Assembly: GCF_020532555.1 (NCBI RefSeq) | Contig: NZ_JAJBBR010000002.1 | Span: 186,001 to 250,000 of the forward strand | Direction of reading: 5' to 3' | Source of the DNA: Microvirga lenta | Lineage (GTDB): Bacteria; Pseudomonadota; Alphaproteobacteria; Rhizobiales; Beijerinckiaceae | Length of the DNA stretch: 64,000 nucleotides | Part shown: positions 1-64,000 of the stretch, piece by piece | Layout of the letters: each line of letters begins with the position of its first letter | How positions within the stretch are numbered: the first letter of the stretch is position 1 | The notes under the pieces: model-generated | The model's input: only the letters and a program-made list of their open reading frames with translations | Databases searched by the model: none | What the model was told of the DNA's origin: nothing | Position numbers and translations under genes: made by a program

Positions 1-1100
1 ATCATCGTCGCGGTAAGGAAAGTTCTGTTGGTGAACAGCGTGCCCTTCCAGCGCAGATAGACGCTCCACAGCCCGATCCCGAGCATCGCGAAACCGATGG
101 CGACCATGATGCGGAAGGAGAAGAAGACGGGCCAGACCGGCGGGCGCTCGTCGCGCGGCACGTCCTTCAGGCCCGGCACGACGCCGTCATAAGCGTGCGT
201 GAGGATCCAGCTTCCGATCTTCGGGATCGCAATCTCGTAATGGTTGGTCTCGGCCTCCTCGTCGGGGATGGCGAAGAGGCGAAGCGGCATGTTGGCCTGC
301 GTCTCCCAGTTGCCCTCGATGGCGGCGAGCTTGGTGGGCTGGTACTCCAGCACTCCGAGGCCGTGAAGGTCGCCGATCACGATCTGGATCGGCACGAAGA
401 TGGTGGCGAACCAGAGCGCCATGGACATGGAGCGCCGCGAGCCTGCGAGCTTCGCCTCGGGCGCATCGTGCGGATGGCGCAGCAGCATCCAGGCGGACAT
501 GCCCGCCACCGCGAAGGCGGTGGTGAGATAGCAGCCCATCACCATATGCGCGTAGCGATAGGGGAAGGACGGATTGAAGATGATGCTGAACCAGTCCACC
601 GGCACGGCCTTGCCGTTCTCGATCGCATAGCCGGCAGGCGTCTGCATCCAGGAATTGGCCGAGAGAATCCAGAAGGCGGACAACAGGGTGCCGAGCGCCA
701 CCATGCAGGTGGCGAAGAAGTGGAGCCTGTCGCCCACGCGCTCCCAGCCGAAGAGCATGATGCCGAGGAAGGCCGCTTCGAGGAAGAAGGCGGTGAACAC
801 CTCGTAGGCGATCAAGGGACCGAGCACGTTGCCGGTGAATTCGGAATAGCGCGACCAGTTCGTCCCGAACTGGTAGCTCATCACGATTCCCGACACCACA
901 CCGAGACCGAACGAGACCGCGAAGACCTTCACCCAGAAGCGGAAGAGGTTGCGGTAGAGCGGGTTGCCCGTGCGCAGCCAGTTGAATTCCAGCGCCGCTA
1001 GCCAGCTGGCGAGGCCGATGGTAAAGGCCGGAAAGATGATGTGGAAGGCAACCGTGAACGCGAACTGGATGCGCGAAAGCATCAGAGCGTCGAATTCCAT
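1..1100 (-). CDS. cydA: Cytochrome bd ubiquinol oxidase subunit I (3' end outside window)
   Basis: This is subunit I of a cytochrome bd-type quinol oxidase, an inner-membrane terminal oxidase that takes electrons from quinol and reduces oxygen to water. The frame runs from the ATG at 1100 off the left edge, so about 366 N-terminal residues are visible and the C-terminus is missing. His20 (FAFTVAFH) matches the conserved high-spin haem ligand. Glu100 and Glu108 (EVFTAFFLE) match the E. coli Glu99/Glu107 pair, and RYAHMVMG supplies the haem b558 histidine. Several hydrophobic helices follow. Subunit II (cydB) would lie further left. Whether it is a classical CydA or the cyanide-insensitive CioA type cannot be decided from this part. 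Confidence 0.95.
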   Translation of the reverse strand, partial: MEFDALMLSRIQFAFTVAFHIIFPAFTIGLASWLAALEFNWLRTGNPLYRNLFRFWVKVFAVSFGLGVVSGIVMSYQFGTNWSRYSEFTGNVLGPLIAYEVFTAFFLEAAFLGIMLFGWERVGDRLHFFATCMVALGTLLSAFWILSANSWMQTPAGYAIENGKAVPVDWFSIIFNPSFPYRYAHMVMGCYLTTAFAVAGMSAWMLLRHPHDAPEAKLAGSRRSMSMALWFATIFVPIQIVIGDLHGLGVLEYQPTKLAAIEGNWETQANMPLRLFAIPDEEAETNHYEIAIPKIGSWILTHAYDGVVPGLKDVPRDERPPVWPVFFSFRIMVAIGFAMLGIGLWSVYLRWKGTLFTNRTFLTATM

Positions 1101-1201
1101 TTCCGCTTCCCCTTGGTGTCCCTCCTGCTTTTAGGGCGCGCGCAGGCCGTGACCAGAGGCGCACGCGCTTGGCAGGGCTGCGGCACAGGAATAGATTCAA
1201 C

Positions 1202-2044
1202 CTAAATCGGACGCCATCCGGTGCTCAGGCGGGACAGCGCCTCCAGTTCGACCGCGTCGTGGCTGCAGAACGTTCTCACGCCGCTGCGCCGGTCGTTGGC
1301 GAGAGCACGCAGGCGCTCCTGGTTGCGAAGACGCGCCGGCCGGTCCACCTCCATCATCCGCTGATACGCGGCGAGGCCCGGCGTGCAGCGGGGCTCCGGA
1401 TCCATCTCGTGGCGATAGAAATAGGCATCGCCCGCATTGAGCAGCCAGCCCTCGGGCGTGCGGATGGCGACGCCCGCATGGCCTGTCGTGTGACCCGGGA
1501 GGGGAATCATCAGGATCTCGGGCGGCAGGCCGTCGAGGTCGCGCACCGCCTCGAACCCGAACCAGCGCTCGCCGCCGCGCTCATAGAAGCGCCAGTTGCG
1601 CACCTCGTCCCATTGCTCGGGACGATAGCGGCGGCGGTTGATGAAGCCGCGTCGCATTTCGGCCGCCTCCATCTCGGCCTGCAGCACATGGACGCGGGCC
1701 TCCGGAAAGTCCTCCAGCCCGCCGGCATGGTCGAAGTCGAGATGGGTCAGGACGATGTGGCGCACGTCGCGGGGCGAGAACCCGCGGCTGCGCACCTGTT
1801 CCAGCGCCGTGTAGCGGTGCTCGAACTGGATGCGGTTGAAGTGAATGAAGAACGGGCTCAGCCGCTCGTAGGGCCGCTCCACGTCCCGCGTGCCGAAGCC
1901 CGTATCCACCAGCACGAGGCCGCCATCCGTCTCGACCAGGAGGCAGTGGCAGACGAGCTGTCCCGCGAACCCACGGCTGACGCCGTCCATGAGCCGTCCG
2001 CCGACCGGACACATGCAGCCGCAATTGAGGTGGTGGACGCGCAT
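1202..2044 (-). CDS. Metallo-beta-lactamase fold hydrolase, lactonase-like
   Basis: This 280-residue protein has a metallo-beta-lactamase fold and probably hydrolyses an ester or lactone with two metal ions. The metal signature THLDFDHAGG is the lactonase-type variant of HxHxDH. A later GDAYFY supplies the bridging Asp and SHDAVE a C-terminal His. The ATG at 2044 is preceded by GAGG at good spacing and gives the usual N-terminus (MRVHHLNCGCMCP), so I prefer it to a TTG 33 bases upstream. N-acyl-homoserine lactonases (AttM/AiiA type) are the nearest characterised relatives by motif, but the real substrate is unknown. Confidence 0.85.
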   Translation of the reverse strand: MRVHHLNCGCMCPVGGRLMDGVSRGFAGQLVCHCLLVETDGGLVLVDTGFGTRDVERPYERLSPFFIHFNRIQFEHRYTALEQVRSRGFSPRDVRHIVLTHLDFDHAGGLEDFPEARVHVLQAEMEAAEMRRGFINRRRYRPEQWDEVRNWRFYERGGERWFGFEAVRDLDGLPPEILMIPLPGHTTGHAGVAIRTPEGWLLNAGDAYFYRHEMDPEPRCTPGLAAYQRMMEVDRPARLRNQERLRALANDRRSGVRTFCSHDAVELEALSRLSTGWRPI

Positions 2045-2114
2045 TTTTCGAGCCTCGCCGGATGGGGATATGACCAAGCCGTAACGCGAGGAGCGAGGAA
2101 AATGTTCGAGGCCG

Positions 2115-3272
2115 TCAGGCCCGCATCTCCTGCTGGCCCTGGGCCGAATGCGCCTTGCGCTTCCGGGACGCCTTGCGCTTGGTGGTTTCGATCTCCTGCG
2201 ACAGGCGGGCCTGCAGCAGGGACAGGACGGCCGCCTCCTCGGGCCTGAGGCCGTCGAGATTGTCCCGCAGCTCGGCCTCGACCTCCTCCTTCAGCTCCAG
2301 CAGCAGCGATCCTTCGAGATAGCAGCTGAACACTTCCGGATGCACGTAGCACTTGCGGCAGATGGTGGGCGTGTTGCCGAGGCGCGTCGAGACCTGCTCG
2401 ATCGCCTGCCGGATGTTCTTCTTGGCCTTGGCCTCGCTGTCGAATTCCTCGAATTCGGCGAGCGCCAGCGCGGCGAGAACCGTGCCGGCCCAGGTGCGGA
2501 AATCCTTGGCGGTGATGTCCCGCCCCGTCACCTCCTTGAGATAGGCGTTCACGTCGGCGGAGGTCACGGATTGCTGCTCGCCCTCCTCGTCCAGGTATTG
2601 GAAGAGATCCTGACCCGGCAGGTCCTGGCAGGCCTTCACGATCTTGGCGATGCGCCGGTCCTTCACGGAGAGCCGCCAGCTCTTGCCGCTCTTGCCCTTG
2701 AACTGAAAGCGCAGTTCCGTGCCGTCCACCTTCACGTGCGGGTCGCGCAGGGTGGTGAGCCCGTAGCTCTTGTTCTGCTTGGCATAGTCGGAATTGCCCA
2801 CGCGGATGAGCGTGTTCTCGAGAAGGTGGACCACGGTGGCCAGCACCTTCTCGCGCGGCAGACCGCGCTGGCTCATGTGCTCGTCGATGGTCTTGCGGAT
2901 CGCAGGCAGGGCATGCGCGAACTCGATCATGTGCTCGAACTTCGTGCTCTCCCGGATCTCGCGGAAGGCCGGATGGTAGCGGTACTGCTTGCGGCCCTTG
3001 GCGTCGCGGCCGGTCGCCTGGATGTGCCCGTTGGGCTTGGGGCAGATCCAGACATCCGTGTAGGCAGGCGGGATCGCGAGGGAGCGGATGCGCGCCAGCG
3101 TGTCCTTGTCGTCGATCTTCCTTCCATCCGGCCCCTGGTAGGTGAAGCCCTTGCCGGACTTCCTGCGCCGGATGCCGGGCTCCTCGTCGGACACGTAGAG
3201 AAGCCCTGCCGTCTCCGCCGCATCGCGCGGGTCGACGACGTTTTCGGACGAGGTGTTCGGATCCAGCAACAT
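2115..3272 (-). CDS. DNA topoisomerase IB
   Basis: This is a poxvirus/Deinococcus-type type IB topoisomerase that relaxes supercoils through a transient 3'-phosphotyrosyl link. It has 385 residues, normal for bacterial members. The N-terminal part carries the family block around GKGFTYQGPDGRKI. The catalytic domain shows RVGNSDYAKQNKSYGLTTLR, KDFRTWAGTVLAA and RLGNTPTICRKCYVHP, in which Tyr309 is the expected nucleophile. The C-terminus is Lys/Arg-rich. The ATG at 3272 was chosen because an in-frame extension upstream has no family-like sequence and would run across the neighbouring transporter gene. It is a stand-alone gene, 29 bases downstream of that transporter on the same strand. Confidence 0.93.
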   Translation of the reverse strand: MLLDPNTSSENVVDPRDAAETAGLLYVSDEEPGIRRRKSGKGFTYQGPDGRKIDDKDTLARIRSLAIPPAYTDVWICPKPNGHIQATGRDAKGRKQYRYHPAFREIRESTKFEHMIEFAHALPAIRKTIDEHMSQRGLPREKVLATVVHLLENTLIRVGNSDYAKQNKSYGLTTLRDPHVKVDGTELRFQFKGKSGKSWRLSVKDRRIAKIVKACQDLPGQDLFQYLDEEGEQQSVTSADVNAYLKEVTGRDITAKDFRTWAGTVLAALALAEFEEFDSEAKAKKNIRQAIEQVSTRLGNTPTICRKCYVHPEVFSCYLEGSLLLELKEEVEAELRDNLDGLRPEEAAVLSLLQARLSQEIETTKRKASRKRKAHSAQGQQEMRA

Positions 3273-3301
3273 GACGCGCCTTGGGTTCGGCAGGGGAAGG
3301 G

Positions 3302-3619
3302 TCAACCGGACCGCGCCATCCCCGGTTCCCTCTGCGTTGCCGCAGCCCTGGCGCCCTGCCGGTCGTTGCGGATCTTCAGGACGAGGATCGTGGCGCTCAT
3401 GCCGAGGCTCAGGAGGTTGAAGACGATGAGCGGCAGGCTTCCGAGCAGGAATCCGTAGATCGTCCACAGGACGAAGGCCGTGACGGTCACGATGTACATG
3501 CGCTTGGAGATCGCCGCCGTGTCCCGCTCCCGCCACGCCTTGAGAACCTGGGGCGCGAAGCTCGACGTCGACAGGAGACCCGCTGTCGTGCCCAGGATCG
3601 TCGGCAACCATTCGTTCAT
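3302..3619 (-). CDS. SemiSWEET-type sugar transporter (PQ-loop protein)
   Basis: This 105-residue integral membrane protein has three predicted transmembrane helices and the N-terminal PQ-loop signature (STSSFAPQVLKAW). That is the size and pattern of bacterial SemiSWEETs, which work as homodimers and move small sugars across the inner membrane by facilitated diffusion. The charged tail after ILVLKIRN is not part of the transport fold. It lies directly upstream of topoisomerase IB on the same strand. The substrate cannot be inferred. Confidence 0.85.
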   Translation of the reverse strand: MNEWLPTILGTTAGLLSTSSFAPQVLKAWRERDTAAISKRMYIVTVTAFVLWTIYGFLLGSLPLIVFNLLSLGMSATILVLKIRNDRQGARAAATQREPGMARSG

Positions 3620-3751
3620 GCGCGTCTCCGTTCTCGCGGCTCACGGCAACGGACCATGGAGCGGGAGGGTTCCGGCGCATCGAGCGTCAAACCGTCTCCC
3701 CTTCCGGGCAAAATGCTCTAGAAGAACCGGGACCCTCATTCTGGATTGCCC

Positions 3752-4903
3752 GTGCCCTCTTCGCTTCCTCCCGATGTTCAAGGCCGCAAGCTCGTCTTCG
3801 TCGTCACCGAAGACTGGTTCTTCGCCTCGCATTTCCTGCCCATGGCCCGTGCGGCGCGGGAACTCGGCCTCGCGGTCACCGTGGTCACCCGCGTGCGCGC
3901 CCACCGGGAAGCCATCGAGGCGACGGGCGCGAAGGTGGTTCCCCTGCAGGCGGAGCGCCGGAGCCTCAACCCCATGACGGCGGGCTATGCCGCCGGCCAG
4001 CTCGCCTCGATCCTCAAGGCCGAGAAGGCGGACCTCGTCCATTGCATCGCGCTGCGGGGCATCCTGACCGGCGGCTTCGCGGCCGGCATGGCCGGGGTGG
4101 GGCGCCGGGTCTACGCCCTGACCGGCCTCGGCTTCATCGGCGCGCGCACGGACACCGTCGGCCGTCTCGCCCAGCGCGCCATCCGCCTGCTGGTGCGCGG
4201 CCTGGAGACGCGGGGGACCCGCTATCTGTTCGAGAACACGGACGATCCCAGGCTGATCGGCCTCGACCCGGCGGGGCCGAACGTCACCATCGTGGGCGGA
4301 GCCGGCATCGATCCGGAAGCCTTGAAGCCCGCTCCCCTGCCCCCGCAGCCGCCCCTCAGGGTCGCCGTCGTCGCCCGGATGCTCTGGTCTAAAGGCGTCG
4401 ATCTCGCGGTCGAGGCGGTGCGGCAGGCCCGGGCGCGGGGCGCAGCCGTCGAGCTGTCCCTCTACGGCGCCCCCGATCCCTCCAATCCCAAGGCCATTCC
4501 GGAAAAGACCCTGAAGGAATGGGCGGCCGAGCCCGGAATCTCCTGGCACGGGGCGACCCGGGACGTGGCCGCCGTCTGGCGCGGCCACCACGTGGCCTGC
4601 CTGCCCTCGCGCGGCGGCGAGGGCCTGCCGCGCACCCTCCTGGAGGCCGCCTCCTGCGGCCGCGCCATCCTGACCACCGACGTGCCGGGCTGCCGTACCC
4701 TCGTCCGCCACGGGGTGGAGGGAATGCTCGTTCCCGCCGGGAATGCGGCCGATCTGGCCGATGCCCTGACCGACCTCGCCGGCGATCCCGAACGGGTGGC
4801 CCGCCTGGGCGAAGCCGCCCGCGCCCGCGTGCTCGACGGCTTTACGGAGCGGGACGTGATGGAGGCCGTCAAACGGCTCTACGTGTCGGCCCTGACCTCA
4901 TGA
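3752..4903 (+). CDS. Glycosyltransferase family 4 protein
   Basis: This is a GT-B fold glycosyltransferase (GT4 / glycosyl transferases group 1) that would move a sugar from a nucleotide-sugar donor to a lipid or polysaccharide acceptor. The N-terminal Rossmann half starts at KLVFVVTEDWFFASHFLP. The C-terminal donor-binding half has RVAVVARMLWSKGVD and the retaining-enzyme block SRGGEGLPRTLLEAASCG. The start is uncertain: GTG at 3752 or TTG at 3746, neither with a strong ribosome site and no early ATG. Its last bases overlap the ATG of the next gene (ATGA), so the two are probably translationally coupled. The acceptor is unknown. Confidence 0.85.
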   Translation: MPSSLPPDVQGRKLVFVVTEDWFFASHFLPMARAARELGLAVTVVTRVRAHREAIEATGAKVVPLQAERRSLNPMTAGYAAGQLASILKAEKADLVHCIALRGILTGGFAAGMAGVGRRVYALTGLGFIGARTDTVGRLAQRAIRLLVRGLETRGTRYLFENTDDPRLIGLDPAGPNVTIVGGAGIDPEALKPAPLPPQPPLRVAVVARMLWSKGVDLAVEAVRQARARGAAVELSLYGAPDPSNPKAIPEKTLKEWAAEPGISWHGATRDVAAVWRGHHVACLPSRGGEGLPRTLLEAASCGRAILTTDVPGCRTLVRHGVEGMLVPAGNAADLADALTDLAGDPERVARLGEAARARVLDGFTERDVMEAVKRLYVSALTS

Positions 4904-5559
4904 TCGCGGATCCGGTCGCCTTCATCCGTGCCGAAACCCGCCTGCGGCCCGTGCCGCACGCGCCGGAACTCGTCCTGCACGTGGCCGACGAGGCCACCGA
5001 GCTCTGGCAGAAAACGGAGGAGGAGCTCGGACGGATCGGCCTGCCGCCGCCCTTCTGGGCCTTCGCCTGGGCGGGCGGACAGGCGCTCGCCCGCTACATC
5101 CTCGACAATCCGGAAACCGTGCGGGGACGGCGGGTGCTGGACTTCGCGTCCGGATCGGGCCTGGTGGCCATCGCGGCCATGAAGGCGGGCGCGGCCCAGG
5201 TGACGGCCTGCGACATCGACCCCTTCGCCATCGCGGCCATGGGGCTCAATGCAGAGGCCAACGGGGTCGGGATCGAGCCCGTCCAGGCCGATCTCGTGGG
5301 GCAGGACCAGGGCTGGGACACGGTGCTCGCCGGCGACATCTGCTACGAGCGGGACCTGGCGCAGCGGGTGACCGACTGGCTCTTCGCCCTGAACGGGCGC
5401 GGCGCGACGGTTCTCATCGGCGATCCGGGCCGCAGCTATCTGCCCCTGGAGCGCCTGCAGAGGCTTGCCCTCTACGAGGTGCCCGTGACCCGGACCCTCG
5501 AGGATTCCGAGATCAAGAAGTCGAGCGTCTGGCGCTTCAGAACGCCCGGCGAAGCGTGA
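4900..5559 (+). CDS. Class I SAM-dependent methyltransferase (ETFB-lysine methyltransferase-like)
   Basis: This 219-residue protein is a class I methyltransferase. Motif I is VLDFASGSGLVAIAAMKAGA, the acidic end of strand 2 is TACDIDPFA, and LAGDICYE is the post-I block. The N-terminal LPPPFWAFAWAGGQALARY is typical of the METTL20/nicotinamide-N-methyltransferase-like group, whose bacterial members methylate lysines of the electron-transfer flavoprotein beta subunit. That substrate is an inference from family membership. The ATG lies inside the stop codon of the glycosyltransferase gene (ATGA overlap). Confidence 0.82.
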   Translation: MIADPVAFIRAETRLRPVPHAPELVLHVADEATELWQKTEEELGRIGLPPPFWAFAWAGGQALARYILDNPETVRGRRVLDFASGSGLVAIAAMKAGAAQVTACDIDPFAIAAMGLNAEANGVGIEPVQADLVGQDQGWDTVLAGDICYERDLAQRVTDWLFALNGRGATVLIGDPGRSYLPLERLQRLALYEVPVTRTLEDSEIKKSSVWRFRTPGEA

Positions 5560-5609
5560 TTCTTTGGGGCTCCGGCCGGTGAAAAGATATTTTATTCGCC
5601 CCCACCCCC

Positions 5610-5640
5610 TATGAAAACGTAGTGATATAACCTATATAAA
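5610..5640. promoter_or_regulatory. AT-rich promoter/operator candidate upstream of zur
   Basis: A short AT-rich island (core TGATATAACCTATATAAA, about 5626-5643) interrupts otherwise GC-rich DNA upstream of the Fur-family gene. Its partly symmetrical TATAAC/TATATA content resembles Zur-type operators and a -10 region, so it may hold the zur promoter with an autoregulatory site. This is by inspection only. Confidence 0.3.
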
Positions 5641-5762
5641 TACGGTGCATTCTTCAGGGTTATTCGAATTCTGCCCCCAACCGTCCATGATGAGTGATCA
5701 CCATGCCCCATACTGTATCATATAAGAACTACGAGCATCATACCGGCACCCGGGCTCAGGCC

Positions 5763-6230
5763 ATGGCGCCGTCCAAGGAAACGGCGCAGGCCCTTGCCCG
5801 GGCGGAAACGATCTGCCGGGCCCATGGCGTCCGCCTGACGACGATCCGCCGGACCGTCCTGGAGGCGCTCTACTCCAGCCAGAAGCCGCTGGGCGCCTAT
5901 GAACTGGCGGACCTCCTGGCCTCGAACGCCCGGCGCATGGCGCCGATCACGGTCTATCGCGCCCTGGACTTCCTGATCGAACAGGGACTGGCGCACCGTC
6001 TGGCGAGCCGGAACGCCTATATCAGCACCCTCCACGACGACGGCAGCCAGGAGGCGACGGCGTATCTGATCTGCGACGGCTGCGGCACGGTCGAGCCGGC
6101 TTCCTCGGCCGCCTTCGCGGGCGCCCTCTCCGATCTCCTGTCCCGGGCCGATTTCGAGCCGCGGGCGAAGGTCCTGGAGGTCGCCGGCCATTGCAGCCGC
6201 TGCCAGGGCCATGGCCACGGGCGCCACTGA
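5763..6230 (+). CDS. zur: Fur-family zinc uptake regulator Zur
   Basis: This is a zinc-responsive repressor of the Fur family. The N-terminal winged helix (VRLTTIRRTVLEALY ... MAPITVYRALDFLIEQG) is followed by the dimerisation domain, with metal-binding pairs in CDGCG and CSRCQ and a His-rich tail (GHGHGRH). I chose the ATG at 5763 because MAPSKETAQALARAETIC lines up with the N-terminus of E. coli Zur. In-frame ATG 5703 and GTG 5694 would add 20 or 23 residues. An overlapping 12-codon frame (5687-5725) precedes this start. No znuABC genes are adjacent, so it probably acts in trans, and it is followed by ispG. Confidence 0.85.
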   Translation: MAPSKETAQALARAETICRAHGVRLTTIRRTVLEALYSSQKPLGAYELADLLASNARRMAPITVYRALDFLIEQGLAHRLASRNAYISTLHDDGSQEATAYLICDGCGTVEPASSAAFAGALSDLLSRADFEPRAKVLEVAGHCSRCQGHGHGRH

Positions 6231-6327
6231 GCGATCCGTCGGCGGGCCAAGAGGCCGCGCTTGACGAACGAGGGTTTTGGCATCAGCTAATCCACGGCAG
6301 CGGGCCGCTGCAGCCGTGGATCAGCAT

Positions 6328-7617
6328 ATGACTTCCAGCACCCTGTCTCCCGAGATCCGGACCTCCGCCGAGGTCCTGGCGGGCCCCGCCCCGCGCCATC
6401 GCACGGTCGGCGTGCGGGTCGGCTCCGTCACGGTCGGCGGAGGCGCTCCGGTGGTCGTCCAGTCCATGACCAACACCGACACGGCGGACGTGGACGCGAC
6501 CGTCGCCCAGGTGGCGGCGCTCGCCCGCACCGGCTCGGAGATCGTCCGCATCACCGTGGACCGCGACGAGGCCGCGGCGGCCGTGCCGAGGATCCGGGAG
6601 CGGCTCGACCGGCTCGGCGTCACCGTTCCGCTCGTCGGCGACTTCCACTACATCGGCCATCAGCTCCTTGCCGACCATCCGGCCTGCGCCGAAGCCCTCG
6701 ACAAGTACCGGATCAACCCGGGCAATGTGGGCTTCAAGGAGAAGAAGGACCGGCAGTTCGGCGCGATCGTCGAGCAGGCGATCAAGCACGGCAAGGCCGT
6801 GCGCATCGGCGCCAACTGGGGCTCCCTCGACCAGGAGCTCCTGACCCACCTGATGAACGAGAACGCGGCCTCGGCCAACCCGCGCGACATGCGCTGGGTC
6901 ACCCGCGAGGCCATGATCCAGTCCGCCCTCCTCTCGGCGGCCCGCGCCGAGGAGATCGGCCTCGGGCGCGACCGGATCATCCTGTCGGCCAAGGTCTCGG
7001 CCGTTCAGGACCTGATCGCCGTGTACCAGGAACTGGCCCGCCGCTCCGATTATGCCATTCATCTGGGCCTGACCGAGGCCGGCATGGGCTCGAAGGGCAT
7101 CGTCGCCTCCTCGGCCGCCATCGGCATCCTGCTCCAGCAGGGCATCGGCGACACGATCCGCTTCTCCCTGACGCCGGAACCCGGCGGCGACCGGACCCTC
7201 GAGGTCAAGGCGGCCCAGGAACTGCTCCAGACCATGGGCTTTCGCACCTTCGTGCCGCTGGTGGCCGCCTGCCCGGGCTGCGGACGCACCACCTCGTCGG
7301 TGTTCCAGGAGCTGGCGCAGGACATCCAGTCGTGGATTTCCACGTCGATGCCGGAATGGCGCCGGCAATATCCGGGCGTGGAGAACCTGAACGTGGCGGT
7401 CATGGGCTGCATCGTGAACGGCCCCGGCGAGTCCAAGCACGCCAATATCGGCATCTCTCTGCCGGGGACAGGCGAGCAGCCGGCCGCCCCGGTCTTCATC
7501 GACGGCCGGAAGGCCCTGACCCTGCGTGGCCCGACGCTGGCCCAGGACTTCCAGAAACTGGTGCTCGACTATATCGAGAAAAACTACGGCCAGGCGGGGC
7601 GGGACGCTGCGGAATAG
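6328..7617 (+). CDS. ispG: 4-hydroxy-3-methylbut-2-en-1-yl diphosphate synthase IspG
   Basis: IspG is an iron-sulfur enzyme of the MEP isoprenoid pathway that converts MEcPP to HMBPP. The 429-residue protein shows the TIM-barrel start [32 protein letters not shown] and the 4Fe-4S cysteines in CPGCGRT and [10 protein letters not shown]. It is the one-piece proteobacterial form. An upstream TTG in frame (6277) would add unrelated residues, so the ATG at 6328 is preferred. The polyprenyl synthase further along (10352-11278) acts later in the same pathway. Confidence 0.96.
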
Positions 7618-7803
7618 CTGGCAAAGCCTTTATTCCCAAAGGGACTCCGTCTCGAATTCCGTTTTACGGCCGGGCGCAATGTGCTAAAGAGCCGCCGCGC
7701 CGGCACGGACGGCCGCCGCGTCCAGCGAGGAAGGGCTCCCTTCGTCGTTTCGTAACGCAGTTGAACAAGGGCCGTCTGCGGATCCATCCGCAAAGTAGAT
7801 CAT

Positions 7804-9735
7804 ATGGCAGATCAACACGCTGTCGCCCCCGGGCACGCCGATTCCGTCGCGCCGGAGGCCACTCTCCCCGAAAACCATGCTCATGCAGGCTTCTGGACGC
7901 TTGTGCTCGGAGCCATCGGCGTGGTCTTCGGGGACATCGGCACGAGCCCGCTCTACGCCTTCAAGGAATCGGTCGCCGCCGCCGCCGCCGGCGGGCCCGT
8001 GACGCGCGACATCATCCTGGGCGTCCTGTCCCTGATCCTGTGGTCCCTCGTCCTGGTGGTGACCGCGAAATACGTGTTCATCCTCCTGCGCGCCGACAAC
8101 CGCGGCGAGGGCGGAACGCTCACCCTGGTGGCCCTGGCCCAGCGGGCCACCCGGCAGAGGCGCGGCATCGTCCTGATGCTCGGCATCGTCGGCGCCGGGC
8201 TCTTCTACGGCGACGCGGTTCTCACGCCCGCCATCTCGGTCCTCTCGGCGGTCGAAGGGCTGAAGCTCGTCGCCCCGACCCTGGAATCCTACGTGGTGCC
8301 CGTCACCCTGGCGATCCTGACCGCGCTCTTCCTCGTCCAGAGCCGGGGAACGGGGCGGGTCGCGGCCTTCTTCGGGCCGATCATGCTGGTCTGGTTCGCC
8401 GCCCTGGCCCTGGCCGGGGGCCTGCACATCGCGGACGATCCGACGGTGCTGACGGCGATCAATCCGCTGCACGGCATCCAGTTCTTCTACTATCATCCCA
8501 GCGTTTCGCTGGCGGTGCTCGGAGCCGTCTGTCTGGCGGTGACCGGCGCCGAAGCCCTTTATGCGGATCTCGGCCATTTCGGCGCCAAGCCGATTCGCAG
8601 CGCCTGGCTCTACATCGTCTTCCCGGCCCTCGTGATCAATTATTTCGGCCAGGGCGCCATGGTCCTGTCCCATCCCGAGACGGCCGAATCGCCCCTGTTC
8701 CGCCTCGTGCCGGACTGGGCCCTCGTTCCGATGATCATCCTGGCGACGCTCGCCACCATCATCGCCAGCCAGGCCGTCATCACCGGCGCCTTCTCCCTGA
8801 CGCGGCAGGCCGTGCAGCTCGGCCTTCTGCCCCGGCTCGAGATCCGCTTCACCTCGGAGACGCACCAGGGCCAGATCTACCTGCCCAAGGTGAACACGTT
8901 CCTGCTGTTCGGCGTGATCGTCCTCGTCCTGATCTTCGGTTCGTCGAGCAACCTGTCCCATGCCTACGGCGTGTCCGTCTTCGGCGCCATGTCGGTGGAC
9001 GCGATCCTGGCAATCATCGTGATCTGGAAGGGCTGGCGCTGGACGCTCGGCCTGACGCTCGTGGTGATGCTGCCCTTCCTGTTCATCGATCTGGCCTTCT
9101 TCGGCGCCAACCTGCTGAAGGTCTTCACGGGCGGCTACGTGCCGATCATCCTCGCCTCCGTCCTCATCACGGTGATGTGGACTTGGGTGAAGGGCACCGG
9201 AATCCTGTTCGAGAAGACCCGCAAGATCGACGTGCCCTTCCTCGAACTGGTGAAGATGCTGGAGAAGAGCCCGCCGCACCGGGTGAAGGGCACCGCCGTC
9301 TTCCTGACGAGCGATCCCGATACGGCCCCGGCGGCCCTGCTGCACAACCTCAAGCACAACAAGGTGCTGCACGAGAAGAACGTCATCCTGACCGTGAAGA
9401 GCGAGGACGTGCCCCGGGTAGAGGACGAGGACCGCGTGAGCATCGAGGACGTGGGCGACTCGTTCTGGCGCATCCAGTTGAACTACGGCTACATGGAGAC
9501 GCCCAACATCCCGCGCGGCCTCGCCATCCTGCGCAAGCAGGGCTTCAAGTTCGACATCATGGCGACGTCGTTCTTCCTCTCGCGCCGCTCGATCCGCCCC
9601 GCCACCCATTCGGGCATGCCGCTCTGGCAGGACAAGCTGTTCATCAGCCTGGCCAAATCGGCGAGCGACGCCACGGACTTCTTCCAGATCCCCACCGGGC
9701 GCGTGGTCGAGGTCGGAACGCAGGTGACCGTCTAA
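7804..9735 (+). CDS. kup: Low-affinity potassium transporter Kup
   Basis: Kup is a potassium/proton symporter of the KUP/HAK/KT family in the inner membrane. The 643-residue protein begins its membrane part with the family signature [17 protein letters not shown], followed by about twelve hydrophobic helices. A soluble C-terminal domain of about 150 residues starts near [15 protein letters not shown]. Length is normal. The ATG at 7804 has no strong ribosome site directly upstream. The 186 bases before it contain no gene that I can support. Confidence 0.96.
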
Positions 9736-9778
9736 GGCGTTGTGGTCCGGGCGGTCCGGTGCCACTCTGGCGGCCGCC

Positions 9779-10345
9779 ATGACCGATCTGACGCTGCCCT
9801 CCATCACTCTCGTCCGCCCCAGCCTGGAGTGGCTGTCCGCCTACGAGGACGCCCTCGCCCGCGGCTGGTCGCCCAACACCGACCAGGACGTCAGCCGCGA
9901 ACAGCTGAGGCAGCTCCGGCGCGATCCGGTGCGCTTTCTCCACAATCTCTACAACAGCCCGACGGTGAGGCTGCCGGACGGGCGGGACGTTCCCCGCCTG
10001 CCGGCGCACGATTTCTGGATCAGCGACGGCGATTTCTGCGGCCGGATCGGCTTTCGCTTCCAGCGCGGGACGGAGGACCTGCCGCGCACCGCCTATGGCC
10101 ATATCGGCTATACCATCGTTCCCTGGAAGCAGCGGCGCGGCTACGCCACCGAGGCGCTGCGCCGGATCCTGCCGCTCGCCCGCGCCGAGGGCTTTTCTCG
10201 CGTGCTGATCACCTGCGACGACGACAACGAGGGGTCCAGGAAGGTCATTCTCGCCAACGGCGGAACGCCCGCGGGAATGACGCCCCACGACCGGCGCCCG
10301 GGGCACTGGAAGCTCGGTTTTTGGGTTCCCACCCCCGAGCTCTGA
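9779..10345 (+). CDS. GNAT family N-acetyltransferase
   Basis: This 188-residue protein has a GNAT fold. The acetyl-CoA binding segment is visible as VPWKQRRGYATEALRRILPLA (motif A, QRRGYA), preceded by GHIGYTI and followed by RVLITCDDDNEGSRKVILANGG. It probably acetylates an amino group on a small molecule or protein. The substrate is unknown. It lies 43 bases after kup and converges with the polyprenyl synthase gene. Confidence 0.82.
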   Translation: MTDLTLPSITLVRPSLEWLSAYEDALARGWSPNTDQDVSREQLRQLRRDPVRFLHNLYNSPTVRLPDGRDVPRLPAHDFWISDGDFCGRIGFRFQRGTEDLPRTAYGHIGYTIVPWKQRRGYATEALRRILPLARAEGFSRVLITCDDDNEGSRKVILANGGTPAGMTPHDRRPGHWKLGFWVPTPEL

Positions 10346-10351
10346 GGGACC

Positions 10352-11278
10352 TCAGACCTGCCGCTCGACCACGAAGCGCACCGCGTCGCGCAGGACCTCT
10401 CCTTGCGGGCCGAAGCCGTCGAGGGCGCCCTGCGCCTTCTCGACGAGCCGGCGGCACTCGCGCCGGGCGCCGTCCATGCCGAGCAGGTCCACCAGGGTGG
10501 CCTTGCCCTTTTCCAGGTCCTTGCCCGTGCGTTTGCCCAGGGCCTCGGCGGAGGATTCCCGGTCGAGGATGTCGTCGGCCACCTGGAAGGCCGCGCCCAG
10601 GGCCCGCCCGTACTCCATGAGCCCGGCGCGGGCCGGCGCATCCGCACGGCCGAGAATGGCGCCCGCCTCGACGGAAAAGGCCAGGATGGCCCCGGTCTTC
10701 ATCATCTGGAGGAGCCGCACGTCGGCCTCGGACAGGTCCGCCGGTCCGTAGCGGCCCTCCGCCGACAGGTCGAGGAGCTGGCCGCCCACCATACCGCCGA
10801 GGCCCGCGGCGCGGGCGAGACCCAGCACGAGATCGGAGCGGATGCCCGCATCCGGATCGGTCGCGGGATCGGCCAGCACCTCGAAGGCCAGGGTCTGGAG
10901 GGCATCGCCCGCCAGGATCGCGGTCGCCTCGTCGAAGGCCCGGTGCACGGTCGGGCGCCCCCGGCGCAGGTCGTCGTCGTCCATGGAAGGCAGGTCATCG
11001 TGCACCAGGGAATAGCAGTGCAGGAGCTCGACGGCGCAGCCGGCCCTGACGGCCCCCTCGCCATCGTGGCCCAGCAGGCGCGCAGCCTCGAGGGTGAGAA
11101 ACGGACGCAGGCGCTTGCCGCCGCCTAAGGCCGCATGTCGCATGGCGGCCATCAGCCGAGGAGGCCGGGCAATCTCGCCGTGGCGGGCTTTGTCTGATAG
11201 CAAGGCTTCGAGACCTGCTTCGACAACCCCTGCGGCCTGCGCGAGCCGCGCCGTGAAAGTGCTGGTGGATGGCGTCAT
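10352..11278 (-). CDS. ispA: Farnesyl/geranyl diphosphate synthase (polyprenyl synthetase)
   Basis: This is a short-chain trans-prenyl diphosphate synthase that condenses IPP with DMAPP/GPP. The 308-residue protein has GGGKRLRPFLTLEA, the first aspartate-rich motif (HDDLPSMDDDDLRRG) and the second (DDILDRE), with family-typical spacing. The product length (C15 or C20) cannot be fixed from sequence reading, but IspA-type farnesyl synthases are the best match. The start at 11278 has an AGG at suitable distance. The gene is divergent from mtgA, and its product would feed ubiquinone and lipid-carrier synthesis. Confidence 0.9.
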   Translation of the reverse strand: MTPSTSTFTARLAQAAGVVEAGLEALLSDKARHGEIARPPRLMAAMRHAALGGGKRLRPFLTLEAARLLGHDGEGAVRAGCAVELLHCYSLVHDDLPSMDDDDLRRGRPTVHRAFDEATAILAGDALQTLAFEVLADPATDPDAGIRSDLVLGLARAAGLGGMVGGQLLDLSAEGRYGPADLSEADVRLLQMMKTGAILAFSVEAGAILGRADAPARAGLMEYGRALGAAFQVADDILDRESSAEALGKRTGKDLEKGKATLVDLLGMDGARRECRRLVEKAQGALDGFGPQGEVLRDAVRFVVERQV

Positions 11279-11381
11279 GATGAGCCTGGATTCGGATGGT
11301 GCGGCAGCCCCGTCCGGGAAAATCGCTGAGGGACAATCCGGGCCGGAATGGACGCTGCAGGCGGATCGAAAGAGGTCTCCG

Positions 11382-12068
11382 ATGACGGTGACCCGTTTTC
11401 TGCGCCGCCTCGTCCAGATCGGCCTGGGGTTGATACTCTTATGGGTGGGTGCGGTCTTTTGGCTAGGGCTTTTGTACTGGGCCGTGCCGCCGGTCTCCAC
11501 CCTGATGCTGGGCCGCTGGATGACCCTGCAGCCGGTCGAGCGCGACTATGTCGGGCTGGAGGAGATCTCGCCCCACCTGCCGCTCGCCGTCATGACCTCC
11601 GAGGACAGCCGCTTCTGCGGGCATAACGGCGTGGATTGGGTCGAGCTGCGGGAAGTCGTGGAGGCGGCCGACGAGGACGGCCCCTCCCGGGGGGCCTCGA
11701 CGATTCCCATGCAGACGGCCAAGAACCTCTTCCTTTGGCCGAGCCGCTCCTACATCCGCAAGGGGATGGAGGTTCCGGTGGCGCTCTATCTCGACCTGAT
11801 CTGGTCGAAGCGGCGCATGATGGAGAACTATCTCAACATCGCCGAATGGGGCGAGGGCATCTTCGGGGCCGAGGCGGCGGCGCGGCACTATTTCCGCAAG
11901 CCCGCCAAGAACCTCACCCAGCGCGAGGCCGCCCTGCTCGCCACCGCCCTGCCGAACCCGATCGTGCGCAATCCCGGCCGCCCCAGCAGTCGCCACCGGG
12001 CCTTGGCAGGACGGCTCGCGGCGCGCATGTCGCGTCAGGCGCCCTATACGGATTGCCTGAAAAGTTAG
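11382..12068 (+). CDS. mtgA: Monofunctional biosynthetic peptidoglycan transglycosylase MtgA
   Basis: This is a GT51 glycosyltransferase without a transpeptidase domain. It polymerises lipid II glycan chains at the inner membrane. The 228-residue protein has an N-terminal transmembrane helix (GLGLILLWVGAVFWLGLLYW), the catalytic block MTSEDSRFCGHNGVDW with the essential Glu, RGASTIPMQTAKNLFLWPSR and the second-Glu block NYLNIAEWGEGIFG. The ATG at 11382 follows an AGAGG ribosome site, so the open frame upstream is not needed. Confidence 0.94.
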   Translation: MTVTRFLRRLVQIGLGLILLWVGAVFWLGLLYWAVPPVSTLMLGRWMTLQPVERDYVGLEEISPHLPLAVMTSEDSRFCGHNGVDWVELREVVEAADEDGPSRGASTIPMQTAKNLFLWPSRSYIRKGMEVPVALYLDLIWSKRRMMENYLNIAEWGEGIFGAEAAARHYFRKPAKNLTQREAALLATALPNPIVRNPGRPSSRHRALAGRLAARMSRQAPYTDCLKS

Positions 12069-12191
12069 CTCTTGGGCTTGGGGGACTAGATATTTCCTCC
12101 AAGACCTTGTATGAGGCGCAACCTCATCAGATTGAGATGTGAGCGTTCCCCGGCTCGAGCGGGCGCTCCGCTTTTGACCCGGAGACGAGAA

Positions 12192-12377
12192 ATGGCCGTT
12201 CCAAAGAGAAAAACGTCGCCTTCGCGGCGCGGCATGCGTCGCTCCGCCGATGCCTTGAAGGCCCCGACCTACATCGAGGACAAGGATTCCGGCGAGCTGC
12301 GCCGTCCTCACCATATCGACCTGAAGTCCGGCGTGTATCGCGGCCGTCAGGTGCTGAAGGTGAAGACCGAAGCGTAA
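12192..12377 (+). CDS. rpmF: 50S ribosomal protein L32
   Basis: This is large-subunit ribosomal protein L32, 61 residues, beginning [18 protein letters not shown] and ending KVKTEA. It is the alphaproteobacterial form without the zinc-ribbon cysteines of some other L32 proteins. GGAGACGAGAA upstream is a good ribosome site. A strong Rho-independent terminator follows directly. The usual alphaproteobacterial neighbourhood (mtgA then rpmF) supports the call. Confidence 0.97.
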
Positions 12378-12400
12378 GCAGCGCGACATGCGACAATAAG

Positions 12401-12427
12401 AACCGGTGCTTCGGCGCCGGTTTTTTT
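12401..12427 (+). terminator. Rho-independent terminator after rpmF
   Basis: A 9-bp stem (AACCGGTGC with GCGCCGGTT, one G-T pair) closed by a TTCG tetraloop is followed by seven T residues, 23 bases after the rpmF stop codon. Confidence 0.92.
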
Positions 12428-12590
12428 GTGCCCGAAATCCACCGGCCAAGCTTGTCTTTCGAGCGGTTTTTTACCGTCCCTTAAGCCTGAGGTCCGATCC
12501 TGCTCCCTTGGATTTTCCGGGGCACGATCCGGGCCGCGCACCCGCCGCCGCCTCAGCCCCGCAGCATGTCATTGTCGAGGGTATGCGTTC

Positions 12591-14228
12591 ATGGCGACGA
12601 AACGGCAGGGCCGGGCGGGACTCTTCAACGGCGTATCCCGCACCTCGCGCAGGCGCCCGGCGCCCACCGGGCCGCAGGCCGCGCTGGCGGCCCTGAAAGG
12701 GGTCGTCTATTCCTGGGACGTGGCCTCGGACGCGATGACCTGGGGCCCGAATGCGCCGGAGGTGCTGGGCCTGCCCCCCGGCGCCCTCCCCCGGACCGGA
12801 TACGCCTTTTCCAAGCTGGTGGAGCCCGGAAGCGGCCCCGACCACCGCGACCTCGCCGCGCAGGACGGCTCCGAGCCGTCCTTCGACAGCCGCTATGCCC
12901 TGCGCTTCGCGCCCAACCGGGTGCTGATGGTGCAGGATGCGGGCCGCTGGCAGCTCGACGCCGATGGCCGCCCCTGCGTCCTGCGGGGAATGCTGCGGAT
13001 CGATCCGGCGGCCAGCGCCCAGGACCTTCTGCCGGCCTCCATCAAGGCCCGGTCGCTCCTCCTGCGCCACATCCAGGACAACATCGACGAGGCGGCGCAG
13101 CTCTCCCATACCTGCACCCTCATGGTCGGCGCCTGCGACGACGACGAGTCCGTCGCCATGGAACAGGTCGCGCGCTCCCTCCGGCCGCTGCTGCGCCGGG
13201 GCGATCATGTGGACATCCTCTCCCCCACGCGCTTCGCCATCACCCTCACCTGCTGTCCGGCGACGGAGGCCATGAGCGCCATGCGGCGCGCCTCGGCTCT
13301 CGTCCAGGCCGCCCTGCCCTACGCAATTCTGCATCTCGGCGCCGCCTGCTCGCCGGATCACACCTACGAAGCGGTGAAGCTGCTGCGCTTCGCGGAGATG
13401 GCGCTGGAAGCGGCCCTGAGCCGGTCGGAGCCGGCCGTGCTGCACAAGACCCGGCATGCGACGAAGTCCAAAGCCTCCGACCAATCCGTCTGCGATCTCC
13501 TCGCGGCCCTGAACGAGCGTCGCCTCGTCCTCGCCCTCCAGCCGGTGGTGGAGGCGCCCTCGCGCCAGCCGGCCCTGGTCCAGGCCCGCGCCGCGATGCG
13601 GGGCGAGAACGGTGGAATCTCGGCCCTCGGCCCGGTTCCGGCCGCGGAGACGGTCAATCCGGCCCTGCTGATCGACGGGCGGATGCTGGAACTGGCGGCG
13701 GACCACCTGGCCCGTCATCCGGAGGCCCGCCTCGTGCTGCCCGTTGCCCAGGAAACCCTGCAGGATCGGGAATGGCTGCCGATGCTGGCGGCCCATCTGG
13801 GCGCGCGGCCGGGCACCGCCTCCCGCCTCATCGTCGCCCTGCCGGAGACGATCCTGGCGGATGCCGGCGAGGTCGTCGGGCCGCTCAACGCCATGAAGGC
13901 GCTCGGCCTCGGTATCGGCCTGAGCGGCTTCGGCACCGGTTACGCCTCGCTCGCCTCCCTGCGGGCGCTGCCCATCGACCTCGCGACGGTCGACGGCGTC
14001 TTCGTCCAGACGCTCAAGCGCTCCACGGACGACCGGCTGTTCATGCGGACCCTGATCGACATGGCCCATCACCTCGGCATCGCGGTCGCGGCCGAATGGG
14101 TGGACGACGAGGCGTCCGCGCGCCTGCTCGCGGCCTGGGGCGTGGATTACATGCAGGGCGACCTGTTCGGCGCCGCCGAGGCGGCGGCACTCCCCGATTC
14201 GGCCCTCAAGCGCCTCAAGAGGGCCTGA
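12591..14228 (+). CDS. Degenerate GGDEF/EAL domain protein
   Basis: This 545-residue protein has a PAS-like N-terminus (VVYSWDVASDAMTWGPNAPEVLG), a middle region with GGDEF-fold spacing and a C-terminal EAL-type domain. Both signature sites are lost. The GGDEF loop reads LSPTRF, the EAL tripeptide position reads QAR, the usual DDFG is SGFG (LSGFGTGYASL), and the AEGVE site is AEWVD. QG in MQGDLFGA is kept. Cyclic-di-GMP synthesis or hydrolysis is therefore unlikely, and a binding, scaffolding or regulatory role is more plausible. The ATG at 12591 has GAGG upstream. Confidence 0.8.
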   Translation: MATKRQGRAGLFNGVSRTSRRRPAPTGPQAALAALKGVVYSWDVASDAMTWGPNAPEVLGLPPGALPRTGYAFSKLVEPGSGPDHRDLAAQDGSEPSFDSRYALRFAPNRVLMVQDAGRWQLDADGRPCVLRGMLRIDPAASAQDLLPASIKARSLLLRHIQDNIDEAAQLSHTCTLMVGACDDDESVAMEQVARSLRPLLRRGDHVDILSPTRFAITLTCCPATEAMSAMRRASALVQAALPYAILHLGAACSPDHTYEAVKLLRFAEMALEAALSRSEPAVLHKTRHATKSKASDQSVCDLLAALNERRLVLALQPVVEAPSRQPALVQARAAMRGENGGISALGPVPAAETVNPALLIDGRMLELAADHLARHPEARLVLPVAQETLQDREWLPMLAAHLGARPGTASRLIVALPETILADAGEVVGPLNAMKALGLGIGLSGFGTGYASLASLRALPIDLATVDGVFVQTLKRSTDDRLFMRTLIDMAHHLGIAVAAEWVDDEASARLLAAWGVDYMQGDLFGAAEAAALPDSALKRLKRA

Positions 14229-14238
14229 GCGGCGGGAT

Positions 14239-14814
14239 CTACTTGCCTGCCAGCTTGTCGAGCTTGGCCTGCATGTCGGCCATCTGCTGCTTCAGGGCTT
14301 CGAGTTCGCCCGCGGGCTCGCCCTTCGGCTCGGTCTTGGAACCGGCCTCTCCCGCCTGTCGCTGGGCGAAGGGCGAGAACATGCGCATGGCCTCCGAGAA
14401 GAAGGTCATGTTCTTGCGCACCTGCTCCTCCATGGCCTGGAAGGCTCCGGGGCCGAAGGCCTGGGTCATCTGCTCCCGGAGCTTCTGCTGCTCCTGGGAC
14501 AGGTTGTTCATGGAGAATTCCAGGTAGCTCGGCACCAGCGACTGCAGGCTGTCGCCGTAGAAGCGGATGAGCTGGCGCAGGACGGTGACCGGAAGGAGGT
14601 TCTGCCCCTCCTTGTTTTCCTGCTCGAAGATGATCTGCGTCAGCACGGAGCGGGTGATGTCGTCGCCCGATTTCGCATCGTAGACGACGAAGTCCTCGCC
14701 CTGGCGCACCATGCCGGCGAGGTCCTCCAGCGTGACATAGGTCGATGTGCCGGTGTGGTAGAGGCGGCGGTTGGCGTATTTCTTGATGACAGTCGGTTCT
14801 TTTTCCGTCGCCAT
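14239..14814 (-). CDS. phaR: Polyhydroxyalkanoate synthesis repressor PhaR
   Basis: PhaR is a DNA-binding repressor that also senses PHB polymer and controls phasin and PHB genes. The N-terminal PHB/PHA-accumulation DNA-binding domain is clear (VIKKYANRRLYHTGTSTYV ... LEDLAGMVRQGEDF ... DITRSVLTQIIFEQE). It is followed by the amphipathic PHB-binding region and a coiled-coil tail (LEALKQQMADMQAKLDKL). The ATG at 14814 follows GGGA, and an upstream TTG is less likely. It is divergent from phaA-phaB, which it very probably regulates. Confidence 0.93.
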   Translation of the reverse strand: MATEKEPTVIKKYANRRLYHTGTSTYVTLEDLAGMVRQGEDFVVYDAKSGDDITRSVLTQIIFEQENKEGQNLLPVTVLRQLIRFYGDSLQSLVPSYLEFSMNNLSQEQQKLREQMTQAFGPGAFQAMEEQVRKNMTFFSEAMRMFSPFAQRQAGEAGSKTEPKGEPAGELEALKQQMADMQAKLDKLAGK

Positions 14815-14870
14815 GTGTCCCAATGCGGTCCTCTTTGAACTCGAAAAACCTGCACGGCCCGCGCCGCCCT

Positions 14871-14888
14871 GTCCTAATTGTCTAGGAC
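14871..14888. promoter_or_regulatory. Inverted repeat in the phaR/phaA control region
   Basis: GTCCTA and TAGGAC form a perfect 6-bp dyad around a 6-base spacer, midway in the 247-base gap between the divergent phaR and phaA genes. A second symmetrical pair, TTGC-N12-GCAA, lies at 14914-14933. Either could be an operator for PhaR or another regulator. The assignment is inference from position and symmetry. Confidence 0.4.
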
Positions 14889-15061
14889 TTCAGCGGTTTT
14901 GCCTAGATACTAGTTGCATGGCTGCCCGCGCAAACCCGCAACCCCCCTCAACCATTCGACTATGCCCCACCAGAGGGCGCTTGACTTCCCTTTTTCTGGG
15001 GCTTTGATCGAACAATCAACAGGCGGCCGCAATGTCAGGCGCGCCAGCACAGGAGACAGGA

Positions 15062-16240
15062 ATGGCCCAAGACAGCATCGTCATCGTCGGAGCGGCGCGC
15101 ACCCCCGTCGGCTCGTTCAACGGCGCCTTCGCCAACACGCCCGCCCACGACCTGGGAGCCGTCGCGATCAAGGAAGCGCTCTCGCGCGCCAAGGTGGACG
15201 GGGCCGAGGTGGACGAGGTGATCCTCGGGCAGATCCTGACCGCCGCGCAGGGCCAGAACCCGGCCCGTCAGGCCGCCATGGCCGCCGGCATCCCGCACGA
15301 GAAGACCGCATGGGGCCTCAACCAGCTCTGCGGCTCGGGCCTTCGCACCGTCGCCATCGGAATGCAGCAGATCGCCAACGGCGACGCCAGCATCATCGTG
15401 GCGGGCGGGCAGGAATCCATGTCCCAGGCGCCCCACGCCGCCTATATGCGCTCCGGCACCAAGATGGGCGACTTCAAGCTCGTGGACACCATGCTGAAGG
15501 ACGGCCTCATGGACGCCTTCCACGGCTACCACATGGGCAACACCGCCGAGAACGTGGCCCAGCGCTGGCAGCTCACCCGCGAGGAGCAGGACCAGTTCGC
15601 GGTCGCCTCCCAGAACAAGGCCGAGGCCGCCCAGAAGGAGGGCCGCTTCAAGGACGAGATCGCCCCGGTGACGATCTCGTCCCGCAAGGGCGACATCGTG
15701 GTGGACCAGGACGAATACATCCGCGCCGGCACCACCATCGACGCGGTCGCCAAGCTGCGTCCCGCTTTCTCGAAGGACGGAACGGTGACGGCCGGCAACG
15801 CCTCCGGCATCAACGACGGCGCCGCCGCCATCGTGCTGATGACGGAAGCCGAGGCCGAGCGCCGCGGCCTGACCCCGCTCGCCCGCATCGCCTCCTGGGC
15901 GACCGCCGGCGTCGATCCCGCCATCATGGGCACCGGCCCGATCCCGGCCTCGCGCAAGGCGCTGGAGAAGGCCGGCTGGAAGGTCCAGGACCTCGACCTC
16001 GTCGAGGCCAACGAAGCCTTCGCGGCGCAGGCGCTCGCGGTCAACAAGGACATGGGCTGGGATCCGTCCATCGTGAACGTCAACGGCGGCGCCATCGCCA
16101 TCGGCCACCCCATCGGCGCCTCGGGCGGCCGCGTCCTCGTGACCCTGCTGCACGAAATGGGCCGCCGCAACGCCCGCAAGGGCCTCGCGACCCTCTGCAT
16201 CGGCGGCGGCATGGGCATCGCCATGTGCCTCGAGCGCTAA
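15062..16240 (+). CDS. phaA: Acetyl-CoA C-acetyltransferase (beta-ketothiolase)
   Basis: This biosynthetic thiolase condenses two acetyl-CoA molecules to acetoacetyl-CoA, the first step of PHB synthesis. It has 392 residues. The nucleophile is Cys90 ([10 protein letters not shown]), the active-site His lies in [10 protein letters not shown] and the second Cys in LCIGGGMG. The ATG at 15062 is preceded by GGAGACAGGA. An in-frame ATG 30 bases upstream would add an unrelated stretch. It lies 143 bases before phaB with a stem-loop between them, and divergent from phaR. Confidence 0.97.
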
Positions 16241-16297
16241 TCCGTTCGATCGACGCGCCCCGGTCTAGGCGCAGCAACGAATCCTAGGCTATGATTC

Positions 16298-16324
16298 AAG
16301 GCGGCCCGGTTTCCGGACCGCCTT
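16298..16324 (+). other. Intercistronic stem-loop between phaA and phaB
   Basis: AAGGCGG-C-CCGG and CCGG-A-CCGCCTT form an 11-bp stem with one C-A mismatch and a TTT loop. There is no proper T-tract after it, so it is more likely an mRNA-stabilising or partial-termination element than a full terminator. Confidence 0.5.
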
Positions 16325-16383
16325 TGCCATTTGACGGGTCCACAAGAGACTCGATTGCAACGGCCTGGGAAGGAGACACAGAT

Positions 16384-17109
16384 ATGGCGCGCGTCGCATT
16401 GGTTACCGGCGGCACTCGCGGCATCGGAGCCGCGATTTCGACAGCCCTCAAGAACGCAGGCTACACGGTCGCCGCGAATTACGGCGGCAACGACCAGGCC
16501 GCCAACCAGTTCAAGAGCGACACCGGAATCCCCGTCTACAAGTTCGACGTGTCGGACGCGGCCGCCTGCGAGGCGGGCATCCGGTCCATCGAGCAGGATC
16601 TCGGCCCCATCGACATCCTGGTGAACAACGCCGGCATCACCCGCGACGGCATGTTCCACAAGATGAGCTTCGATCAATGGTCTGCGGTCATCCGCACGAA
16701 CCTCGATTCGATGTTCACCTGCACGCGCCCCCTGATCGAGGGCATGCGCGAGCGCAATTTCGGCCGCATCATCATCATCTCCTCCATCAACGGCCAGAAA
16801 GGCCAGATGGGGCAGGCCAACTACTCCGCCGCCAAGGCGGGCGTGATCGGCTTCGCCAAGGCGCTGGCCCTGGAGAACGCCAACAAGGGCGTCACCGTGA
16901 ACGTGATCGCGCCCGGCTACATCGCCACCGAGATGGTGCGCGCGGTGCCGGAGGAAGTCCTGAAGGCGAAGATCCTGCCGCTGATTCCCGTCGGACGCCT
17001 CGGAGAGGCCGAGGAGATCGCCCGCGGCGTGGTGTTCCTGGCCGGCGACGAGGCCGGTTTCATCACCGGCTCGACCCTGAGCATGAACGGCGGCCAGTAC
17101 ATGGCCTGA
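16384..17109 (+). CDS. phaB: Acetoacetyl-CoA reductase
   Basis: This NADPH-dependent short-chain dehydrogenase reduces acetoacetyl-CoA to (R)-3-hydroxybutyryl-CoA for PHB synthesis. The 241-residue protein has the cofactor loop TGGTRGIG, NNAG, the catalytic Ser134, Tyr147 and Lys151 (YSAAK), and the PhaB-typical segment QKGQMGQANYSAAKAG. GGAAGGAGA upstream of the ATG is a strong ribosome site. A clear terminator follows. The PHB synthase gene is not in this window. Confidence 0.96.
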   Translation: MARVALVTGGTRGIGAAISTALKNAGYTVAANYGGNDQAANQFKSDTGIPVYKFDVSDAAACEAGIRSIEQDLGPIDILVNNAGITRDGMFHKMSFDQWSAVIRTNLDSMFTCTRPLIEGMRERNFGRIIIISSINGQKGQMGQANYSAAKAGVIGFAKALALENANKGVTVNVIAPGYIATEMVRAVPEEVLKAKILPLIPVGRLGEAEEIARGVVFLAGDEAGFITGSTLSMNGGQYMA

Positions 17110-17128
17110 CGAATCGCCGGATCGTCAT

Positions 17129-17164
17129 CGAAAGCTCTCCCCAGACGGAGAGCTTTCGTTTATT
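17129..17164 (+). terminator. Rho-independent terminator after phaB
   Basis: A perfect 12-bp stem (CGAAAGCTCTCC with GGAGAGCTTTCG), a loop of six bases and TTTATT downstream. Confidence 0.9.
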
Positions 17165-17175
17165 GGCGGCGCATC

Positions 17176-18048
17176 ATGACGACGCGCACCGCCACCCTGA
17201 TCGGCTTCACGGCCATCCTTCTCTGGTCCCTCCTGGCCCTGCTGACAGTGGCGACGGGGCGGATCCCTCCGTTCCAGCTCGTGGCGGTGACCTTCCTGAT
17301 CGGCGGGCTCGTCGGAATGGCGAGCTGGATCGTGCGCCCCCAGGGCATCAAGGCCCTGCGGCAGAAGCCGGTCGTCTGGGCCCTGGGCCTGAGCGGCCTG
17401 TTCGGCTATCACGCCCTGTATTTCGCCGCCCTGCGCTGGGCGCCGCCCGCGGAGGCGGGCCTGCTCAACTATCTCTGGCCGCTGCTGATCGTCCTGTTCT
17501 CCGCGCTCCTGCCGGGAGAGCGGCTCCGGCCGGCCCATATCGCCGGAGCGCTGCTCGGATTCGCGGGCGTCGTCGTGCTCTTCGCCGGACGCGGCTCCCT
17601 GGAGGTGCGGGCCGAGGACGTTCCCGGCTACATCTGCGCCATTGTCGCCGCCTTCTTCTGGGGAGGGTACTCGGTCCTGTCCCGCCGCTTCGGCCAGGTC
17701 CCCACCGACGCGGTGGCGGGCTTCTGCCTGATGGCGGCGCTGCTCAGCCTCATCTGCCATCTGCTGTTCGAGACGACCGTCTGGCCCGAGACGACCACGC
17801 AATGGCTGGCGCTCGTGGCGCTGGGCCTCGGCCCCGTCGGCGGGTCCTTCTACGTCTGGGACATCGGAATGAAGCGGGGCGACATCCGCCTGCTCGGCGT
17901 GGCCTCCTATGCGGCCCCGGTGATGTCGACCCTGCTCCTCGTCGTCGCCGGCTATGCGGAGCCGACCCTCACCCTCGCAGCCTCCTGCGGCCTCATCGTC
18001 CTCGGGGCGCTGGTGGCCACCCTCACGGGGAAGCGGGCGCCGGCATGA
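17176..18048 (+). CDS. EamA/DMT family transporter
   Basis: This 290-residue membrane protein has about ten hydrophobic helices in two repeats, the EamA (drug/metabolite transporter) arrangement. The beginning LIGFTAILLWSLLALLTV and the segment ALYFAALRWAPPAEAGLLNYLWPLLI resemble the aromatic amino-acid exporter YddG group, so amino-acid export is a reasonable guess but not shown. It starts directly after the phaB terminator, and its 3' end overlaps the convergent acetyltransferase gene by 26 bases. Confidence 0.85.
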   Translation: MTTRTATLIGFTAILLWSLLALLTVATGRIPPFQLVAVTFLIGGLVGMASWIVRPQGIKALRQKPVVWALGLSGLFGYHALYFAALRWAPPAEAGLLNYLWPLLIVLFSALLPGERLRPAHIAGALLGFAGVVVLFAGRGSLEVRAEDVPGYICAIVAAFFWGGYSVLSRRFGQVPTDAVAGFCLMAALLSLICHLLFETTVWPETTTQWLALVALGLGPVGGSFYVWDIGMKRGDIRLLGVASYAAPVMSTLLLVVAGYAEPTLTLAASCGLIVLGALVATLTGKRAPA

Positions 18049-18781
18049 CCCGGTGCGTGTAGCGGTAGGCGAGCCGGAACCCGAGCGCGCCGTAGAGCGA
18101 GCGGGCGATCTCGTTCTCCTCGCGCACCTGAAGATAGGCCGTGTGGGCGCCGTGCGTGCAGCCCCAGGCCATGAGGCTCAGCACCACCCGGCGGCCGAGG
18201 CCGATGCCGCGCAGGTCCGGCGCGACCACGATGTCGTAGAGGCCCACATAACCCCGCTCGACCACGCCGAGGCCCCAGGCGACGGGCCTTTCGTCGAGAC
18301 GCAGGGTCGCGAAGGCCGCCTTCTGGCGAATGCGCGAGACGATGCCCAGGAGGGCGGCCTCGTCGTCCTTCTCGCCGCCGTAGGATTCCGACGCCTCGCG
18401 CACCCATTGCTTCGACACCTTCGCTTCGATGGCGACCTCGGAATCGACCTCGCAATCCCCGTCGACGGGTGCCGAGAGAACGCAGGTCGGCTCGATTTCC
18501 CGGAACCCGCGCGCGGCGAGCAGCGCATCGACGCCTGCACCTTCGAGCCCGTTGAGCCGGAAGGTCGGGCGCACATTGGCCGCAATGAAGCGCTCGACCA
18601 TGTAGACCAGCAGCGGCTCGTCGAGGCTTGCGCCGGGCAGCAACGGCGTCGCGGAATTGGCCCGCTTGGTGTAGCCGGCCGCGAGCCGCAGGATCCAGCC
18701 GTCATAGGCCTGGTAGTCGAAGGACGGCCATGCATTCACAAGGCGGCTCTCGAGTCCGAGAATGAGGCTGTGGTCGCTCAT
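18023..18781 (-). CDS. GNAT family N-acetyltransferase
   Basis: This 252-residue protein has a C-terminal GNAT domain with acetyl-CoA motif DIVVAPDLRGIGLGRRVVLSL and the following YLQVREENEIARSLYGALGF. The N-terminal ~110 residues form the non-catalytic extension seen in two-part GNAT proteins. The substrate is unknown. It overlaps the convergent transporter gene at the 3' ends and lies just downstream of gloB on the same strand (37-base gap). Confidence 0.85.
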   Translation of the reverse strand: MSDHSLILGLESRLVNAWPSFDYQAYDGWILRLAAGYTKRANSATPLLPGASLDEPLLVYMVERFIAANVRPTFRLNGLEGAGVDALLAARGFREIEPTCVLSAPVDGDCEVDSEVAIEAKVSKQWVREASESYGGEKDDEAALLGIVSRIRQKAAFATLRLDERPVAWGLGVVERGYVGLYDIVVAPDLRGIGLGRRVVLSLMAWGCTHGAHTAYLQVREENEIARSLYGALGFRLAYRYTHRVMPAPASP

Positions 18782-18818
18782 GAGCGTCTCTCTGGCTTCC
18801 CGGATCCGTGATCAGGCG

Positions 18819-19586
18819 TCAAAAATTGTTCTTCCATTCGCGCAGGGCGCCGAAAACGTCCTCCGGCGCGGCCCCTTCCTTGTGGACGGCCTTGGCGAGA
18901 GCGGGCTCGCCAGCCCGCAGGAAGGGGTTCGTCGCCTTCTCCTGCCCGATGGTGGTGGGCACCAGGAAGCGGCCTTCCGCCTTGGCGGCTTCAGCCTCCG
19001 CCGCCCGCGCCTTCAGGGCCTCGTTGTCCGGGTCCGCCGCCAGGGCGAAGCGGGCGTTCGAGAGGGTGTAGTCGTGTCCGCAATAGACCCGCGTCCCGTC
19101 CGGGAGCGTCGCAAGGCGCTGCAGGGAGTTCCACAGATCCGTGTGGCTCCCCTCCAGCACCCGCCCGCAGCCGAGGGTGAAGAGGGTGTCGCCCGCGAAG
19201 AGATCGCCGTCCTGCTCGAACCAGTACGAGACGTGGTCGGCGCAGTGCCCCGGCGTCTCCCAGACCTGGGCCCGGAGGGTTCCGACCTGAACCGTGTCGC
19301 CCTCGCCCACCAGGACATCGGCGAGCGGCACCTGCTCCCGCGCCTTGGCCGGCGCGACGACCCGGCAGCCGGTGCGGCGCTTCAGGGGCTCGATGCCCTG
19401 CACGTGGTCCCAGTGCTTGTGGGTGACGAGAATGTCCGAAAGCCGCCAGCCCGTCCGGGCCAGCGCCTCCAGAATCGGCCCCTCCTCCGGCGCGTCGATG
19501 GCCGCGCAGGCGCCCGTATCGGGATCGTGGACGAGAGCCCCGATATTGTCGCTGAGGCAACGAAAGACGTGGATTTGAGCGGGCAT
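18819..19586 (-). CDS. gloB: Hydroxyacylglutathione hydrolase (glyoxalase II)
   Basis: Glyoxalase II hydrolyses S-D-lactoylglutathione, the second step of methylglyoxal detoxification. The 255-residue protein has the two-metal site THKHWDH, ETPGHCADHVSYWF, FAGDTLFTLGCGRVLEG and YCGHDYTLSN, and the C-terminal substrate-binding half with the expected TNPFLR. The ATG at 19586 gives the usual N-terminus MPAQIHVFRCLSDN. It is divergent from a methyltransferase gene, a pairing common in rhizobial genomes. Confidence 0.95.
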   Translation of the reverse strand: MPAQIHVFRCLSDNIGALVHDPDTGACAAIDAPEEGPILEALARTGWRLSDILVTHKHWDHVQGIEPLKRRTGCRVVAPAKAREQVPLADVLVGEGDTVQVGTLRAQVWETPGHCADHVSYWFEQDGDLFAGDTLFTLGCGRVLEGSHTDLWNSLQRLATLPDGTRVYCGHDYTLSNARFALAADPDNEALKARAAEAEAAKAEGRFLVPTTIGQEKATNPFLRAGEPALAKAVHKEGAAPEDVFGALREWKNNF

Positions 19587-19692
19587 GGAAGGACCGTGGC
19601 TTGATGCGTCACGAGTTATCATGGGACAGTTCGGCCGCGAAACCAGACCTTGGCCTTTGTCCTTGTCGTTCCACAGGCCGGCAGATGGTGTG

Positions 19693-20445
19693 ATGAGTAT
19701 CGATATTACCGACCTGCGCAGCTTCTATGCCAGCCCCTTGGGCGGCGTCACGCGCCGCTTCGTCGGAAGGGCCATCGGCCGCTTCTGGGGGCCGCTGACG
19801 GGGCTGCGCGTGCTCGGGCTCGGCTATGCGCCGCCCTATCTGGGCGCCGTCCGGTCCGAATGCGAGCGGGCGATGGCCTTCATGCCGGCGAGCCAGGGCG
19901 TGGTGAACTGGCCGAGCACCGGCGCCTCGGCGTCGGCCCTGGTCGACCCGCTCATGATGCCCCTGCCCGATTCCTCCATCGACCGGGTGCTCGTGGTCCA
20001 TGCGCTGGAGACGGTGGAGAGCCCGAGCGAGCTCCTGCACGAGATCTGGCGTATCCTGACCCCCGGCGGGCGGATCATCCTGGTCGCCCCCAACCGGCGC
20101 GGCCTGTGGGCGCGCATGGACACGACCCCCTTCGGCTACGGCCAGCCCTACAGCCGTTCGCAGCTCAAGAGCCTCATGCGCCAGACCTGGTTCTCGCCCG
20201 AGGCCTGGGCCGAGACGCTCTACATGCCCCCCTTGCGCAGCCGCTTCCTCCTGCGCACCGCCCAGGCCTGGGAGCAAATGGGCCTGACCTTCTCGCTGCC
20301 GGGCGCGGGCCTGCACATCGTGGAGGCCACGAAGCAGCTCTACCGGCCCGGCGCCGTGCGCGCGGTCCGGCACGCGGGCCAGCGCCGCGTCCCGGTCCTC
20401 GTCCCGGCCCGGGCCTCGCGGGTGAGCGTCGGGCCCGAGGCCTGA
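19693..20445 (+). CDS. Class I SAM-dependent methyltransferase
   Basis: This 250-residue protein is a methyltransferase-11-type domain protein. The central block reads MMPLPDSSIDRVLVVHALETVESPSELLHEIWRILTPGGRIILVAPNRRG, typical of motifs II-III, while motif I is weak (VLGLGYAPPYLG). The substrate is unknown. It is divergent from gloB, the standard partner in related alphaproteobacteria, so a linked role in thiol or aldehyde metabolism is possible but unproven. The ATG at 19693 starts the family-typical MSIDITDLRSFYASPLG. Confidence 0.8.
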   Translation: MSIDITDLRSFYASPLGGVTRRFVGRAIGRFWGPLTGLRVLGLGYAPPYLGAVRSECERAMAFMPASQGVVNWPSTGASASALVDPLMMPLPDSSIDRVLVVHALETVESPSELLHEIWRILTPGGRIILVAPNRRGLWARMDTTPFGYGQPYSRSQLKSLMRQTWFSPEAWAETLYMPPLRSRFLLRTAQAWEQMGLTFSLPGAGLHIVEATKQLYRPGAVRAVRHAGQRRVPVLVPARASRVSVGPEA

Positions 20446-20474
20446 GCCGGCTCGGGCGCGATCCGGAGCCGCGG

Positions 20475-20499
20475 GGAACCAATCGGTGGCGCCATGGTT
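20475..20499 (+). promoter_or_regulatory. Possible EcfG-type stress promoter
   Basis: GGAAC, 16 bases, then GGTT, ending 31 bases before the ATG of the alpha/beta hydrolase gene. The element matches the alphaproteobacterial EcfG consensus (GGAAC-N16/17-CGTT) except for the first base of the -10. Confidence 0.45.
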
Positions 20500-20530
20500 G
20501 GTCGGTCTTACCCATCCCCGACGAGGAGTG

Positions 20531-21529
20531 ATGCCGATGCGACCGCCCCCTCGCATGTCCCGGACGTGGCTCCTCCTCCTTGGCGGAGTGGCTCTGGCGG
20601 GCGCCGTGGCGGCGATCTCCCGAACCCGGAGCGCCCTTCCGCCCCCGCGGCCGGGCCGGGCGGCCCGCGAGCGGGTGCGGACCGGCATCGTCGACGGCAT
20701 CCGCATGCGGTGGGAACAGCACGGGGGCGACCCGGCGACCGGCCTTCCCGTCGTCTTCGTCCACGGCCTCCCGACGAATCCCCGCGCCTGGCGCTACGTC
20801 ATTCCCCTCGTGGCGGATGACGGCGTGTGCTGCCTCGCCTGGGAGCAGGTCGGCTTCGGCGGCTCGCTGCGGGAGGGCCTGGGACGGGACCTCTCGATCC
20901 CGGCCCAGGCCTTCTATCTGCGGGCGTGGCTTCGTCACCAGGGAATCGAACGCGCGGTTTTCGTCGCGCACGACTATGGCGGCGGGGTCGTCCAGCATCT
21001 CGCGACGACCTCCCCGGACCTGTTCCTCGGTCTCGTCCTCACGGACAGCGTCGCCTTCGACAACTGGCCGGTTGCCGCCGTGCGGACCGCCAAGGCCGCC
21101 GCTTCCGCGATCGAACGCCTGCCGCCCGCCCTGGCGAGGCAGATCTTCAGGGCGGCTCTCGCCAATCTGGGCCATACGAACCGCACGGTCGCGGCAGAGT
21201 CGGAAGAGCTGTTCTGGCATCCCTACTCGGGCGAGAACGGTCCCGCGGCGCTGGCCCATCAGCTCAGGCATTTCCACACCGCCGACACGATCCGGATCGG
21301 CCGGCGGCTGCGTCCGCTGGGCTGCCCTACGACGGTGGTATGGGGCGAAAGGGATCCGCTCGGCCTGGAATCGGCCAGGGAGCTTGCCCGGCGGCTCGAC
21401 GCGGAGCTGCAGGTCGTCCCGGGCGCATATCACTTCACCATCGAGGACCATCCCCAGGACATCGCCGACGCCGTCCGGCGAACGGTCGCTCAGGCCCGAC
21501 GGGCGCAGGAGACCTGGGAGCGCGGGTGA
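20531..21529 (+). CDS. Alpha/beta hydrolase with Asp nucleophile (epoxide hydrolase/dehalogenase-like), membrane-anchored
   Basis: This 332-residue protein starts with a single hydrophobic anchor (TWLLLLGGVALAGAVAAI) followed by an alpha/beta hydrolase fold. The oxyanion block is VVFVHGLPTNPRAW. The nucleophile elbow VAHDYGGG has Asp, not Ser, as in epoxide hydrolases and haloalkane dehalogenases. VWGERDPLG holds the acid and YHFTIEDHP the His. The ATG at 20531 sits next to GAGGAG. The substrate is unknown. The EcfG-like promoter upstream suggests stress induction. Confidence 0.82.
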   Translation: MPMRPPPRMSRTWLLLLGGVALAGAVAAISRTRSALPPPRPGRAARERVRTGIVDGIRMRWEQHGGDPATGLPVVFVHGLPTNPRAWRYVIPLVADDGVCCLAWEQVGFGGSLREGLGRDLSIPAQAFYLRAWLRHQGIERAVFVAHDYGGGVVQHLATTSPDLFLGLVLTDSVAFDNWPVAAVRTAKAAASAIERLPPALARQIFRAALANLGHTNRTVAAESEELFWHPYSGENGPAALAHQLRHFHTADTIRIGRRLRPLGCPTTVVWGERDPLGLESARELARRLDAELQVVPGAYHFTIEDHPQDIADAVRRTVAQARRAQETWERG

Positions 21530-21670
21530 GGCCCTATCCCCTTGCGTCAGGCGGTCTTCGGGGGGTAAATCCGGCCTCAACTTGACTTGGGGCCGCCAAA
21601 TCGCCAGTGTCCGCGCCGGTCCGGCGGGGCCTTGGCCTGAAGCGCCGGTTTTTCATTTCCACAGAGTCTG

Positions 21671-22624
21671 ATGCGCAGCTATCTCGATTTCGAAAAGCCC
21701 GTTGCCGAACTGGAAGCCAAGGTCGAAGAACTTCGGGCGCTCGGCGAGAACCGGGACGCCGTCTCGATCACCGACGACATCACCCGGCTCGAGGCCAAGG
21801 CGTCGGAGGCCCTCAAGGAGCTCTACGCCAAGCTGACTCCGTGGCAGAAGACCCTGGTGGCCCGCCATCCGCAGCGGCCGCATTTCGTGGATTACTGCGC
21901 CGGGCTCATCACCGAGTTCACGCCGCTGGCCGGCGACCGCAAGTTCGCCGAGGACGAGGCCATCGTCGGCGGCTTCGGCCGCTTCCGCGGCCAGCCGGTC
22001 TGCGTCATGGGCCAGGAGAAGGGCCACAACACCGAAACCCGCATCCGGCACAATTTCGGCATGGCCCGGCCCGAGGGCTACCGCAAGGCCGTGCGCCTGA
22101 TGGAGCTGGCCGACCGCTTCGGTCTGCCGGTGATCTCCTTCGTGGATACGGCGGGCGCCTATCCGGGCATCGAGGCGGAGGAGCGCGGACAGGCAGAGGC
22201 CATCGCCCGCTCGACCGAGATGCAGCTCTCCCTCGGCGTCCCCAACGTCTCCGTCGTCATCGGCGAGGGCGGCTCGGGCGGCGCCATCGCGATTGCCACC
22301 GCCAACAAGGTGCTGATGCTGGAGCACGCGATCTACAGCGTGATCTCGCCCGAAGGTGCGGCCTCGATCCTCTGGCGCGATTCCGCCCGGGCGCAGGACG
22401 CCGCCACCAACATGAAGATCACCGCCCAGGACCTCCTGCGCCTCGGCATCATCGACGGCATCGTCACCGAGCCCATGGGCGGCGCCCACCGGGACCCGCG
22501 GGCCACGATCGAGGCGACCGGCAGCGCCATCGAGGAGGCCCTGCACGACCTCGGCAACATGGGACCGGCAGAGCTGCGCGACCACCGGGCCGAGAAGTTC
22601 CTCAACATCGGCCGCAAGCTCTAA
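21671..22624 (+). CDS. accA: Acetyl-CoA carboxylase carboxyltransferase subunit alpha
   Basis: AccA forms the carboxyltransferase with AccD and makes malonyl-CoA for fatty-acid synthesis. The 317-residue protein starts [23 protein letters not shown] and contains [45 protein letters not shown] and [12 protein letters not shown], all standard AccA blocks. It is a single gene with no accD nearby. The ATG is only a few bases after a CCACAG-type leader, without an obvious strong ribosome site. Confidence 0.97.
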
Positions 22625-22765
22625 AAAGTAGGATTTTTACCCCCTATTCAGCATAACTCCATAACAGCCCCGCTTGCGGTAAGGCGGAGTTAAGGCTAAC
22701 GATTTAGAGAAATTGGGGAACTGTCCGGCACCAATGTTCGGGCAGATCAGAATGCGGGGACCCCC

Positions 22766-24025
22766 ATGATGAAGCGCATCGCATTGGCCGCGAGCCTGAC
22801 GCTCGCGCTCGCCGCCTGTCAGGACGACGGTTTTTCGCGAAGCTCGACGCGACATCTGCAGCCGATTCCGCCCGCCGCCATGGCGCTGATGGCGAGCAAG
22901 GGGATGTCGAAGAGCGATCCCATCCTGATCCGAGCCTACAAGAAGGAATCGGAGATGGAGGTGTGGAAGCGCGGTTCCGACGGCCGCTATGCCCTTCTCA
23001 AGACCTACCCCATCTGCCGCTGGTCGGGTCAGCTCGGCCCGAAGACCAAGGAAGGCGACCGCCAGGTGCCCGAGGGCTTCTATACGGTCTCGCCCGCGCA
23101 GATGAACCCCAACTCCGCCTATTACCTGTCCTTCGACACCGGCTATCCGAACGCCTATGACCGCCAGTTCGGTCGCACCGGCGGCGACATCATGGTGCAT
23201 GGCTCGTGCACGTCGCGCGGCTGCTTCGCTATGACCGACCAGAACGTGGCCGAGATCTACGCCATCGCCCGCGAGGCCTTCGCCAGCGGCCAGCGCGCCT
23301 TCCAGTTCCAGTCCTATCCGTTCCGGATGACGCCGAAGAACCTGGCGCAGCACCGCCTCGACCCGAATATCGGCTTCTGGAAGAACCTGAAGGAAGGTTC
23401 CGACTATTTCGAGGTCACGAAGGACGAGCCGCGGATCGCGGTCGCCGGCGGGCGCTATCAGTTCAACGTCTCCGACGAGACCGTCGTCGCCGCCGTGCGC
23501 CAGAAGCAGGCGCAGGACGAGCAGCAGGTGGCAGAACTCGTGGCCAAGGGCGAGAAGCCGATCAAGCTCGCCTATCACGACGGCGACTCGCACGAATCCT
23601 TCCGCACGGCGCTTGCCAGCGCCATGGGCGCGGACGGGTCGCTCGTGGTCGATGCCCGCATGCGCGACAAGTTCGGCGACGTGAGCCGCCCCGAGAGCCT
23701 GACCGGCCCGCGCGAGATCGCCCTCGACGACAGCGGCCGGACGAGGCCGGAAGCGCCGTCCGCCGCCCTGGCCTTCGCCTCGCTTCCCCCGGCCGAGCCC
23801 GCCGCCCAGGCCGCGGTTCCGGTGGCCGATCAGGCCGATGCCGGTCCGCAGCAGACGCCGTTCTACAAGAAGATGTTCAACGGCATCGGCGACCTGTTCA
23901 CCACCTCCGGTCCGACCCAGCCCGTCGCGGCGGCTCCCGTCGCGGCCCCGGCGGCACAGCCGCAGGCGGTGCCGCAGAAGCGGGTCCAGGCTCCGTCCAA
24001 GGTGAACGTCGCAGCGGTGCAGTGA
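22766..24025 (+). CDS. YafK-type L,D-transpeptidase family lipoprotein
   Basis: This 419-residue exported protein has a lipoprotein signal (MMKRIALAASLTLALAAC, lipobox LAAC). It carries an L,D-transpeptidase (YkuD/YafK) catalytic domain with SAYYLSFDTGYPNAYDR, then MVHGSCTSRGCFAMTD with the catalytic His and Cys. The family forms or trims 3-3 crosslinks or lipoprotein links in peptidoglycan. The last 150 residues are low-complexity (Ala/Pro/Gln) and probably span the wall. A homologous shorter gene follows 101 bases later. Confidence 0.88.
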   Translation: MMKRIALAASLTLALAACQDDGFSRSSTRHLQPIPPAAMALMASKGMSKSDPILIRAYKKESEMEVWKRGSDGRYALLKTYPICRWSGQLGPKTKEGDRQVPEGFYTVSPAQMNPNSAYYLSFDTGYPNAYDRQFGRTGGDIMVHGSCTSRGCFAMTDQNVAEIYAIAREAFASGQRAFQFQSYPFRMTPKNLAQHRLDPNIGFWKNLKEGSDYFEVTKDEPRIAVAGGRYQFNVSDETVVAAVRQKQAQDEQQVAELVAKGEKPIKLAYHDGDSHESFRTALASAMGADGSLVVDARMRDKFGDVSRPESLTGPREIALDDSGRTRPEAPSAALAFASLPPAEPAAQAAVPVADQADAGPQQTPFYKKMFNGIGDLFTTSGPTQPVAAAPVAAPAAQPQAVPQKRVQAPSKVNVAAVQ

Positions 24026-24054
24026 TCCTGCAGGACCGCTCCAGGAACTCGGAA

Positions 24055-24083
24055 AAGCCCGCCCTCACCGGCGGGCTTTCTGT
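24055..24083 (+). terminator. Rho-independent terminator between the two L,D-transpeptidase genes
   Basis: AAGCCCGCC and GGCGGGCTT form a perfect 9-bp stem with a CTCACC loop, followed by TCTGTC. The T-tract is short, so termination may be partial. Confidence 0.7.
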
Positions 24084-24126
24084 CATTGCCTCATCCCGCT
24101 AGGCCGCATCCGGAGCAGAGCGTTCG

Positions 24127-24924
24127 ATGCGCCGTCTCACCACGACAGCAACCGTCATTGCCCTGGCAGCGGCCATCGGATTGGCGCTACTTCGCCCGGA
24201 CCTTCTGAGCAGCGCCTCAGATCGAGCGATTAGAATCGTGGGACTGTTTTCGGATCCTCTGGCGCATCGCCTCCGGCATGGCACGGAGAAGCCCCTTCCG
24301 GACAGGTTGAACGAGAAAGGCTTCCGCCTCGGAACGCAGGCCTTCATCCGGATCTTCAAGGAGGAGAAGGAATTGGAGGTCTGGCTGCTGCGTGACAGGG
24401 CGTTTGCCTTGTTCGCGAGCTACCCGATCTGCGCCTGGTCCGGAACCTTGGGGCCCAAGCTCGCGGAGGGAGACAGGCAAAGCCCGGAGGGTTTTTATGC
24501 GGTCGGCCTCGACCAGCTCAATCCGAGGAGCGCCTATTATCGCGCCTTCAATCTGGGCTTTCCAAATGCCTACGACCGGGCTCATGGCCGCACGGGATCG
24601 TTCCTGATGGTCCATGGCGACTGCCTGTCGATCGGCTGCTACGCCATGACCGACAAGGGCATCGACGACATCTATCGTGTGGTCGAGGCCGCGCTTCGTG
24701 GCGGCCAATCCGAGATCCCCGTGCACGTCTTTCCATTTCGCATGACGGATGCCCGGCTGGCGGCAAAGGCGGATCATCCCTGGGCGTCGTTTTGGGCAAA
24801 CCTAAAGGAAGGATACGATCTCTTCGAGACGACAGGAGTTCCGCCGTCCGTCTCCGTCTGCTCCGGCCGATATGCCTTCGGGCCCGCAGAGGACATGGCA
24901 TGCCAACCGATCCGCGCCTGGTAG
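24127..24924 (+). CDS. YafK-type L,D-transpeptidase family protein (paralogue)
   Basis: This 265-residue protein has an N-terminal signal anchor (ATVIALAAAIGLALL) and the same catalytic domain as its upstream neighbour: PICAWSGTLGPKLAEGDRQ, SAYYRAFNLGFPNAYDRAHGR and MVHGDCLSIGCYAMTD with His and Cys. It lacks the lipobox Cys and the long Ala/Pro tail. The two genes are a diverged duplication or a recruited second copy. Codon use is slightly less GC-rich than in the neighbour. GGAG precedes the ATG. Confidence 0.87.
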   Translation: MRRLTTTATVIALAAAIGLALLRPDLLSSASDRAIRIVGLFSDPLAHRLRHGTEKPLPDRLNEKGFRLGTQAFIRIFKEEKELEVWLLRDRAFALFASYPICAWSGTLGPKLAEGDRQSPEGFYAVGLDQLNPRSAYYRAFNLGFPNAYDRAHGRTGSFLMVHGDCLSIGCYAMTDKGIDDIYRVVEAALRGGQSEIPVHVFPFRMTDARLAAKADHPWASFWANLKEGYDLFETTGVPPSVSVCSGRYAFGPAEDMACQPIRAW

Positions 24925-24970
24925 ACCTGCCGCGCCGGCGGATCGGAGGCTTATCCGAAGACGCCCTCCC

Positions 24971-25903
24971 TCACCCCTCCCCGCCCGGCAGCTTCGTTCC
25001 CGTCACCTGGGCGTAGAGGCGGGCGACGGAGGCGTCGTCGTCGCGGCCCATTCCGGCGGCGGAGGTCATGAGGAACATCTGGAGCGCCGCCGCCGAGACC
25101 GGCACGGGGAACTTGGCGGCTCTCGCCATGTCCTGGATGATGCCGAGATCCTTGACGAAGATGTCGACCGCACTGTGCGGGGTGTAATCGCCGTCGAGCA
25201 CGTGCGGAACGCGGTTCTCGAACATCCAGGAATTGCCGGCTGAGGCCGTGATCACCTCGTAGACCTTGGCGATGTCGAGCCCCTGCCGGGCCGCGAAAGC
25301 GATGGCCTCGCAGGCCGCCGCGATGTGGACGCCCGCCAGGAGCTGGTTGATCATCTTGAACGCCGCCCCCTGCCCCGGCGCATCGCCGAGCTCGTAGAGG
25401 GTCGACGCCATGGCGTCGAGGGCGGGGCGGGCCTTGGCGAAGGCGGCAGGGCTGCCCGAGGCGAGGATCGTCAGCGCCCCTTCCGCCGCGCGCCGGGCGC
25501 CGCCGCTGATGGGGGCATCGAGGTAATGGCGGCCGCTCTCTTCGAGCCGGGCGGCGAGGCGGCGTGCGGCCTCCGGATCCATGGTGGCCGACGAGACGAA
25601 GACCGCGCCCTCCGGCATCGCCTGCGCGACCCCGCCGCGCCCGAACAGGACGGCTTCCGTCTGCGCCGCGTTCACCACGACGGAAACGACGATATCCGCC
25701 CCCTCGGCGGCCTGCGCCGGAGACTCCGCGCCGCGACCGCCCTCTGCGGCGAAGCGCTCGACGGCCGACCGGTCGACGTCGCAGCCGGCGACGTCGAACC
25801 CTGCGCGCCTGAGGGACGAGGCCATGCCGAAGCCCATGGAGCCGAGGCCGATCACGGCCACCCGCGCCTTCGCGGAAGACGGCTGATCCTGTTGCACGCT
25901 CAT
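24971..25903 (-). CDS. ltnD: L-threonate dehydrogenase-like NAD(P)-dependent oxidoreductase
   Basis: This 310-residue member of the 3-hydroxyisobutyrate dehydrogenase superfamily has GLGSMGFGMASSLRRAGF as the NAD(P) fold, DAPISGGARRAAEG as the substrate loop, and the catalytic Lys in AAFKMINQLLAGVHIAAA. The blocks VVVNAAQTEAVLFG, SAGNSWMFENRVPH and HSAVDIFVKDLGI are those of LtnD, which oxidises L-threonate to 2-oxo-tetronate. The usual partner genes (otnK/otnC type) are absent, so pathway membership here is inference. GGGAG precedes the ATG. Confidence 0.85.
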   Translation of the reverse strand: MSVQQDQPSSAKARVAVIGLGSMGFGMASSLRRAGFDVAGCDVDRSAVERFAAEGGRGAESPAQAAEGADIVVSVVVNAAQTEAVLFGRGGVAQAMPEGAVFVSSATMDPEAARRLAARLEESGRHYLDAPISGGARRAAEGALTILASGSPAAFAKARPALDAMASTLYELGDAPGQGAAFKMINQLLAGVHIAAACEAIAFAARQGLDIAKVYEVITASAGNSWMFENRVPHVLDGDYTPHSAVDIFVKDLGIIQDMARAAKFPVPVSAAALQMFLMTSAAGMGRDDDASVARLYAQVTGTKLPGGEG

Positions 25904-26028
25904 GTCACGTCTCCCACCCTGCATGGCCGGCTCACCGCGCCCACTGCGGGCGGCGCCGTCCGGCGGCTGTTCCGTCAGGATGATAGAGCTTGGCGGCACG
26001 GCTGCCGAGTCAAGGGATTGCAGCGCGC

Positions 26029-27066
26029 TCAGCGCGTGCCGAGCGCGGCCCGGACCGCGGGGGCGACCCTGGTGCCCATGAGCTCGATGGACCGCATGAT
26101 CTGCGCGTGCGGCATGGTGCCGACGCTGAACTGGGCCAGGTAGCGGTGGTGGCCGAACAGTTCGTGCTGGAAGAGGATCTTGTCGATCACCTCCTGCGGG
26201 CTGCCTACGGCCAGCGCCCCGCGCGGGGAGCGCAGGGCCTCGAATTGCGGCCGCGTCGTCGGCGGCCATCCGCGCTCCCGGCCGAGCTGCGACATCACCT
26301 GGGCATAGGCGGGAAAGAACTCGTCCGCCGCCTGCTGCGAAGTGTCGGCGATGTAGCCATGGGTGTTGATGCCGATCTTCAGGGCGGCCGGATCGTGCCC
26401 GGCCCGGGCGGCCGCCTCGCGATAGAGCGAGGCCAGGGGCGCGAAGCGCTCCGGCTGGCCGCCGATGATCCCGAGCGCGAGAGGGAGCCCCAGCACCCCT
26501 GCGCGCACCACCGATTGCGGCGTGCCGCCGACCGCGATCCAGACCGGGATCGGCTGCTGAACCGGGCGGGGATAGACCGGCTGGTCCGACAGCGCGGCCC
26601 GGTGCCGGCCCGCCCAGGTCACGCGCTCGCTCTCCCGCAGCTTCAGGAGCAGGTCGAGCTTTTCCGCGAACAGGGTGTCGTAATCGTCGAGATCGTAGCC
26701 GAAGAGCGGGAAGGATTCGATGAAGGAGCCGCGCCCGGCCATGATCTCGGCGCGTCCGCCGGAGAGGAGGTCGAGGGTCGCGAAGCTCTGGAAGACGCGC
26801 ACGGGATCGTCCGAGCTCAGCACCGAGACGGCGCTGGTGAGGCGGATGGTGCGGGTGCGCTCCGCCGCCGCCGCGAGCACCACCGCCGGAGCGGAGACCA
26901 CGTAATCGGCCCGGTGATGCTCCCCGAGGCCGAACACGTCGAGCCCCACCTGATCGGCGAGCTCGATCTCCTCCACGAGGTCGCGCAGGCGCTGCGCCGG
27001 GGACATGAGACGCCCCGTTGCGGGATCGGGGGTCAGTTCGCCGAAGGTGTAGACGCCGAGTTCCAT
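26029..27066 (-). CDS. LLM class flavin-dependent monooxygenase
   Basis: This 345-residue protein is a bacterial-luciferase-like (LLM) flavoenzyme. It begins [18 protein letters not shown] and has [61 protein letters not shown] and [19 protein letters not shown]. These enzymes use reduced FMN or F420. FMN fits best because an FMN reductase gene lies 122 bases away on the same strand. The start at 27066 has GAGGCGG upstream. The substrate is unknown. Confidence 0.85.
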
Positions 27067-27196
27067 GGGCAGCCGCCTCGCGATGGGGAAATCCATCCCG
27101 GCTATAGCAGCCGTAACGGAAGGGGGCGATCCGCGGGTCGTCCATCGACCGGGAGGGACCGGATGCTGGTCCCTCCCGCTGTCGCGCAGAGCAGCC

Positions 27197-27775
27197 TCAG
27201 GCGGCGTCGGCCTGCGCCGTGGTGCGCGGCTGCGCCGTGCGGGCGATCCAGGCGGCGAAGCGATCCACCCAGCCGTTCAGGAAGGCCTTGGTCGAGGGCT
27301 CGACGATGTTGTTGTTCTCGTCGAAAAGCTCCGGCTTGTAGGTGAAATAGACCTCGGGCTGGCCCATGAGCACCGTGTCGACCACGTTCAGGAGACCCTT
27401 CAGGGCGTTCTGCCCCGCGGCGGCGCCGGTCGCGCCGGGCGTCGCGCCGATGAGGGCGGCGGGCTTGGCCTCCCAGGAATTCTTGCCCCAGGGCCGGGTG
27501 CCCCAGTCGATGGCGTTCTTGATCGCGGGCGAGAAGGAGCGGTTGTATTCGGGGGTGACGAAGAGAACCGCGTCCGCCGCCTCGATCTCGCGCTTCATGC
27601 GCAGCACCGATTCGGGCGGGTTCTGCCACAGATCGTCGTTGTAGAGCGGCAGGTCCCCGATCTCGACGAAACGGAAATCCAGCCGTCCCGCCGCAAGCTT
27701 CGCGACGCTCTCGGCGAATTTGCGGTTGATGGATTCACGGCGCAGGGAGCCGACCAGAACGGCTACGGTTTTCAT
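27197..27775 (-). CDS. NADPH-dependent FMN reductase
   Basis: This 192-residue flavodoxin-fold reductase has the FMN phosphate loop [16 protein letters not shown] and the flavin block [23 protein letters not shown], with [12 protein letters not shown] following. It belongs to the ChrR/azoreductase/quinone reductase group and reduces quinones, chromate or free FMN. It could supply FMNH2 to the downstream LLM monooxygenase. It is divergent from an HxlR regulator, the usual genetic setting for electrophile- or quinone-responsive control. Confidence 0.9.
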
Positions 27776-27790
27776 AAGTGACCTCGTATC

Positions 27791-27848
27791 AAAAAGTGAC
27801 TGGCTTTACATGAGAGAGTGTGGTCTCTTGCGCAAGACGGCACTTTTT
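27791..27848. promoter_or_regulatory. Inverted repeat in the reductase/HxlR intergenic region
   Basis: AAAAAGTG (27791-27798) and CACTTTTT (27841-27848) form a perfect 8-bp inverted repeat with 42 bases between the arms, filling the 91-base gap between the divergent genes. It is a candidate operator for the HxlR protein, inferred from position and symmetry. Confidence 0.5.
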
Positions 27849-27866
27849 TGTCACCGAGGCACCTGG

Positions 27867-28250
27867 ATGAAACCGAGCGATACCTACGTCCCGCTGCAAT
27901 GCCGGCTGGTGAACGACGTCATCGCCCTGGTGGGCGACAAGTGGAGCATTCTCATCATCGTGCTCCTGGGCGGGGGCCGGAAGCGGTTCATGGACATCAA
28001 GCGCGCCGTGGACGGCATCTCGCAGAAGATGCTCACCGTGACCCTGCGCGGCCTGGAGCGCGACGGCTACGTGACCCGCACGGTCTATCCCACGGTTCCG
28101 CCCAAGGTCGAATACGAGCTCACCGATCTCGGCCGCGAGCTCCTCGTGCCCCTGCGCACCCTCGGCTCCTGGGCCATCGCCAACCACGACCGCGTCGCCG
28201 CCGCCCGCGCCGCCTACGACGCCCGTCAGCTGCCGCAGGCAGCGGAGTAG
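27867..28250 (+). CDS. HxlR family transcriptional regulator
   Basis: This 127-residue winged-helix regulator of the HxlR/DUF24 type has the N-terminal cysteine (PLQCRLVNDVIALVGDKWSILII), the recognition-helix region ISQKMLTVTLRGLERDGYVTR and the wing VPPKVEYELTDLGREL. The cysteine near the N-terminus is the redox or electrophile sensor in characterised members. The ATG at 27867 has GAGG upstream, and the open frame before it is not family-like. It probably controls the divergent FMN reductase. Confidence 0.9.
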   Translation: MKPSDTYVPLQCRLVNDVIALVGDKWSILIIVLLGGGRKRFMDIKRAVDGISQKMLTVTLRGLERDGYVTRTVYPTVPPKVEYELTDLGRELLVPLRTLGSWAIANHDRVAAARAAYDARQLPQAAE

Positions 28251-28310
28251 GCACGGGATTTTCTGCTTACCCTTGCTCCTGCTCGGAGTCGGGATGAGGA
28301 CCGGTCCGTC

Positions 28311-28562
28311 CGAAGGCTCGCACCAGCGCAGCACGCACTCTCCTCCCCACGGACCTCGCCCGGCTTGAAGACTCACGCCGGAAGCACCGCCCTGCTCTCC
28401 TCCCCACGGACCTCGGGCTTGCCCGAGATCCGCATCCTCTTGCGCAAGTCGGGAACACCCGACTTGCGGTGGGGAGGAGGTGGAGGTGGGGGTGTGGGCG
28501 CCACACCGTCATAGGCTATCGCTCACACCCCCACCCTGACCCTCCCCACAAGGGGAGGGAAA
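28311..28562. repeat. Mosaic of GC-rich palindromic repeats (family A copy without a nuclease gene)
   Basis: The 366-base gap 28251-28616 has no gene that I can support and is largely built of repeats. They are two copies of CTCCTCCCCACGGACCTCG, a perfect hairpin CTCGGGC-TT-GCCCGAG (28412-28427), and a perfect 11-bp hairpin CGCAAGTCGGG/CCCGACTTGCG (28443-28468). An inverted pair of family-A repeats follows: left arm 28469-28496, right arm 28524-28560 (CACACCCCCACCCTGACC...). The right arm matches copies at 53193-53226 and 53866-53901. Confidence 0.75.
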
Positions 28563-28616
28563 ACCCGCGCTACGTCCGGAGAACCGCGCACGGACAGAGG
28601 CGGCGGAGTCAGGCTC

Positions 28617-28865
28617 TTAACGGATCCACTTCGCCTCGTTGACCTCCGGCTCGCCGTTCAGGCGCCGCTCCATGCGGATGGCGATGCGTCTGGCTGTGGC
28701 GGCGCTGCGGAAGAGGCGCATTTGCAGGTCCTGAAACGCCTGCAGATCGGCCTCGCTCGGGCTGTAGCGCCGGTCGTGCCAGTAGCGATAGACGAGCCTG
28801 ACGGCTTCCTCGGCAAGGCGCGCGGCCTCGGTGAGCGGCGGCTTGGGCTTGCGTCTGAAAAACAT
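28617..28865 (-). CDS. Small conserved-type protein of unknown function behind a structured leader
   Basis: This 82-residue hydrophilic protein starts MFFRRKPKPPLTEAARLAEEAVRL and is rich in Arg and Ala with an amphipathic helical pattern (SPSEADLQAFQDLQMRLFRS). No domain is recognised. GGGAGGGAAG lies just before the ATG. Its main interest is its 5' leader, the first of two copies of the structured RNA at 28871-29090, whose P1 strand can pair with this ribosome site. Whether expression responds to a ligand is unknown. Confidence 0.7.
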   Translation of the reverse strand: MFFRRKPKPPLTEAARLAEEAVRLVYRYWHDRRYSPSEADLQAFQDLQMRLFRSAATARRIAIRMERRLNGEPEVNEAKWIR

Positions 28866-28870
28866 GGCGG

Positions 28871-29090
28871 CTTCCCTCCCGGTGGGACACGGGCCACCGG
28901 CAGGGCTGGTGGCCAGGGGAGGTGATAAACCGCACGAAGACGGCTGCGCTGCCCTTTAGGCTTTCGCCCTGGACATACGACAGCGCCTCCCCGGCCATAG
29001 GCTGGGAAGGCATCGTTGCGGCCGATGCCGGCCGCTTCGTGAGGGGTTATCACACCCCCGGAGCCGCGTGTCTCGGCTCCTGAAGGAGTG
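28871..29090 (-). ncRNA. Candidate riboswitch-like structured RNA, copy 1
   Basis: Read on the minus strand, this leader folds into several helices that recur with compensatory changes in copy 2. P1 is 28922-28928 with 29047-29053, extended by GGGG/CCCC. P2 is 28933-28939 with 29035-29041, and P5 is 28946-28951 with 28981-28986. P4 is 28986-28996 with 29000-29010, and a hairpin is 29018-29024 with 29029-29035. The 24 bases 28953-28976 are identical to copy 2 and contain a GGC-GAAA-GCC tetraloop hairpin. A further hairpin (29060-29080) precedes P1. I do not recognise it as a known class. Confidence 0.75.
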
Positions 29091-29175
29091 CTACCACGGG
29101 GGGAGGCGAAGGAGCAATGTTAGAACTCCCTGTCGTCCTCAGACGTGCGGGAAGAGGATAAACGCCGCTCCTCGT

Positions 29176-29280
29176 GTCATTCCCGGCCGGAGAGGGCGAA
29201 GCCCTCGCAGGGGAAGGGAAGCCATAGGCGTTGCGCTGGAAGCTGGATCCCCTTCCCTCGCTGCGCTCGCCGGGGATGAC
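29176..29280. repeat. Solo family-B repeat with inverted ends
   Basis: A 105-base unit starts GTCATTCCCGGCCGG and ends CGCCGGGGATGAC, the same type of ends (GTCATTCC...GGAATGAC) as the two repeats flanking the GIY-YIG gene at 62 kb. An inner hairpin GAGGGC-GAA-GCCCTC is visible. It lies between the structured RNA and the secA terminator and carries no gene. Confidence 0.7.
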
Positions 29281-29290
29281 GCACACGGCG

Positions 29291-29321
29291 CAAAAAGCCC
29301 GGCACTAAGCCGGGCTTTTCC
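29291..29321 (-). terminator. Rho-independent terminator after secA
   Basis: AAAAGCCCGGC and GCCGGGCTTTT form a perfect 11-bp stem with a 5-base loop, and T residues follow in the secA direction, 22 bases after the secA stop codon. Confidence 0.92.
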
Positions 29322-29342
29322 TTATCCGTCTCGTCCAAAACC

Positions 29343-32156
<2,814 letters not shown>

Positions 32157-32412
32157 CGGGGGCCTTCAGACTTTCAGGATTCTGGATAAGCGGGCGATTT
32201 GAGCCGCCTTATAGACTTAATTATGCCAACACGCATCTTAAAGGCTGTGCCCGAGTGGCGCAGCCCGGCTTCCACAAGCTTGGCCTCGATCAAGGCCTCG
32301 CGAGCGGGGGATGCTGTGACATAAATATGCCATCCCTTGCAAACGTAAACACATTCGGCCAACGATCGCCGCGCTTCGTGAGCGGTCAGAAAAGCTCACC
32401 AGAGGATCAGAC

Positions 32413-33324
32413 ATGTCAGTTTCTACCCAAGTCCGGAAAAGCCTCCTCGCCCTCGGGGTCGCCCTGCCGATGGCTGCCGGCGCGGCCTTCGCCCAGACCG
32501 GCACCGCACCCGCCGCGCCTGCCGCTCCCGCCGCCCCTGCGGCAACCCCCGCCGATCCCAGCAAGGTGATCGCCCGGGTGAACGGCATCGAGATCACGGA
32601 AGGGGACCTCGCGGTCGCCGCCGCCGACCCGGCGCTTCAGCTCCCCAACGTTCCGGAGGCCCAGAAGCGCGAGCTCCTGACCGGCTACCTGATCGACCTC
32701 AAGCTCGGCGCCAAGGCGGCCGAGGCGGCCAAGGTCGGCGACAGCGCCGAGTTCGCCCGCAAGCTCGCCTACAACCGGGACAAGGCCCTGCTGGACCAGT
32801 ACCTGGAGCAGGAGGCCCAGAAGGCGGTGACCCCGGAAGCCGCCCGCAAGCTCTACGACGAGACGGCCAAGAACGTCACCCCGGAGGAGGAGGTGCGCGC
32901 CCGCCACATCCTCGTGGAATCCGAGGAGGAGGCCAAGAAGGCCGCCGCGCGCGTGAAGGGCGGCGAGGACTTCGCGAAGGTCGCGGCCGAGCTCTCCAAG
33001 GACCCCGGCTCCAAGACCGACGGCGGCGATCTCGGCTTCTTCACCAAGGACCGCATGGTCGAGCCCTTCGCGGAAGCCGCCTTCAAGCTGGAGCCCGGCC
33101 AGGTCTCCGAGCCGGTCAAGTCCCAGTTCGGCTGGCACGTGATCAAGGTCGAGGAGAAGCGCACCAAGCCCGTGCCGTCCTTCGAGGAGATGAAGGACCA
33201 GGTGAACGCCTATCTCGAGCGCAAGGCGCAGCAGGACCTGATCATGGGCCTGCGCAAGGACGCCAAGGTCGAGCGCCTCGACGACAAGGGCAACCTGGTC
33301 GAGCAGAAGCCGCAGCAGCAGTAA
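32413..33324 (+). CDS. Periplasmic peptidyl-prolyl cis-trans isomerase (parvulin type)
   Basis: This 303-residue exported foldase has a signal peptide ending around AAGAAFAQ, an Ala/Pro linker, an N-terminal helical chaperone part (NGIEITEGDLAVAAADPAL) and a rotamase domain (RARHILVESEEEAKKAA ... GDLGFFTKDRMVEPFAEAAF ... FGWHVIKVEE). It assists folding of outer-membrane or secreted proteins. It is divergent from secA, which fits a shared role in export. A terminator follows. Confidence 0.93.
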   Translation: MSVSTQVRKSLLALGVALPMAAGAAFAQTGTAPAAPAAPAAPAATPADPSKVIARVNGIEITEGDLAVAAADPALQLPNVPEAQKRELLTGYLIDLKLGAKAAEAAKVGDSAEFARKLAYNRDKALLDQYLEQEAQKAVTPEAARKLYDETAKNVTPEEEVRARHILVESEEEAKKAAARVKGGEDFAKVAAELSKDPGSKTDGGDLGFFTKDRMVEPFAEAAFKLEPGQVSEPVKSQFGWHVIKVEEKRTKPVPSFEEMKDQVNAYLERKAQQDLIMGLRKDAKVERLDDKGNLVEQKPQQQ

Positions 33325-33346
33325 GCGTCAGCGGAAAGAAAAACGG

Positions 33347-33376
33347 AAAGGGCAGCGCAAGCTGCCCTTTTGTTTT
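33347..33376 (+). terminator. Rho-independent terminator after the parvulin gene
   Basis: AAAGGGCAGC and GCTGCCCTTT form a perfect 10-bp stem with a GCAA loop, followed by TGTTTT. Confidence 0.92.
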
Positions 33377-33400
33377 GGCCGCGATGGGGCGCCGGCAGAA

Positions 33401-33616
33401 TTACTTGTTCGTCCGGCCCATCTTGCCCGGATCGACACCGCCTTCCCGGTTCGTCTCGTTCTTCACGTCGCCCTCGAAGGTCGAGTCGCCGTCGAGATTG
33501 CGGGGATCCTCGCCGGTCATGTAGGAGCCCTTCGAGCGTCCGATGCCGGGATCGACGTCGAGGTCGTTGCGCGGGCGCTCTTCGGGCTTCGTCTTGGGAT
33601 GCTTGTTGCTCGTCAT
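33401..33616 (-). CDS. Small hydrophilic protein, probable general-stress gene
   Basis: This 71-residue, highly charged protein (MTSNKHPKTKPEERPRNDLD ... GSYMTGEDPRNLDGDSTFEGD ... DPGKMGRTNK) has no hydrophobic segment and is probably intrinsically disordered. No domain is recognised. GGAG precedes the ATG. A textbook EcfG promoter lies 31 bases upstream of the start codon, so induction by the PhyR-NepR-EcfG general stress response is likely. It sits convergent with the parvulin gene and divergent from argJ. Confidence 0.72.
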   Translation of the reverse strand: MTSNKHPKTKPEERPRNDLDVDPGIGRSKGSYMTGEDPRNLDGDSTFEGDVKNETNREGGVDPGKMGRTNK

Positions 33617-33646
33617 GGGAAGGCTCCGTCGTTGGTTTGAGGGGTC

Positions 33647-33671
33647 AACGGCAGGGCACCGGCCCCGTTCC
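33647..33671 (-). promoter_or_regulatory. EcfG-type general stress promoter
   Basis: On the minus strand GGAAC is followed by exactly 16 bases and CGTT, a perfect match to the alphaproteobacterial EcfG consensus, 30 bases before the ATG of the 71-residue gene. Confidence 0.8.
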
Positions 33672-33776
33672 GTCCGGCCGGCCATTCCCGACCAAGCGCG
33701 GGCTTGACAAAAAGCCTTAAAAAACCACAGGTCGCGAGGCCCGTCCGGCATTCCGACCCGCTCTTTCGAGTTCCCC

Positions 33777-35018
33777 ATGTCCAAGACCGTCTCCCCCCTC
33801 GCGCCCAAGTCCCATCCGACGCTGCCCGCCATCGAAGGCGTCAGGATCGCGACCGCGGAGGCCGGCATCCGATACAAGAACCGAACCGACGTGCTCTATG
33901 TGGCGCTCGCCAAGGACACGGCGGTGGCCGGGGTGTTCACCCGCTCCAAATGCCCCTCCGCCCCGGTGGATTGGTGCCGCAAGAACCTGGCGAAGGGCAC
34001 CGCGCGGGCCCTGGTGGTGAACTCGGGCAATGCCAACGCCTTCACGGGCAAGAAGGGCGCCGAGGCCGTGAAGCTGACGGCCGATCTCGCGGCGGAGGCC
34101 GCCGGCTGCCGGGCGTCCCAGGTCTTCATCGCCTCGACCGGGGTCATCGGCGAGCCCCTCGACGCGACCAAGTTCGAGGGCGTGCTCCAGGCCTGCGAGA
34201 AGAAGGCCAAGCCCACCGCCTGGGTCGATGCCGCGAAGGCCATCATGACCACCGACACCTTCCCGAAGGTGGCGACCCGCACGGCCACCATCGGCGGGGT
34301 CGAGGTCACCATCAACGGCATCGCCAAGGGCGCCGGCATGATCGCCCCCGACATGGCCACCATGCTGTCCTTCATCTTCACCGATGCGCCCATCGCGGCG
34401 CCGGTGCTGCAGGCCCTCCTGAAGAAGGGCGCCGACAAGAGCTTCAACTGCGTGACGGTGGACAGCGACACCTCCACCTCCGACACCCTTCTCTTCTTCG
34501 CCACGGGCGCGGCGGCCCAGCGGGGCGCGCCCGCGATCTCGCTGCCGAGCGACCGGCGCCTGAAGGAGTTCCGGGGGGCTCTCGAAAGCCTTCTCTGCGA
34601 CCTCGCCCAGCAGGTCGCCCGCGACGGCGAGGGCGCGCGCAAGTTCGTGACCGTCAAGGTGACGGGCGCCACGGGCGCCAGTTCCGCCAAGCGCATCGCC
34701 ATGGCCATCGCCAATTCGCCCCTGGTGAAGACCGCGGTCGCCGGTGAGGACGCCAACTGGGGCCGCGTCGTCATGGCGGTCGGCAAGGCCGGCGAGCCGG
34801 CCGAGCGCGACAAGCTCGCCATCTGGTTCGGCGACATCCGGGTCGCCGTGAAGGGTGCCCGCGACCCCGATTACGACGAGGCGAAGACCTCCGCCTACAT
34901 GAAGGGCGACGAGATCACGATCCGGGTCGATCTCGGCCTCGGCCGCGGCGAGGCCACGGCCTGGACCTGCGACCTCACCAAGGCCTATGTGGAGATCAAC
35001 GGCGACTACCGGAGCTGA
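33777..35018 (+). CDS. argJ: Bifunctional glutamate N-acetyltransferase / amino-acid acetyltransferase ArgJ
   Basis: ArgJ transfers acetyl from N-acetylornithine to glutamate in the cyclic arginine pathway. Bifunctional forms also use acetyl-CoA. The 413-residue precursor contains the self-cleavage site [16 protein letters not shown], cut between Ala and Thr with Thr as the new N-terminal nucleophile. [24 protein letters not shown] and [17 protein letters not shown] are also family blocks. Bifunctionality cannot be read from sequence alone. The ATG at 33777 gives the usual N-terminus. Confidence 0.96.
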
Positions 35019-35030
35019 TCCGGCCGGGCG

Positions 35031-35408
35031 TTACGGGACGACCGTGATCTTCTGCTTGAACGTCACGCGCATCGTGCCGCCATACTGGTCCATTCCGAGG
35101 AACGTGTAGGAGAACTCGTCAGAGCCCGTATAGCCGGGCTTGGCCACGTAATAGGGCGTCAAGCCCTGCACGCCCGCCTTCCCGACCCTGGGCTTCTGCG
35201 TGATCACCGTTTCGTTGATGGCGCCCGGGATGTTGTTGATGTTGAAGGTGCAGCCCTTGCCCGATTTCACGGTCAGCTCGCCCTCCACCGCCGCAATGCT
35301 GCCATTGAAGTAGATGGGTGCGCCGGAGCAGTTCTGCGCCGAGGCCGAGCCGGTGAAGAACAAAAATGCGGCCGCCGCCAGCCCGCTGACGAGTTCGAGC
35401 TTCCTCAT
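35031..35408 (-). CDS. Exported protein of unknown function
   Basis: This 125-residue protein has a clear Sec signal peptide (MRKLELVSGLAAAAFLFFTG, cleavage likely after ASAQ), two cysteines in the mature part, and a beta-rich domain ending GSDEFSYTFLGMDQYGG. That block resembles repeated bacterial Ig/cadherin-like extracellular modules. AGGAGGG before the ATG at 35408 is a strong ribosome site, so the open frame further upstream is not used. It converges with argJ. The function is unknown. Confidence 0.75.
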   Translation of the reverse strand: MRKLELVSGLAAAAFLFFTGSASAQNCSGAPIYFNGSIAAVEGELTVKSGKGCTFNINNIPGAINETVITQKPRVGKAGVQGLTPYYVAKPGYTGSDEFSYTFLGMDQYGGTMRVTFKQKITVVP

Positions 35409-35637
35409 GATACCCTCCTGCTGTCGTGGGGCTTCATCTACGAAACTCTTTATGTTACAACATATCGTTAAGCAGCTTGGCAAGGAGGCGGCGCTGCTTC
35501 CCGTCGCTCCCGGCTTCCGCCATGTGTGCCGGAGCACCTGGATCGGCTGCGCAAATCTCCGGAGCATGGGTTCGCGCCGGCTCCAAAGCCGTCTATAGGC
35601 TTCCCGTCACAACCGGCCCGTTCGTGGATTCACCCCT

Positions 35638-36048
35638 GTGCCCCCTCTCAAGCTCACCCTCGTCGTCGCCGTCGCCCTCGTCGACCAGGACAACCGCATC
35701 CTCCTGGCCCAGCGCCCCGAGGGGAAGCAGCTCGCCGGCCTGTGGGAGTTTCCCGGCGGCAAGGTGGAGCCCGGCGAGCGGCCGGAGGAGACCCTCATCC
35801 GCGAGCTGCGCGAGGAGCTCGGGATCGCGGTGAAGGAGCCGTGCCTGGCCCCCCTCACCTTCGCGAGCCATGCCTATGAGAGCTTCCATCTCCTGATGCC
35901 CCTCTACGTGTGCCGCCGCTGGGACGGCTTCGTGCAGTCCCTGGAGGGCCAGGCCCTGAAATGGGTGAAGCCGCAGGAGCTGCGCCAGTATCCGATGCCG
36001 CCCGCGGACGAGCCCCTGATCCCGTTCCTCCTCGACCTCCTGGTGTGA
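35638..36048 (+). CDS. mutT: 8-oxo-dGTP diphosphatase MutT
   Basis: This 136-residue Nudix hydrolase removes oxidised dGTP from the nucleotide pool. The Nudix box is complete (GGKVEPGERPEETLIRELREELGI) and the C-terminal half has LKWVKPQELRQYPMPPAD, typical of MutT. It starts at GTG 35638 (MPPLKLTLVVAVALVDQDN). The neighbouring EamA gene begins right at its stop codon, so they are probably cotranscribed. Confidence 0.92.
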   Translation: MPPLKLTLVVAVALVDQDNRILLAQRPEGKQLAGLWEFPGGKVEPGERPEETLIRELREELGIAVKEPCLAPLTFASHAYESFHLLMPLYVCRRWDGFVQSLEGQALKWVKPQELRQYPMPPADEPLIPFLLDLLV

Positions 36049-36056
36049 GAGCCCTC

Positions 36057-36983
36057 ATGTCCGCCGCGAAGGGGGAAGCCGCCGCGCTTCCCTCGGCCCC
36101 GACCCCCGTCTTCCTCGTGGCGAACCTCATCGCCTGCTCGATGCTGTGGTCCACCTCCTTTCTGTTCATCAAGCTGAGCGGTGAGGTGAATCCCTTCGTG
36201 CTCGCCGCCACGCGCGGGCTGCTGGGCGCGTCCGCCCTCGCCTCCTGGTTCGCGGTGCAGGCCAGGAGCATCCGCCCCGAACGCGGCGAATGGCGCCACT
36301 GGGCGATTCTCGGCGCCCTCAACGGCTGGGTGCCGAACGTCCTCGTGGCCTTTGCGCTGACGCAGATCGGCACCGCCCCCGCGGCCATGATCCAGGCTTC
36401 CGGGCCGCTCATCGTCGCGGTGCTGGCGCACCTGCTCTTCGCCGACGAGCGGCTGACCGCCAGGCGCCTCGCCGGGGTCCTCGTGGGCCTTGCCGGCATG
36501 GGCATCCTCATCGGCCCTGCCGCCCTGCCCGACAGCGGCCTCAGCCCCTGGGGCGCGCTGGCCATGGTGGCGACCGCGCTCAGCTATGCCACCGCGAACC
36601 TCTATGTCCGCTCGATCCGGCATGCGGATCCCGCGCGTCTCGCTCTCGGGCAGCAGATCTGTTCCGGCCTCCCCGCTACGGTGCTGGCGCTCGCCCTCGC
36701 GGGTCCGTCCGCCTTCGCGGCCGTGCCGCCGAGCGCGGCCCCGCTCGTGGCCCTGGGGATCGTTTCGACGGCGCTGCCGATCCTGCTCTTCATGCGCCTC
36801 ATCCGCCGCGCCGGTCCGACGAGAGCCTCGATGGTCGGCTATCTCCAGCCGGTCTGGACCGCCACCCTCGCCGTGCTCTTTCTGGGAGAGACCATCGGCG
36901 TGCGCGAGATGATCGGCGGAGCGGTGGTGCTCACCGGCGTCGCCCTGGTGTCGTTCAGCGGACGGCTCCGGCCCATGCGGTGA
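36057..36983 (+). CDS. EamA/DMT family transporter
   Basis: This 308-residue membrane protein has two EamA repeats and about ten transmembrane helices (MLWSTSFLFIKLSGEVNPF ... APAAMIQASGPLIVAVLAHL ... STALPILLFMRLIRRAG ... VGYLQPVWTATLAVLFLGET). It is a metabolite exporter or importer of unknown substrate. Either the ATG at 36057 or a GTG at 36045 overlapping the mutT stop may be used. The second would couple its translation to mutT. Confidence 0.88.
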   Translation: MSAAKGEAAALPSAPTPVFLVANLIACSMLWSTSFLFIKLSGEVNPFVLAATRGLLGASALASWFAVQARSIRPERGEWRHWAILGALNGWVPNVLVAFALTQIGTAPAAMIQASGPLIVAVLAHLLFADERLTARRLAGVLVGLAGMGILIGPAALPDSGLSPWGALAMVATALSYATANLYVRSIRHADPARLALGQQICSGLPATVLALALAGPSAFAAVPPSAAPLVALGIVSTALPILLFMRLIRRAGPTRASMVGYLQPVWTATLAVLFLGETIGVREMIGGAVVLTGVALVSFSGRLRPMR

Positions 36984-37186
36984 GCGCCGCCCGCCCCCAG
37001 GATTCCCGAGAGCAATTGCGGCCATCCACCGAATGGGGGTTCCCCTACCCCCGTTGAGGAACGGCCAATCGCGGCGGCACGGCGTACACTGAAGCCCGCG
37101 AACCACCCTCGAACGAATCGGCGCCTTGCCGTCCCGCAATGGAGGACGAGGCGGAAGAACAAACGTTCGCCGTGAGGGAAAAAATC

Positions 37187-38194
37187 ATGCATTGGAAATT
37201 CAAGGCAAGTATCCAGAATGCGATCAGCACTCTCCCGCATTCGGTTTCATTTCATCTATATTATTGGATGCAAAGGCATTTCGGGGAGCTCAGGCAGTCA
37301 GATCCACTGAGCCGCCTGCATGCAGGCGTTCACATCTGGCAGAACATCCAAAGCCTTGGACACGACCCCAAGGGCAAGGTCTTCTTCGAAGTGGGTACGG
37401 GGCGCGCACCCGTTGCCCCGCTGGCATTCTGGCTGATGGGCGCGAGGCGGATCGTCACGGTCGATCTGAACCCTTACCTGAAGGGCGAGATCGTGAAGGA
37501 GCACCTCGCGTATATTTCCAACAATCAGGATCAAGTCAGGGGCATCTTCGGCGATCTGCTGTGTCCGGAGCGGCTTGACGCCCTGGTGCGGTTCTCGAAG
37601 AGAGGCCGGTTCGAGATCGAGGCGTTCCTCGCCCTGTGCCGGATCGAGTACGTTGCGCCCGGAGACGCGGCGAGGACCGATCTGCAGGACGGTTCGGTCG
37701 ATTTTCACATGTCGTACACGACGCTGGAGCACATTCCGGAAGACGTGCTGAGGGACATCCTGAAGGAGGGCAACAGGATCGTTAAGCGAAGCGGCCTGTT
37801 CGTTCACTGCATCGATTACAGCGATCATTTCTGGCACGCCGACCAGAGCATCCCGGCCATCAACTTCCTGCAGTATTCGGACCGGGCATGGGAGCACTAT
37901 GCCGGCAACAGGTACATGTACATGAACAGGTTGAGGCACGACGATTTCCTCGACCTGTTCCGCACAGCGGGACACCGCCTCCTGAAGGTCGTGCCGGAGA
38001 TCGACCCCCGCGCCCATGAAATGATCGCCGGCCGCTCGTTCCGGGTCGACGACCGTTTTGCCGGGAAGACGGACGAGATCCTCTCGACCATCAACTCCCT
38101 CATCATCTCCCGGAAGGCCGGCCCAGCCCCGACCGTTGCGTCTTATCGCCTTCGCGATGGTCACGCTGAGACCATCGGCTTTTCCCGGCGTTAG
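37187..38194 (+). CDS. SAM-dependent methyltransferase of foreign appearance
   Basis: This 335-residue protein has a class I methyltransferase core (GKVFFEVGTGRAPVAPLAFW, IVTVDLNPYLKGEIV, DGSVDFHMSYTTLEHIPEDV). Its length and C-terminal part (HYAGNRYMYMNRLRHDDFLDL) fit glycan- or polysaccharide-associated methyltransferases. The ATG at 37187 follows GAGGGA at 7-base spacing and is preferred to an upstream ATG without a ribosome site. The first part is visibly less GC-rich than its neighbours, which suggests later acquisition. The substrate is unknown. Confidence 0.75.
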   Translation: MHWKFKASIQNAISTLPHSVSFHLYYWMQRHFGELRQSDPLSRLHAGVHIWQNIQSLGHDPKGKVFFEVGTGRAPVAPLAFWLMGARRIVTVDLNPYLKGEIVKEHLAYISNNQDQVRGIFGDLLCPERLDALVRFSKRGRFEIEAFLALCRIEYVAPGDAARTDLQDGSVDFHMSYTTLEHIPEDVLRDILKEGNRIVKRSGLFVHCIDYSDHFWHADQSIPAINFLQYSDRAWEHYAGNRYMYMNRLRHDDFLDLFRTAGHRLLKVVPEIDPRAHEMIAGRSFRVDDRFAGKTDEILSTINSLIISRKAGPAPTVASYRLRDGHAETIGFSRR

Positions 38195-38227
38195 GAGAGT
38201 TCACGGCCGAACGCCAGGAGGTGCCCC

Positions 38228-38329
38228 ATGGATCGCAGAGACTTCAACAACGCGCTGACCGTCGCAGGCTTCGCGGGCGGCGTGGTCGCCCTCGGGGCGC
38301 TGATCACGGTCATGCTCGCTTTCGGCTGA
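38228..38329 (+). CDS. 33-residue single-pass membrane peptide
   Basis: A short frame encodes MDRRDFNNALTVAGFAGGVV followed by ALGALITVMLAFG. The first eight residues are charged and polar, and the rest is one hydrophobic helix of about 23 residues. The full anti-ribosomal consensus AGGAGGT lies at 38216-38222, five bases before the ATG, one of the strongest ribosome sites in the window. It is therefore probably a genuine membrane microprotein. No family is recognised, and it sits between a methyltransferase and a thioesterase gene. Confidence 0.6.
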   Translation: MDRRDFNNALTVAGFAGGVVALGALITVMLAFG

Positions 38330-38387
38330 ACCGACGGAGGGCCGGATTCGGGCGGAGTATCGTCCTGCAGCCTTTGCGGCCGACGTG

Positions 38388-38837
38388 TCATGACAGGGCG
38401 CCGAGCGCCGCCCGGACCTCGGCCGGCATCTCCACGGGCCGCTGGGTTGCGCGGTCGACATAGACATGGACGAAATGCCCCTGAGCCGCCGCCTGCTCCT
38501 CTCCCTGCCGGAAGATCCCGATCTCGTAGCGGACGGATGAGCGTCCGAGATGCGCGACGGAGATCCCCGCCTCCAGGGCATCGGGGAAGGCGACGCTTTC
38601 GAAATAGGTGCAGCCCGTCTCGACCACGAGACCGATGACGGGACTGTTCCGGAAATCGAGCAGCCCCTGCTCGAGGAGCCACCCGTTCACGGCCGTGTCG
38701 AAATAGGAATAGTAATGGACGTTGTTCACGTGCCCGTAGGCGTCGTTGTCCATCCAGCGGGTCGCGACGAGGCGATAGAGCCTGAAGGCGGCGCGGGTCA
38801 GGCGCTTGGGCTTCTCCGGCATCGGGCGGCCTACCAT
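38388..38837 (-). CDS. Acyl-CoA thioesterase (hotdog fold, 4HBT type)
   Basis: This 149-residue hotdog-fold enzyme has the 4-hydroxybenzoyl-CoA thioesterase signature [26 protein letters not shown], in which the Asp is catalytic and HVNN is the helix start. It hydrolyses an acyl-CoA of unknown chain. Its ATG at 38837 overlaps the stop codon of the upstream dehydrogenase (ATGGTAG), indicating translational coupling. An alternative ATG at 38822 would shorten it by five residues. Confidence 0.88.
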
Positions 38838-39979
38838 GCGGCTTCGTAGATCGCGCGCGCGTCTTCGAGCGCGACCGGGCGCGGATTGTTCACCAGGAGC
38901 CGGGTCTGGCGCATGGCGTCCTCGGCCATCATCGGCACCGCATCCTGGGGAATGCCCACATCGCGCAGGCGCGGCTGAAGCCCGAGCCGGGCGCTGAGCT
39001 CGGCCAGGGCATCGGCGAAGGCGGCGCCCGTGGCGCGTCCTTCCAGGGCCGGAAAGGCGTGGGGCGCCAGCTCCGCGTAAAGAGGTTCGCAGGCGCTCGC
39101 GTTGAAGCGCATCACGTGCGGCAGCACGAGGGCGTTGGACAGCCCGTGCGGAACGCCGAAATGACCGCCGATGGGATAGGCCAGCGCGTGAACCGCCGCC
39201 ACGGGCGAGTTGGCGAAGGCCTGGCCCGCCAGCATGGAGCCGATCAGCATGGCTCCCCGGGCCTCGCGGTCGTCGCCGTGATGCACCGCGCGCTCGATGT
39301 TGCGGCCCAGCAGCCGCAGCGCTTCCGCGGCGAGCACCCGGGAGACCGGATTGTTGTTGGGGCTCAGCGACGTATAGGCCTCGATGGCGTGCACCATGGC
39401 GTCGATCCCGGTCGCGGCGGTGACGTGCGGCGGCAGGCCCAGGGTGAGATCGGGATCGAGGAGCGCGACATCCGGGATGATGAGCGGCGAGACGACGCCC
39501 TTCTTCTCGTGCGAGCCGGTGGTGACGATGGAGATCGGCGTGACCTCGGATCCCGTGCCGGCGGTGGTGGGAACGGCGACGAGCGGGAGGCGCGGCCCCT
39601 TGGCGATGCCGACGCCATAGACAGCGGAGAGATCCTCGCCGCCCTTCGCGAGCAGCGCCACGAGCTTGGCCACGTCGAGGGAGGATCCGCCCCCGAAGCC
39701 GATGACGCCATCGGCGCCGAAACCCCGCGCCTGCGCCACGGCCGCGTGCACGACCGCCTCCGGCGGATCGGCCACGACGCCGTCGAACACATCGACCGCG
39801 AGTTCGGCTGCCTCGAGGGCCTGCAGGGCGGGTGTCACCAGCCCCGCCTTCACCAGCCCCGCATCGGTGACGAGGGCCACGCGCGCTCCGAGGCGCGCCG
39901 CCGCGATCTCGCCGATGCGCGCGATGCTGCCGGAACCGAAGACGACCGAGGGGGTGGTGTTGAAGGTAAAAGCGGGCAT
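38831..39979 (-). CDS. Iron-containing alcohol dehydrogenase
   Basis: This 382-residue group III (iron-dependent) dehydrogenase has the cofactor block [35 protein letters not shown], and the metal-binding region [20 protein letters not shown] with conserved histidines. The substrate could be a primary alcohol, a hydroxy acid or maleylacetate. The motif alone does not decide. It forms a two-gene unit with the downstream thioesterase, which suggests a route between an alcohol or aldehyde and an acyl-CoA. Confidence 0.9.
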
Positions 39980-40073
39980 GGGACCGAGATTGGCCCGCGC
40001 GGGCCGGGACGACAAGTCTCGTCCCGGCCGGAGCTGGGGACAGGCGCCGGGGCCGGACCTCGGCGCCTGTCGG

Positions 40074-41387
40074 TCAGAGCAGGAAATCGTCCCGGGTCAG
40101 GCTCGCGTCGTAGTTCTGCAGCAGGATTTCGAAATCCGCCGTCAGGTTGCCGTCCACATCGGCCTGCACGACGGTGTTGCCGAAGGCGTCCGTCTCGAAC
40201 CGCACCTGCCCGGCTCCGGTGAAGCCGCCCGAGCCGACAAAGGTGAAGGCCTGATCGCCGTCGGCAAGAACACTGGCGTCGATGTCGCGAAGGTCGATCA
40301 CGTCCCCGGAGGAGAAGTCGAGGATGCGGTCGCGGGTCGTCTCGCCGGCGAGACTCTCCGCTGCGGACTTGTACAGGAAGGTGTCTTGCCCCTTCTGCCC
40401 GGAGAGGACGTCGGCGCCGCTGCCGCCACGCAGGATATCGTTGCCGCTGCCGCCGCGCAGGACGTCGTTTCCGCCGCCGCCGCCGAGCCTGTTGTCGCCG
40501 GAGCTTCCCGACATGTAGTTGTCGAGGCTGTTGCCGCTGCCGCTCAGGTCGCGCCCCGTGCGCAGAGCGAGCTGCTCGACGCCGGCCATGTCGGAGCCTG
40601 ACAGGCTGAAGCTCACCTTCGCCTCGATCCGGTCGATCCCGCCTTCCGCGCTCGTGTCGGTTTCGATGACCCGATCCCGGCGGTTCTCGACGCGGTAGAC
40701 GTCGTCGCCCGCGCCGCCCACCATGCGATCGGCCCCGGTCGAGCCGTCGAGCAGGTCGTTGCCGCCCCCGCCGATCAGGTGGTCGGACCCGGACTCGCCA
40801 TAGAGGCGATCCCTGCCGTCGTCGCCCCGGATCGTATCCCGGCCGACGCCGCCATAGACGCGGTCGCTCCCCTCATGGCCGACGAGGGTGTCGTTCACGA
40901 ACATCTCGTCGAGGCGGTTGAAGAGCGGCACTTCGTCGAACGTGACTCCCTCGGGCAGATTCCTGCCGAGATTGATGCCGACCGTGTGCAATGCCGATGC
41001 CACGAGGGTGTTGCTGTTGGCGCCGTCCCCGGTGCTGAACCCGAAGGAATCGACCCCGTACAGGAGGTCGGCCTTGTCCACGTTCACGGCGTGCTGAACC
41101 ATGAGCTGCCACACGGCCTCGGGGTCGCGCCCGTCGAGGTCGATCTCCGTGCGATTGCGCTGCTCCGGCGTCTCCGATCCGCGCGCGTCGGCGGACCGCG
41201 CGAGCGGAATGTCGGCCTGGGTCACGAGGGTGAAATCCCCGCCCGCGTCGCCGCGGATGACCCGCTCGTCGAGAACCCGCCCGGCATCGTCCGTGACGGT
41301 CTTCACCAGATAGAGGTGCTGATAGGGAGTGACGAAGAAGCCGCGCAGGGTCACGGGCTTCGATTCGATTGCGATGGTCGTCGGCAA
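40074..41387 (-). CDS. RTX-type calcium-binding secreted protein
   Basis: This 437-residue protein has no Sec signal. The N-terminal 160 residues are of unknown type. They are followed by two blocks of glycine/aspartate nonapeptides (GHEGSDRVYGGVGRDTIRGDD ... GGGGNDLLDGSTGADRM, then GGSGNDILRGGSGADVLSG). The C-terminal part (DRILDFSSGDVIDLRDIDAS ... DFEILLQNYDASLTRDDFLL) has the form of a type I secretion signal. No transporter genes are adjacent. A perfect EcfG promoter lies 42 bases upstream, so expression under stress is likely. Confidence 0.88.
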   Translation of the reverse strand: MPTTIAIESKPVTLRGFFVTPYQHLYLVKTVTDDAGRVLDERVIRGDAGGDFTLVTQADIPLARSADARGSETPEQRNRTEIDLDGRDPEAVWQLMVQHAVNVDKADLLYGVDSFGFSTGDGANSNTLVASALHTVGINLGRNLPEGVTFDEVPLFNRLDEMFVNDTLVGHEGSDRVYGGVGRDTIRGDDGRDRLYGESGSDHLIGGGGNDLLDGSTGADRMVGGAGDDVYRVENRRDRVIETDTSAEGGIDRIEAKVSFSLSGSDMAGVEQLALRTGRDLSGSGNSLDNYMSGSSGDNRLGGGGGNDVLRGGSGNDILRGGSGADVLSGQKGQDTFLYKSAAESLAGETTRDRILDFSSGDVIDLRDIDASVLADGDQAFTFVGSGGFTGAGQVRFETDAFGNTVVQADVDGNLTADFEILLQNYDASLTRDDFLL

Positions 41388-41429
41388 GACCGTCTCCTAA
41401 GCTAGTCCCGGCTGTCCCGGGGTACCTGC

Positions 41430-41454
41430 AACGGGCGCCGCGCGGTTAAGTTCC
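41430..41454 (-). promoter_or_regulatory. EcfG-type general stress promoter
   Basis: On the minus strand GGAAC, exactly 16 bases, then CGTT. The -10 ends 42 bases before the ATG of the RTX gene. Confidence 0.8.
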
Positions 41455-41534
41455 CGCAGGCGGGGCCGCCCCGCGCCGGAGCGGGGAAGAGCGTTGCGCC
41501 GCCCCCGGATCGCACGACCTCTCGGAGGAGGCGC

Positions 41535-41900
41535 CTAGTCCCGGAACTCCTCGATGGCATCCACCTTCTCGGGGTAGAAGGCCAGGTAGCCCGCGATCTC
41601 GCCGACGGCGGGAAACGGCTCCTCATAGCTCCAGGCCGCGTTCTCCCGCACGAGCCCGCCCGCCGTCGCGGTGAAGTAGGAGGCGTCTCCCTTGTAGGGG
41701 CAATGGGTCCGGTGGTCCGTGGCATCCATCAGGTCCATCCTCACGTCCTTGCGCGGGATGTAGAGCACCGGCGGAAGCGTCGCCTCCCGGAGGGTCAGGG
41801 CCTCCGTCGTCTCGGCCACGATGAAGCCGCCGAGGACGACCCGGATGCGGTGGGGGTTCTTCTCGATGGTGATCGGATGATCGGGTCCGGGCTCTTTCAT
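41535..41900 (-). CDS. DUF427 domain-containing protein
   Basis: This 121-residue protein is of the DUF427 family. It begins MKEPGPDHPITIEKNPHRIR and has the conserved core VLYIPRKDVRMDLMDATDHRTHCPYKGDASYF and AWSYEEPFPAVGEIAGYLAFYPEKVD. The biochemical role is not established. The ATG at 41900 gives the family-typical start. It stands alone between the RTX gene and a methyltransferase gene. Confidence 0.88.
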   Translation of the reverse strand: MKEPGPDHPITIEKNPHRIRVVLGGFIVAETTEALTLREATLPPVLYIPRKDVRMDLMDATDHRTHCPYKGDASYFTATAGGLVRENAAWSYEEPFPAVGEIAGYLAFYPEKVDAIEEFRD

Positions 41901-41984
41901 GGCGGCACCTGCTTCATGGGCTCGGCAACGCAAATAGCGCGGCGGGCCGGCAACCCAAGAGGCGTGTCGGGAGCCCCCGATGCA

Positions 41985-42866
41985 TCAGTCCTTCTTCGGC
42001 ACCTCTGTCGGGTTCTCCGGAACGCCGAGGGCATCGGCGAGGCGCATCTTGGCCGAGCCGGGCCGCAGGGGTTTCTGCTGGCTCTCGTGCGGAGTCCAGC
42101 CGGACAGCCAGATGATCTCGAAGGTGGCGGGCAGCCGGCCGTCCGGATCGGCGAAACGCTCCGCGTAGATCTGCGCCGTCCGCAGGAGCGTGGCGCGGCG
42201 CAGGGGCGTCCGGCGGCGGTCGTTGAGCGAATTGGTGAACCCCATCCGGCGCAGGTCCCGCATGAGCGCGAAGGGATCGCCGTAGCGCACCCGCACCACC
42301 TCCGAATCCGCCACGGGGAGCGCGAAGCCAGCCCGCTGCAAGAGCCCGCCGAGGTCGCGCACGTCGGCGAAAGGCGCCACGCGGGGGCTCACGCCGCCCT
42401 CTAGCTCCGCCTCCGCCTGTGTGAAGGACTGGCGCAGCTCGTTCAGGGTCGCGCCGCCGAGAAGCGCCCCCATGAAGAGCCCGTCCGGCTTGAGAGCGCG
42501 GCGGATCTGCACGAGAGCCCCCGGAAGATCGTTCACGCTCTGCAGGGCGAGAAGCGACACCGCGAGGTCGAAGCGCTCGCCCGCGACGGGCAACCGCTCC
42601 TCGTCGCCCAGGATGCTGCCGGGCTCCGGAACCGGCGCCACGCGGACCACCTCCTCGGCCCGGCCCGAGAGGCGCAGGGCCTCGGCGACGGCAGGCGTCG
42701 GCGTTCCGACGTCGAGAGCCAGGGGGAAGGGCCGCAGCACCGTGGACAGGCGCTCCTCCAGGTCCTCGACGGCGCGGGCGAGCAGGAAATCGGCATAGCC
42801 CGCCTTCACCGCGCGGGCGAGGCGGTGGCGGACGAGGGGACGGTCGAAGACGAGAGGTGCGCTCAT
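41985..42866 (-). CDS. BioC/NDUFAF5-like SAM-dependent methyltransferase
   Basis: This 293-residue class I methyltransferase begins APLVFDRPLVRHRLARAV, with LALDVGTPTPAVAEAL in the motif I position, FDLAVSLLALQSVNDLPGALVQI, LKPDGLFMGALLGGATLNELR and a C-terminal FTNSLNDRRRTPLRR. The pattern is that of the mitochondrial complex I assembly factor NDUFAF5 and bacterial BioC-like proteins. Motif I lacks the usual GxGxG, so activity is uncertain. It is divergent from comF. Confidence 0.82.
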   Translation of the reverse strand: MSAPLVFDRPLVRHRLARAVKAGYADFLLARAVEDLEERLSTVLRPFPLALDVGTPTPAVAEALRLSGRAEEVVRVAPVPEPGSILGDEERLPVAGERFDLAVSLLALQSVNDLPGALVQIRRALKPDGLFMGALLGGATLNELRQSFTQAEAELEGGVSPRVAPFADVRDLGGLLQRAGFALPVADSEVVRVRYGDPFALMRDLRRMGFTNSLNDRRRTPLRRATLLRTAQIYAERFADPDGRLPATFEIIWLSGWTPHESQQKPLRPGSAKMRLADALGVPENPTEVPKKD

Positions 42867-42968
42867 GAGGCGCTGGATATGGCGTGAAAGGCCCTGAGAA
42901 CCAAGAGCCTTTCGGCCCCTCCGGGCAGAGAGATGTGCAGGACCGGCGCCACGGCTAAGCTCCGTTCC

Positions 42969-43733
42969 ATGACGGGAATGCGCGAACCGGGCCTGCTGCG
43001 AACCTTCCTCCGCCGGGCGGGCGCGTCGGCTCTCGCCCTCCTCTATCCGCCCACCTGCATCGCCTGCCAGGCGGCCACGGGCGAGGCCCATGCGCTCTGC
43101 GCCGCCTGCTGGGCCGGGATCCGCTTCATCGAGCGGCCCTATTGCGAGCGGCTGGGCACGCCCTTCGCGGTCGATCTCGGCCAGCCGCTCCTGTCGCCCG
43201 CCGCCATCGCCGATCCGCCGGTCTTCGGCCGGGCCCGGGCCGTGGCCGAATACGACGGGACCGCGAGCCTTCTCGTCCACCGGCTCAAATACAACGACCG
43301 GCTGGACCTGGCGCCGGCCATGGGCACCATGATAGCCCGCGCCGGGACGGAGCTGCTGGCGGAGGCGGACGTGATCGTGCCGGTCCCGCTCCACCGCTGG
43401 CGCCTGTGGCGGCGCCGGTTCAACCAGGCGATGGCGCTGGCGGCCCGGGTCTCGTCGGAAAGCGGCGTGCCCTGCGACCCGTTCCTCCTCGCCCGCGTCA
43501 AGCGCACGCGCCGTCAGGTCGGGCTGACCAAGGCGCAGCGGCAGGAGAACCTGCAGGGCGCCTTCCGGGTCCCGCCCGAGGCCAAGGCGCGGCTCCATGG
43601 CAGGCGGGTGCTCCTGATCGACGACGTGCTCACCACGGGCGCAACCGCGAACGCCGCCTCCCGGGTGCTGCTGCGCGGCGGCGCGGCCTCCGTCGACATT
43701 CTCGCCTTCGCCAGAGTTGTGACAGAAGCCTGA
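42969..43733 (+). CDS. comF: ComF family phosphoribosyltransferase-like protein
   Basis: This 254-residue ComF-type protein has an N-terminal zinc-finger-like cysteine set (CIACQAATGEAHALCAACW), LKYNDRLDLAPAMG, and the PRPP-binding loop VLLIDDVLTTGATANAAS. ComF relatives are linked to DNA uptake or use of external DNA. The exact reaction is unclear. I chose the ATG at 42969; an upstream start adds twelve unrelated residues. It is followed by grxC after 46 bases, with the methyltransferase divergent on the other side. Confidence 0.88.
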   Translation: MTGMREPGLLRTFLRRAGASALALLYPPTCIACQAATGEAHALCAACWAGIRFIERPYCERLGTPFAVDLGQPLLSPAAIADPPVFGRARAVAEYDGTASLLVHRLKYNDRLDLAPAMGTMIARAGTELLAEADVIVPVPLHRWRLWRRRFNQAMALAARVSSESGVPCDPFLLARVKRTRRQVGLTKAQRQENLQGAFRVPPEAKARLHGRRVLLIDDVLTTGATANAASRVLLRGGAASVDILAFARVVTEA

Positions 43734-43779
43734 AGCTTCCTATATCTTCAGTCCCGAAGGTTCACGGAGACAGGCTCGA

Positions 43780-44037
43780 ATGCCCGACATCACGATCTAC
43801 ACGAAGAGCTGGTGCCCCTATTGCGCCGCCGCCAAGAAGCTGCTCGACGAGAAGGGCGCCGCCTTCACCGAGATCGACATCGAGGCGAAGCCCGACCGGC
43901 GCGCCGAGATGGTCCAGCGGGCGGGCGGCCGCACCAGCGTGCCGCAGATCTTCATCGGCGACCGCCATGTCGGCGGCTGCGACGATCTCTACGCCCTGGA
44001 TGACAAGGGCCAGCTCGAGCCGCTATTGCAGGCCTGA
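43780..44037 (+). CDS. grxC: Glutaredoxin 3
   Basis: This 85-residue dithiol glutaredoxin has Cys12-Pro-Tyr-Cys15, the cis-proline block TSVPQIFIGDRHVGG and CDDLYALD. It reduces disulfides and mixed glutathione disulfides in the cytoplasm. It begins a plus-strand run of closely spaced genes (nitrilase family, DUF1178). Confidence 0.96.
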   Translation: MPDITIYTKSWCPYCAAAKKLLDEKGAAFTEIDIEAKPDRRAEMVQRAGGRTSVPQIFIGDRHVGGCDDLYALDDKGQLEPLLQA

Positions 44038-44056
44038 CGAGAGATTCGAGGACCCG

Positions 44057-44929
44057 ATGACCCCAACCCGCTTCACCGCCGCCTGCGTCCAGATGCGTTC
44101 CGGGCGCGATCCCCTCAAGAACCGCGACGCCGCGGTGGCCCTCGTGCGCGAGGCGGCCTCCCAGGGCGCCCATTTCGTCCAGACGCCGGAGATGACCTCC
44201 CTGGTGGAGCGCGAGCGGGCGGCCCTGTTCGACAAGGTCGGGCCGGAGGAGCAGGACCCGACGCTGCTGGCCCTGCGCGAGGTGGCCCGGGAGCGGGGCA
44301 TCGTGGTTCATCTCGGCTCGAACGCGATCAAGAACGGCGACAAGATCGCCAACCGCGCCTTCCTGATCGGCCCGGACGGCGAGATCGTCGCCTCCTACGA
44401 CAAGGTCCACCTCTTCGACGTGGACCTGCCGAACGGCGAGAGCTGGCGCGAATCCGCCACCTATACCGGCGGCGACCGGGCGGTGCTGGCCGAGACGCCC
44501 TGGGGCTGGCTCGGCATGACCATCTGCTACGATGTGCGCTTCGCCGCGCTCTACCGGGCGCTGGCCGAGAACGGCGCGTCCTTCCTGTCGGCCCCCGCCT
44601 GCTTCACGAAGCAGACCGGCGAGGCCCACTGGCACGTACTGCACCGGTCGCGGGCCATCGAGACGGGCTCCTTCATGATCTCGGCTGCGCAGGGTGGCCT
44701 GCACGAGGACGGGCGTGAGACCTTCGGACACTCCCTCATCGTCGATCCCTGGGGCCGCGTGCTGGCGGAAGCCGGCACCGAGCCGGGCGTGATCCTCGCT
44801 GAGATCGATGTGGGCCTCGTGGCCGATGCGCGGGGCCGGATCCCGACCCTCAAGAACGCGCGTCCGTTCCGGGTCGAGGCGGTTCCGGCTCCGGCGCCGG
44901 CGCCGGTCGGACAGGTCGCATCGGCCTAG
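44057..44929 (+). CDS. Carbon-nitrogen hydrolase (Nit-type amidase)
   Basis: This 290-residue nitrilase-superfamily hydrolase has the complete Glu-Lys-Cys triad: TPEMTS (Glu45), SYDKVHLFD and MTICYDVRF. Its similarity pattern (HLGSNAIKNGDKIANRAFLI, RSRAIETGSFMISAAQ) is that of Nit1/Nit2 enzymes, which hydrolyse deaminated glutathione or omega-amides. A role in glutathione repair would fit its neighbour grxC. A short Ala/Pro tail follows. GAGG precedes the ATG. Confidence 0.9.
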   Translation: MTPTRFTAACVQMRSGRDPLKNRDAAVALVREAASQGAHFVQTPEMTSLVERERAALFDKVGPEEQDPTLLALREVARERGIVVHLGSNAIKNGDKIANRAFLIGPDGEIVASYDKVHLFDVDLPNGESWRESATYTGGDRAVLAETPWGWLGMTICYDVRFAALYRALAENGASFLSAPACFTKQTGEAHWHVLHRSRAIETGSFMISAAQGGLHEDGRETFGHSLIVDPWGRVLAEAGTEPGVILAEIDVGLVADARGRIPTLKNARPFRVEAVPAPAPAPVGQVASA

Positions 44930-44979
44930 GCCGTCCGTCCGGGTTGAAAAGCGAGGCCATAACTCCCCATCTTCCGGTC

Positions 44980-45423
44980 ATGATCAAGTATGCCCTGGCC
45001 TGCGATCAGGCTCACGAATTCGAAAGCTGGTTTCCCTCGAGCGACGCGTACGAGACGCAGCGCAAGCGCGGCTTCGTGACCTGTCCCTATTGCGACTCGG
45101 CCAAGGTCGAGAAGCAGATCATGGCGCCGCGGATCGCCCGCACGGACAAGGCCGAGGCTCCCGCCTCGCAGCCGCAGCCCGTCGCGGCCTTCTCGGAGAA
45201 GGAGCGGGAAATCCGCGCCATGATCCGCGCCATGCGCGAGCATGTGATTCAGAACGCGGAGAACGTCGGCAAGGGCTTCGCCGAGGAGGCGCGCAAGATC
45301 CACTACGGCGAGGCGGAGGAGCGGTCGATCTACGGCGAGGCCGACGGCTCCGACGTGCGCTCGCTCCTCGAGGAAGGCATCCAGGTGCTTCCCCTCCCCA
45401 TCGTGCCGGACGACCGGAACTAG
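44980..45423 (+). CDS. DUF1178 family protein
   Basis: This 147-residue protein of the DUF1178 family begins MIKYALACDQAHEFESWFPS and has the zinc-ribbon-like CPYCDS, a variable linker, and the C-terminal DVRSLLEEGIQVLPLPIVP. The family is common in alphaproteobacteria and often sits near glutaredoxin and carbon-nitrogen hydrolase genes, as here. The function is unknown. The ATG at 44980 gives the family-typical start. Confidence 0.9.
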   Translation: MIKYALACDQAHEFESWFPSSDAYETQRKRGFVTCPYCDSAKVEKQIMAPRIARTDKAEAPASQPQPVAAFSEKEREIRAMIRAMREHVIQNAENVGKGFAEEARKIHYGEAEERSIYGEADGSDVRSLLEEGIQVLPLPIVPDDRN

Positions 45424-45430
45424 CGCTTCC

Positions 45431-46012
45431 ATGATCGGGGACGACGCGGCTTCACGGACCCGAAACCTCGCCTCCGGTGAAACCCTGTTCCGGCAGGGCG
45501 ATGTTGCGACGGGCATGTTCCGGGTCGAGAGCGGAGCGATCAGGCTGGAGCGCACGACCTTCGATGGCCGCAGAATCGTCCTTCACACCTCGCATCCGGG
45601 CCAGTTCTTCGCCGAGGCGTCCCTGTTCGCGGAGAGCTATCACTGCGACGCCCTCGCCATCGAGGCGTCTGTCGTGCGCTGCTATCCGAAGCAGGCCGTT
45701 CTGGAATGGGTCGAGCGGGACCCGACGGGCGCCACGTCCCTTCTCGCTTCGATGGCGCGACAGCTCCAGGGGCTACGCCATCAGCTCGAGCTCCGCAGTG
45801 TGCGCTCGGCCCGCGACCGGATCCTGCTGCTGCTCGAATCCCGCTCCGAAGCGGACGGATCGGTCCGCCTCCCGCCGCGGATCCAGGATCTCGCCTTCGA
45901 GCTGGGGTTGAGCCGCGAGGCGGTCTACCGGGGACTGGCCGATCTGGAAGAAGCGCGCCTCATCGCACGCACGCACTCGTCCATCCGCCTGCTGAAGCCT
46001 CAGGCCGTGTGA
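45431..46012 (+). CDS. Crp/Fnr family transcriptional regulator
   Basis: This 193-residue regulator has an N-terminal cyclic-nucleotide-binding-type beta barrel (LASGETLFRQGDVATGMFRVESGAIRL ... PGQFFAEASLFAE) and a C-terminal HTH (IQDLAFELGLSREAVYRGLADLEEARLI). The cysteine cluster of Fnr and the cAMP-binding Arg are not seen, so the signal is unknown. It may control the exported protein gene that follows 59 bases later. Confidence 0.87.
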   Translation: MIGDDAASRTRNLASGETLFRQGDVATGMFRVESGAIRLERTTFDGRRIVLHTSHPGQFFAEASLFAESYHCDALAIEASVVRCYPKQAVLEWVERDPTGATSLLASMARQLQGLRHQLELRSVRSARDRILLLLESRSEADGSVRLPPRIQDLAFELGLSREAVYRGLADLEEARLIARTHSSIRLLKPQAV

Positions 46013-46071
46013 TCGCAATCATACGGCCGCGGGAGAGATGGGCGTAAAAGGAGCTTTCTTCGGAGAGCTTC

Positions 46072-46599
46072 ATGATCGGATATACCTTTGCCGTTCTCGC
46101 AGTCCTGGCGTCGGGCGCACCTGCTCTCGCCCAGCATCGTCACCCGGGCGGGCATTCCCCCTATGCGGGTTTCGAGCGGCGCCCGATCAAGGCCCTGTCG
46201 GACCAGCAGATCGCCGACCTGGAGAACGGGCGCGGCATGGGCCTTGCCCTCGCCGCCGAGCTGAATGGCTATCCAGGTCCACTCCATGTGCTCGAACATG
46301 CCGACGCGCTCGGCCTCTCACCCTCCCAGACGAGCCGGGTGGCAGAGCTTTATGCAGCCATGAAAGCCGAAACGATCGGGATCGGCTCGCGCCTGATCGA
46401 GCAGGAACGGAGCCTGGACCGGCTCTTTTCCAGCGGCACGATCACGCCGGCCGCGCTCGAAGACGCCATGGCCACCATCGGCGCGACGCAGGCAAAGCTG
46501 AGAGGCGCCCACCTCAAATACCACCTCTCCACCAGGAATATTCTCACGCCCGAACAGACCGCTGTCTATAACGGGCTCCGCGGGTATAGCGCCCGTTAG
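46072..46599 (+). CDS. Spy/CpxP-like periplasmic protein
   Basis: This 175-residue exported protein has a signal peptide (MIGYTFAVLAVLASGAPALA) and a His-rich start of the mature part (QHRHPGGHSPY). A helical domain ends NILTPEQTAVYNGLRGY, the LTxxQ-type motif of Spy/CpxP periplasmic chaperones and metal-stress sensors. The His-rich segment suggests metal binding. It follows a Crp-type regulator gene in the same direction. Confidence 0.78.
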   Translation: MIGYTFAVLAVLASGAPALAQHRHPGGHSPYAGFERRPIKALSDQQIADLENGRGMGLALAAELNGYPGPLHVLEHADALGLSPSQTSRVAELYAAMKAETIGIGSRLIEQERSLDRLFSSGTITPAALEDAMATIGATQAKLRGAHLKYHLSTRNILTPEQTAVYNGLRGYSAR

Positions 46600-46663
46600 G
46601 CAGGAACCGGCATGCGGCGAACCCCGTTTCGCCGCAGCCCGTCAAGCTGCGCCGGATCCGTTC

Positions 46664-47182
46664 ATGACCCTCTTCTTCACCAGCGACACCCATTTCGGCG
46701 ATCCCCGGGTGCTGCGGATCGACAAGCGACCATTCGGGACGATCCCCGAACATGACGCGGCGCTCATCGCCCGCTGGAACGAGACGGTCTCGCCGGACGA
46801 CGAGGTCTGGCATCTCGGGGATTTCGCCCTGCATGTGCGCCCGGAGCGGATCGACGAACTGCTCGGACTCCTGAACGGGCGCAAGCACCTCGTCATCGGC
46901 AACAACGACGGCCCGGCGACGCTCGCCGCCAAGGGGTGGGACAGCGTCCAGGCCTATGCGGAGCTGCACGTGGACGGCCATGCGGTGGTGATGTGCCACT
47001 ACGCCTTCCGCACCTGGAAGAACATGGGCCGCGGCTGGATCGACCTGCACGGCCACTCCCACGCCAAGCTGAAGCCCCAGACGCGCCAGTACGACGTGGG
47101 CGTGGACGCCTTCGACTACCGCCCCGTCACGCTCGGGGCGATCCTGGCCTCGCGCCAGCGCCGCCGGAAGACGGCCTCCTGA
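46664..47182 (+). CDS. Calcineurin-like metallophosphoesterase
   Basis: This 172-residue phosphoesterase has all metal-binding blocks of the family in order: FTSDTHFGD, HLGDFAL, VIGNND, MCHYAF and DLHGHSHAKL. Small single-domain members act on phosphodiesters or 5' nucleotides. The substrate is unknown. It converges with ubiG, four bases apart. Confidence 0.9.
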   Translation: MTLFFTSDTHFGDPRVLRIDKRPFGTIPEHDAALIARWNETVSPDDEVWHLGDFALHVRPERIDELLGLLNGRKHLVIGNNDGPATLAAKGWDSVQAYAELHVDGHAVVMCHYAFRTWKNMGRGWIDLHGHSHAKLKPQTRQYDVGVDAFDYRPVTLGAILASRQRRRKTAS

Positions 47183-47186
47183 GCCG

Positions 47187-47930
47187 TCAGTCCCGCGCCG
47201 CGAGCAGCATGTAGTTGACCGCCATGTCCCGCGAGAGGGACCAGTCGCCCCGCAGCGGGTTGTAGGCGACGCCGGTCGTGTCGGCGACCCGGAAGCCCGC
47301 ATTCTCGATGGCGGCGGTCAGCTCGTCCGGGGTGACGAACTTGTCCCATTCGTGGGTGCCCTTGGGCAGCCAGCCGAGCACGTATTCCGCGCCCACGATG
47401 GCGAGGGCGAAGGAGCGCAGGGTCCGGTTGATCGTCGCCATGGCGAGCGCTCCGCCCGGCTTCACGGCCCGGGCACAGGCCTCCACGAAGGCCTGCACGT
47501 CGGCCACGTGCTCCACCACCTCCATGGCCAGCACCATGTCGAAGGCTTCTCCCTTGGCCACCACGGATTCCACCGTCTCGTTCCGGTAATCGACCTCCAG
47601 GCCGGCGCGCTCCGCATGGAGCCGGGCCACGGAGATGTTGGTCGGGGCGGGATCGAGGCCGGTCACCCGCGCGCCGAGGCGCGCCAGGGGCTCGGACAGA
47701 ACGCCGCCGCCGCAGCCCACGTCGAGGATCGTGAGCCCTTCCAGGGACCGGGGCGAGCGGGGGTCGCGCCCGAACCGGCGGCAGGCCTCGTCCCGCACAT
47801 AGGCCAGACGGACCGGGTTGAACTTGTGGAGGACCCGCATCGGCCCCTTCGGGTCCCACCAGGTCTCGGCGATCCGCTCGAAGCGGGCGACCTCGGCCGG
47901 GTCGATGGTGGTCGATGCGCCCTCGGACAT
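47187..47930 (-). CDS. ubiG: Ubiquinone biosynthesis O-methyltransferase UbiG
   Basis: UbiG performs both O-methylations of ubiquinone synthesis. The 247-residue protein has the N-terminal FERIAETWWDPKGPMRVLHKFNPVR, motif I ILDVGCGGGVLSEPLARLGA, MEVVEHVAD and LPKGTHEWDKFVTPDEL, all typical. The ATG at 47930 follows AAGGAG at correct spacing and is preferred to an upstream TTG. It is divergent from lysC, with the shared 145-base gap as promoter region. Confidence 0.95.
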   Translation of the reverse strand: MSEGASTTIDPAEVARFERIAETWWDPKGPMRVLHKFNPVRLAYVRDEACRRFGRDPRSPRSLEGLTILDVGCGGGVLSEPLARLGARVTGLDPAPTNISVARLHAERAGLEVDYRNETVESVVAKGEAFDMVLAMEVVEHVADVQAFVEACARAVKPGGALAMATINRTLRSFALAIVGAEYVLGWLPKGTHEWDKFVTPDELTAAIENAGFRVADTTGVAYNPLRGDWSLSRDMAVNYMLLAARD

Positions 47931-48075
47931 CGGCAAACTCCTTTGGCTCCCCCTCGAAAGCGAGAGGACGTATGCAATTCTGCGCGTTGACAGCGCGAAG
48001 CCTCGCCGTCATGTATACGCGCCTTTTCGCGCCGCGAAGGGGCAAATTTTCCCTCTCCTCACGGCCTTTTCGCTC

Positions 48076-49314
48076 ATGCCCCGTCTCGTCATGAAGTTCG
48101 GCGGTACATCCGTCGCCACGGTTGAACGTATCCGCAATGTGGCGCGGCACGTCAAACGCGAGGTCGAGGCCGGTTACGACGTGGCCGTGGTGGTCTCCGC
48201 CATGTCGGGCAAGACGAACGAGCTCGTCGGCTGGGTCAAGGAGGCGTCGCCCCTCTACGATTCGAAGGAATACGACGTGGTCGTCGCCTCGGGCGAGCAG
48301 GTCACCTCGGGCCTTCTGGCGATCGCCCTTCAGGAAATGGGCCTGAAGGCCCGCTCCTGGCAGGGCTGGCAGATCCCGATCATGACCTCCGACGCCCACG
48401 GCTCCGCGCGAATCGCCGCCATCGACGGCACCGGGATCCTCCAGGGCTTCACCAAGGAGCGGGAAATCGCCGTTGTGTCGGGCTTCCAGGGCCTGCACCA
48501 GCCGACCCAGCGGGTGACCACCCTGGGGCGCGGCGGCTCGGACACCAGCGCCGTGGCGCTGGCCGCCGCCATCCAGGCGGAGCGCTGCGACATCTATACG
48601 GACGTGGACGGCGTCTACACCACCGATCCGCGAATCGTGTCCAAGGCCCGGCGCCTGGACAAGGTTTCCTACGAGGAAATGCTGGAAATGGCCTCGCTCG
48701 GGGCCAAGGTGCTTCAGGTCCGCTCGGTCGAGCTCGCCATGATGCACCGGGTGCCGACCTATGTGCGCTCCAGCTTCGACGACCCCGCCGATCCGAAGCT
48801 CGGCACCCTCATCTGCGACGAGGAAGACATCATGGAACAGCAGGTTGTGACGGGCATCGCCTATTCGCGCGACGAGGCCCAAATCACGTTACGCAACGTC
48901 GCGGACAAGCCCGGCATCGCCGCCTCGATCTTCGTGCCGCTCGCCGAGGCCAACGTGAACGTGGACATGATCATCCAGGTCGTGTCGGACAACAACACCA
49001 CCACGGACATCACCTTCACGGTCCCGGCCGCCGACTACGAGCGGGCCTGCGCGGTGCTCAACGAGCACAAGGACGAGATCCAGTTCCGCGACCTGCAGGG
49101 CGCCACCGACGTGGTGAAGGTTTCGGCCATCGGCGTCGGCATGAGAAGCCATGCGGGCGTGGCCGCCAGGGCCTTCAAGGCCTTGGCCGACAAGGGGATC
49201 AACATCCGCGCCATCACGACCTCGGAGATCAAGTTCTCGGTTCTGATCGACTCGGCCTACACGGAGCTTGCCGTGCGCACGCTCCACTCGCTATACGGCC
49301 TTGATCAAGCCTGA
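48076..49314 (+). CDS. lysC: Aspartate kinase
   Basis: This enzyme phosphorylates aspartate, the entry step to lysine, threonine and methionine. The 412-residue protein has VMKFGGTSVA, LGRGGSDTSAVALAA and TDVDGVYTTDPRIV in the kinase domain, then two ACT domains (TLRNVADKPGIAASIF ... SAIGVGMRSHAGVAARAF) for feedback control by amino acids. It starts at ATG 48076. ptsP follows 85 bases later. Confidence 0.97.
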   Translation: MPRLVMKFGGTSVATVERIRNVARHVKREVEAGYDVAVVVSAMSGKTNELVGWVKEASPLYDSKEYDVVVASGEQVTSGLLAIALQEMGLKARSWQGWQIPIMTSDAHGSARIAAIDGTGILQGFTKEREIAVVSGFQGLHQPTQRVTTLGRGGSDTSAVALAAAIQAERCDIYTDVDGVYTTDPRIVSKARRLDKVSYEEMLEMASLGAKVLQVRSVELAMMHRVPTYVRSSFDDPADPKLGTLICDEEDIMEQQVVTGIAYSRDEAQITLRNVADKPGIAASIFVPLAEANVNVDMIIQVVSDNNTTTDITFTVPAADYERACAVLNEHKDEIQFRDLQGATDVVKVSAIGVGMRSHAGVAARAFKALADKGINIRAITTSEIKFSVLIDSAYTELAVRTLHSLYGLDQA

Positions 49315-49399
49315 TTGACGTCTCGTCGGTGAGGCTGCGACACTCAACGCTCGCCGCCGGTGCGCCCGTCGGCCAACAAGGACGGGAACTGAAAAGCTC

Positions 49400-51667
49400 A
49401 TGCCAAGCGCTCCCGGCGGTCCGCGCCTTCTGCTGCGCCGCCTCCGCGAGATTATGGCGGAGCCGGTAGGCGCACAGGACCGTCTCGACAAGATCGTCAT
49501 CCTGATCGCCGCGAACATGGTGGCGGAGGTGTGCTCCGTCTACGTGATGCGCGGCGACGGCGTGCTCGAGCTGTTCGCCACCGAAGGCCTGAACCGGGAA
49601 GCCGTCCACCTCACCACCATGCGGGCGGGCGAAGGCCTCGTGGGCCAGATCGCCGCGACCGCGGAGCCTCTGGCCCTGTCGGACGCCCAGAGCCACCCGG
49701 CCTTCTCCTACAAGCCCGAGACGGGCGAGGAGATCTACCACGCCTTCCTGGGCGTGCCGCTCCTGCGCGCCGGCAACACGCTCGGCGTCCTCGTGGTCCA
49801 GAACCGGACCTACCGGGTCTATACGGAAGAGGAGATCGAGGCGCTCCAGACCACCGCCATGGTGCTGGCCGAGATGCTGGCCTCCGGCGAGCTTCAGGCC
49901 CTGGCGCCGGTGGAGACCGGCATCGCGCTCAGGCGGCCGGTGCACCAGAAGGGCCTCGCCCTCGCCGACGGCGTCGGCCTCGGGCACGTGGTGCTGCACG
50001 AGCCGCGGGTGGTGGTGAAGAACCTCATCGCCGAGAACGTGGAGGCCGAGCTCAAGCGCCTGGAAGACGCCATCGCCGAGGTCCGCGCCACCATCGACGA
50101 GCTGATCGAGCGGGGCGACGTGGCCCATCACGGCGAGCACCGGGAGGTGCTGGAGACCTTCCGCATGTTCGCCCATGACCAGGGCTGGCTCCGGCGCATG
50201 CGCGAGGCGGTGACGTCGGGCCTGACGGCGGAAGCGGCGGTGGAGCGGGTGCAGTCGGACAACCGCGCCCGCATGATGCGCCAGACGGATCCCTATCTGC
50301 GCGAGCGCCTGCACGATCTCGACGATCTCGCCAACCGCCTGCTGCACCGGCTCGTGGGCCGCGATCTCGTGGCCGGGCACGGCCTGCTTCCGGACAACGC
50401 CATTCTCGTCGCCCGCTCCATGGGACCGGCGGCCCTTCTCGATTACGACCGCTCGCGCCTGCGCGGCCTCGTGCTCGAAGAGGGTGGGCCCACCAGCCAC
50501 ATCGCCATCGTGGCCCGCGCCCTCGGAATTCCCGCCGTGGGCGAGGTGGAAAACGTCACCTCCCTGGCCGAGCAGGGCGATGCCATCATCGTTGACGGCG
50601 CGGCGGGCGAGGTGCAGATCCGCCCCAACCCGGACGTCGAGGCGGCCTATGCCGAGAAGGCGCGCCTGCGGGCCAAGCGCCAGGAGCAGTATCTCAAGCT
50701 CCGGGACGTGCCGGCGGTCACCAAGGACGGGGTCGAGGTGACCCTCCAGCTCAATGCGGGCCTTCTCGTCGACCTGCCGCATCTCGCCGAGACCGGCGCG
50801 GCGGGGGTGGGCCTGTTCCGCACCGAGCTGCAGTTCATGATTGCCGAGCGGATGCCCTCGGCCAGCGAGCAGCAATCCCTCTACAGCGCCGTCTACGCGG
50901 CGGCGGGCGACCTGCCCGTGACCTTCCGGACCCTCGATATCGGCGGCGACAAGATCCTCCCCTACATGCAGGCGGTGGAGGAGGAGAACCCGGCCCTGGG
51001 CTGGCGCGCCATCCGCATCGGGCTCGACCGCCCGGGACTGCTGCGGGCGCAGGTGCGGGCACTCCTGAAGGCGGCCAGCGGACGGCCGTTGAAGATCATG
51101 TTCCCCATGGTCGCCACCTGCAACGAGTTCGTGCGCGCCAAGGCCCTGGTGGAGCGGGAACGGACGCACCTCGCCAATCACGGCCACCCGCTGCCCTCCG
51201 ACCTGAAGCTCGGGGTGATGCTCGAAATCCCCTCCCTGCTCTTCCAGCTCAGGGAAATCTGCACCCTGGCCGATTTCGTCTCCGTCGGCTCCAACGACCT
51301 GATGCAGTTCCTCTTCGCCATCGACCGCGAGAACCGCCGCGTGGCCGACCGCTTCGATCCCCTGAGCGCCCCCATGCTGCGGGCGCTCAAGCACGTGGCC
51401 GAGGAGGCGCGGGCGGCCAATTGCCAGGCGACGATCTGCGGCGAGATCGGCGGCAGGCCCCTGGAGGCGATGGCCCTGATCGGCCTCGGCTTCCGGGCGC
51501 TGTCCATGTCCCCGGCCGCCATCGGCCCGGTGAAGGCCATGCTGCTGGAGCTTCAGGCCGGAAAGGTCGCCGAGCTGATCAGGGACGAGCTCGAACATGA
51601 CGGGGGCGGCGATACGCTGCGCCCGAAGCTCCTCCGTTTTGCGGAAACCCATGGTATTCCGGTCTGA
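49400..51667 (+). CDS. ptsP: Phosphoenolpyruvate-protein phosphotransferase PtsP (nitrogen PTS enzyme I)
   Basis: PtsP starts the regulatory nitrogen phosphotransferase system by moving phosphate from PEP to NPr. The 755-residue protein has an N-terminal GAF domain (about residues 15-150), then the enzyme I domains with the phospho-His in [20 protein letters not shown]. The PEP-binding barrel follows ([42 protein letters not shown]). Its stop codon overlaps the prfA ATG (TGATG), so the two are translationally coupled. Confidence 0.96.
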
Positions 51668-52755
51668 TGTCGATCGCCCCTCCCTCTGAACGCCTGAACG
51701 CCATCCTCGCCCGCCATGACATCATCACGGCGACGCTCAATGCCGGCCCGGACCCGGAGACCTTCGTGGCCCTGTCCCGGGAGCTGGCCGAGCTCGACGA
51801 CGTGGTGGCGGCCATCCGCGCCTATCATGCGGTGGAGGAGAACCTGAAGGGCCTCCAGGCCCTCCTCGACGACCCCAAGACCGACCCGGAGATGCGCGCC
51901 CTCGCGGAGGAGGAGCTCCCCCAGGCCCGGGAGGACCTCGAGAACGCCGCCCAAGCCCTACGCATCATCCTCCTGCCCAAGGACGAGGCCGACGAGAAGA
52001 GCGCGATCCTCGAAATCCGCGCCGGCACCGGCGGCGACGAGGCCGCCCTGTTCGCCGGCGACCTGCTGCGCATGTACACCCGCTATGCGGACCTGAAGGG
52101 CTGGAAGGTCGAGATCGTCTCGGAGAGCGAGGGCACCGCCGGCGGCTACAAGGAGGTGGTGGCCGAGGTGAAGGGGCGCGGCGTGTTCGCGCGCCTGAAG
52201 TTCGAAAGCGGCGTGCACCGGGTGCAGCGCGTGCCGGACACGGAGACCCAAGGCCGCATCCACACCTCCGCCGCCACGGTCGCCGTGCTGCCCGAGGCCG
52301 AGGACGTGGACATCGCCATCAACGACGCCGATCTGAAGGTCGAGACGATGCGGGCGCAAGGCGCCGGCGGCCAGCACGTGAACAAGACCGAATCGGCGAT
52401 CCGCATCACCCATATCCCCACGGGAACCGTGGTCTTCGTGCAGGACGAGCGCTCTCAGCACAAGAACCGGGCCCGGGCGCTGTCGCTCCTGCGCGCCCGC
52501 CTCTACGACGCCGAGCGCACCGCCAAGGACGCCGCCCGCGCGGCCGACCGCAAGGCCCAGGTCGGCTCCGGCGACCGTTCCGAACGGATCCGCACCTACA
52601 ACTTTCCGCAGGGGCGCGTGACCGACCACCGGATCAACCTGACCCTGTACAAGCTCGAGGAGGTCATCAGCGGAAACGCCCTCGACGAGCTGATCGACGC
52701 CCTCGTGACCGAGCATCAGGCCGCCCAGCTCGCCGCGCAGGACGAGGCCGCATGA
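51667..52755 (+). CDS. prfA: Peptide chain release factor 1
   Basis: RF1 ends translation at UAA and UAG. The 362-residue protein has [22 protein letters not shown], the peptidyl-tRNA hydrolysis loop [15 protein letters not shown] with the GGQ, and the codon-recognition region [18 protein letters not shown]. It overlaps ptsP by one base and fosX by four (ATGA). In most alphaproteobacteria prmC, which methylates the GGQ glutamine, follows directly. Here about 1.04 kb intervenes. Confidence 0.98.
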
Positions 52756-53165
52756 TCGAGGGCCTGAGCCACATCACCCTCGTCACCCGCGACCTGGAGC
52801 GCATGAGCGCCATCGTCGAGCAGGTCCTCGACGGCCGGGAGGTCTATTCCTCGGGGGACGACACCTTCTCCCTCTCGCGCGAAAAGTTCTTCGTCGCCGG
52901 CGGTCAATGGATCGCGGTCATGGAAGGCGAGAGCCTTCCGACCAGGACCTACAACCACATCGCCTTCAAGGTCGCCCCGGACGCCCTGGACGAGTACCGC
53001 CGCCGGATCGAGGCCCTCGGCCTCTCCATCCGCGAATCCCGCCCCCGCGTCGCCGGAGAAGGCAGCTCGCTCTATTTCTACGACGACGACAACCACCTGT
53101 TCGAGCTGCACACGGGCACCCTGGAGGAGCGGCTGGAGCGTTACCGGCGGGGCGCCGATACATAG
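52752..53165 (+). CDS. fosX: Fosfomycin hydrolase FosX
   Basis: This is a vicinal-oxygen-chelate metalloenzyme of the FosX type, which opens the fosfomycin epoxide with water. The 137-residue protein begins [20 protein letters not shown] and has the Mn ligands His7, His69 (TYNHIAFK) and Glu118 (LFELHTGTL). The FosX catalytic base Glu44 (FSLSREKFF) sits at the same residue number as in the characterised Mesorhizobium enzyme. Its ATG overlaps the prfA stop, so it is expressed with ptsP-prfA. The native substrate may be another epoxide. Confidence 0.9.
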
Positions 53166-53192
53166 TTCTGTTGACGACCCGCCGCGGATGTT

Positions 53193-53226
53193 CCCTCCCC
53201 CTCGCGGGGAGGGCTAGGGTGGGGGT
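53193..53226 (-). repeat. Family-A repeat, left end of the DUF559 unit
   Basis: CCCTCCCCCTCGCGGGGAGG followed by GCTAGGGTGGGGGT. Its reverse complement matches the copies at 53866-53901 and 28524-28560 (ACCCCCACCCTAGCCCTCCC type). Confidence 0.8.
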
Positions 53227-53278
53227 CGAACGACTGGGTGAAGGATTTCGAGGCTGTGAGCTTCGGTGCAGAACCGGA

Positions 53279-53301
53279 CAAGGCGTTCCGACTTTCCGGT
53301 C
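53279..53301. repeat. Inner inverted repeat, left copy
   Basis: CAAGGCGTTCCGACTTTCCG plus GTC. The reverse complement matches 53780-53802 at 19 of 23 positions. Confidence 0.7.
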
Positions 53302-53362
53302 GCTCATGCGGCACTTTTCCCACGAAAGGGAACCGGCGGCTTCGCCTCCTGAACGAACACCT

Positions 53363-53799
53363 ATGGTGAAGAGCTGGATCAGGGATCCGTCCAAACGCCC
53401 GACCGAGAGTCAAAAGCGTCACGCGCGTATCTTGCGCCGCCGCATGACAGAGCCGGAGAAAAAGCTCTGGTGGCATCTGCGTCACCGTCTGCCGCTGACT
53501 GGCGGCACTTCCGGCGTCAGGTCCCCATCGGCCCCTACGTGGCGGATTTCTGCTGCCTCGGATCGAGACTGGTCATCGAGGTTGATGGAAATCAGCACGG
53601 ATTCGAATGCAATGCCGTTCACGACAGGCGCAGGACGGATTATCTGAACGGCCGGGGCTTTCAGGTGATCCGGTTCGCGAACCGGGACGTCATGACGGCC
53701 ATCGATGACGTTCTCGATACGATTCGCGCTGCACTCGGCGCTGGAATCGTGCCCTGTGCGGGAGGGGACGAGGAGCAGGGATCGGAAAGTCGGAGCACC
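53363..53799 (+). pseudogene. Frameshifted DUF559 endonuclease-like gene
   Basis: DUF559 proteins have a Vsr/restriction-endonuclease-like fold. The N-terminal half reads RMTEPEKKLWWHLRHRLPLT in one frame. The expected continuation HFRRQVPIGPYVADFCCLGS, RLVIEVDGNQHGFECNAVHD and NGRGFQVIRFANRDVMTAID lies in the next frame. One base is missing near 53505, between LPLTG and HFRRQ. The catalytic Asp/Glu-Val-Asp residues are intact in the second half, so the loss is recent or a sequencing error. The second frame has no stop and runs on into prmC. Confidence 0.8.
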
Positions 53800-53802
53800 A
53801 TG
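53780..53802. repeat. Inner inverted repeat, right copy; contains the probable prmC start codon
   Basis: GATCGGAAAGTCGGAGCACC plus ATG. The final ATG, with GGAG four bases upstream, is the best start for prmC. Confidence 0.65.
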
Positions 53803-54756
53803 TCCAACCATTCAGGCTCAAGGCCCGATACAGGCATGTCCTCGGATCGGTCACCCAGCGGCACCACCCCCACCCCTACCCCTCCCCGCAAGGGGGAGGG
53901 GAAAGGCGGGCAGACCCGCGCGGAGGCTCTGGCGGCCCTGCGCCGGCGCCTGACGGAGGCCGGGTTTGGAACCGCCGGGCTCGATGCCCGCCTGCTGGTC
54001 CTCGCGGCCCTTGGGATCTCCGCGACCGACCTCATCGCCCGCCCCGACACGCTCCTGACGCCGGCCGAGGCGGAGCGTCTCGAAGCCTTCGCCCGCCGCC
54101 GCCTCGCCCATGAGCCGGTCGCGCGCATCGTCGGGGAGCGGGAGTTCTGGGGCCTGCCCTTCACCCTCTCGCCCGAAACCCTGGTGCCGCGGCCCGATAC
54201 GGAAACCCTGATCGAGACGGTGCTGGCGCTGCTTCCCGACCGGCAGGCGCGCCTGCGGATCGTCGATTTCGGGACCGGGTCCGGCTGCATCCTGACCGCC
54301 CTGCTCCACGAGCTGCCCCATGCGGAGGGGCTCGGGATCGACCGGTCCTTCGACGCGCTCCGCACCGCCCGCCGGAACGCCCAGCGGAACGGCGTCGGGG
54401 ACAGAAGTCTGTTCGCGGCCTCCGATTGGGCGAGCGCCCTGCAGGGGCGGTTCGACCTGATCGTCTCCAATCCTCCCTATATCGCCTCTCCCGTCATTCC
54501 GGGGCTCGACGCCGAGGTGCGGGAGCATGACCCCGTGCTCGCCCTCGACGGAGGCGCGGACGGGCTCGACGCCTACCGAATCCTGCTCGGCGAGGCGAAG
54601 CGCCTGCTCGTGCCGGGCGGGCTGATGGTGCTCGAGATCGGCTACGACCAGGCCGAGGCCCTGCAGCGCCTGGCTCGGGCCCATGCCCTTGAAATTCTCC
54701 GGGTGGCGCACGATCTATCGAGTAATCCCCGGTGCGTCGCCCTCAAACGGTCATGA
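53800..54756 (+). CDS. prmC: Peptide chain release factor N5-glutamine methyltransferase PrmC with repeat-encoded N-terminus
   Basis: PrmC methylates the GGQ glutamine of release factors. The conserved protein starts at TRAEALAALRRRLTEAGFGT and shows DFGTGSGCILTALLHELP, the catalytic SNPPYIAS and HDLSSNPRCVALKR. No start codon exists next to this core. The nearest are ATG 53836 and ATG 53800 (with GGAG), both inside or before the family-A repeat, which is translated in frame as SGTTPTPTPPRKGEGKGG. About 40 extra residues thus come from the inserted unit. The total is 318 residues from 53800. Confidence 0.9.
   Translation: MSNHSGSRPDTGMSSDRSPSGTTPTPTPPRKGEGKGGQTRAEALAALRRRLTEAGFGTAGLDARLLVLAALGISATDLIARPDTLLTPAEAERLEAFARRRLAHEPVARIVGEREFWGLPFTLSPETLVPRPDTETLIETVLALLPDRQARLRIVDFGTGSGCILTALLHELPHAEGLGIDRSFDALRTARRNAQRNGVGDRSLFAASDWASALQGRFDLIVSNPPYIASPVIPGLDAEVREHDPVLALDGGADGLDAYRILLGEAKRLLVPGGLMVLEIGYDQAEALQRLARAHALEILRVAHDLSSNPRCVALKRS
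53866..53901 (+). repeat. Family-A repeat, right end of the DUF559 unit, translated within prmC
   Basis: ACCCCCACCCCTACCCCTCC followed by CCGCAAGGGGGAGGGG. It is inverted relative to 53193-53226 and in the same orientation as 28524-28560. Confidence 0.8.
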
Positions 54757-55107
54757 TCGCAGGGGATAAGGATTCTTCTCCGAGAGCGAGAAAAGCTGAA
54801 ATACCGCTTGTTGGACCAGGCAGAACCCGCTAGATTCGGGTTAGAGATCGTCCTCGGTCTGAAGAAAGCGGTAGCTCCCATTTCGAGGAGCATGCCGAAA
54901 GACCAAACGATATCCATCGCGCAGGCAGGGGCTTTTTGAACAGCCGGGCGTGATCACTTGAACCCGACACTGAAGGATGGCCAAGGCTCGATCAGTCATG
55001 GCCGAACGACAGACGGTTGCCACGCGAACGGTGGGCGATAAGCCCGTTCGGTGAACATTGGCTTGCATCGCGTGGGCTCGAAGAACCAGCGAGGGTCGTA
55101 GACCAGA
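54757..55107. other. Gap without a supported gene; leader of the DUF4167 gene
   Basis: In these 351 bases I see no credible gene on either strand. A small hairpin AACCCG/CGGGTT lies near 54824-54842, without a T-tract. The region probably holds the end of the prmC transcript and the promoter and a long leader for the DUF4167 gene. Confidence 0.5.
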
Positions 55108-56097
55108 ATGAGACCAGGACAAAACAGGCGTATGCGCGGTCGTAGCCGCAACAACAACAACAACAAGGGCCCCAACCCACTGACGCGCAGCTACGAGTCG
55201 AACGGGCCGGACGTGAAGATTCGGGGCACCGCTCAGCACATTGCCGAGAAGTACAGCCAGCTCGCCCGCGATGCGCAGGCCAGCGGCGACCCGGTGGCGG
55301 CCGAGAACTATTTCCAGCACGCGGAGCACTACTTCCGCATCATCGCCGCTGCCCAGGAGCAGCTGCGCGAGCAGTACGGCTATCAGCAGCGCCCCTTCGA
55401 CGAGGACGGCGAGGACGATGGCTACGCTCAGGGAGAGCGCTCCGGCTTCGCCAACGGCGAGGACGGCGATCTCGGCTCGCAGCCCCAGCCTTTCGAGCAG
55501 CGCCAGGACGGTGACCGCCCCGCCCGCTTCGACCGCGGCGAGCGCCAGGACCGCCAGGATCGTGGCGACCGGCAGGACCGTCAGGAACGCGGCGACCGCC
55601 AGGATCGCGGCAACGGCAACCGGCGCGAGCGCTTCCAGCGCGACCGCGGCCCCCGTCAGGACTACCAGCGCGACGACCAGCCCCGTCAGGACTTCGACCG
55701 GGGCGAGCGCGACGACCAGCCCCGTCAGGAGCGCGGCGAGCGCCAGGACCGTAACGAGCGCTTCGAGCGCCCGGAGCGGAGCGAGCGTCAGGACCGCGGT
55801 GAGCGCCAGGAGCGCGGCGGCCGCGGCGAGTTCCGCCGGGAGCGGCGCCGCGAGGAGGCCGAGGCCTCCGATGCGGGCAGCCTGCCGGCCTTCCTGACCA
55901 ATCCGGTTCGTGCTCCCGTCGCCGTGGAGACCGAGGACAAGGCTCCGGCTCCTGCTCCGCAGGAAGCGGCCAACGACGAGGCCGAGGTGGCCCGTCCCCG
56001 CCGCCGCCGCCGTACCCGCCAGGAGATCGAGGCCGCCAACGCCCAGACCGAGGCCGGGTTCGAGCCGGCCGAGGTGAAGACCTCCGCCGCCGAGTAA
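55108..56097 (+). CDS. DUF4167 domain protein with Arg/Asp/Gln-rich repeats
   Basis: This 329-residue protein begins MRPGQNRRMRGRSRNNNNNK and has the DUF4167 core NPLTRSYESNGPDVKIRGTA and QHIAEKYSQLARDAQASGDP, then VAAENYFQHAEHYFRIIAAA. From about residue 130 to 260 it is a low-complexity tract of Asp-Arg-Gln and Glu-Arg units. The basic, disordered composition suggests RNA binding, but the function is not established. The C-terminus has an RRRRRTRQEIEAA segment. A strong terminator follows. Confidence 0.9.
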   Translation: MRPGQNRRMRGRSRNNNNNKGPNPLTRSYESNGPDVKIRGTAQHIAEKYSQLARDAQASGDPVAAENYFQHAEHYFRIIAAAQEQLREQYGYQQRPFDEDGEDDGYAQGERSGFANGEDGDLGSQPQPFEQRQDGDRPARFDRGERQDRQDRGDRQDRQERGDRQDRGNGNRRERFQRDRGPRQDYQRDDQPRQDFDRGERDDQPRQERGERQDRNERFERPERSERQDRGERQERGGRGEFRRERRREEAEASDAGSLPAFLTNPVRAPVAVETEDKAPAPAPQEAANDEAEVARPRRRRRTRQEIEAANAQTEAGFEPAEVKTSAAE

Positions 56098-56121
56098 GGC
56101 GAATTTTTTCAGAAGCGACAC

Positions 56122-56153
56122 GGAAAGGGAGAGCTCTGCTCTCCCTTTTTCTT
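56122..56153 (+). terminator. Rho-independent terminator after the DUF4167 gene
   Basis: AAAGGGAGAGC and GCTCTCCCTTT form a perfect 11-bp stem with a TCT loop, followed by TTCTTT. Confidence 0.92.
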
Positions 56154-56160
56154 TGCCCGC

Positions 56161-56946
56161 CTATTCCAGCGCGAGGGCGGGCTGCTCGAGCGCCAGGGTG
56201 TCGCCCGGCGCGATGGTGCCGCCGTCCAGGACCTCGGCATAGATGCCGCAATCGAAATGGCCGTAGGCCTGCATGAGGCTGCGGGGGATCTGCAGGTCGC
56301 GGATGCCCGTGGCGGGGTCCACGTTGGTGGCCGCGCAGCGCTCGATCCGCTTGGTGACCTTCAGGCGCACCCCGGAAGGCGTCGAGAGCACCTTGCCGAC
56401 GAGGTCGAACTCCTCCCAGGGCCCGAGCCCCTCCACATGGACGTTGCCCCGGAACCGCAGCGGATCGACCGGTGCCCCGACCACGTCCTCCAGAGCCCGC
56501 GCGCTCGCCAGGTTGATGAGCGAAACGAAGCCCTTGCGGGAATCGGTGAAACGGAAGCCGTCCGGCGCCGCCAGCACCTTCGGGGGCCCACGCAGTTCGC
56601 CCGGCATGAAGCGGCGGAAGAAGGCCTCGATGGAAAGCCGCCCCTCCCGGGTCGAGAGATCGCCGCGCGCCACCTCGCGCCCGCCCTCCTCGATCACGAG
56701 GGTGCTCGACTCGTCGAGATAGCGGGTCCTGAGCCGGGCCAGGCTCTCGTTCTTCATCAGCATCAGAAACTTGATCTTCGGCTGATGCTCGGGGTTCTGC
56801 GGGTCGAAGCCGGCCGGGCCGTTCTCCACGGCAAAGAGCCGGTCGCCCGGGAAATAGCCTCCCTTCATCAGAGAGGCGGAGCCGAGCGGTTCGGGAGAGA
56901 GCCCCTTGACGGGGTAGCGCTGGAGGGAGGCGATGCGGATGTTCAT
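56161..56946 (-). CDS. MOSC domain-containing protein
   Basis: This 261-residue protein has the N-terminal beta-barrel domain (IASLQRYPVKGLSPEPLG) and a MOSC domain with VTKRIERCAATNVDPATGIRD, in which the Cys is the conserved sulfur or molybdenum-cofactor site. Related proteins reduce N-hydroxylated compounds (YcbX, mARC) or carry activated sulfur. No ferredoxin domain is fused here, unlike YcbX. It converges with the DUF4167 gene. Confidence 0.9.
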   Translation of the reverse strand: MNIRIASLQRYPVKGLSPEPLGSASLMKGGYFPGDRLFAVENGPAGFDPQNPEHQPKIKFLMLMKNESLARLRTRYLDESSTLVIEEGGREVARGDLSTREGRLSIEAFFRRFMPGELRGPPKVLAAPDGFRFTDSRKGFVSLINLASARALEDVVGAPVDPLRFRGNVHVEGLGPWEEFDLVGKVLSTPSGVRLKVTKRIERCAATNVDPATGIRDLQIPRSLMQAYGHFDCGIYAEVLDGGTIAPGDTLALEQPALALE

Positions 56947-57021
56947 GGTTCATGGATAAGGGGCTCTCCCCGAGGCAGCAAGAGGGCCGGGCGGCACCTC
57001 TTGCCACCGCCCGGCCGCCCC

Positions 57022-57438
57022 TCATGCGGCCAAGGGAGCCCGGAGCCGGTTCGCGATGTAGCGGTGCTCCTGGGTCAGGCCGCCGAACCCGTAGGCATCC
57101 GCGGGAACCTCGTGGACGAGCACGTAGCTCTCCTCATGCAGGTCTCCGAGCAGCCGCCCCATGAGGGCGAACACTTCGGCCAGGTAGAGCGCCTTCTCGT
57201 CCTTGGTGTTGGTGCCGTCCACCACCTTGATGTCGAGCCAGAAGCTGGCCTTGCGGTGTTCGGCGAGGCTTCTTCCGCCGACGATCCAATCCTCCGGCGG
57301 GACGTAGTCGATCGCCACCGCCGTGATGTCGGGGTTCTTCCGCAGGATGCGGGTGGTGGCATCCACCAGCCCCTCGGACAGGGCGCGGGTGAGAGACGGG
57401 GAGCGGGTCGCGGATACTTTCAGGTTCAGGATGGGCAT
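57022..57438 (-). CDS. Tautomerase family protein
   Basis: This 138-residue 4-oxalocrotonate-tautomerase-superfamily protein begins MPILNLKVSATRSPSLTRAL. Pro2 becomes the N-terminal catalytic base after Met removal. It is about twice the size of a classical 4-OT monomer, as in the longer (MIF/cis-CaaD-like) subgroups. The substrate is unknown. It is divergent from a LysR-type regulator, which probably controls it. Confidence 0.85.
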   Translation of the reverse strand: MPILNLKVSATRSPSLTRALSEGLVDATTRILRKNPDITAVAIDYVPPEDWIVGGRSLAEHRKASFWLDIKVVDGTNTKDEKALYLAEVFALMGRLLGDLHEESYVLVHEVPADAYGFGGLTQEHRYIANRLRAPLAA

Positions 57439-57515
57439 GGATGCAATCTCCTCTTGGAGCCCCAGTGCTACACCCGCCCTTCAGTTTAGAAAATTTGATT
57501 TATCGGTATCATTCG

Positions 57516-57530
57516 TTGAGTTAATCTCAA
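57516..57530. promoter_or_regulatory. Palindromic LysR-type operator
   Basis: TTGAG-TTAAT-CTCAA is a perfect 15-bp palindrome of the T-N11-A type, four bases before the ATG of the LysR gene in an AT-rich patch. Its place implies control of both the regulator and the divergent tautomerase gene. Confidence 0.7.
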
Positions 57531-57534
57531 CGTT

Positions 57535-58401
57535 ATGCCCTACACGCTCAATCTCGATACCGGCGTTCTCCGGTCCTTCCTGCTGATCGCGGATGGTCAC
57601 AGCTTCGCCGAGGCCGCGGATCTCGTGGGGCGCTCGCCCTCGGCCGTCAGCCTCCAGATCCAGCGGCTCGAAGCCGACCTCGGCGCCCCGGTTTTCCGCC
57701 GCAACAACCGCGAGATCGCGCTGACGCTGGCTGGGGAGCGGCTGCTCGGATTCGCGCGGCGGATCGTGCAGGCCAACGACGAGGCGGCCGTCGCATTCCG
57801 TCCGGATGCGGCCGCGCGGGGACCGCTGCGGTTCGGCACCACGCAGGACTTCGCCGAGGCCGCCCTTCCGGACGTGCTCGGCCGCTTCGCGCAGGAGCAC
57901 CCGGATGTGGAGCTGAGCCTGCAGGTGGACCGTTCGGCCCGGCTGGTCGACGCCGTGCAGGGCGGAACCATCGACTTGGCCATCGCGATCCGGCGCGACC
58001 ACCCGCTCGACGGCGGAACGCTGACCGAGGTGCCGATGGTCTGGATCGGACGGGACGGGCTGGAACTGGCGTCGGATGCTCCCGTGCCGCTGGTGATGTT
58101 CGATCCGCCCTGCTCGTTCCGCTCCGCCGCCATCGACGGCCTTGCCTCCGCCGGGAGGGCTCATCGCATGGTCTTCACCAGCCCGAGCCTCTCCGGCCTG
58201 AAAATGGCCGTGGAAGCCGGGCTCGGCATCACGGTCCGGACCCGGCATCTCCTGGCGCCGCGGCTGGACGACGTGGGCACGAGGCTGGGGCTCCCTCCCC
58301 TGCCGCCCATCGCGTTCTCGCTCTATGTCGCGGACCCGGGCCGCCCGTGGACGGCGCGCGACGACCTGGCGAAACTCTGCCGCCGGGCGTTCCAGGGCTG
58401 A
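57535..58401 (+). CDS. LysR family transcriptional regulator
   Basis: This 288-residue regulator has an N-terminal HTH (LRSFLLIADGHSFAEAADLVGRSPSAVSLQIQRLEADLGAPVF) and a substrate-binding domain with RGPLRFGTTQDFAEAALPDVL and GLKMAVEAGLGITVRTRHL. It is likely to act on the palindrome at its own start and on the divergent tautomerase gene. The inducer is unknown. A terminator follows directly. Confidence 0.92.
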   Translation: MPYTLNLDTGVLRSFLLIADGHSFAEAADLVGRSPSAVSLQIQRLEADLGAPVFRRNNREIALTLAGERLLGFARRIVQANDEAAVAFRPDAAARGPLRFGTTQDFAEAALPDVLGRFAQEHPDVELSLQVDRSARLVDAVQGGTIDLAIAIRRDHPLDGGTLTEVPMVWIGRDGLELASDAPVPLVMFDPPCSFRSAAIDGLASAGRAHRMVFTSPSLSGLKMAVEAGLGITVRTRHLLAPRLDDVGTRLGLPPLPPIAFSLYVADPGRPWTARDDLAKLCRRAFQG

Positions 58402-58409
58402 AAAAGAAA

Positions 58410-58431
58410 AAGCCCCGCCATGGCGGGGCTT
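58410..58431. terminator. Bidirectional terminator between the LysR gene and the convergent small gene
   Basis: AAGCCCCGCC and GGCGGGGCTT are fully complementary with only AT between them. A-rich sequence on one side and TTTC on the other allow use from both strands. Confidence 0.85.
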
Positions 58432-58456
58432 TCGAACAGTCTCGACCGACCTGGGA

Positions 58457-58720
58457 TCAGGAGGCGTCGCCGGAGCGGGCCACCTTGGTGCGCTTCAGCT
58501 CGGGCTGGAAATAGCCTTCGCGGGCCGGGACGTGATCCTCGTTCGAGGTGTGGGGCTGCATGCCCTCATGTGCCGTCCGGTGCGGCGGGATATGCGTGCC
58601 GGTATCGGCTTCCTGCTTCATGCGCAGCGCCTTCTCGGCATTGGCACGCAGCTCCTCGCGCGCCTTCTCGGCACGGCGCCTCTTGGGGCTGAAGCGGGCG
58701 AAAAGATCGGAAAGTCCCAT
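58457..58720 (-). CDS. Small charged protein of unknown function
   Basis: This 87-residue hydrophilic protein begins MGLSDLFARFSPKRRRAEKA with a basic helix, followed by a probably disordered tail (DTGTHIPPHRTAHEGMQPHT). No domain is recognised. AAGGAG lies before the ATG. It starts five bases after the stop codon of the upstream gene on the same strand, so it shares that gene's promoter and probably its stress regulation. Confidence 0.75.
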   Translation of the reverse strand: MGLSDLFARFSPKRRRAEKAREELRANAEKALRMKQEADTGTHIPPHRTAHEGMQPHTSNEDHVPAREGYFQPELKRTKVARSGDAS

Positions 58721-58725
58721 TGTTC

Positions 58726-59145
58726 TTACTCCTTTGCGCGCGAGAGCACGTCATCGTCTTCGTCGCTGCTCCGGTGGGTGGGAGGAGCATCGACATGGGC
58801 GGGATCGACAGGAATATCCCGGGAGGTTGCAATCGTTCCGGTCGAGTCGCCGATATCCCGGCTCGCCTCGACCTGCTCGGCGGTGCGGTCCATCGGATTG
58901 CGCACCCGCGCGTTCTCCGTGGAGTCGCCGAAGGTTTCGCCTTCCAGGCGCGTGCCGAAGGTCTGGTGGGTCACGGGCGGCTCGCCGAGGGCCTCGCTGC
59001 CCGAGACCCGGTTTTCGCCGAAGGTTTGGGGCGTCACGGCAGGCTCGCGCTCCACCTTGCTCTCCGGCACGGACAGGCCGAGCTCGGAGTTGCGCGCGAG
59101 GTCGGCCCTGGCTTTCTCGGCTTCCGAACGCGGATCGCGTGTCAT
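58726..59145 (-). CDS. Disordered hydrophilic protein with internal repeat, probable stress gene
   Basis: This 139-residue protein contains two related segments (EPAVTPQTFGENRVSGSEAL and PPVTHQTFGTRLEGETFGDS) and many charged residues, with no hydrophobic core. No family is recognised. The ATG at 59145 follows GGGAGG; an upstream TTG is less likely. An EcfG-like promoter lies 29 bases before the ATG. It is the first gene of a two-gene operon and is divergent from clpB. Confidence 0.75.
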   Translation of the reverse strand: MTRDPRSEAEKARADLARNSELGLSVPESKVEREPAVTPQTFGENRVSGSEALGEPPVTHQTFGTRLEGETFGDSTENARVRNPMDRTAEQVEASRDIGDSTGTIATSRDIPVDPAHVDAPPTHRSSDEDDDVLSRAKE

Positions 59146-59173
59146 GCTCAACCTCCCTGAATCTCAGGGGGTC

Positions 59174-59198
59174 AATGCCAGGGCGGCGAGGCGGTTCC
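59174..59198 (-). promoter_or_regulatory. EcfG-like stress promoter (one -10 mismatch)
   Basis: On the minus strand GGAAC, 16 bases, CATT. The sequence around the -10 (GCCCTGGCATTGACCCC) closely follows that of the perfect promoter at 33647-33671 (GCCCTGCCGTTGACCCC). Confidence 0.55.
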
Positions 59199-59323
59199 CC
59201 CTCTTGTTGCGCCGGATCGACGACACCACCTAAGCTCCAGCGGATGCTTCAAAGCGAAGGTCCGACATCGCAGGGTGTGCCCGAGCCTCCGGAGAGGGCG
59301 GGCGGACCTGAGGAGGGATGACG

Positions 59324-61942
<2,619 letters not shown>

Positions 61943-61972
61943 GGTTGACCCATATCGGTGAGATGAAAAGAG

Positions 61973-61998
61973 CCCCGCGGGAGACCGCGGGGTTTTTG
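61973..61998 (+). terminator. Rho-independent terminator after clpB
   Basis: CCCCGCGG and CCGCGGGG form a perfect 8-bp stem with a GAGA loop, followed by TTTTTGTT, 31 bases after the clpB stop. Confidence 0.9.
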
Positions 61999-62051
61999 TT
62001 GCACTCCCCTGTCATTCCCGTCCGGAAGCGGCGGAGAGGGTATCCTCCACT

Positions 62052-62191
62052 GTCATTCCGGGGCCGCAAAGCGGAGCCCGGAACCCATAGCCGCCGACGG
62101 TGCAGGATGAGCCAGGAGGCTGATAGCTCTTCTTCTGAGATCTTGACGTTTACGGATTCCGGGCTCGGCCTTCGGGCCGCCCCGGAATGAC
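62052..62191 (+). repeat. Family-B repeat upstream of the GIY-YIG gene
   Basis: A 140-base unit runs from GTCATTCCGGGGCCGC to CGCCCCGGAATGAC, so its own ends are inverted. Its first 47 bases match 62561-62607 at 43 positions, in the same orientation. A partial copy of the left end (GTCATTCCCGTCCGG) lies at 62011. Confidence 0.85.
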
Positions 62192-62264
62192 GGCAGGCGG
62201 ATGTTGACGCTCGAACATGTATGAAACATCGTATCGTCTTCCGAGTTCTTACCGAACAGTCCCG

Positions 62265-62552
62265 ATGCCCTACTCCGTGTACCTGTTGGCCAGCCGCCGC
62301 CATGGCACGCTCTATCTCGGGGTCACCAACAATCTGGCGCGCCGTGTGAACGAACATAAAGCCAAGAGAATTCCCGGTTTTACAGCCAGCTACGACGTCA
62401 CGCGTCTCGTCTGGTACGAAACCTACGAACGCATCGACGAGGCCATCGCGCGGGAGAAGAGCCTGAAGAAATGGCGGCGCGACTGGAAGATTCGATTGAT
62501 CGAGGAGATGAACCCGGATTGGTCGGATCTTTACGCGTCGCTGGATATATGA
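62265..62552 (+). CDS. Small GIY-YIG nuclease family protein
   Basis: This 95-residue single-domain protein of the GIY-YIG fold has VYLLASRRHGTLYLGVTNNL with the signature tyrosines, RRVNEHK with the catalytic Arg, and AREKSLKKWRRDWK with the metal-binding Glu. Such short proteins (UPF0213/YhbQ type) lack a DNA-recognition domain. An ATG at 62217 would add 16 unrelated residues, so ATG 62265 is chosen. It is the only gene between two direct family-B repeats. Codon use is less GC-rich than in clpB. Confidence 0.9.
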   Translation: MPYSVYLLASRRHGTLYLGVTNNLARRVNEHKAKRIPGFTASYDVTRLVWYETYERIDEAIAREKSLKKWRRDWKIRLIEEMNPDWSDLYASLDI

Positions 62553-62560
62553 GGCTCCCC

Positions 62561-62698
62561 GTCATTCCGGGGCCGCGCAGCGGAGCCCGGAACCTATAGC
62601 CGCCAACATGTCAGGAAGAAGCGGGGAGCGCTCCGCCTCATTCCGCATCGTCAGCGGATATGGGTTCCGGGCTCTCGCTACGCTCGCCCCGGAATGAC
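62561..62698 (+). repeat. Family-B repeat downstream of the GIY-YIG gene
   Basis: A 138-base unit of the same structure and orientation as 62052-62191, starting nine bases after the nuclease stop codon and ending CGCCCCGGAATGAC. Confidence 0.85.
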
Positions 62699-62709
62699 GA
62701 GGGATGCGC

Positions 62710-63024
62710 TCAGTCGAACTCCGCCACGCCCCCCACCAACTCACGCGGTGGATTGCGCCAATCGAGCGGCCTCGGCTCGTCTCCTTGGCGGATGACGTGC
62801 CACTGGCCGGTTGCGTCCTGCACCACGCCGTAGACGAGGAGGCTCCAGGTCTCCGGGCGCGGACGCCGGATGGCCCGCACAATGTCGCGCAGGCCCCGCA
62901 CCACCAGCCACGTGACCCCGAGCACCATTCCCGGAACAGCGACGAGCCAAAGGGCCTGGATGGCGTCCGACGAGGTGTGGAACTTGTTGAGCAGGTCGGC
63001 CCAGACGGAATAGGGCTGGTCCAT
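62710..63024 (-). CDS. Small membrane protein of unknown function behind a structured leader
   Basis: This 104-residue protein begins MDQPYSVWADLLNKFHTSSD. It has one hydrophobic helix (ALWLVAVPGMVLGVTWLVV) followed by a basic stretch and a small soluble C-terminal domain (ETWSLLVYGVVQDATGQWHV). No family is recognised. AAGGGGGAG before the ATG is a strong ribosome site and can pair with the P1 strand of the structured RNA directly upstream. It shares no sequence similarity with the 82-residue protein behind the other RNA copy. Confidence 0.75.
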   Translation of the reverse strand: MDQPYSVWADLLNKFHTSSDAIQALWLVAVPGMVLGVTWLVVRGLRDIVRAIRRPRPETWSLLVYGVVQDATGQWHVIRQGDEPRPLDWRNPPRELVGGVAEFD

Positions 63025-63030
63025 GGCAAA

Positions 63031-63245
63031 ACTCCCCCTTGAAACCAAAACGACCACCAGGAGCCCTGGTGGCCGGGGAGCTAGAAAGCCGCCGCAAGAC
63101 GGCCGCATTGGCCTTTAGGCTTTCGCCCTGGACATGCGCCAACACCTCCCCGACCGTAAGGTGAGGGAGGCATCGTTGCGGTCGATGCCGACCGCTTGCG
63201 GACAGGGTTTCTAGGCCCCGGAGCCAGGTGCGCCCGGCTCTGCAG
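63031..63245 (-). ncRNA. Candidate riboswitch-like structured RNA, copy 2
   Basis: On the minus strand: P1 is 63081-63087 with 63208-63214, extended by GGGG/CCCC. P2 is 63092-63098 with 63195-63201, and P5 is 63105-63111 with 63139-63145 (with G-U pairs). P4 is 63145-63155 with 63160-63170, and a hairpin is 63178-63184 with 63189-63195. Helix sequences differ from copy 1 but pairing is kept. The core 63112-63135 is identical to copy 1. A strong hairpin (63052-63073) lies between P1 and the ribosome site. Confidence 0.75.
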
Positions 63246-63309
63246 CGAGGCTTAGCATGGGGCGCAGGCGGGGCAAAGCAGGATCGGACTTCATGGGGAT
63301 GGATGCCCG

Positions 63310-64000
63310 TCAGGGCATGGTGATGACGTCGGTCATGTGTGGGGATTTCGGCTCCGCGTTCAGGCGCCGGCGCTTGGCGAGGATGATCGTGCCGTTGAGT
63401 TCGCCGCCGAACAGGAAGATCGCCCCGAGCGTGTAGAGGAAGATGAGCGCCACCATGGCGGTGGCAAGGCCGCCATAGGTCGAGGCATAGGCGCCGGGGA
63501 AGAATTCCAGGTACCAGCCGAAGACGAGGCCGCCGAGAAGCCAGAGCAGGAGCGTCACACCCACACCCGGCAGCACCGCGCGGAAGCTGCGCCGGCCGGC
63601 GGGGACGAATTTGTGCGCGATCAGGAGGCCGGCCACGATGACGATGGTCGCGACGCCGAGCCTGAGGAAGTTGATCACCTCCGAGAAGACGGAGAGCGCG
63701 GGCACCCAGTAGAGGATGCCGCGCCAGACGAAGGGCCCCAGCACGACCAGCAGCGCGAGCGCCAGCATCACGAAGGCGCCGCCGATGACGAAGGCGATGG
63801 ATTCCAGCCGCGTGAGCCACCATGCCCTTGTTTCGCGGACGCCATAGGCGCGGTTGAGGCCGACCCGCAGGCTCTCCACGCCGCTGGATGCGAAGTAGAG
63901 GGCGAGGACGAGGCCGATGGTCAGCACGTCGCTGCGCCGCCCGGTGAGGATCTGATGGACCTCGTTGGCGATCGGCTCCGCGATTTCCCGGGGCCAGGCC
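63310..64000 (-). CDS. YihY/BrkB family inner membrane protein (5' end outside window)
   Basis: The frame enters from the right edge (AWPREIAEPIANEVHQILTG) and ends at 63310, giving about 229 residues. At least five hydrophobic helices are visible (TIGLVLALYFASSGVESLRV, LESIAFVIGGAFVMLALALL, LRLGVATIVIVAGLLIAHKF, LPGVGVTLLLWLLGGLVF, GGLATAMVALIFLYTLGAIF), with YLEFFPGAYASTYGGL and FGGELNGTI, all typical of YihY/BrkB proteins. The role is not settled. The N-terminal part is missing from the window. Confidence 0.9.
   Translation of the reverse strand, partial: AWPREIAEPIANEVHQILTGRRSDVLTIGLVLALYFASSGVESLRVGLNRAYGVRETRAWWLTRLESIAFVIGGAFVMLALALLVVLGPFVWRGILYWVPALSVFSEVINFLRLGVATIVIVAGLLIAHKFVPAGRRSFRAVLPGVGVTLLLWLLGGLVFGWYLEFFPGAYASTYGGLATAMVALIFLYTLGAIFLFGGELNGTIILAKRRRLNAEPKSPHMTDVITMP

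Follow-up and report, generated by a model that had tools for sequence, protein, structure and literature searches.

A repeated leader RNA of Microvirga lenta that probably works like phage C4 antisense RNA

The most probable model for a structured RNA found twice in a 64,000-nucleotide stretch of the Microvirga lenta genome (the window) is that it forms the leader of a short operon-like unit. In this model, to which we give a probability of roughly 0.7, the RNA has the mode of action of C4, the antisense RNA of phages P1 and P7, and its target has been rewired in the chromosomal lineage. Both copies lie on the minus strand, at positions 28871-29090 (copy 1) and 63031-63245 (copy 2), where the initial annotation had placed them. 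Its claim of a conserved structured leader with true compensatory changes is borne out; the covariation exceeds a simulated tree-based null. Its further claim, an unrecognised aptamer, is unsupported: the 3' half of the RNA relates to sRNA-Xcc1, and the architecture and gene partners suit phage C4-type antisense control. A structured, widespread RNA is real; a new aptamer is not backed on present evidence.

Comparison of every letter confirms that the two copies share an identical block of 24 nt (28953-28976 and 63112-63135) and another of 14 nt (29008-29021 and 63168-63181). The stem first called P1 reads GTGATAA/TTATCAC in copy 1 and CTAGAAA/TTTCTAG in copy 2, and the stem first called P2 reads CACGAAG/CTTCGTG and CCGCAAG/CTTGCGG, both as described. 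The P5 strands of copy 2 had been given as CCAACAC/GCATTGG, which is a misprint; the sequence is GTGTTGGC/GCCAATGC. The proposed stem P4 survives in part: one strand is common to P4 and to an outer stem, P3, and P3 is the better supported. P4 as the main stem was rejected because its 3' strand covaries with the P3 partner instead. A reading of CCUAUGG/CCUAAAGG as a GAAA receptor was also set aside, as it differs between the two window copies.

In copy 1, a hairpin (29060-29080) that is conserved across the alignment of eight copies stands immediately 5' of strand a1 (29047-29053), which is the 5' strand of the annotated P1 and has a' as its partner. Strand b1 (29035-29041), the 5' strand of the annotated P2, is the partner of b'. 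Both pairings are marked by pair changes and covariation. Between a1/b1 and the core lies S1/S2 (29009-29034), a hairpin or H-type pseudoknot with covariation of its own; at this position a terminator-like hairpin can be seen by eye in Xcc1-type and C4 loci. The core is a predicted C4-like RNA of 86 nt (28911-28996), closed by P3 (5' strand 28987-28996, 3' strand 28911-28921). The P3 3' strand of copy 1 has one extra U (CTCCCCTGGCC), which is absent from the other seven copies. Within the core, hairpin P5 (28946-28986) shows covariation, holds the 24-nt block and has a GNRA tip. Hairpin P6 (28929-28944), with one covarying pair, carries b' (28933-28939) in its loop, an arrangement like that of phage P1 C4. 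Strand a' (28922-28928) and, directly after P3, the letters ACCA (28907-28910) are read from the sequence. ACCA resembles the 3' end of tRNA, and at this place it would be a possible signal for RNase P recognition. Farther on stand a ribosome-binding site, GGGAGG (28875-28880), which complements CCUCCC of the P3 3' strand in a run of 6 nt, and an open reading frame (ORF) of 82 aa (28617-28865) of no known family.

In copy 2, strands a1 (63208-63214) and b1 (63195-63201) are likewise sequence readings. The predicted C4-like RNA has 85 nt (63071-63155), and the Rfam model RF02221 matches it at 63064-63154. It is closed by the P3 strands (63146-63155 and 63071-63080) and contains P5 (63105-63145), P6 (63087-63104), b' (63092-63098) and a' (63081-63087). 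ACCA again follows P3 (63067-63070, sequence reading), and the ribosome-binding site GGGGGAG (63032-63038) complements CUCCCC of the P3 3' strand. The gene behind it (62710-63024) codes for a small protein of 104 aa with one hydrophobic stretch. The neighbours of copy 1 in the window are secA, hxlR and an FMN reductase gene, and those of copy 2 are a BrkB-type gene, a GIY-YIG gene and clpB. Judged by these neighbour genes, neither copy lies in an obvious prophage.

The two copies first noticed are both real, and they belong to a larger set: the genome has 8 copies on 6 contigs, with 79-100% identity. Seven of the eight precede a small protein with, by eye, one hydrophobic stretch. Conversely, each of the 7 clear paralogues of this protein in the genome, that of copy 2 among them, sits behind an RNA copy; a further, weak partial match to the protein has an E value of 0.37. 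One copy elsewhere in the genome (L003, contig C31) has lost the b1:b' pairing, has its 3' part in common with another copy (L002) and precedes an ORF of just 51 aa, as if it were a decaying or recombined copy, to judge by its sequence. In another (L004/L014, contig C24), one TAG codon interrupts the small-protein frame.

Evidence for the fold is provided by covariation, first among the 8 copies. Standard pairs make up 96.2% of 292 pair cells, and sliding one strand by 1-3 columns lowers pairing to 38-49%. Both sides are changed in 14 of 37 pairs, a number reached in 2 of 500 shuffles, and the covariation score is equalled in none of 500; the number of further pair types is unexceptional (54 of 500 shuffles as high). 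Changes on both sides affect 3 of 5 pairs in a1:a' and 5 of 6 in b1:b'.

The same helices are recovered in wider sets of relatives. A covariance model built from the 8 copies, R1, has scattered matches within the order, in 33 of 249 genomes and with at most 8 copies per genome, and a pattern scan of genomes gave at least 112 stretches. In all, 198 matches of this type (R-type) were collected: 38 of the 69 rows of the first search, once wrong-strand rows, RF02221-type rows and three close copies were removed, and 160 of 171 later rows, less 11 that were cut off, secondary or weak. Removal of near-duplicates left 168 relatives, from which subsets of 164, 155, 38 and 23 were set by flank and start codon for the individual tests. 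Start codons were called by a simple script, and some are wrong (for instance in L004, L047 and L194). E values for covariation come from a custom script modelled on R-scape, not from R-scape itself. Among 81 relatives (83 of the better R1 matches chosen by hand, with near-duplicates removed), 12 column pairs reach E<0.05 against the tree-based null, all within proposed helices: 3 in a1:a', 4 in b1:b', 2 in P5 and a single one in each of the P5 tip, S1 and S2. For the 3' part, 164 relatives give 9 pairs at E=0 (P3 1, P5 6, P5 tip 1, P6 1). The strongest is a P3 pair, and the tenth-ranked column pair, with E 0.12, is not base-paired.

As the initial annotation had suspected, no Rfam family matches the window at its gathering score. 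In a permissive search, the only sensible match is sRNA-Xcc1 (RF02221), which aligns to both copies over model positions 1-87 of 87, with 24.4 bits (E 0.05) for copy 1 and 29.6 bits (E 0.0025) for copy 2. Neither reaches the gathering score of 53 bits. Across the genome, the RF02221 model recovers 4 of the 8 copies at E 1.9e-4 to 7.8e-3 (29.6 to 36.3 bits), again below the cut-off, and at E 0.01 it finds matches in 50 of 249 genomes sampled across the phylum, 32 of them above the cut-off. In the reverse direction, R1 finds 11 of the 30 RF02221 loci with E values of 1 or less; its top match there, L017, has 31.1 bits. Because the top wrong-strand match of R1 in its own loci scores 22.8 bits, a value surpassed by 4 of these 11, the weak matches count little. 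Of six R-type loci, only two match RF02221 at E 0.5. On this sequence evidence we take the R-type element and sRNA-Xcc1 to be related lineages.

Both types occur in viruses. In IMG/VR, the R-type core pattern is present in 58 stretches, 55 of which R1 matches at E 0.01, and the Xcc1-type pattern is present in at least 120. Of 20 Xcc1-pattern viral loci sampled, 19 exceed the RF02221 gathering score. Two of these viral contigs (L265 and L278) contain true C4 RNAs as well, 1-2 kb away from sRNA-Xcc1, as though one device could stand in for the other. Around copy 2 itself, blastn with a 260-nt stretch gave zero matches in 50,697 phage records, and the same stretch gave 5 weak matches in plasmids, of Paracoccus and Shinella.

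Many of the genes behind the viral copies belong to families that we take, in part by their Pfam names, to be of antirepressor type. First genes of the Xcc1-pattern viral loci (63 non-redundant from 114 called in 120 listed loci) include, among the matches listed, ORF6N 11 times, KilA-N 10, Bro-N 8, P22_AR_C 8, AntA 7, Rha 5 and P22_AR_N 2. Those of the R-type viral copies (41 from 45 called in 48 loci) include Bro-N 6 times, P22_AR_N 4, ORF6N 4 and Rha 3. In these counts one protein may match two families, and proteins of <50 aa were excluded. Antirepressor-type genes stand behind many viral relatives and are absent behind the window copies. Of the 23 viral loci whose first gene has at least 120 aa, 21 show a match of b' to the ribosome-binding site and 16 a match of a' to the spacer.

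In the chromosomal lineage to which the window belongs, the gene partner is mostly a small membrane protein. The small-protein family, with 41 members, has no Pfam or NCBIfam name. It yields single weak matches (Pfam E 0.0037, NCBIfam E 6.5e-4), and one member falls in a phrog of unknown function at E 3e-11; a known family was rejected, as these matches in Pfam, NCBIfam and phrog each involve a single member. PADLOC matches none of the 41. The 82-aa ORF of copy 1 differs from this family. In two Microvirga genomes (L105 and L146) the RNA is followed by ORFs that are 61% and 65% identical to it position by position; it has a sub-cutoff match to DUF3376 in Pfam (E 0.0028), and the two related ORFs have no Pfam match.

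A search with the small-protein alignment finds 17 loci in 8 of 199 genomes. The RNA is directly upstream in 13 of them, of which 7 are in the present genome and 4 in one other. Those without the RNA are L387, L390, L391 and a weak partial match, L392. At L387, L390 and L391, and also at L077, a divergent Cro/C1-type helix-turn-helix gene is found directly upstream in place of the RNA, as if the small-protein gene always needed a repressor. This host is not alone in having several chromosomal copies, as genome G442 has 7 (L051 and six more places) and G285 and G534 have 4 each. Agrobacterium vitis genomes also have several copies before the same small-protein family (L089, L090, L093, L117, L135, L163 and L189).

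The target sites of these chromosomal loci were studied in 38 of 44 listed, chosen by the look of the first gene. Here b' matches the ribosome-binding site in 1 of 38 and a' matches the spacer in none, and b1:b' is retained in 33. Instead, the ribosome-binding site complements the end of a' together with the P3 strand over at least 6 nt in 25 of the 38, and over at least 7 nt in 16; for the ribosome-binding sites of 52 other genes the corresponding values are 14% and 4.6% (p 6e-7). In some loci the outer base follows, as in GAACUCC/GGAGUUC, CAACUCCC/GGGAGUUG and CCUCCC/GGGAGG. The match is hardly copy-specific (own 6.29 vs cross 6.09): it is mostly common to the copies and so cannot be very specific, and part of it may be a G-rich Shine-Dalgarno sequence meeting a C-rich strand by composition. 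Judged from these comparisons, the way the RNA meets its target has apparently changed in the chromosomal lineage of the window.

From the observed helices, covariation, controlled complementarities and gene partners we infer repression and a trigger for it. The process would start with a single transcript that carries a1/b1, then an RNA of ~85 nt closed by P3, and then the ribosome-binding site of the small gene. In the phage relatives, the RNA would be released, probably through RNase P cleavage at the foot of P3 on its 5' side. Its b' would then pair with the ribosome-binding site and its a' with the site upstream, so that the antirepressor gene stays off. In the chromosomal lineage, where the a2/b2 sites appear to be gone, the P3 3' strand could take over as the complement of the ribosome-binding site. 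An open P3 would bury that site and a closed P3 would free it, if the direction of the switch is read correctly. The copy-specific b1:b' pairing persists; it would act as an internal helix joining leader and core.

One part of the RNA fits this model less readily. The conserved internal loop of P5 is unexplained by an antisense role alone, and it invites another reading, in which the element is a ligand-sensing riboswitch with this loop as the aptamer and an alternation of P4, P3 and ribosome-binding site as the expression platform. The strong conservation of the 24-nt block and GNRA tip within P5 would suit an aptamer, as would the placing of the leader before genes. By sequence reading, two partners are available to the P3 5' strand: an upstream strand (P4) and the P3 3' strand, the latter being able in turn to pair with the ribosome-binding site. 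What makes a riboswitch unlikely is the nature of its would-be clients, since the downstream genes have no common metabolic theme: they are antirepressor-type genes, unnamed small membrane proteins and, in one of 25 first genes behind RF02221 genomic copies (L031; the 25 are from 28 called), a SymE match. Viral relatives also have copy-specific a2/b2 sites, for which a riboswitch has no need. Known Rfam riboswitches give zero matches, either in the gathering-score scan of the window or in permissive scans of both copies; an aptamer of known class was rejected for lack of any Rfam match at gathering score.

Pairing between U, a strand upstream of the core, and M, the 3' part of the core, is copy-specific. 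Across the 164 relatives used for this comparison, out of 168 that are non-redundant, own pairs have a median of -26.8 and cross pairs of -17.4 kcal/mol (p 6e-27), and the own partner is strictly best in 49%. A complementary run of at least 7 nt to the 26 nt before the start codon is present in 79 of 155 loci, compared with 12.7% when sites are taken from other loci and 3.9% when they are shuffled. An early energy test of M against the ribosome-binding region D in 33 R-type loci (5 of 38 rows omitted) was nearly flat, with own -23.2 and cross -22.4. In a fixed-window test of 66 X-type viral loci the own U ranked strictly first in 9% and the own D in 5%; this test is weak because its windows were unaligned, so it is kept out of the main evidence.

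These results bear on the published view of sRNA-Xcc1, by which the element would be a trans-acting regulatory RNA with many targets and the downstream gene would be incidental. In its favour, the sections of PMC2996969 drawn on here describe sRNA-Xcc1 as an RNA of 88 nt with mapped ends and many predicted targets. In those sections, however, the targets are computational predictions, and the complementarity before the adjacent start codon in the 155 relatives is specific to the own locus. The RNA is moreover reported upstream of symE in Xanthomonas integron cassettes, according to the part of PMC12444791 that concerns them. A trans-acting role with an incidental neighbour is accordingly quite improbable.

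The U strand lies outside the Rfam model, and its counterpart in 30 RF02221 loci behaves in the same way. There U pairs with M (median own -27.3 vs others -19.4 kcal/mol, own strictly best in 14 of 30), and M pairs with D (own -22.2 vs others -16.5 kcal/mol, own strictly best in 4 of 30); in many of these loci the sequence of the U strand recurs in D. An alternative reading as a mobile element or self-splicing RNA is very improbable. In its favour are the U/D repeats of Xcc1-type loci, taken as target-site duplications or exon pairing sites, and the patchy occurrence with several copies per genome (8 in this one and 7 in G442). Against it, the small-protein copies carry differing b1:b' without a matching D, all 7 clear small-protein paralogues here have the RNA, support for the reading ends at the repeats themselves, and no splice-site or transposase signature was noticed on reading the loci by eye.

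Under the C4-like model, sRNA-Xcc1 and its relatives gain a direct and testable target, the adjacent downstream gene. The model also joins records that are separate in Rfam, namely sRNA-Xcc1, studied as a virulence-linked trans-acting sRNA, and the phage C4 antisense RNA. No link between the two was found in the open-access literature, and one paper that names both keeps separate Rfam annotations in the portion available. A phage control device has apparently been reused in chromosomes with its target site changed, and the natural series of viral, Xcc1-type and chromosomal copies lets the change of mechanism be followed.

A bolder extension, tentative and on balance doubtful, is that chromosomes of Alphaproteobacteria have domesticated a phage antisense repressor and use it as a repeated module to control a family of small, possibly toxic, membrane proteins. 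Its logic would have changed along the way: in place of a released antisense RNA binding a2/b2 there would be a switch based on folding or processing. If this were true, closing or cutting the outer stem would decide whether the ribosome-binding site is free, and integrons would offer a parallel in sRNA-Xcc1 with symE. The four family members that have a divergent Cro/C1-type gene and no RNA suggest that the small protein may always need a lock.

The closest known system is C4 itself (RF01695, in clan CL00128 with c4-2 and c4-a1b1). As described in the relevant section of PMC5320573, C4 is a ~77-nt RNA freed by an RNase P cut at the 5' end of its outer stem; its b' covers the ribosome-binding site and its a' gives specificity. 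The annotated order in the phage P1 c4 region is a1, b1, c4, a2, b2, icd. There b1 ends 66 nt before c4, c4 is 77 nt long, a2 starts 3 nt after it, and b2 ends 10 nt before icd. Phage P1 c4 has an outer stem and two hairpins, with b' (37-45) in the loop of the second and then a' (50-58). The element shares with C4 the upstream a1/b1, the outer stem, the two hairpins, b' in a loop and a' after it, a GG at the base of the outer stem on its 5' side, and similar length and spacings: the span from P3 to P3' has a median of 85 nt in 168 relatives and of 77 nt in 30 RF02221 loci. Downstream of phage P1 C4 there are likewise a small gene (icd) and antirepressor genes.

Further hints come from the ends of P3. 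RCCA follows P3 in 80 of 164 relatives. At the 5' foot of P3, 66 of 168 relatives have UA(U/C/G)GG, a motif present in 10 of 1008 control windows. Both are hints of RNase P recognition, no more.

The element differs from C4 in that P5 has its own conserved internal loop, and in that the chromosomal lineage lacks a2 and b2, the ribosome-binding site complementing an outer-stem strand instead. RF01695 matches neither window copy at E 10 and nothing in this genome at E 0.01; at E 0.5 it matches none of 15 R- or X-type loci, in a scan that matched all 4 C4 loci. Because of this mismatch to the C4 covariance model and the missing a2/b2 in the window lineage, membership of the C4 family is not claimed: by its sequence, the element is C4-like by design and not a proven C4 member.

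Some C4 loci have further Rfam matches nearby. A match to isrK lies just upstream of a C4 RNA at L265:2422-2605, L265:3565-3753 and L278:843-1028 (plus strand), and in L371 (minus strand), where it overlaps a c4-a1b1 match; isrK possibly corresponds to the a1/b1 leader in units of the C4 type. In L022, a c4-2 match below threshold (2890-2958, minus strand; 34.8 bits, E 0.0013) and an RF02221 RNA are separated by ~1.3 kb.

With sRNA-Xcc1 the element has P3, P5 and P6 in correspondence and a covariance-model relation across the 3' half. It differs in scope and in description: RF02221 covers the core only, is described as a trans-acting sRNA and stands outside any Rfam clan. A third comparison is offered by the Group 1 sRNAs of Acinetobacter baumannii, which, in the section of PMC5320573 that treats them, have many chromosomal C4-like copies per genome, apparently processed at a GG motif. 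The Rfam C4 motif fits those sRNAs, whose targets are given there as proposals and not as established; here, by comparison, a gene stands behind each copy and the target site has changed.
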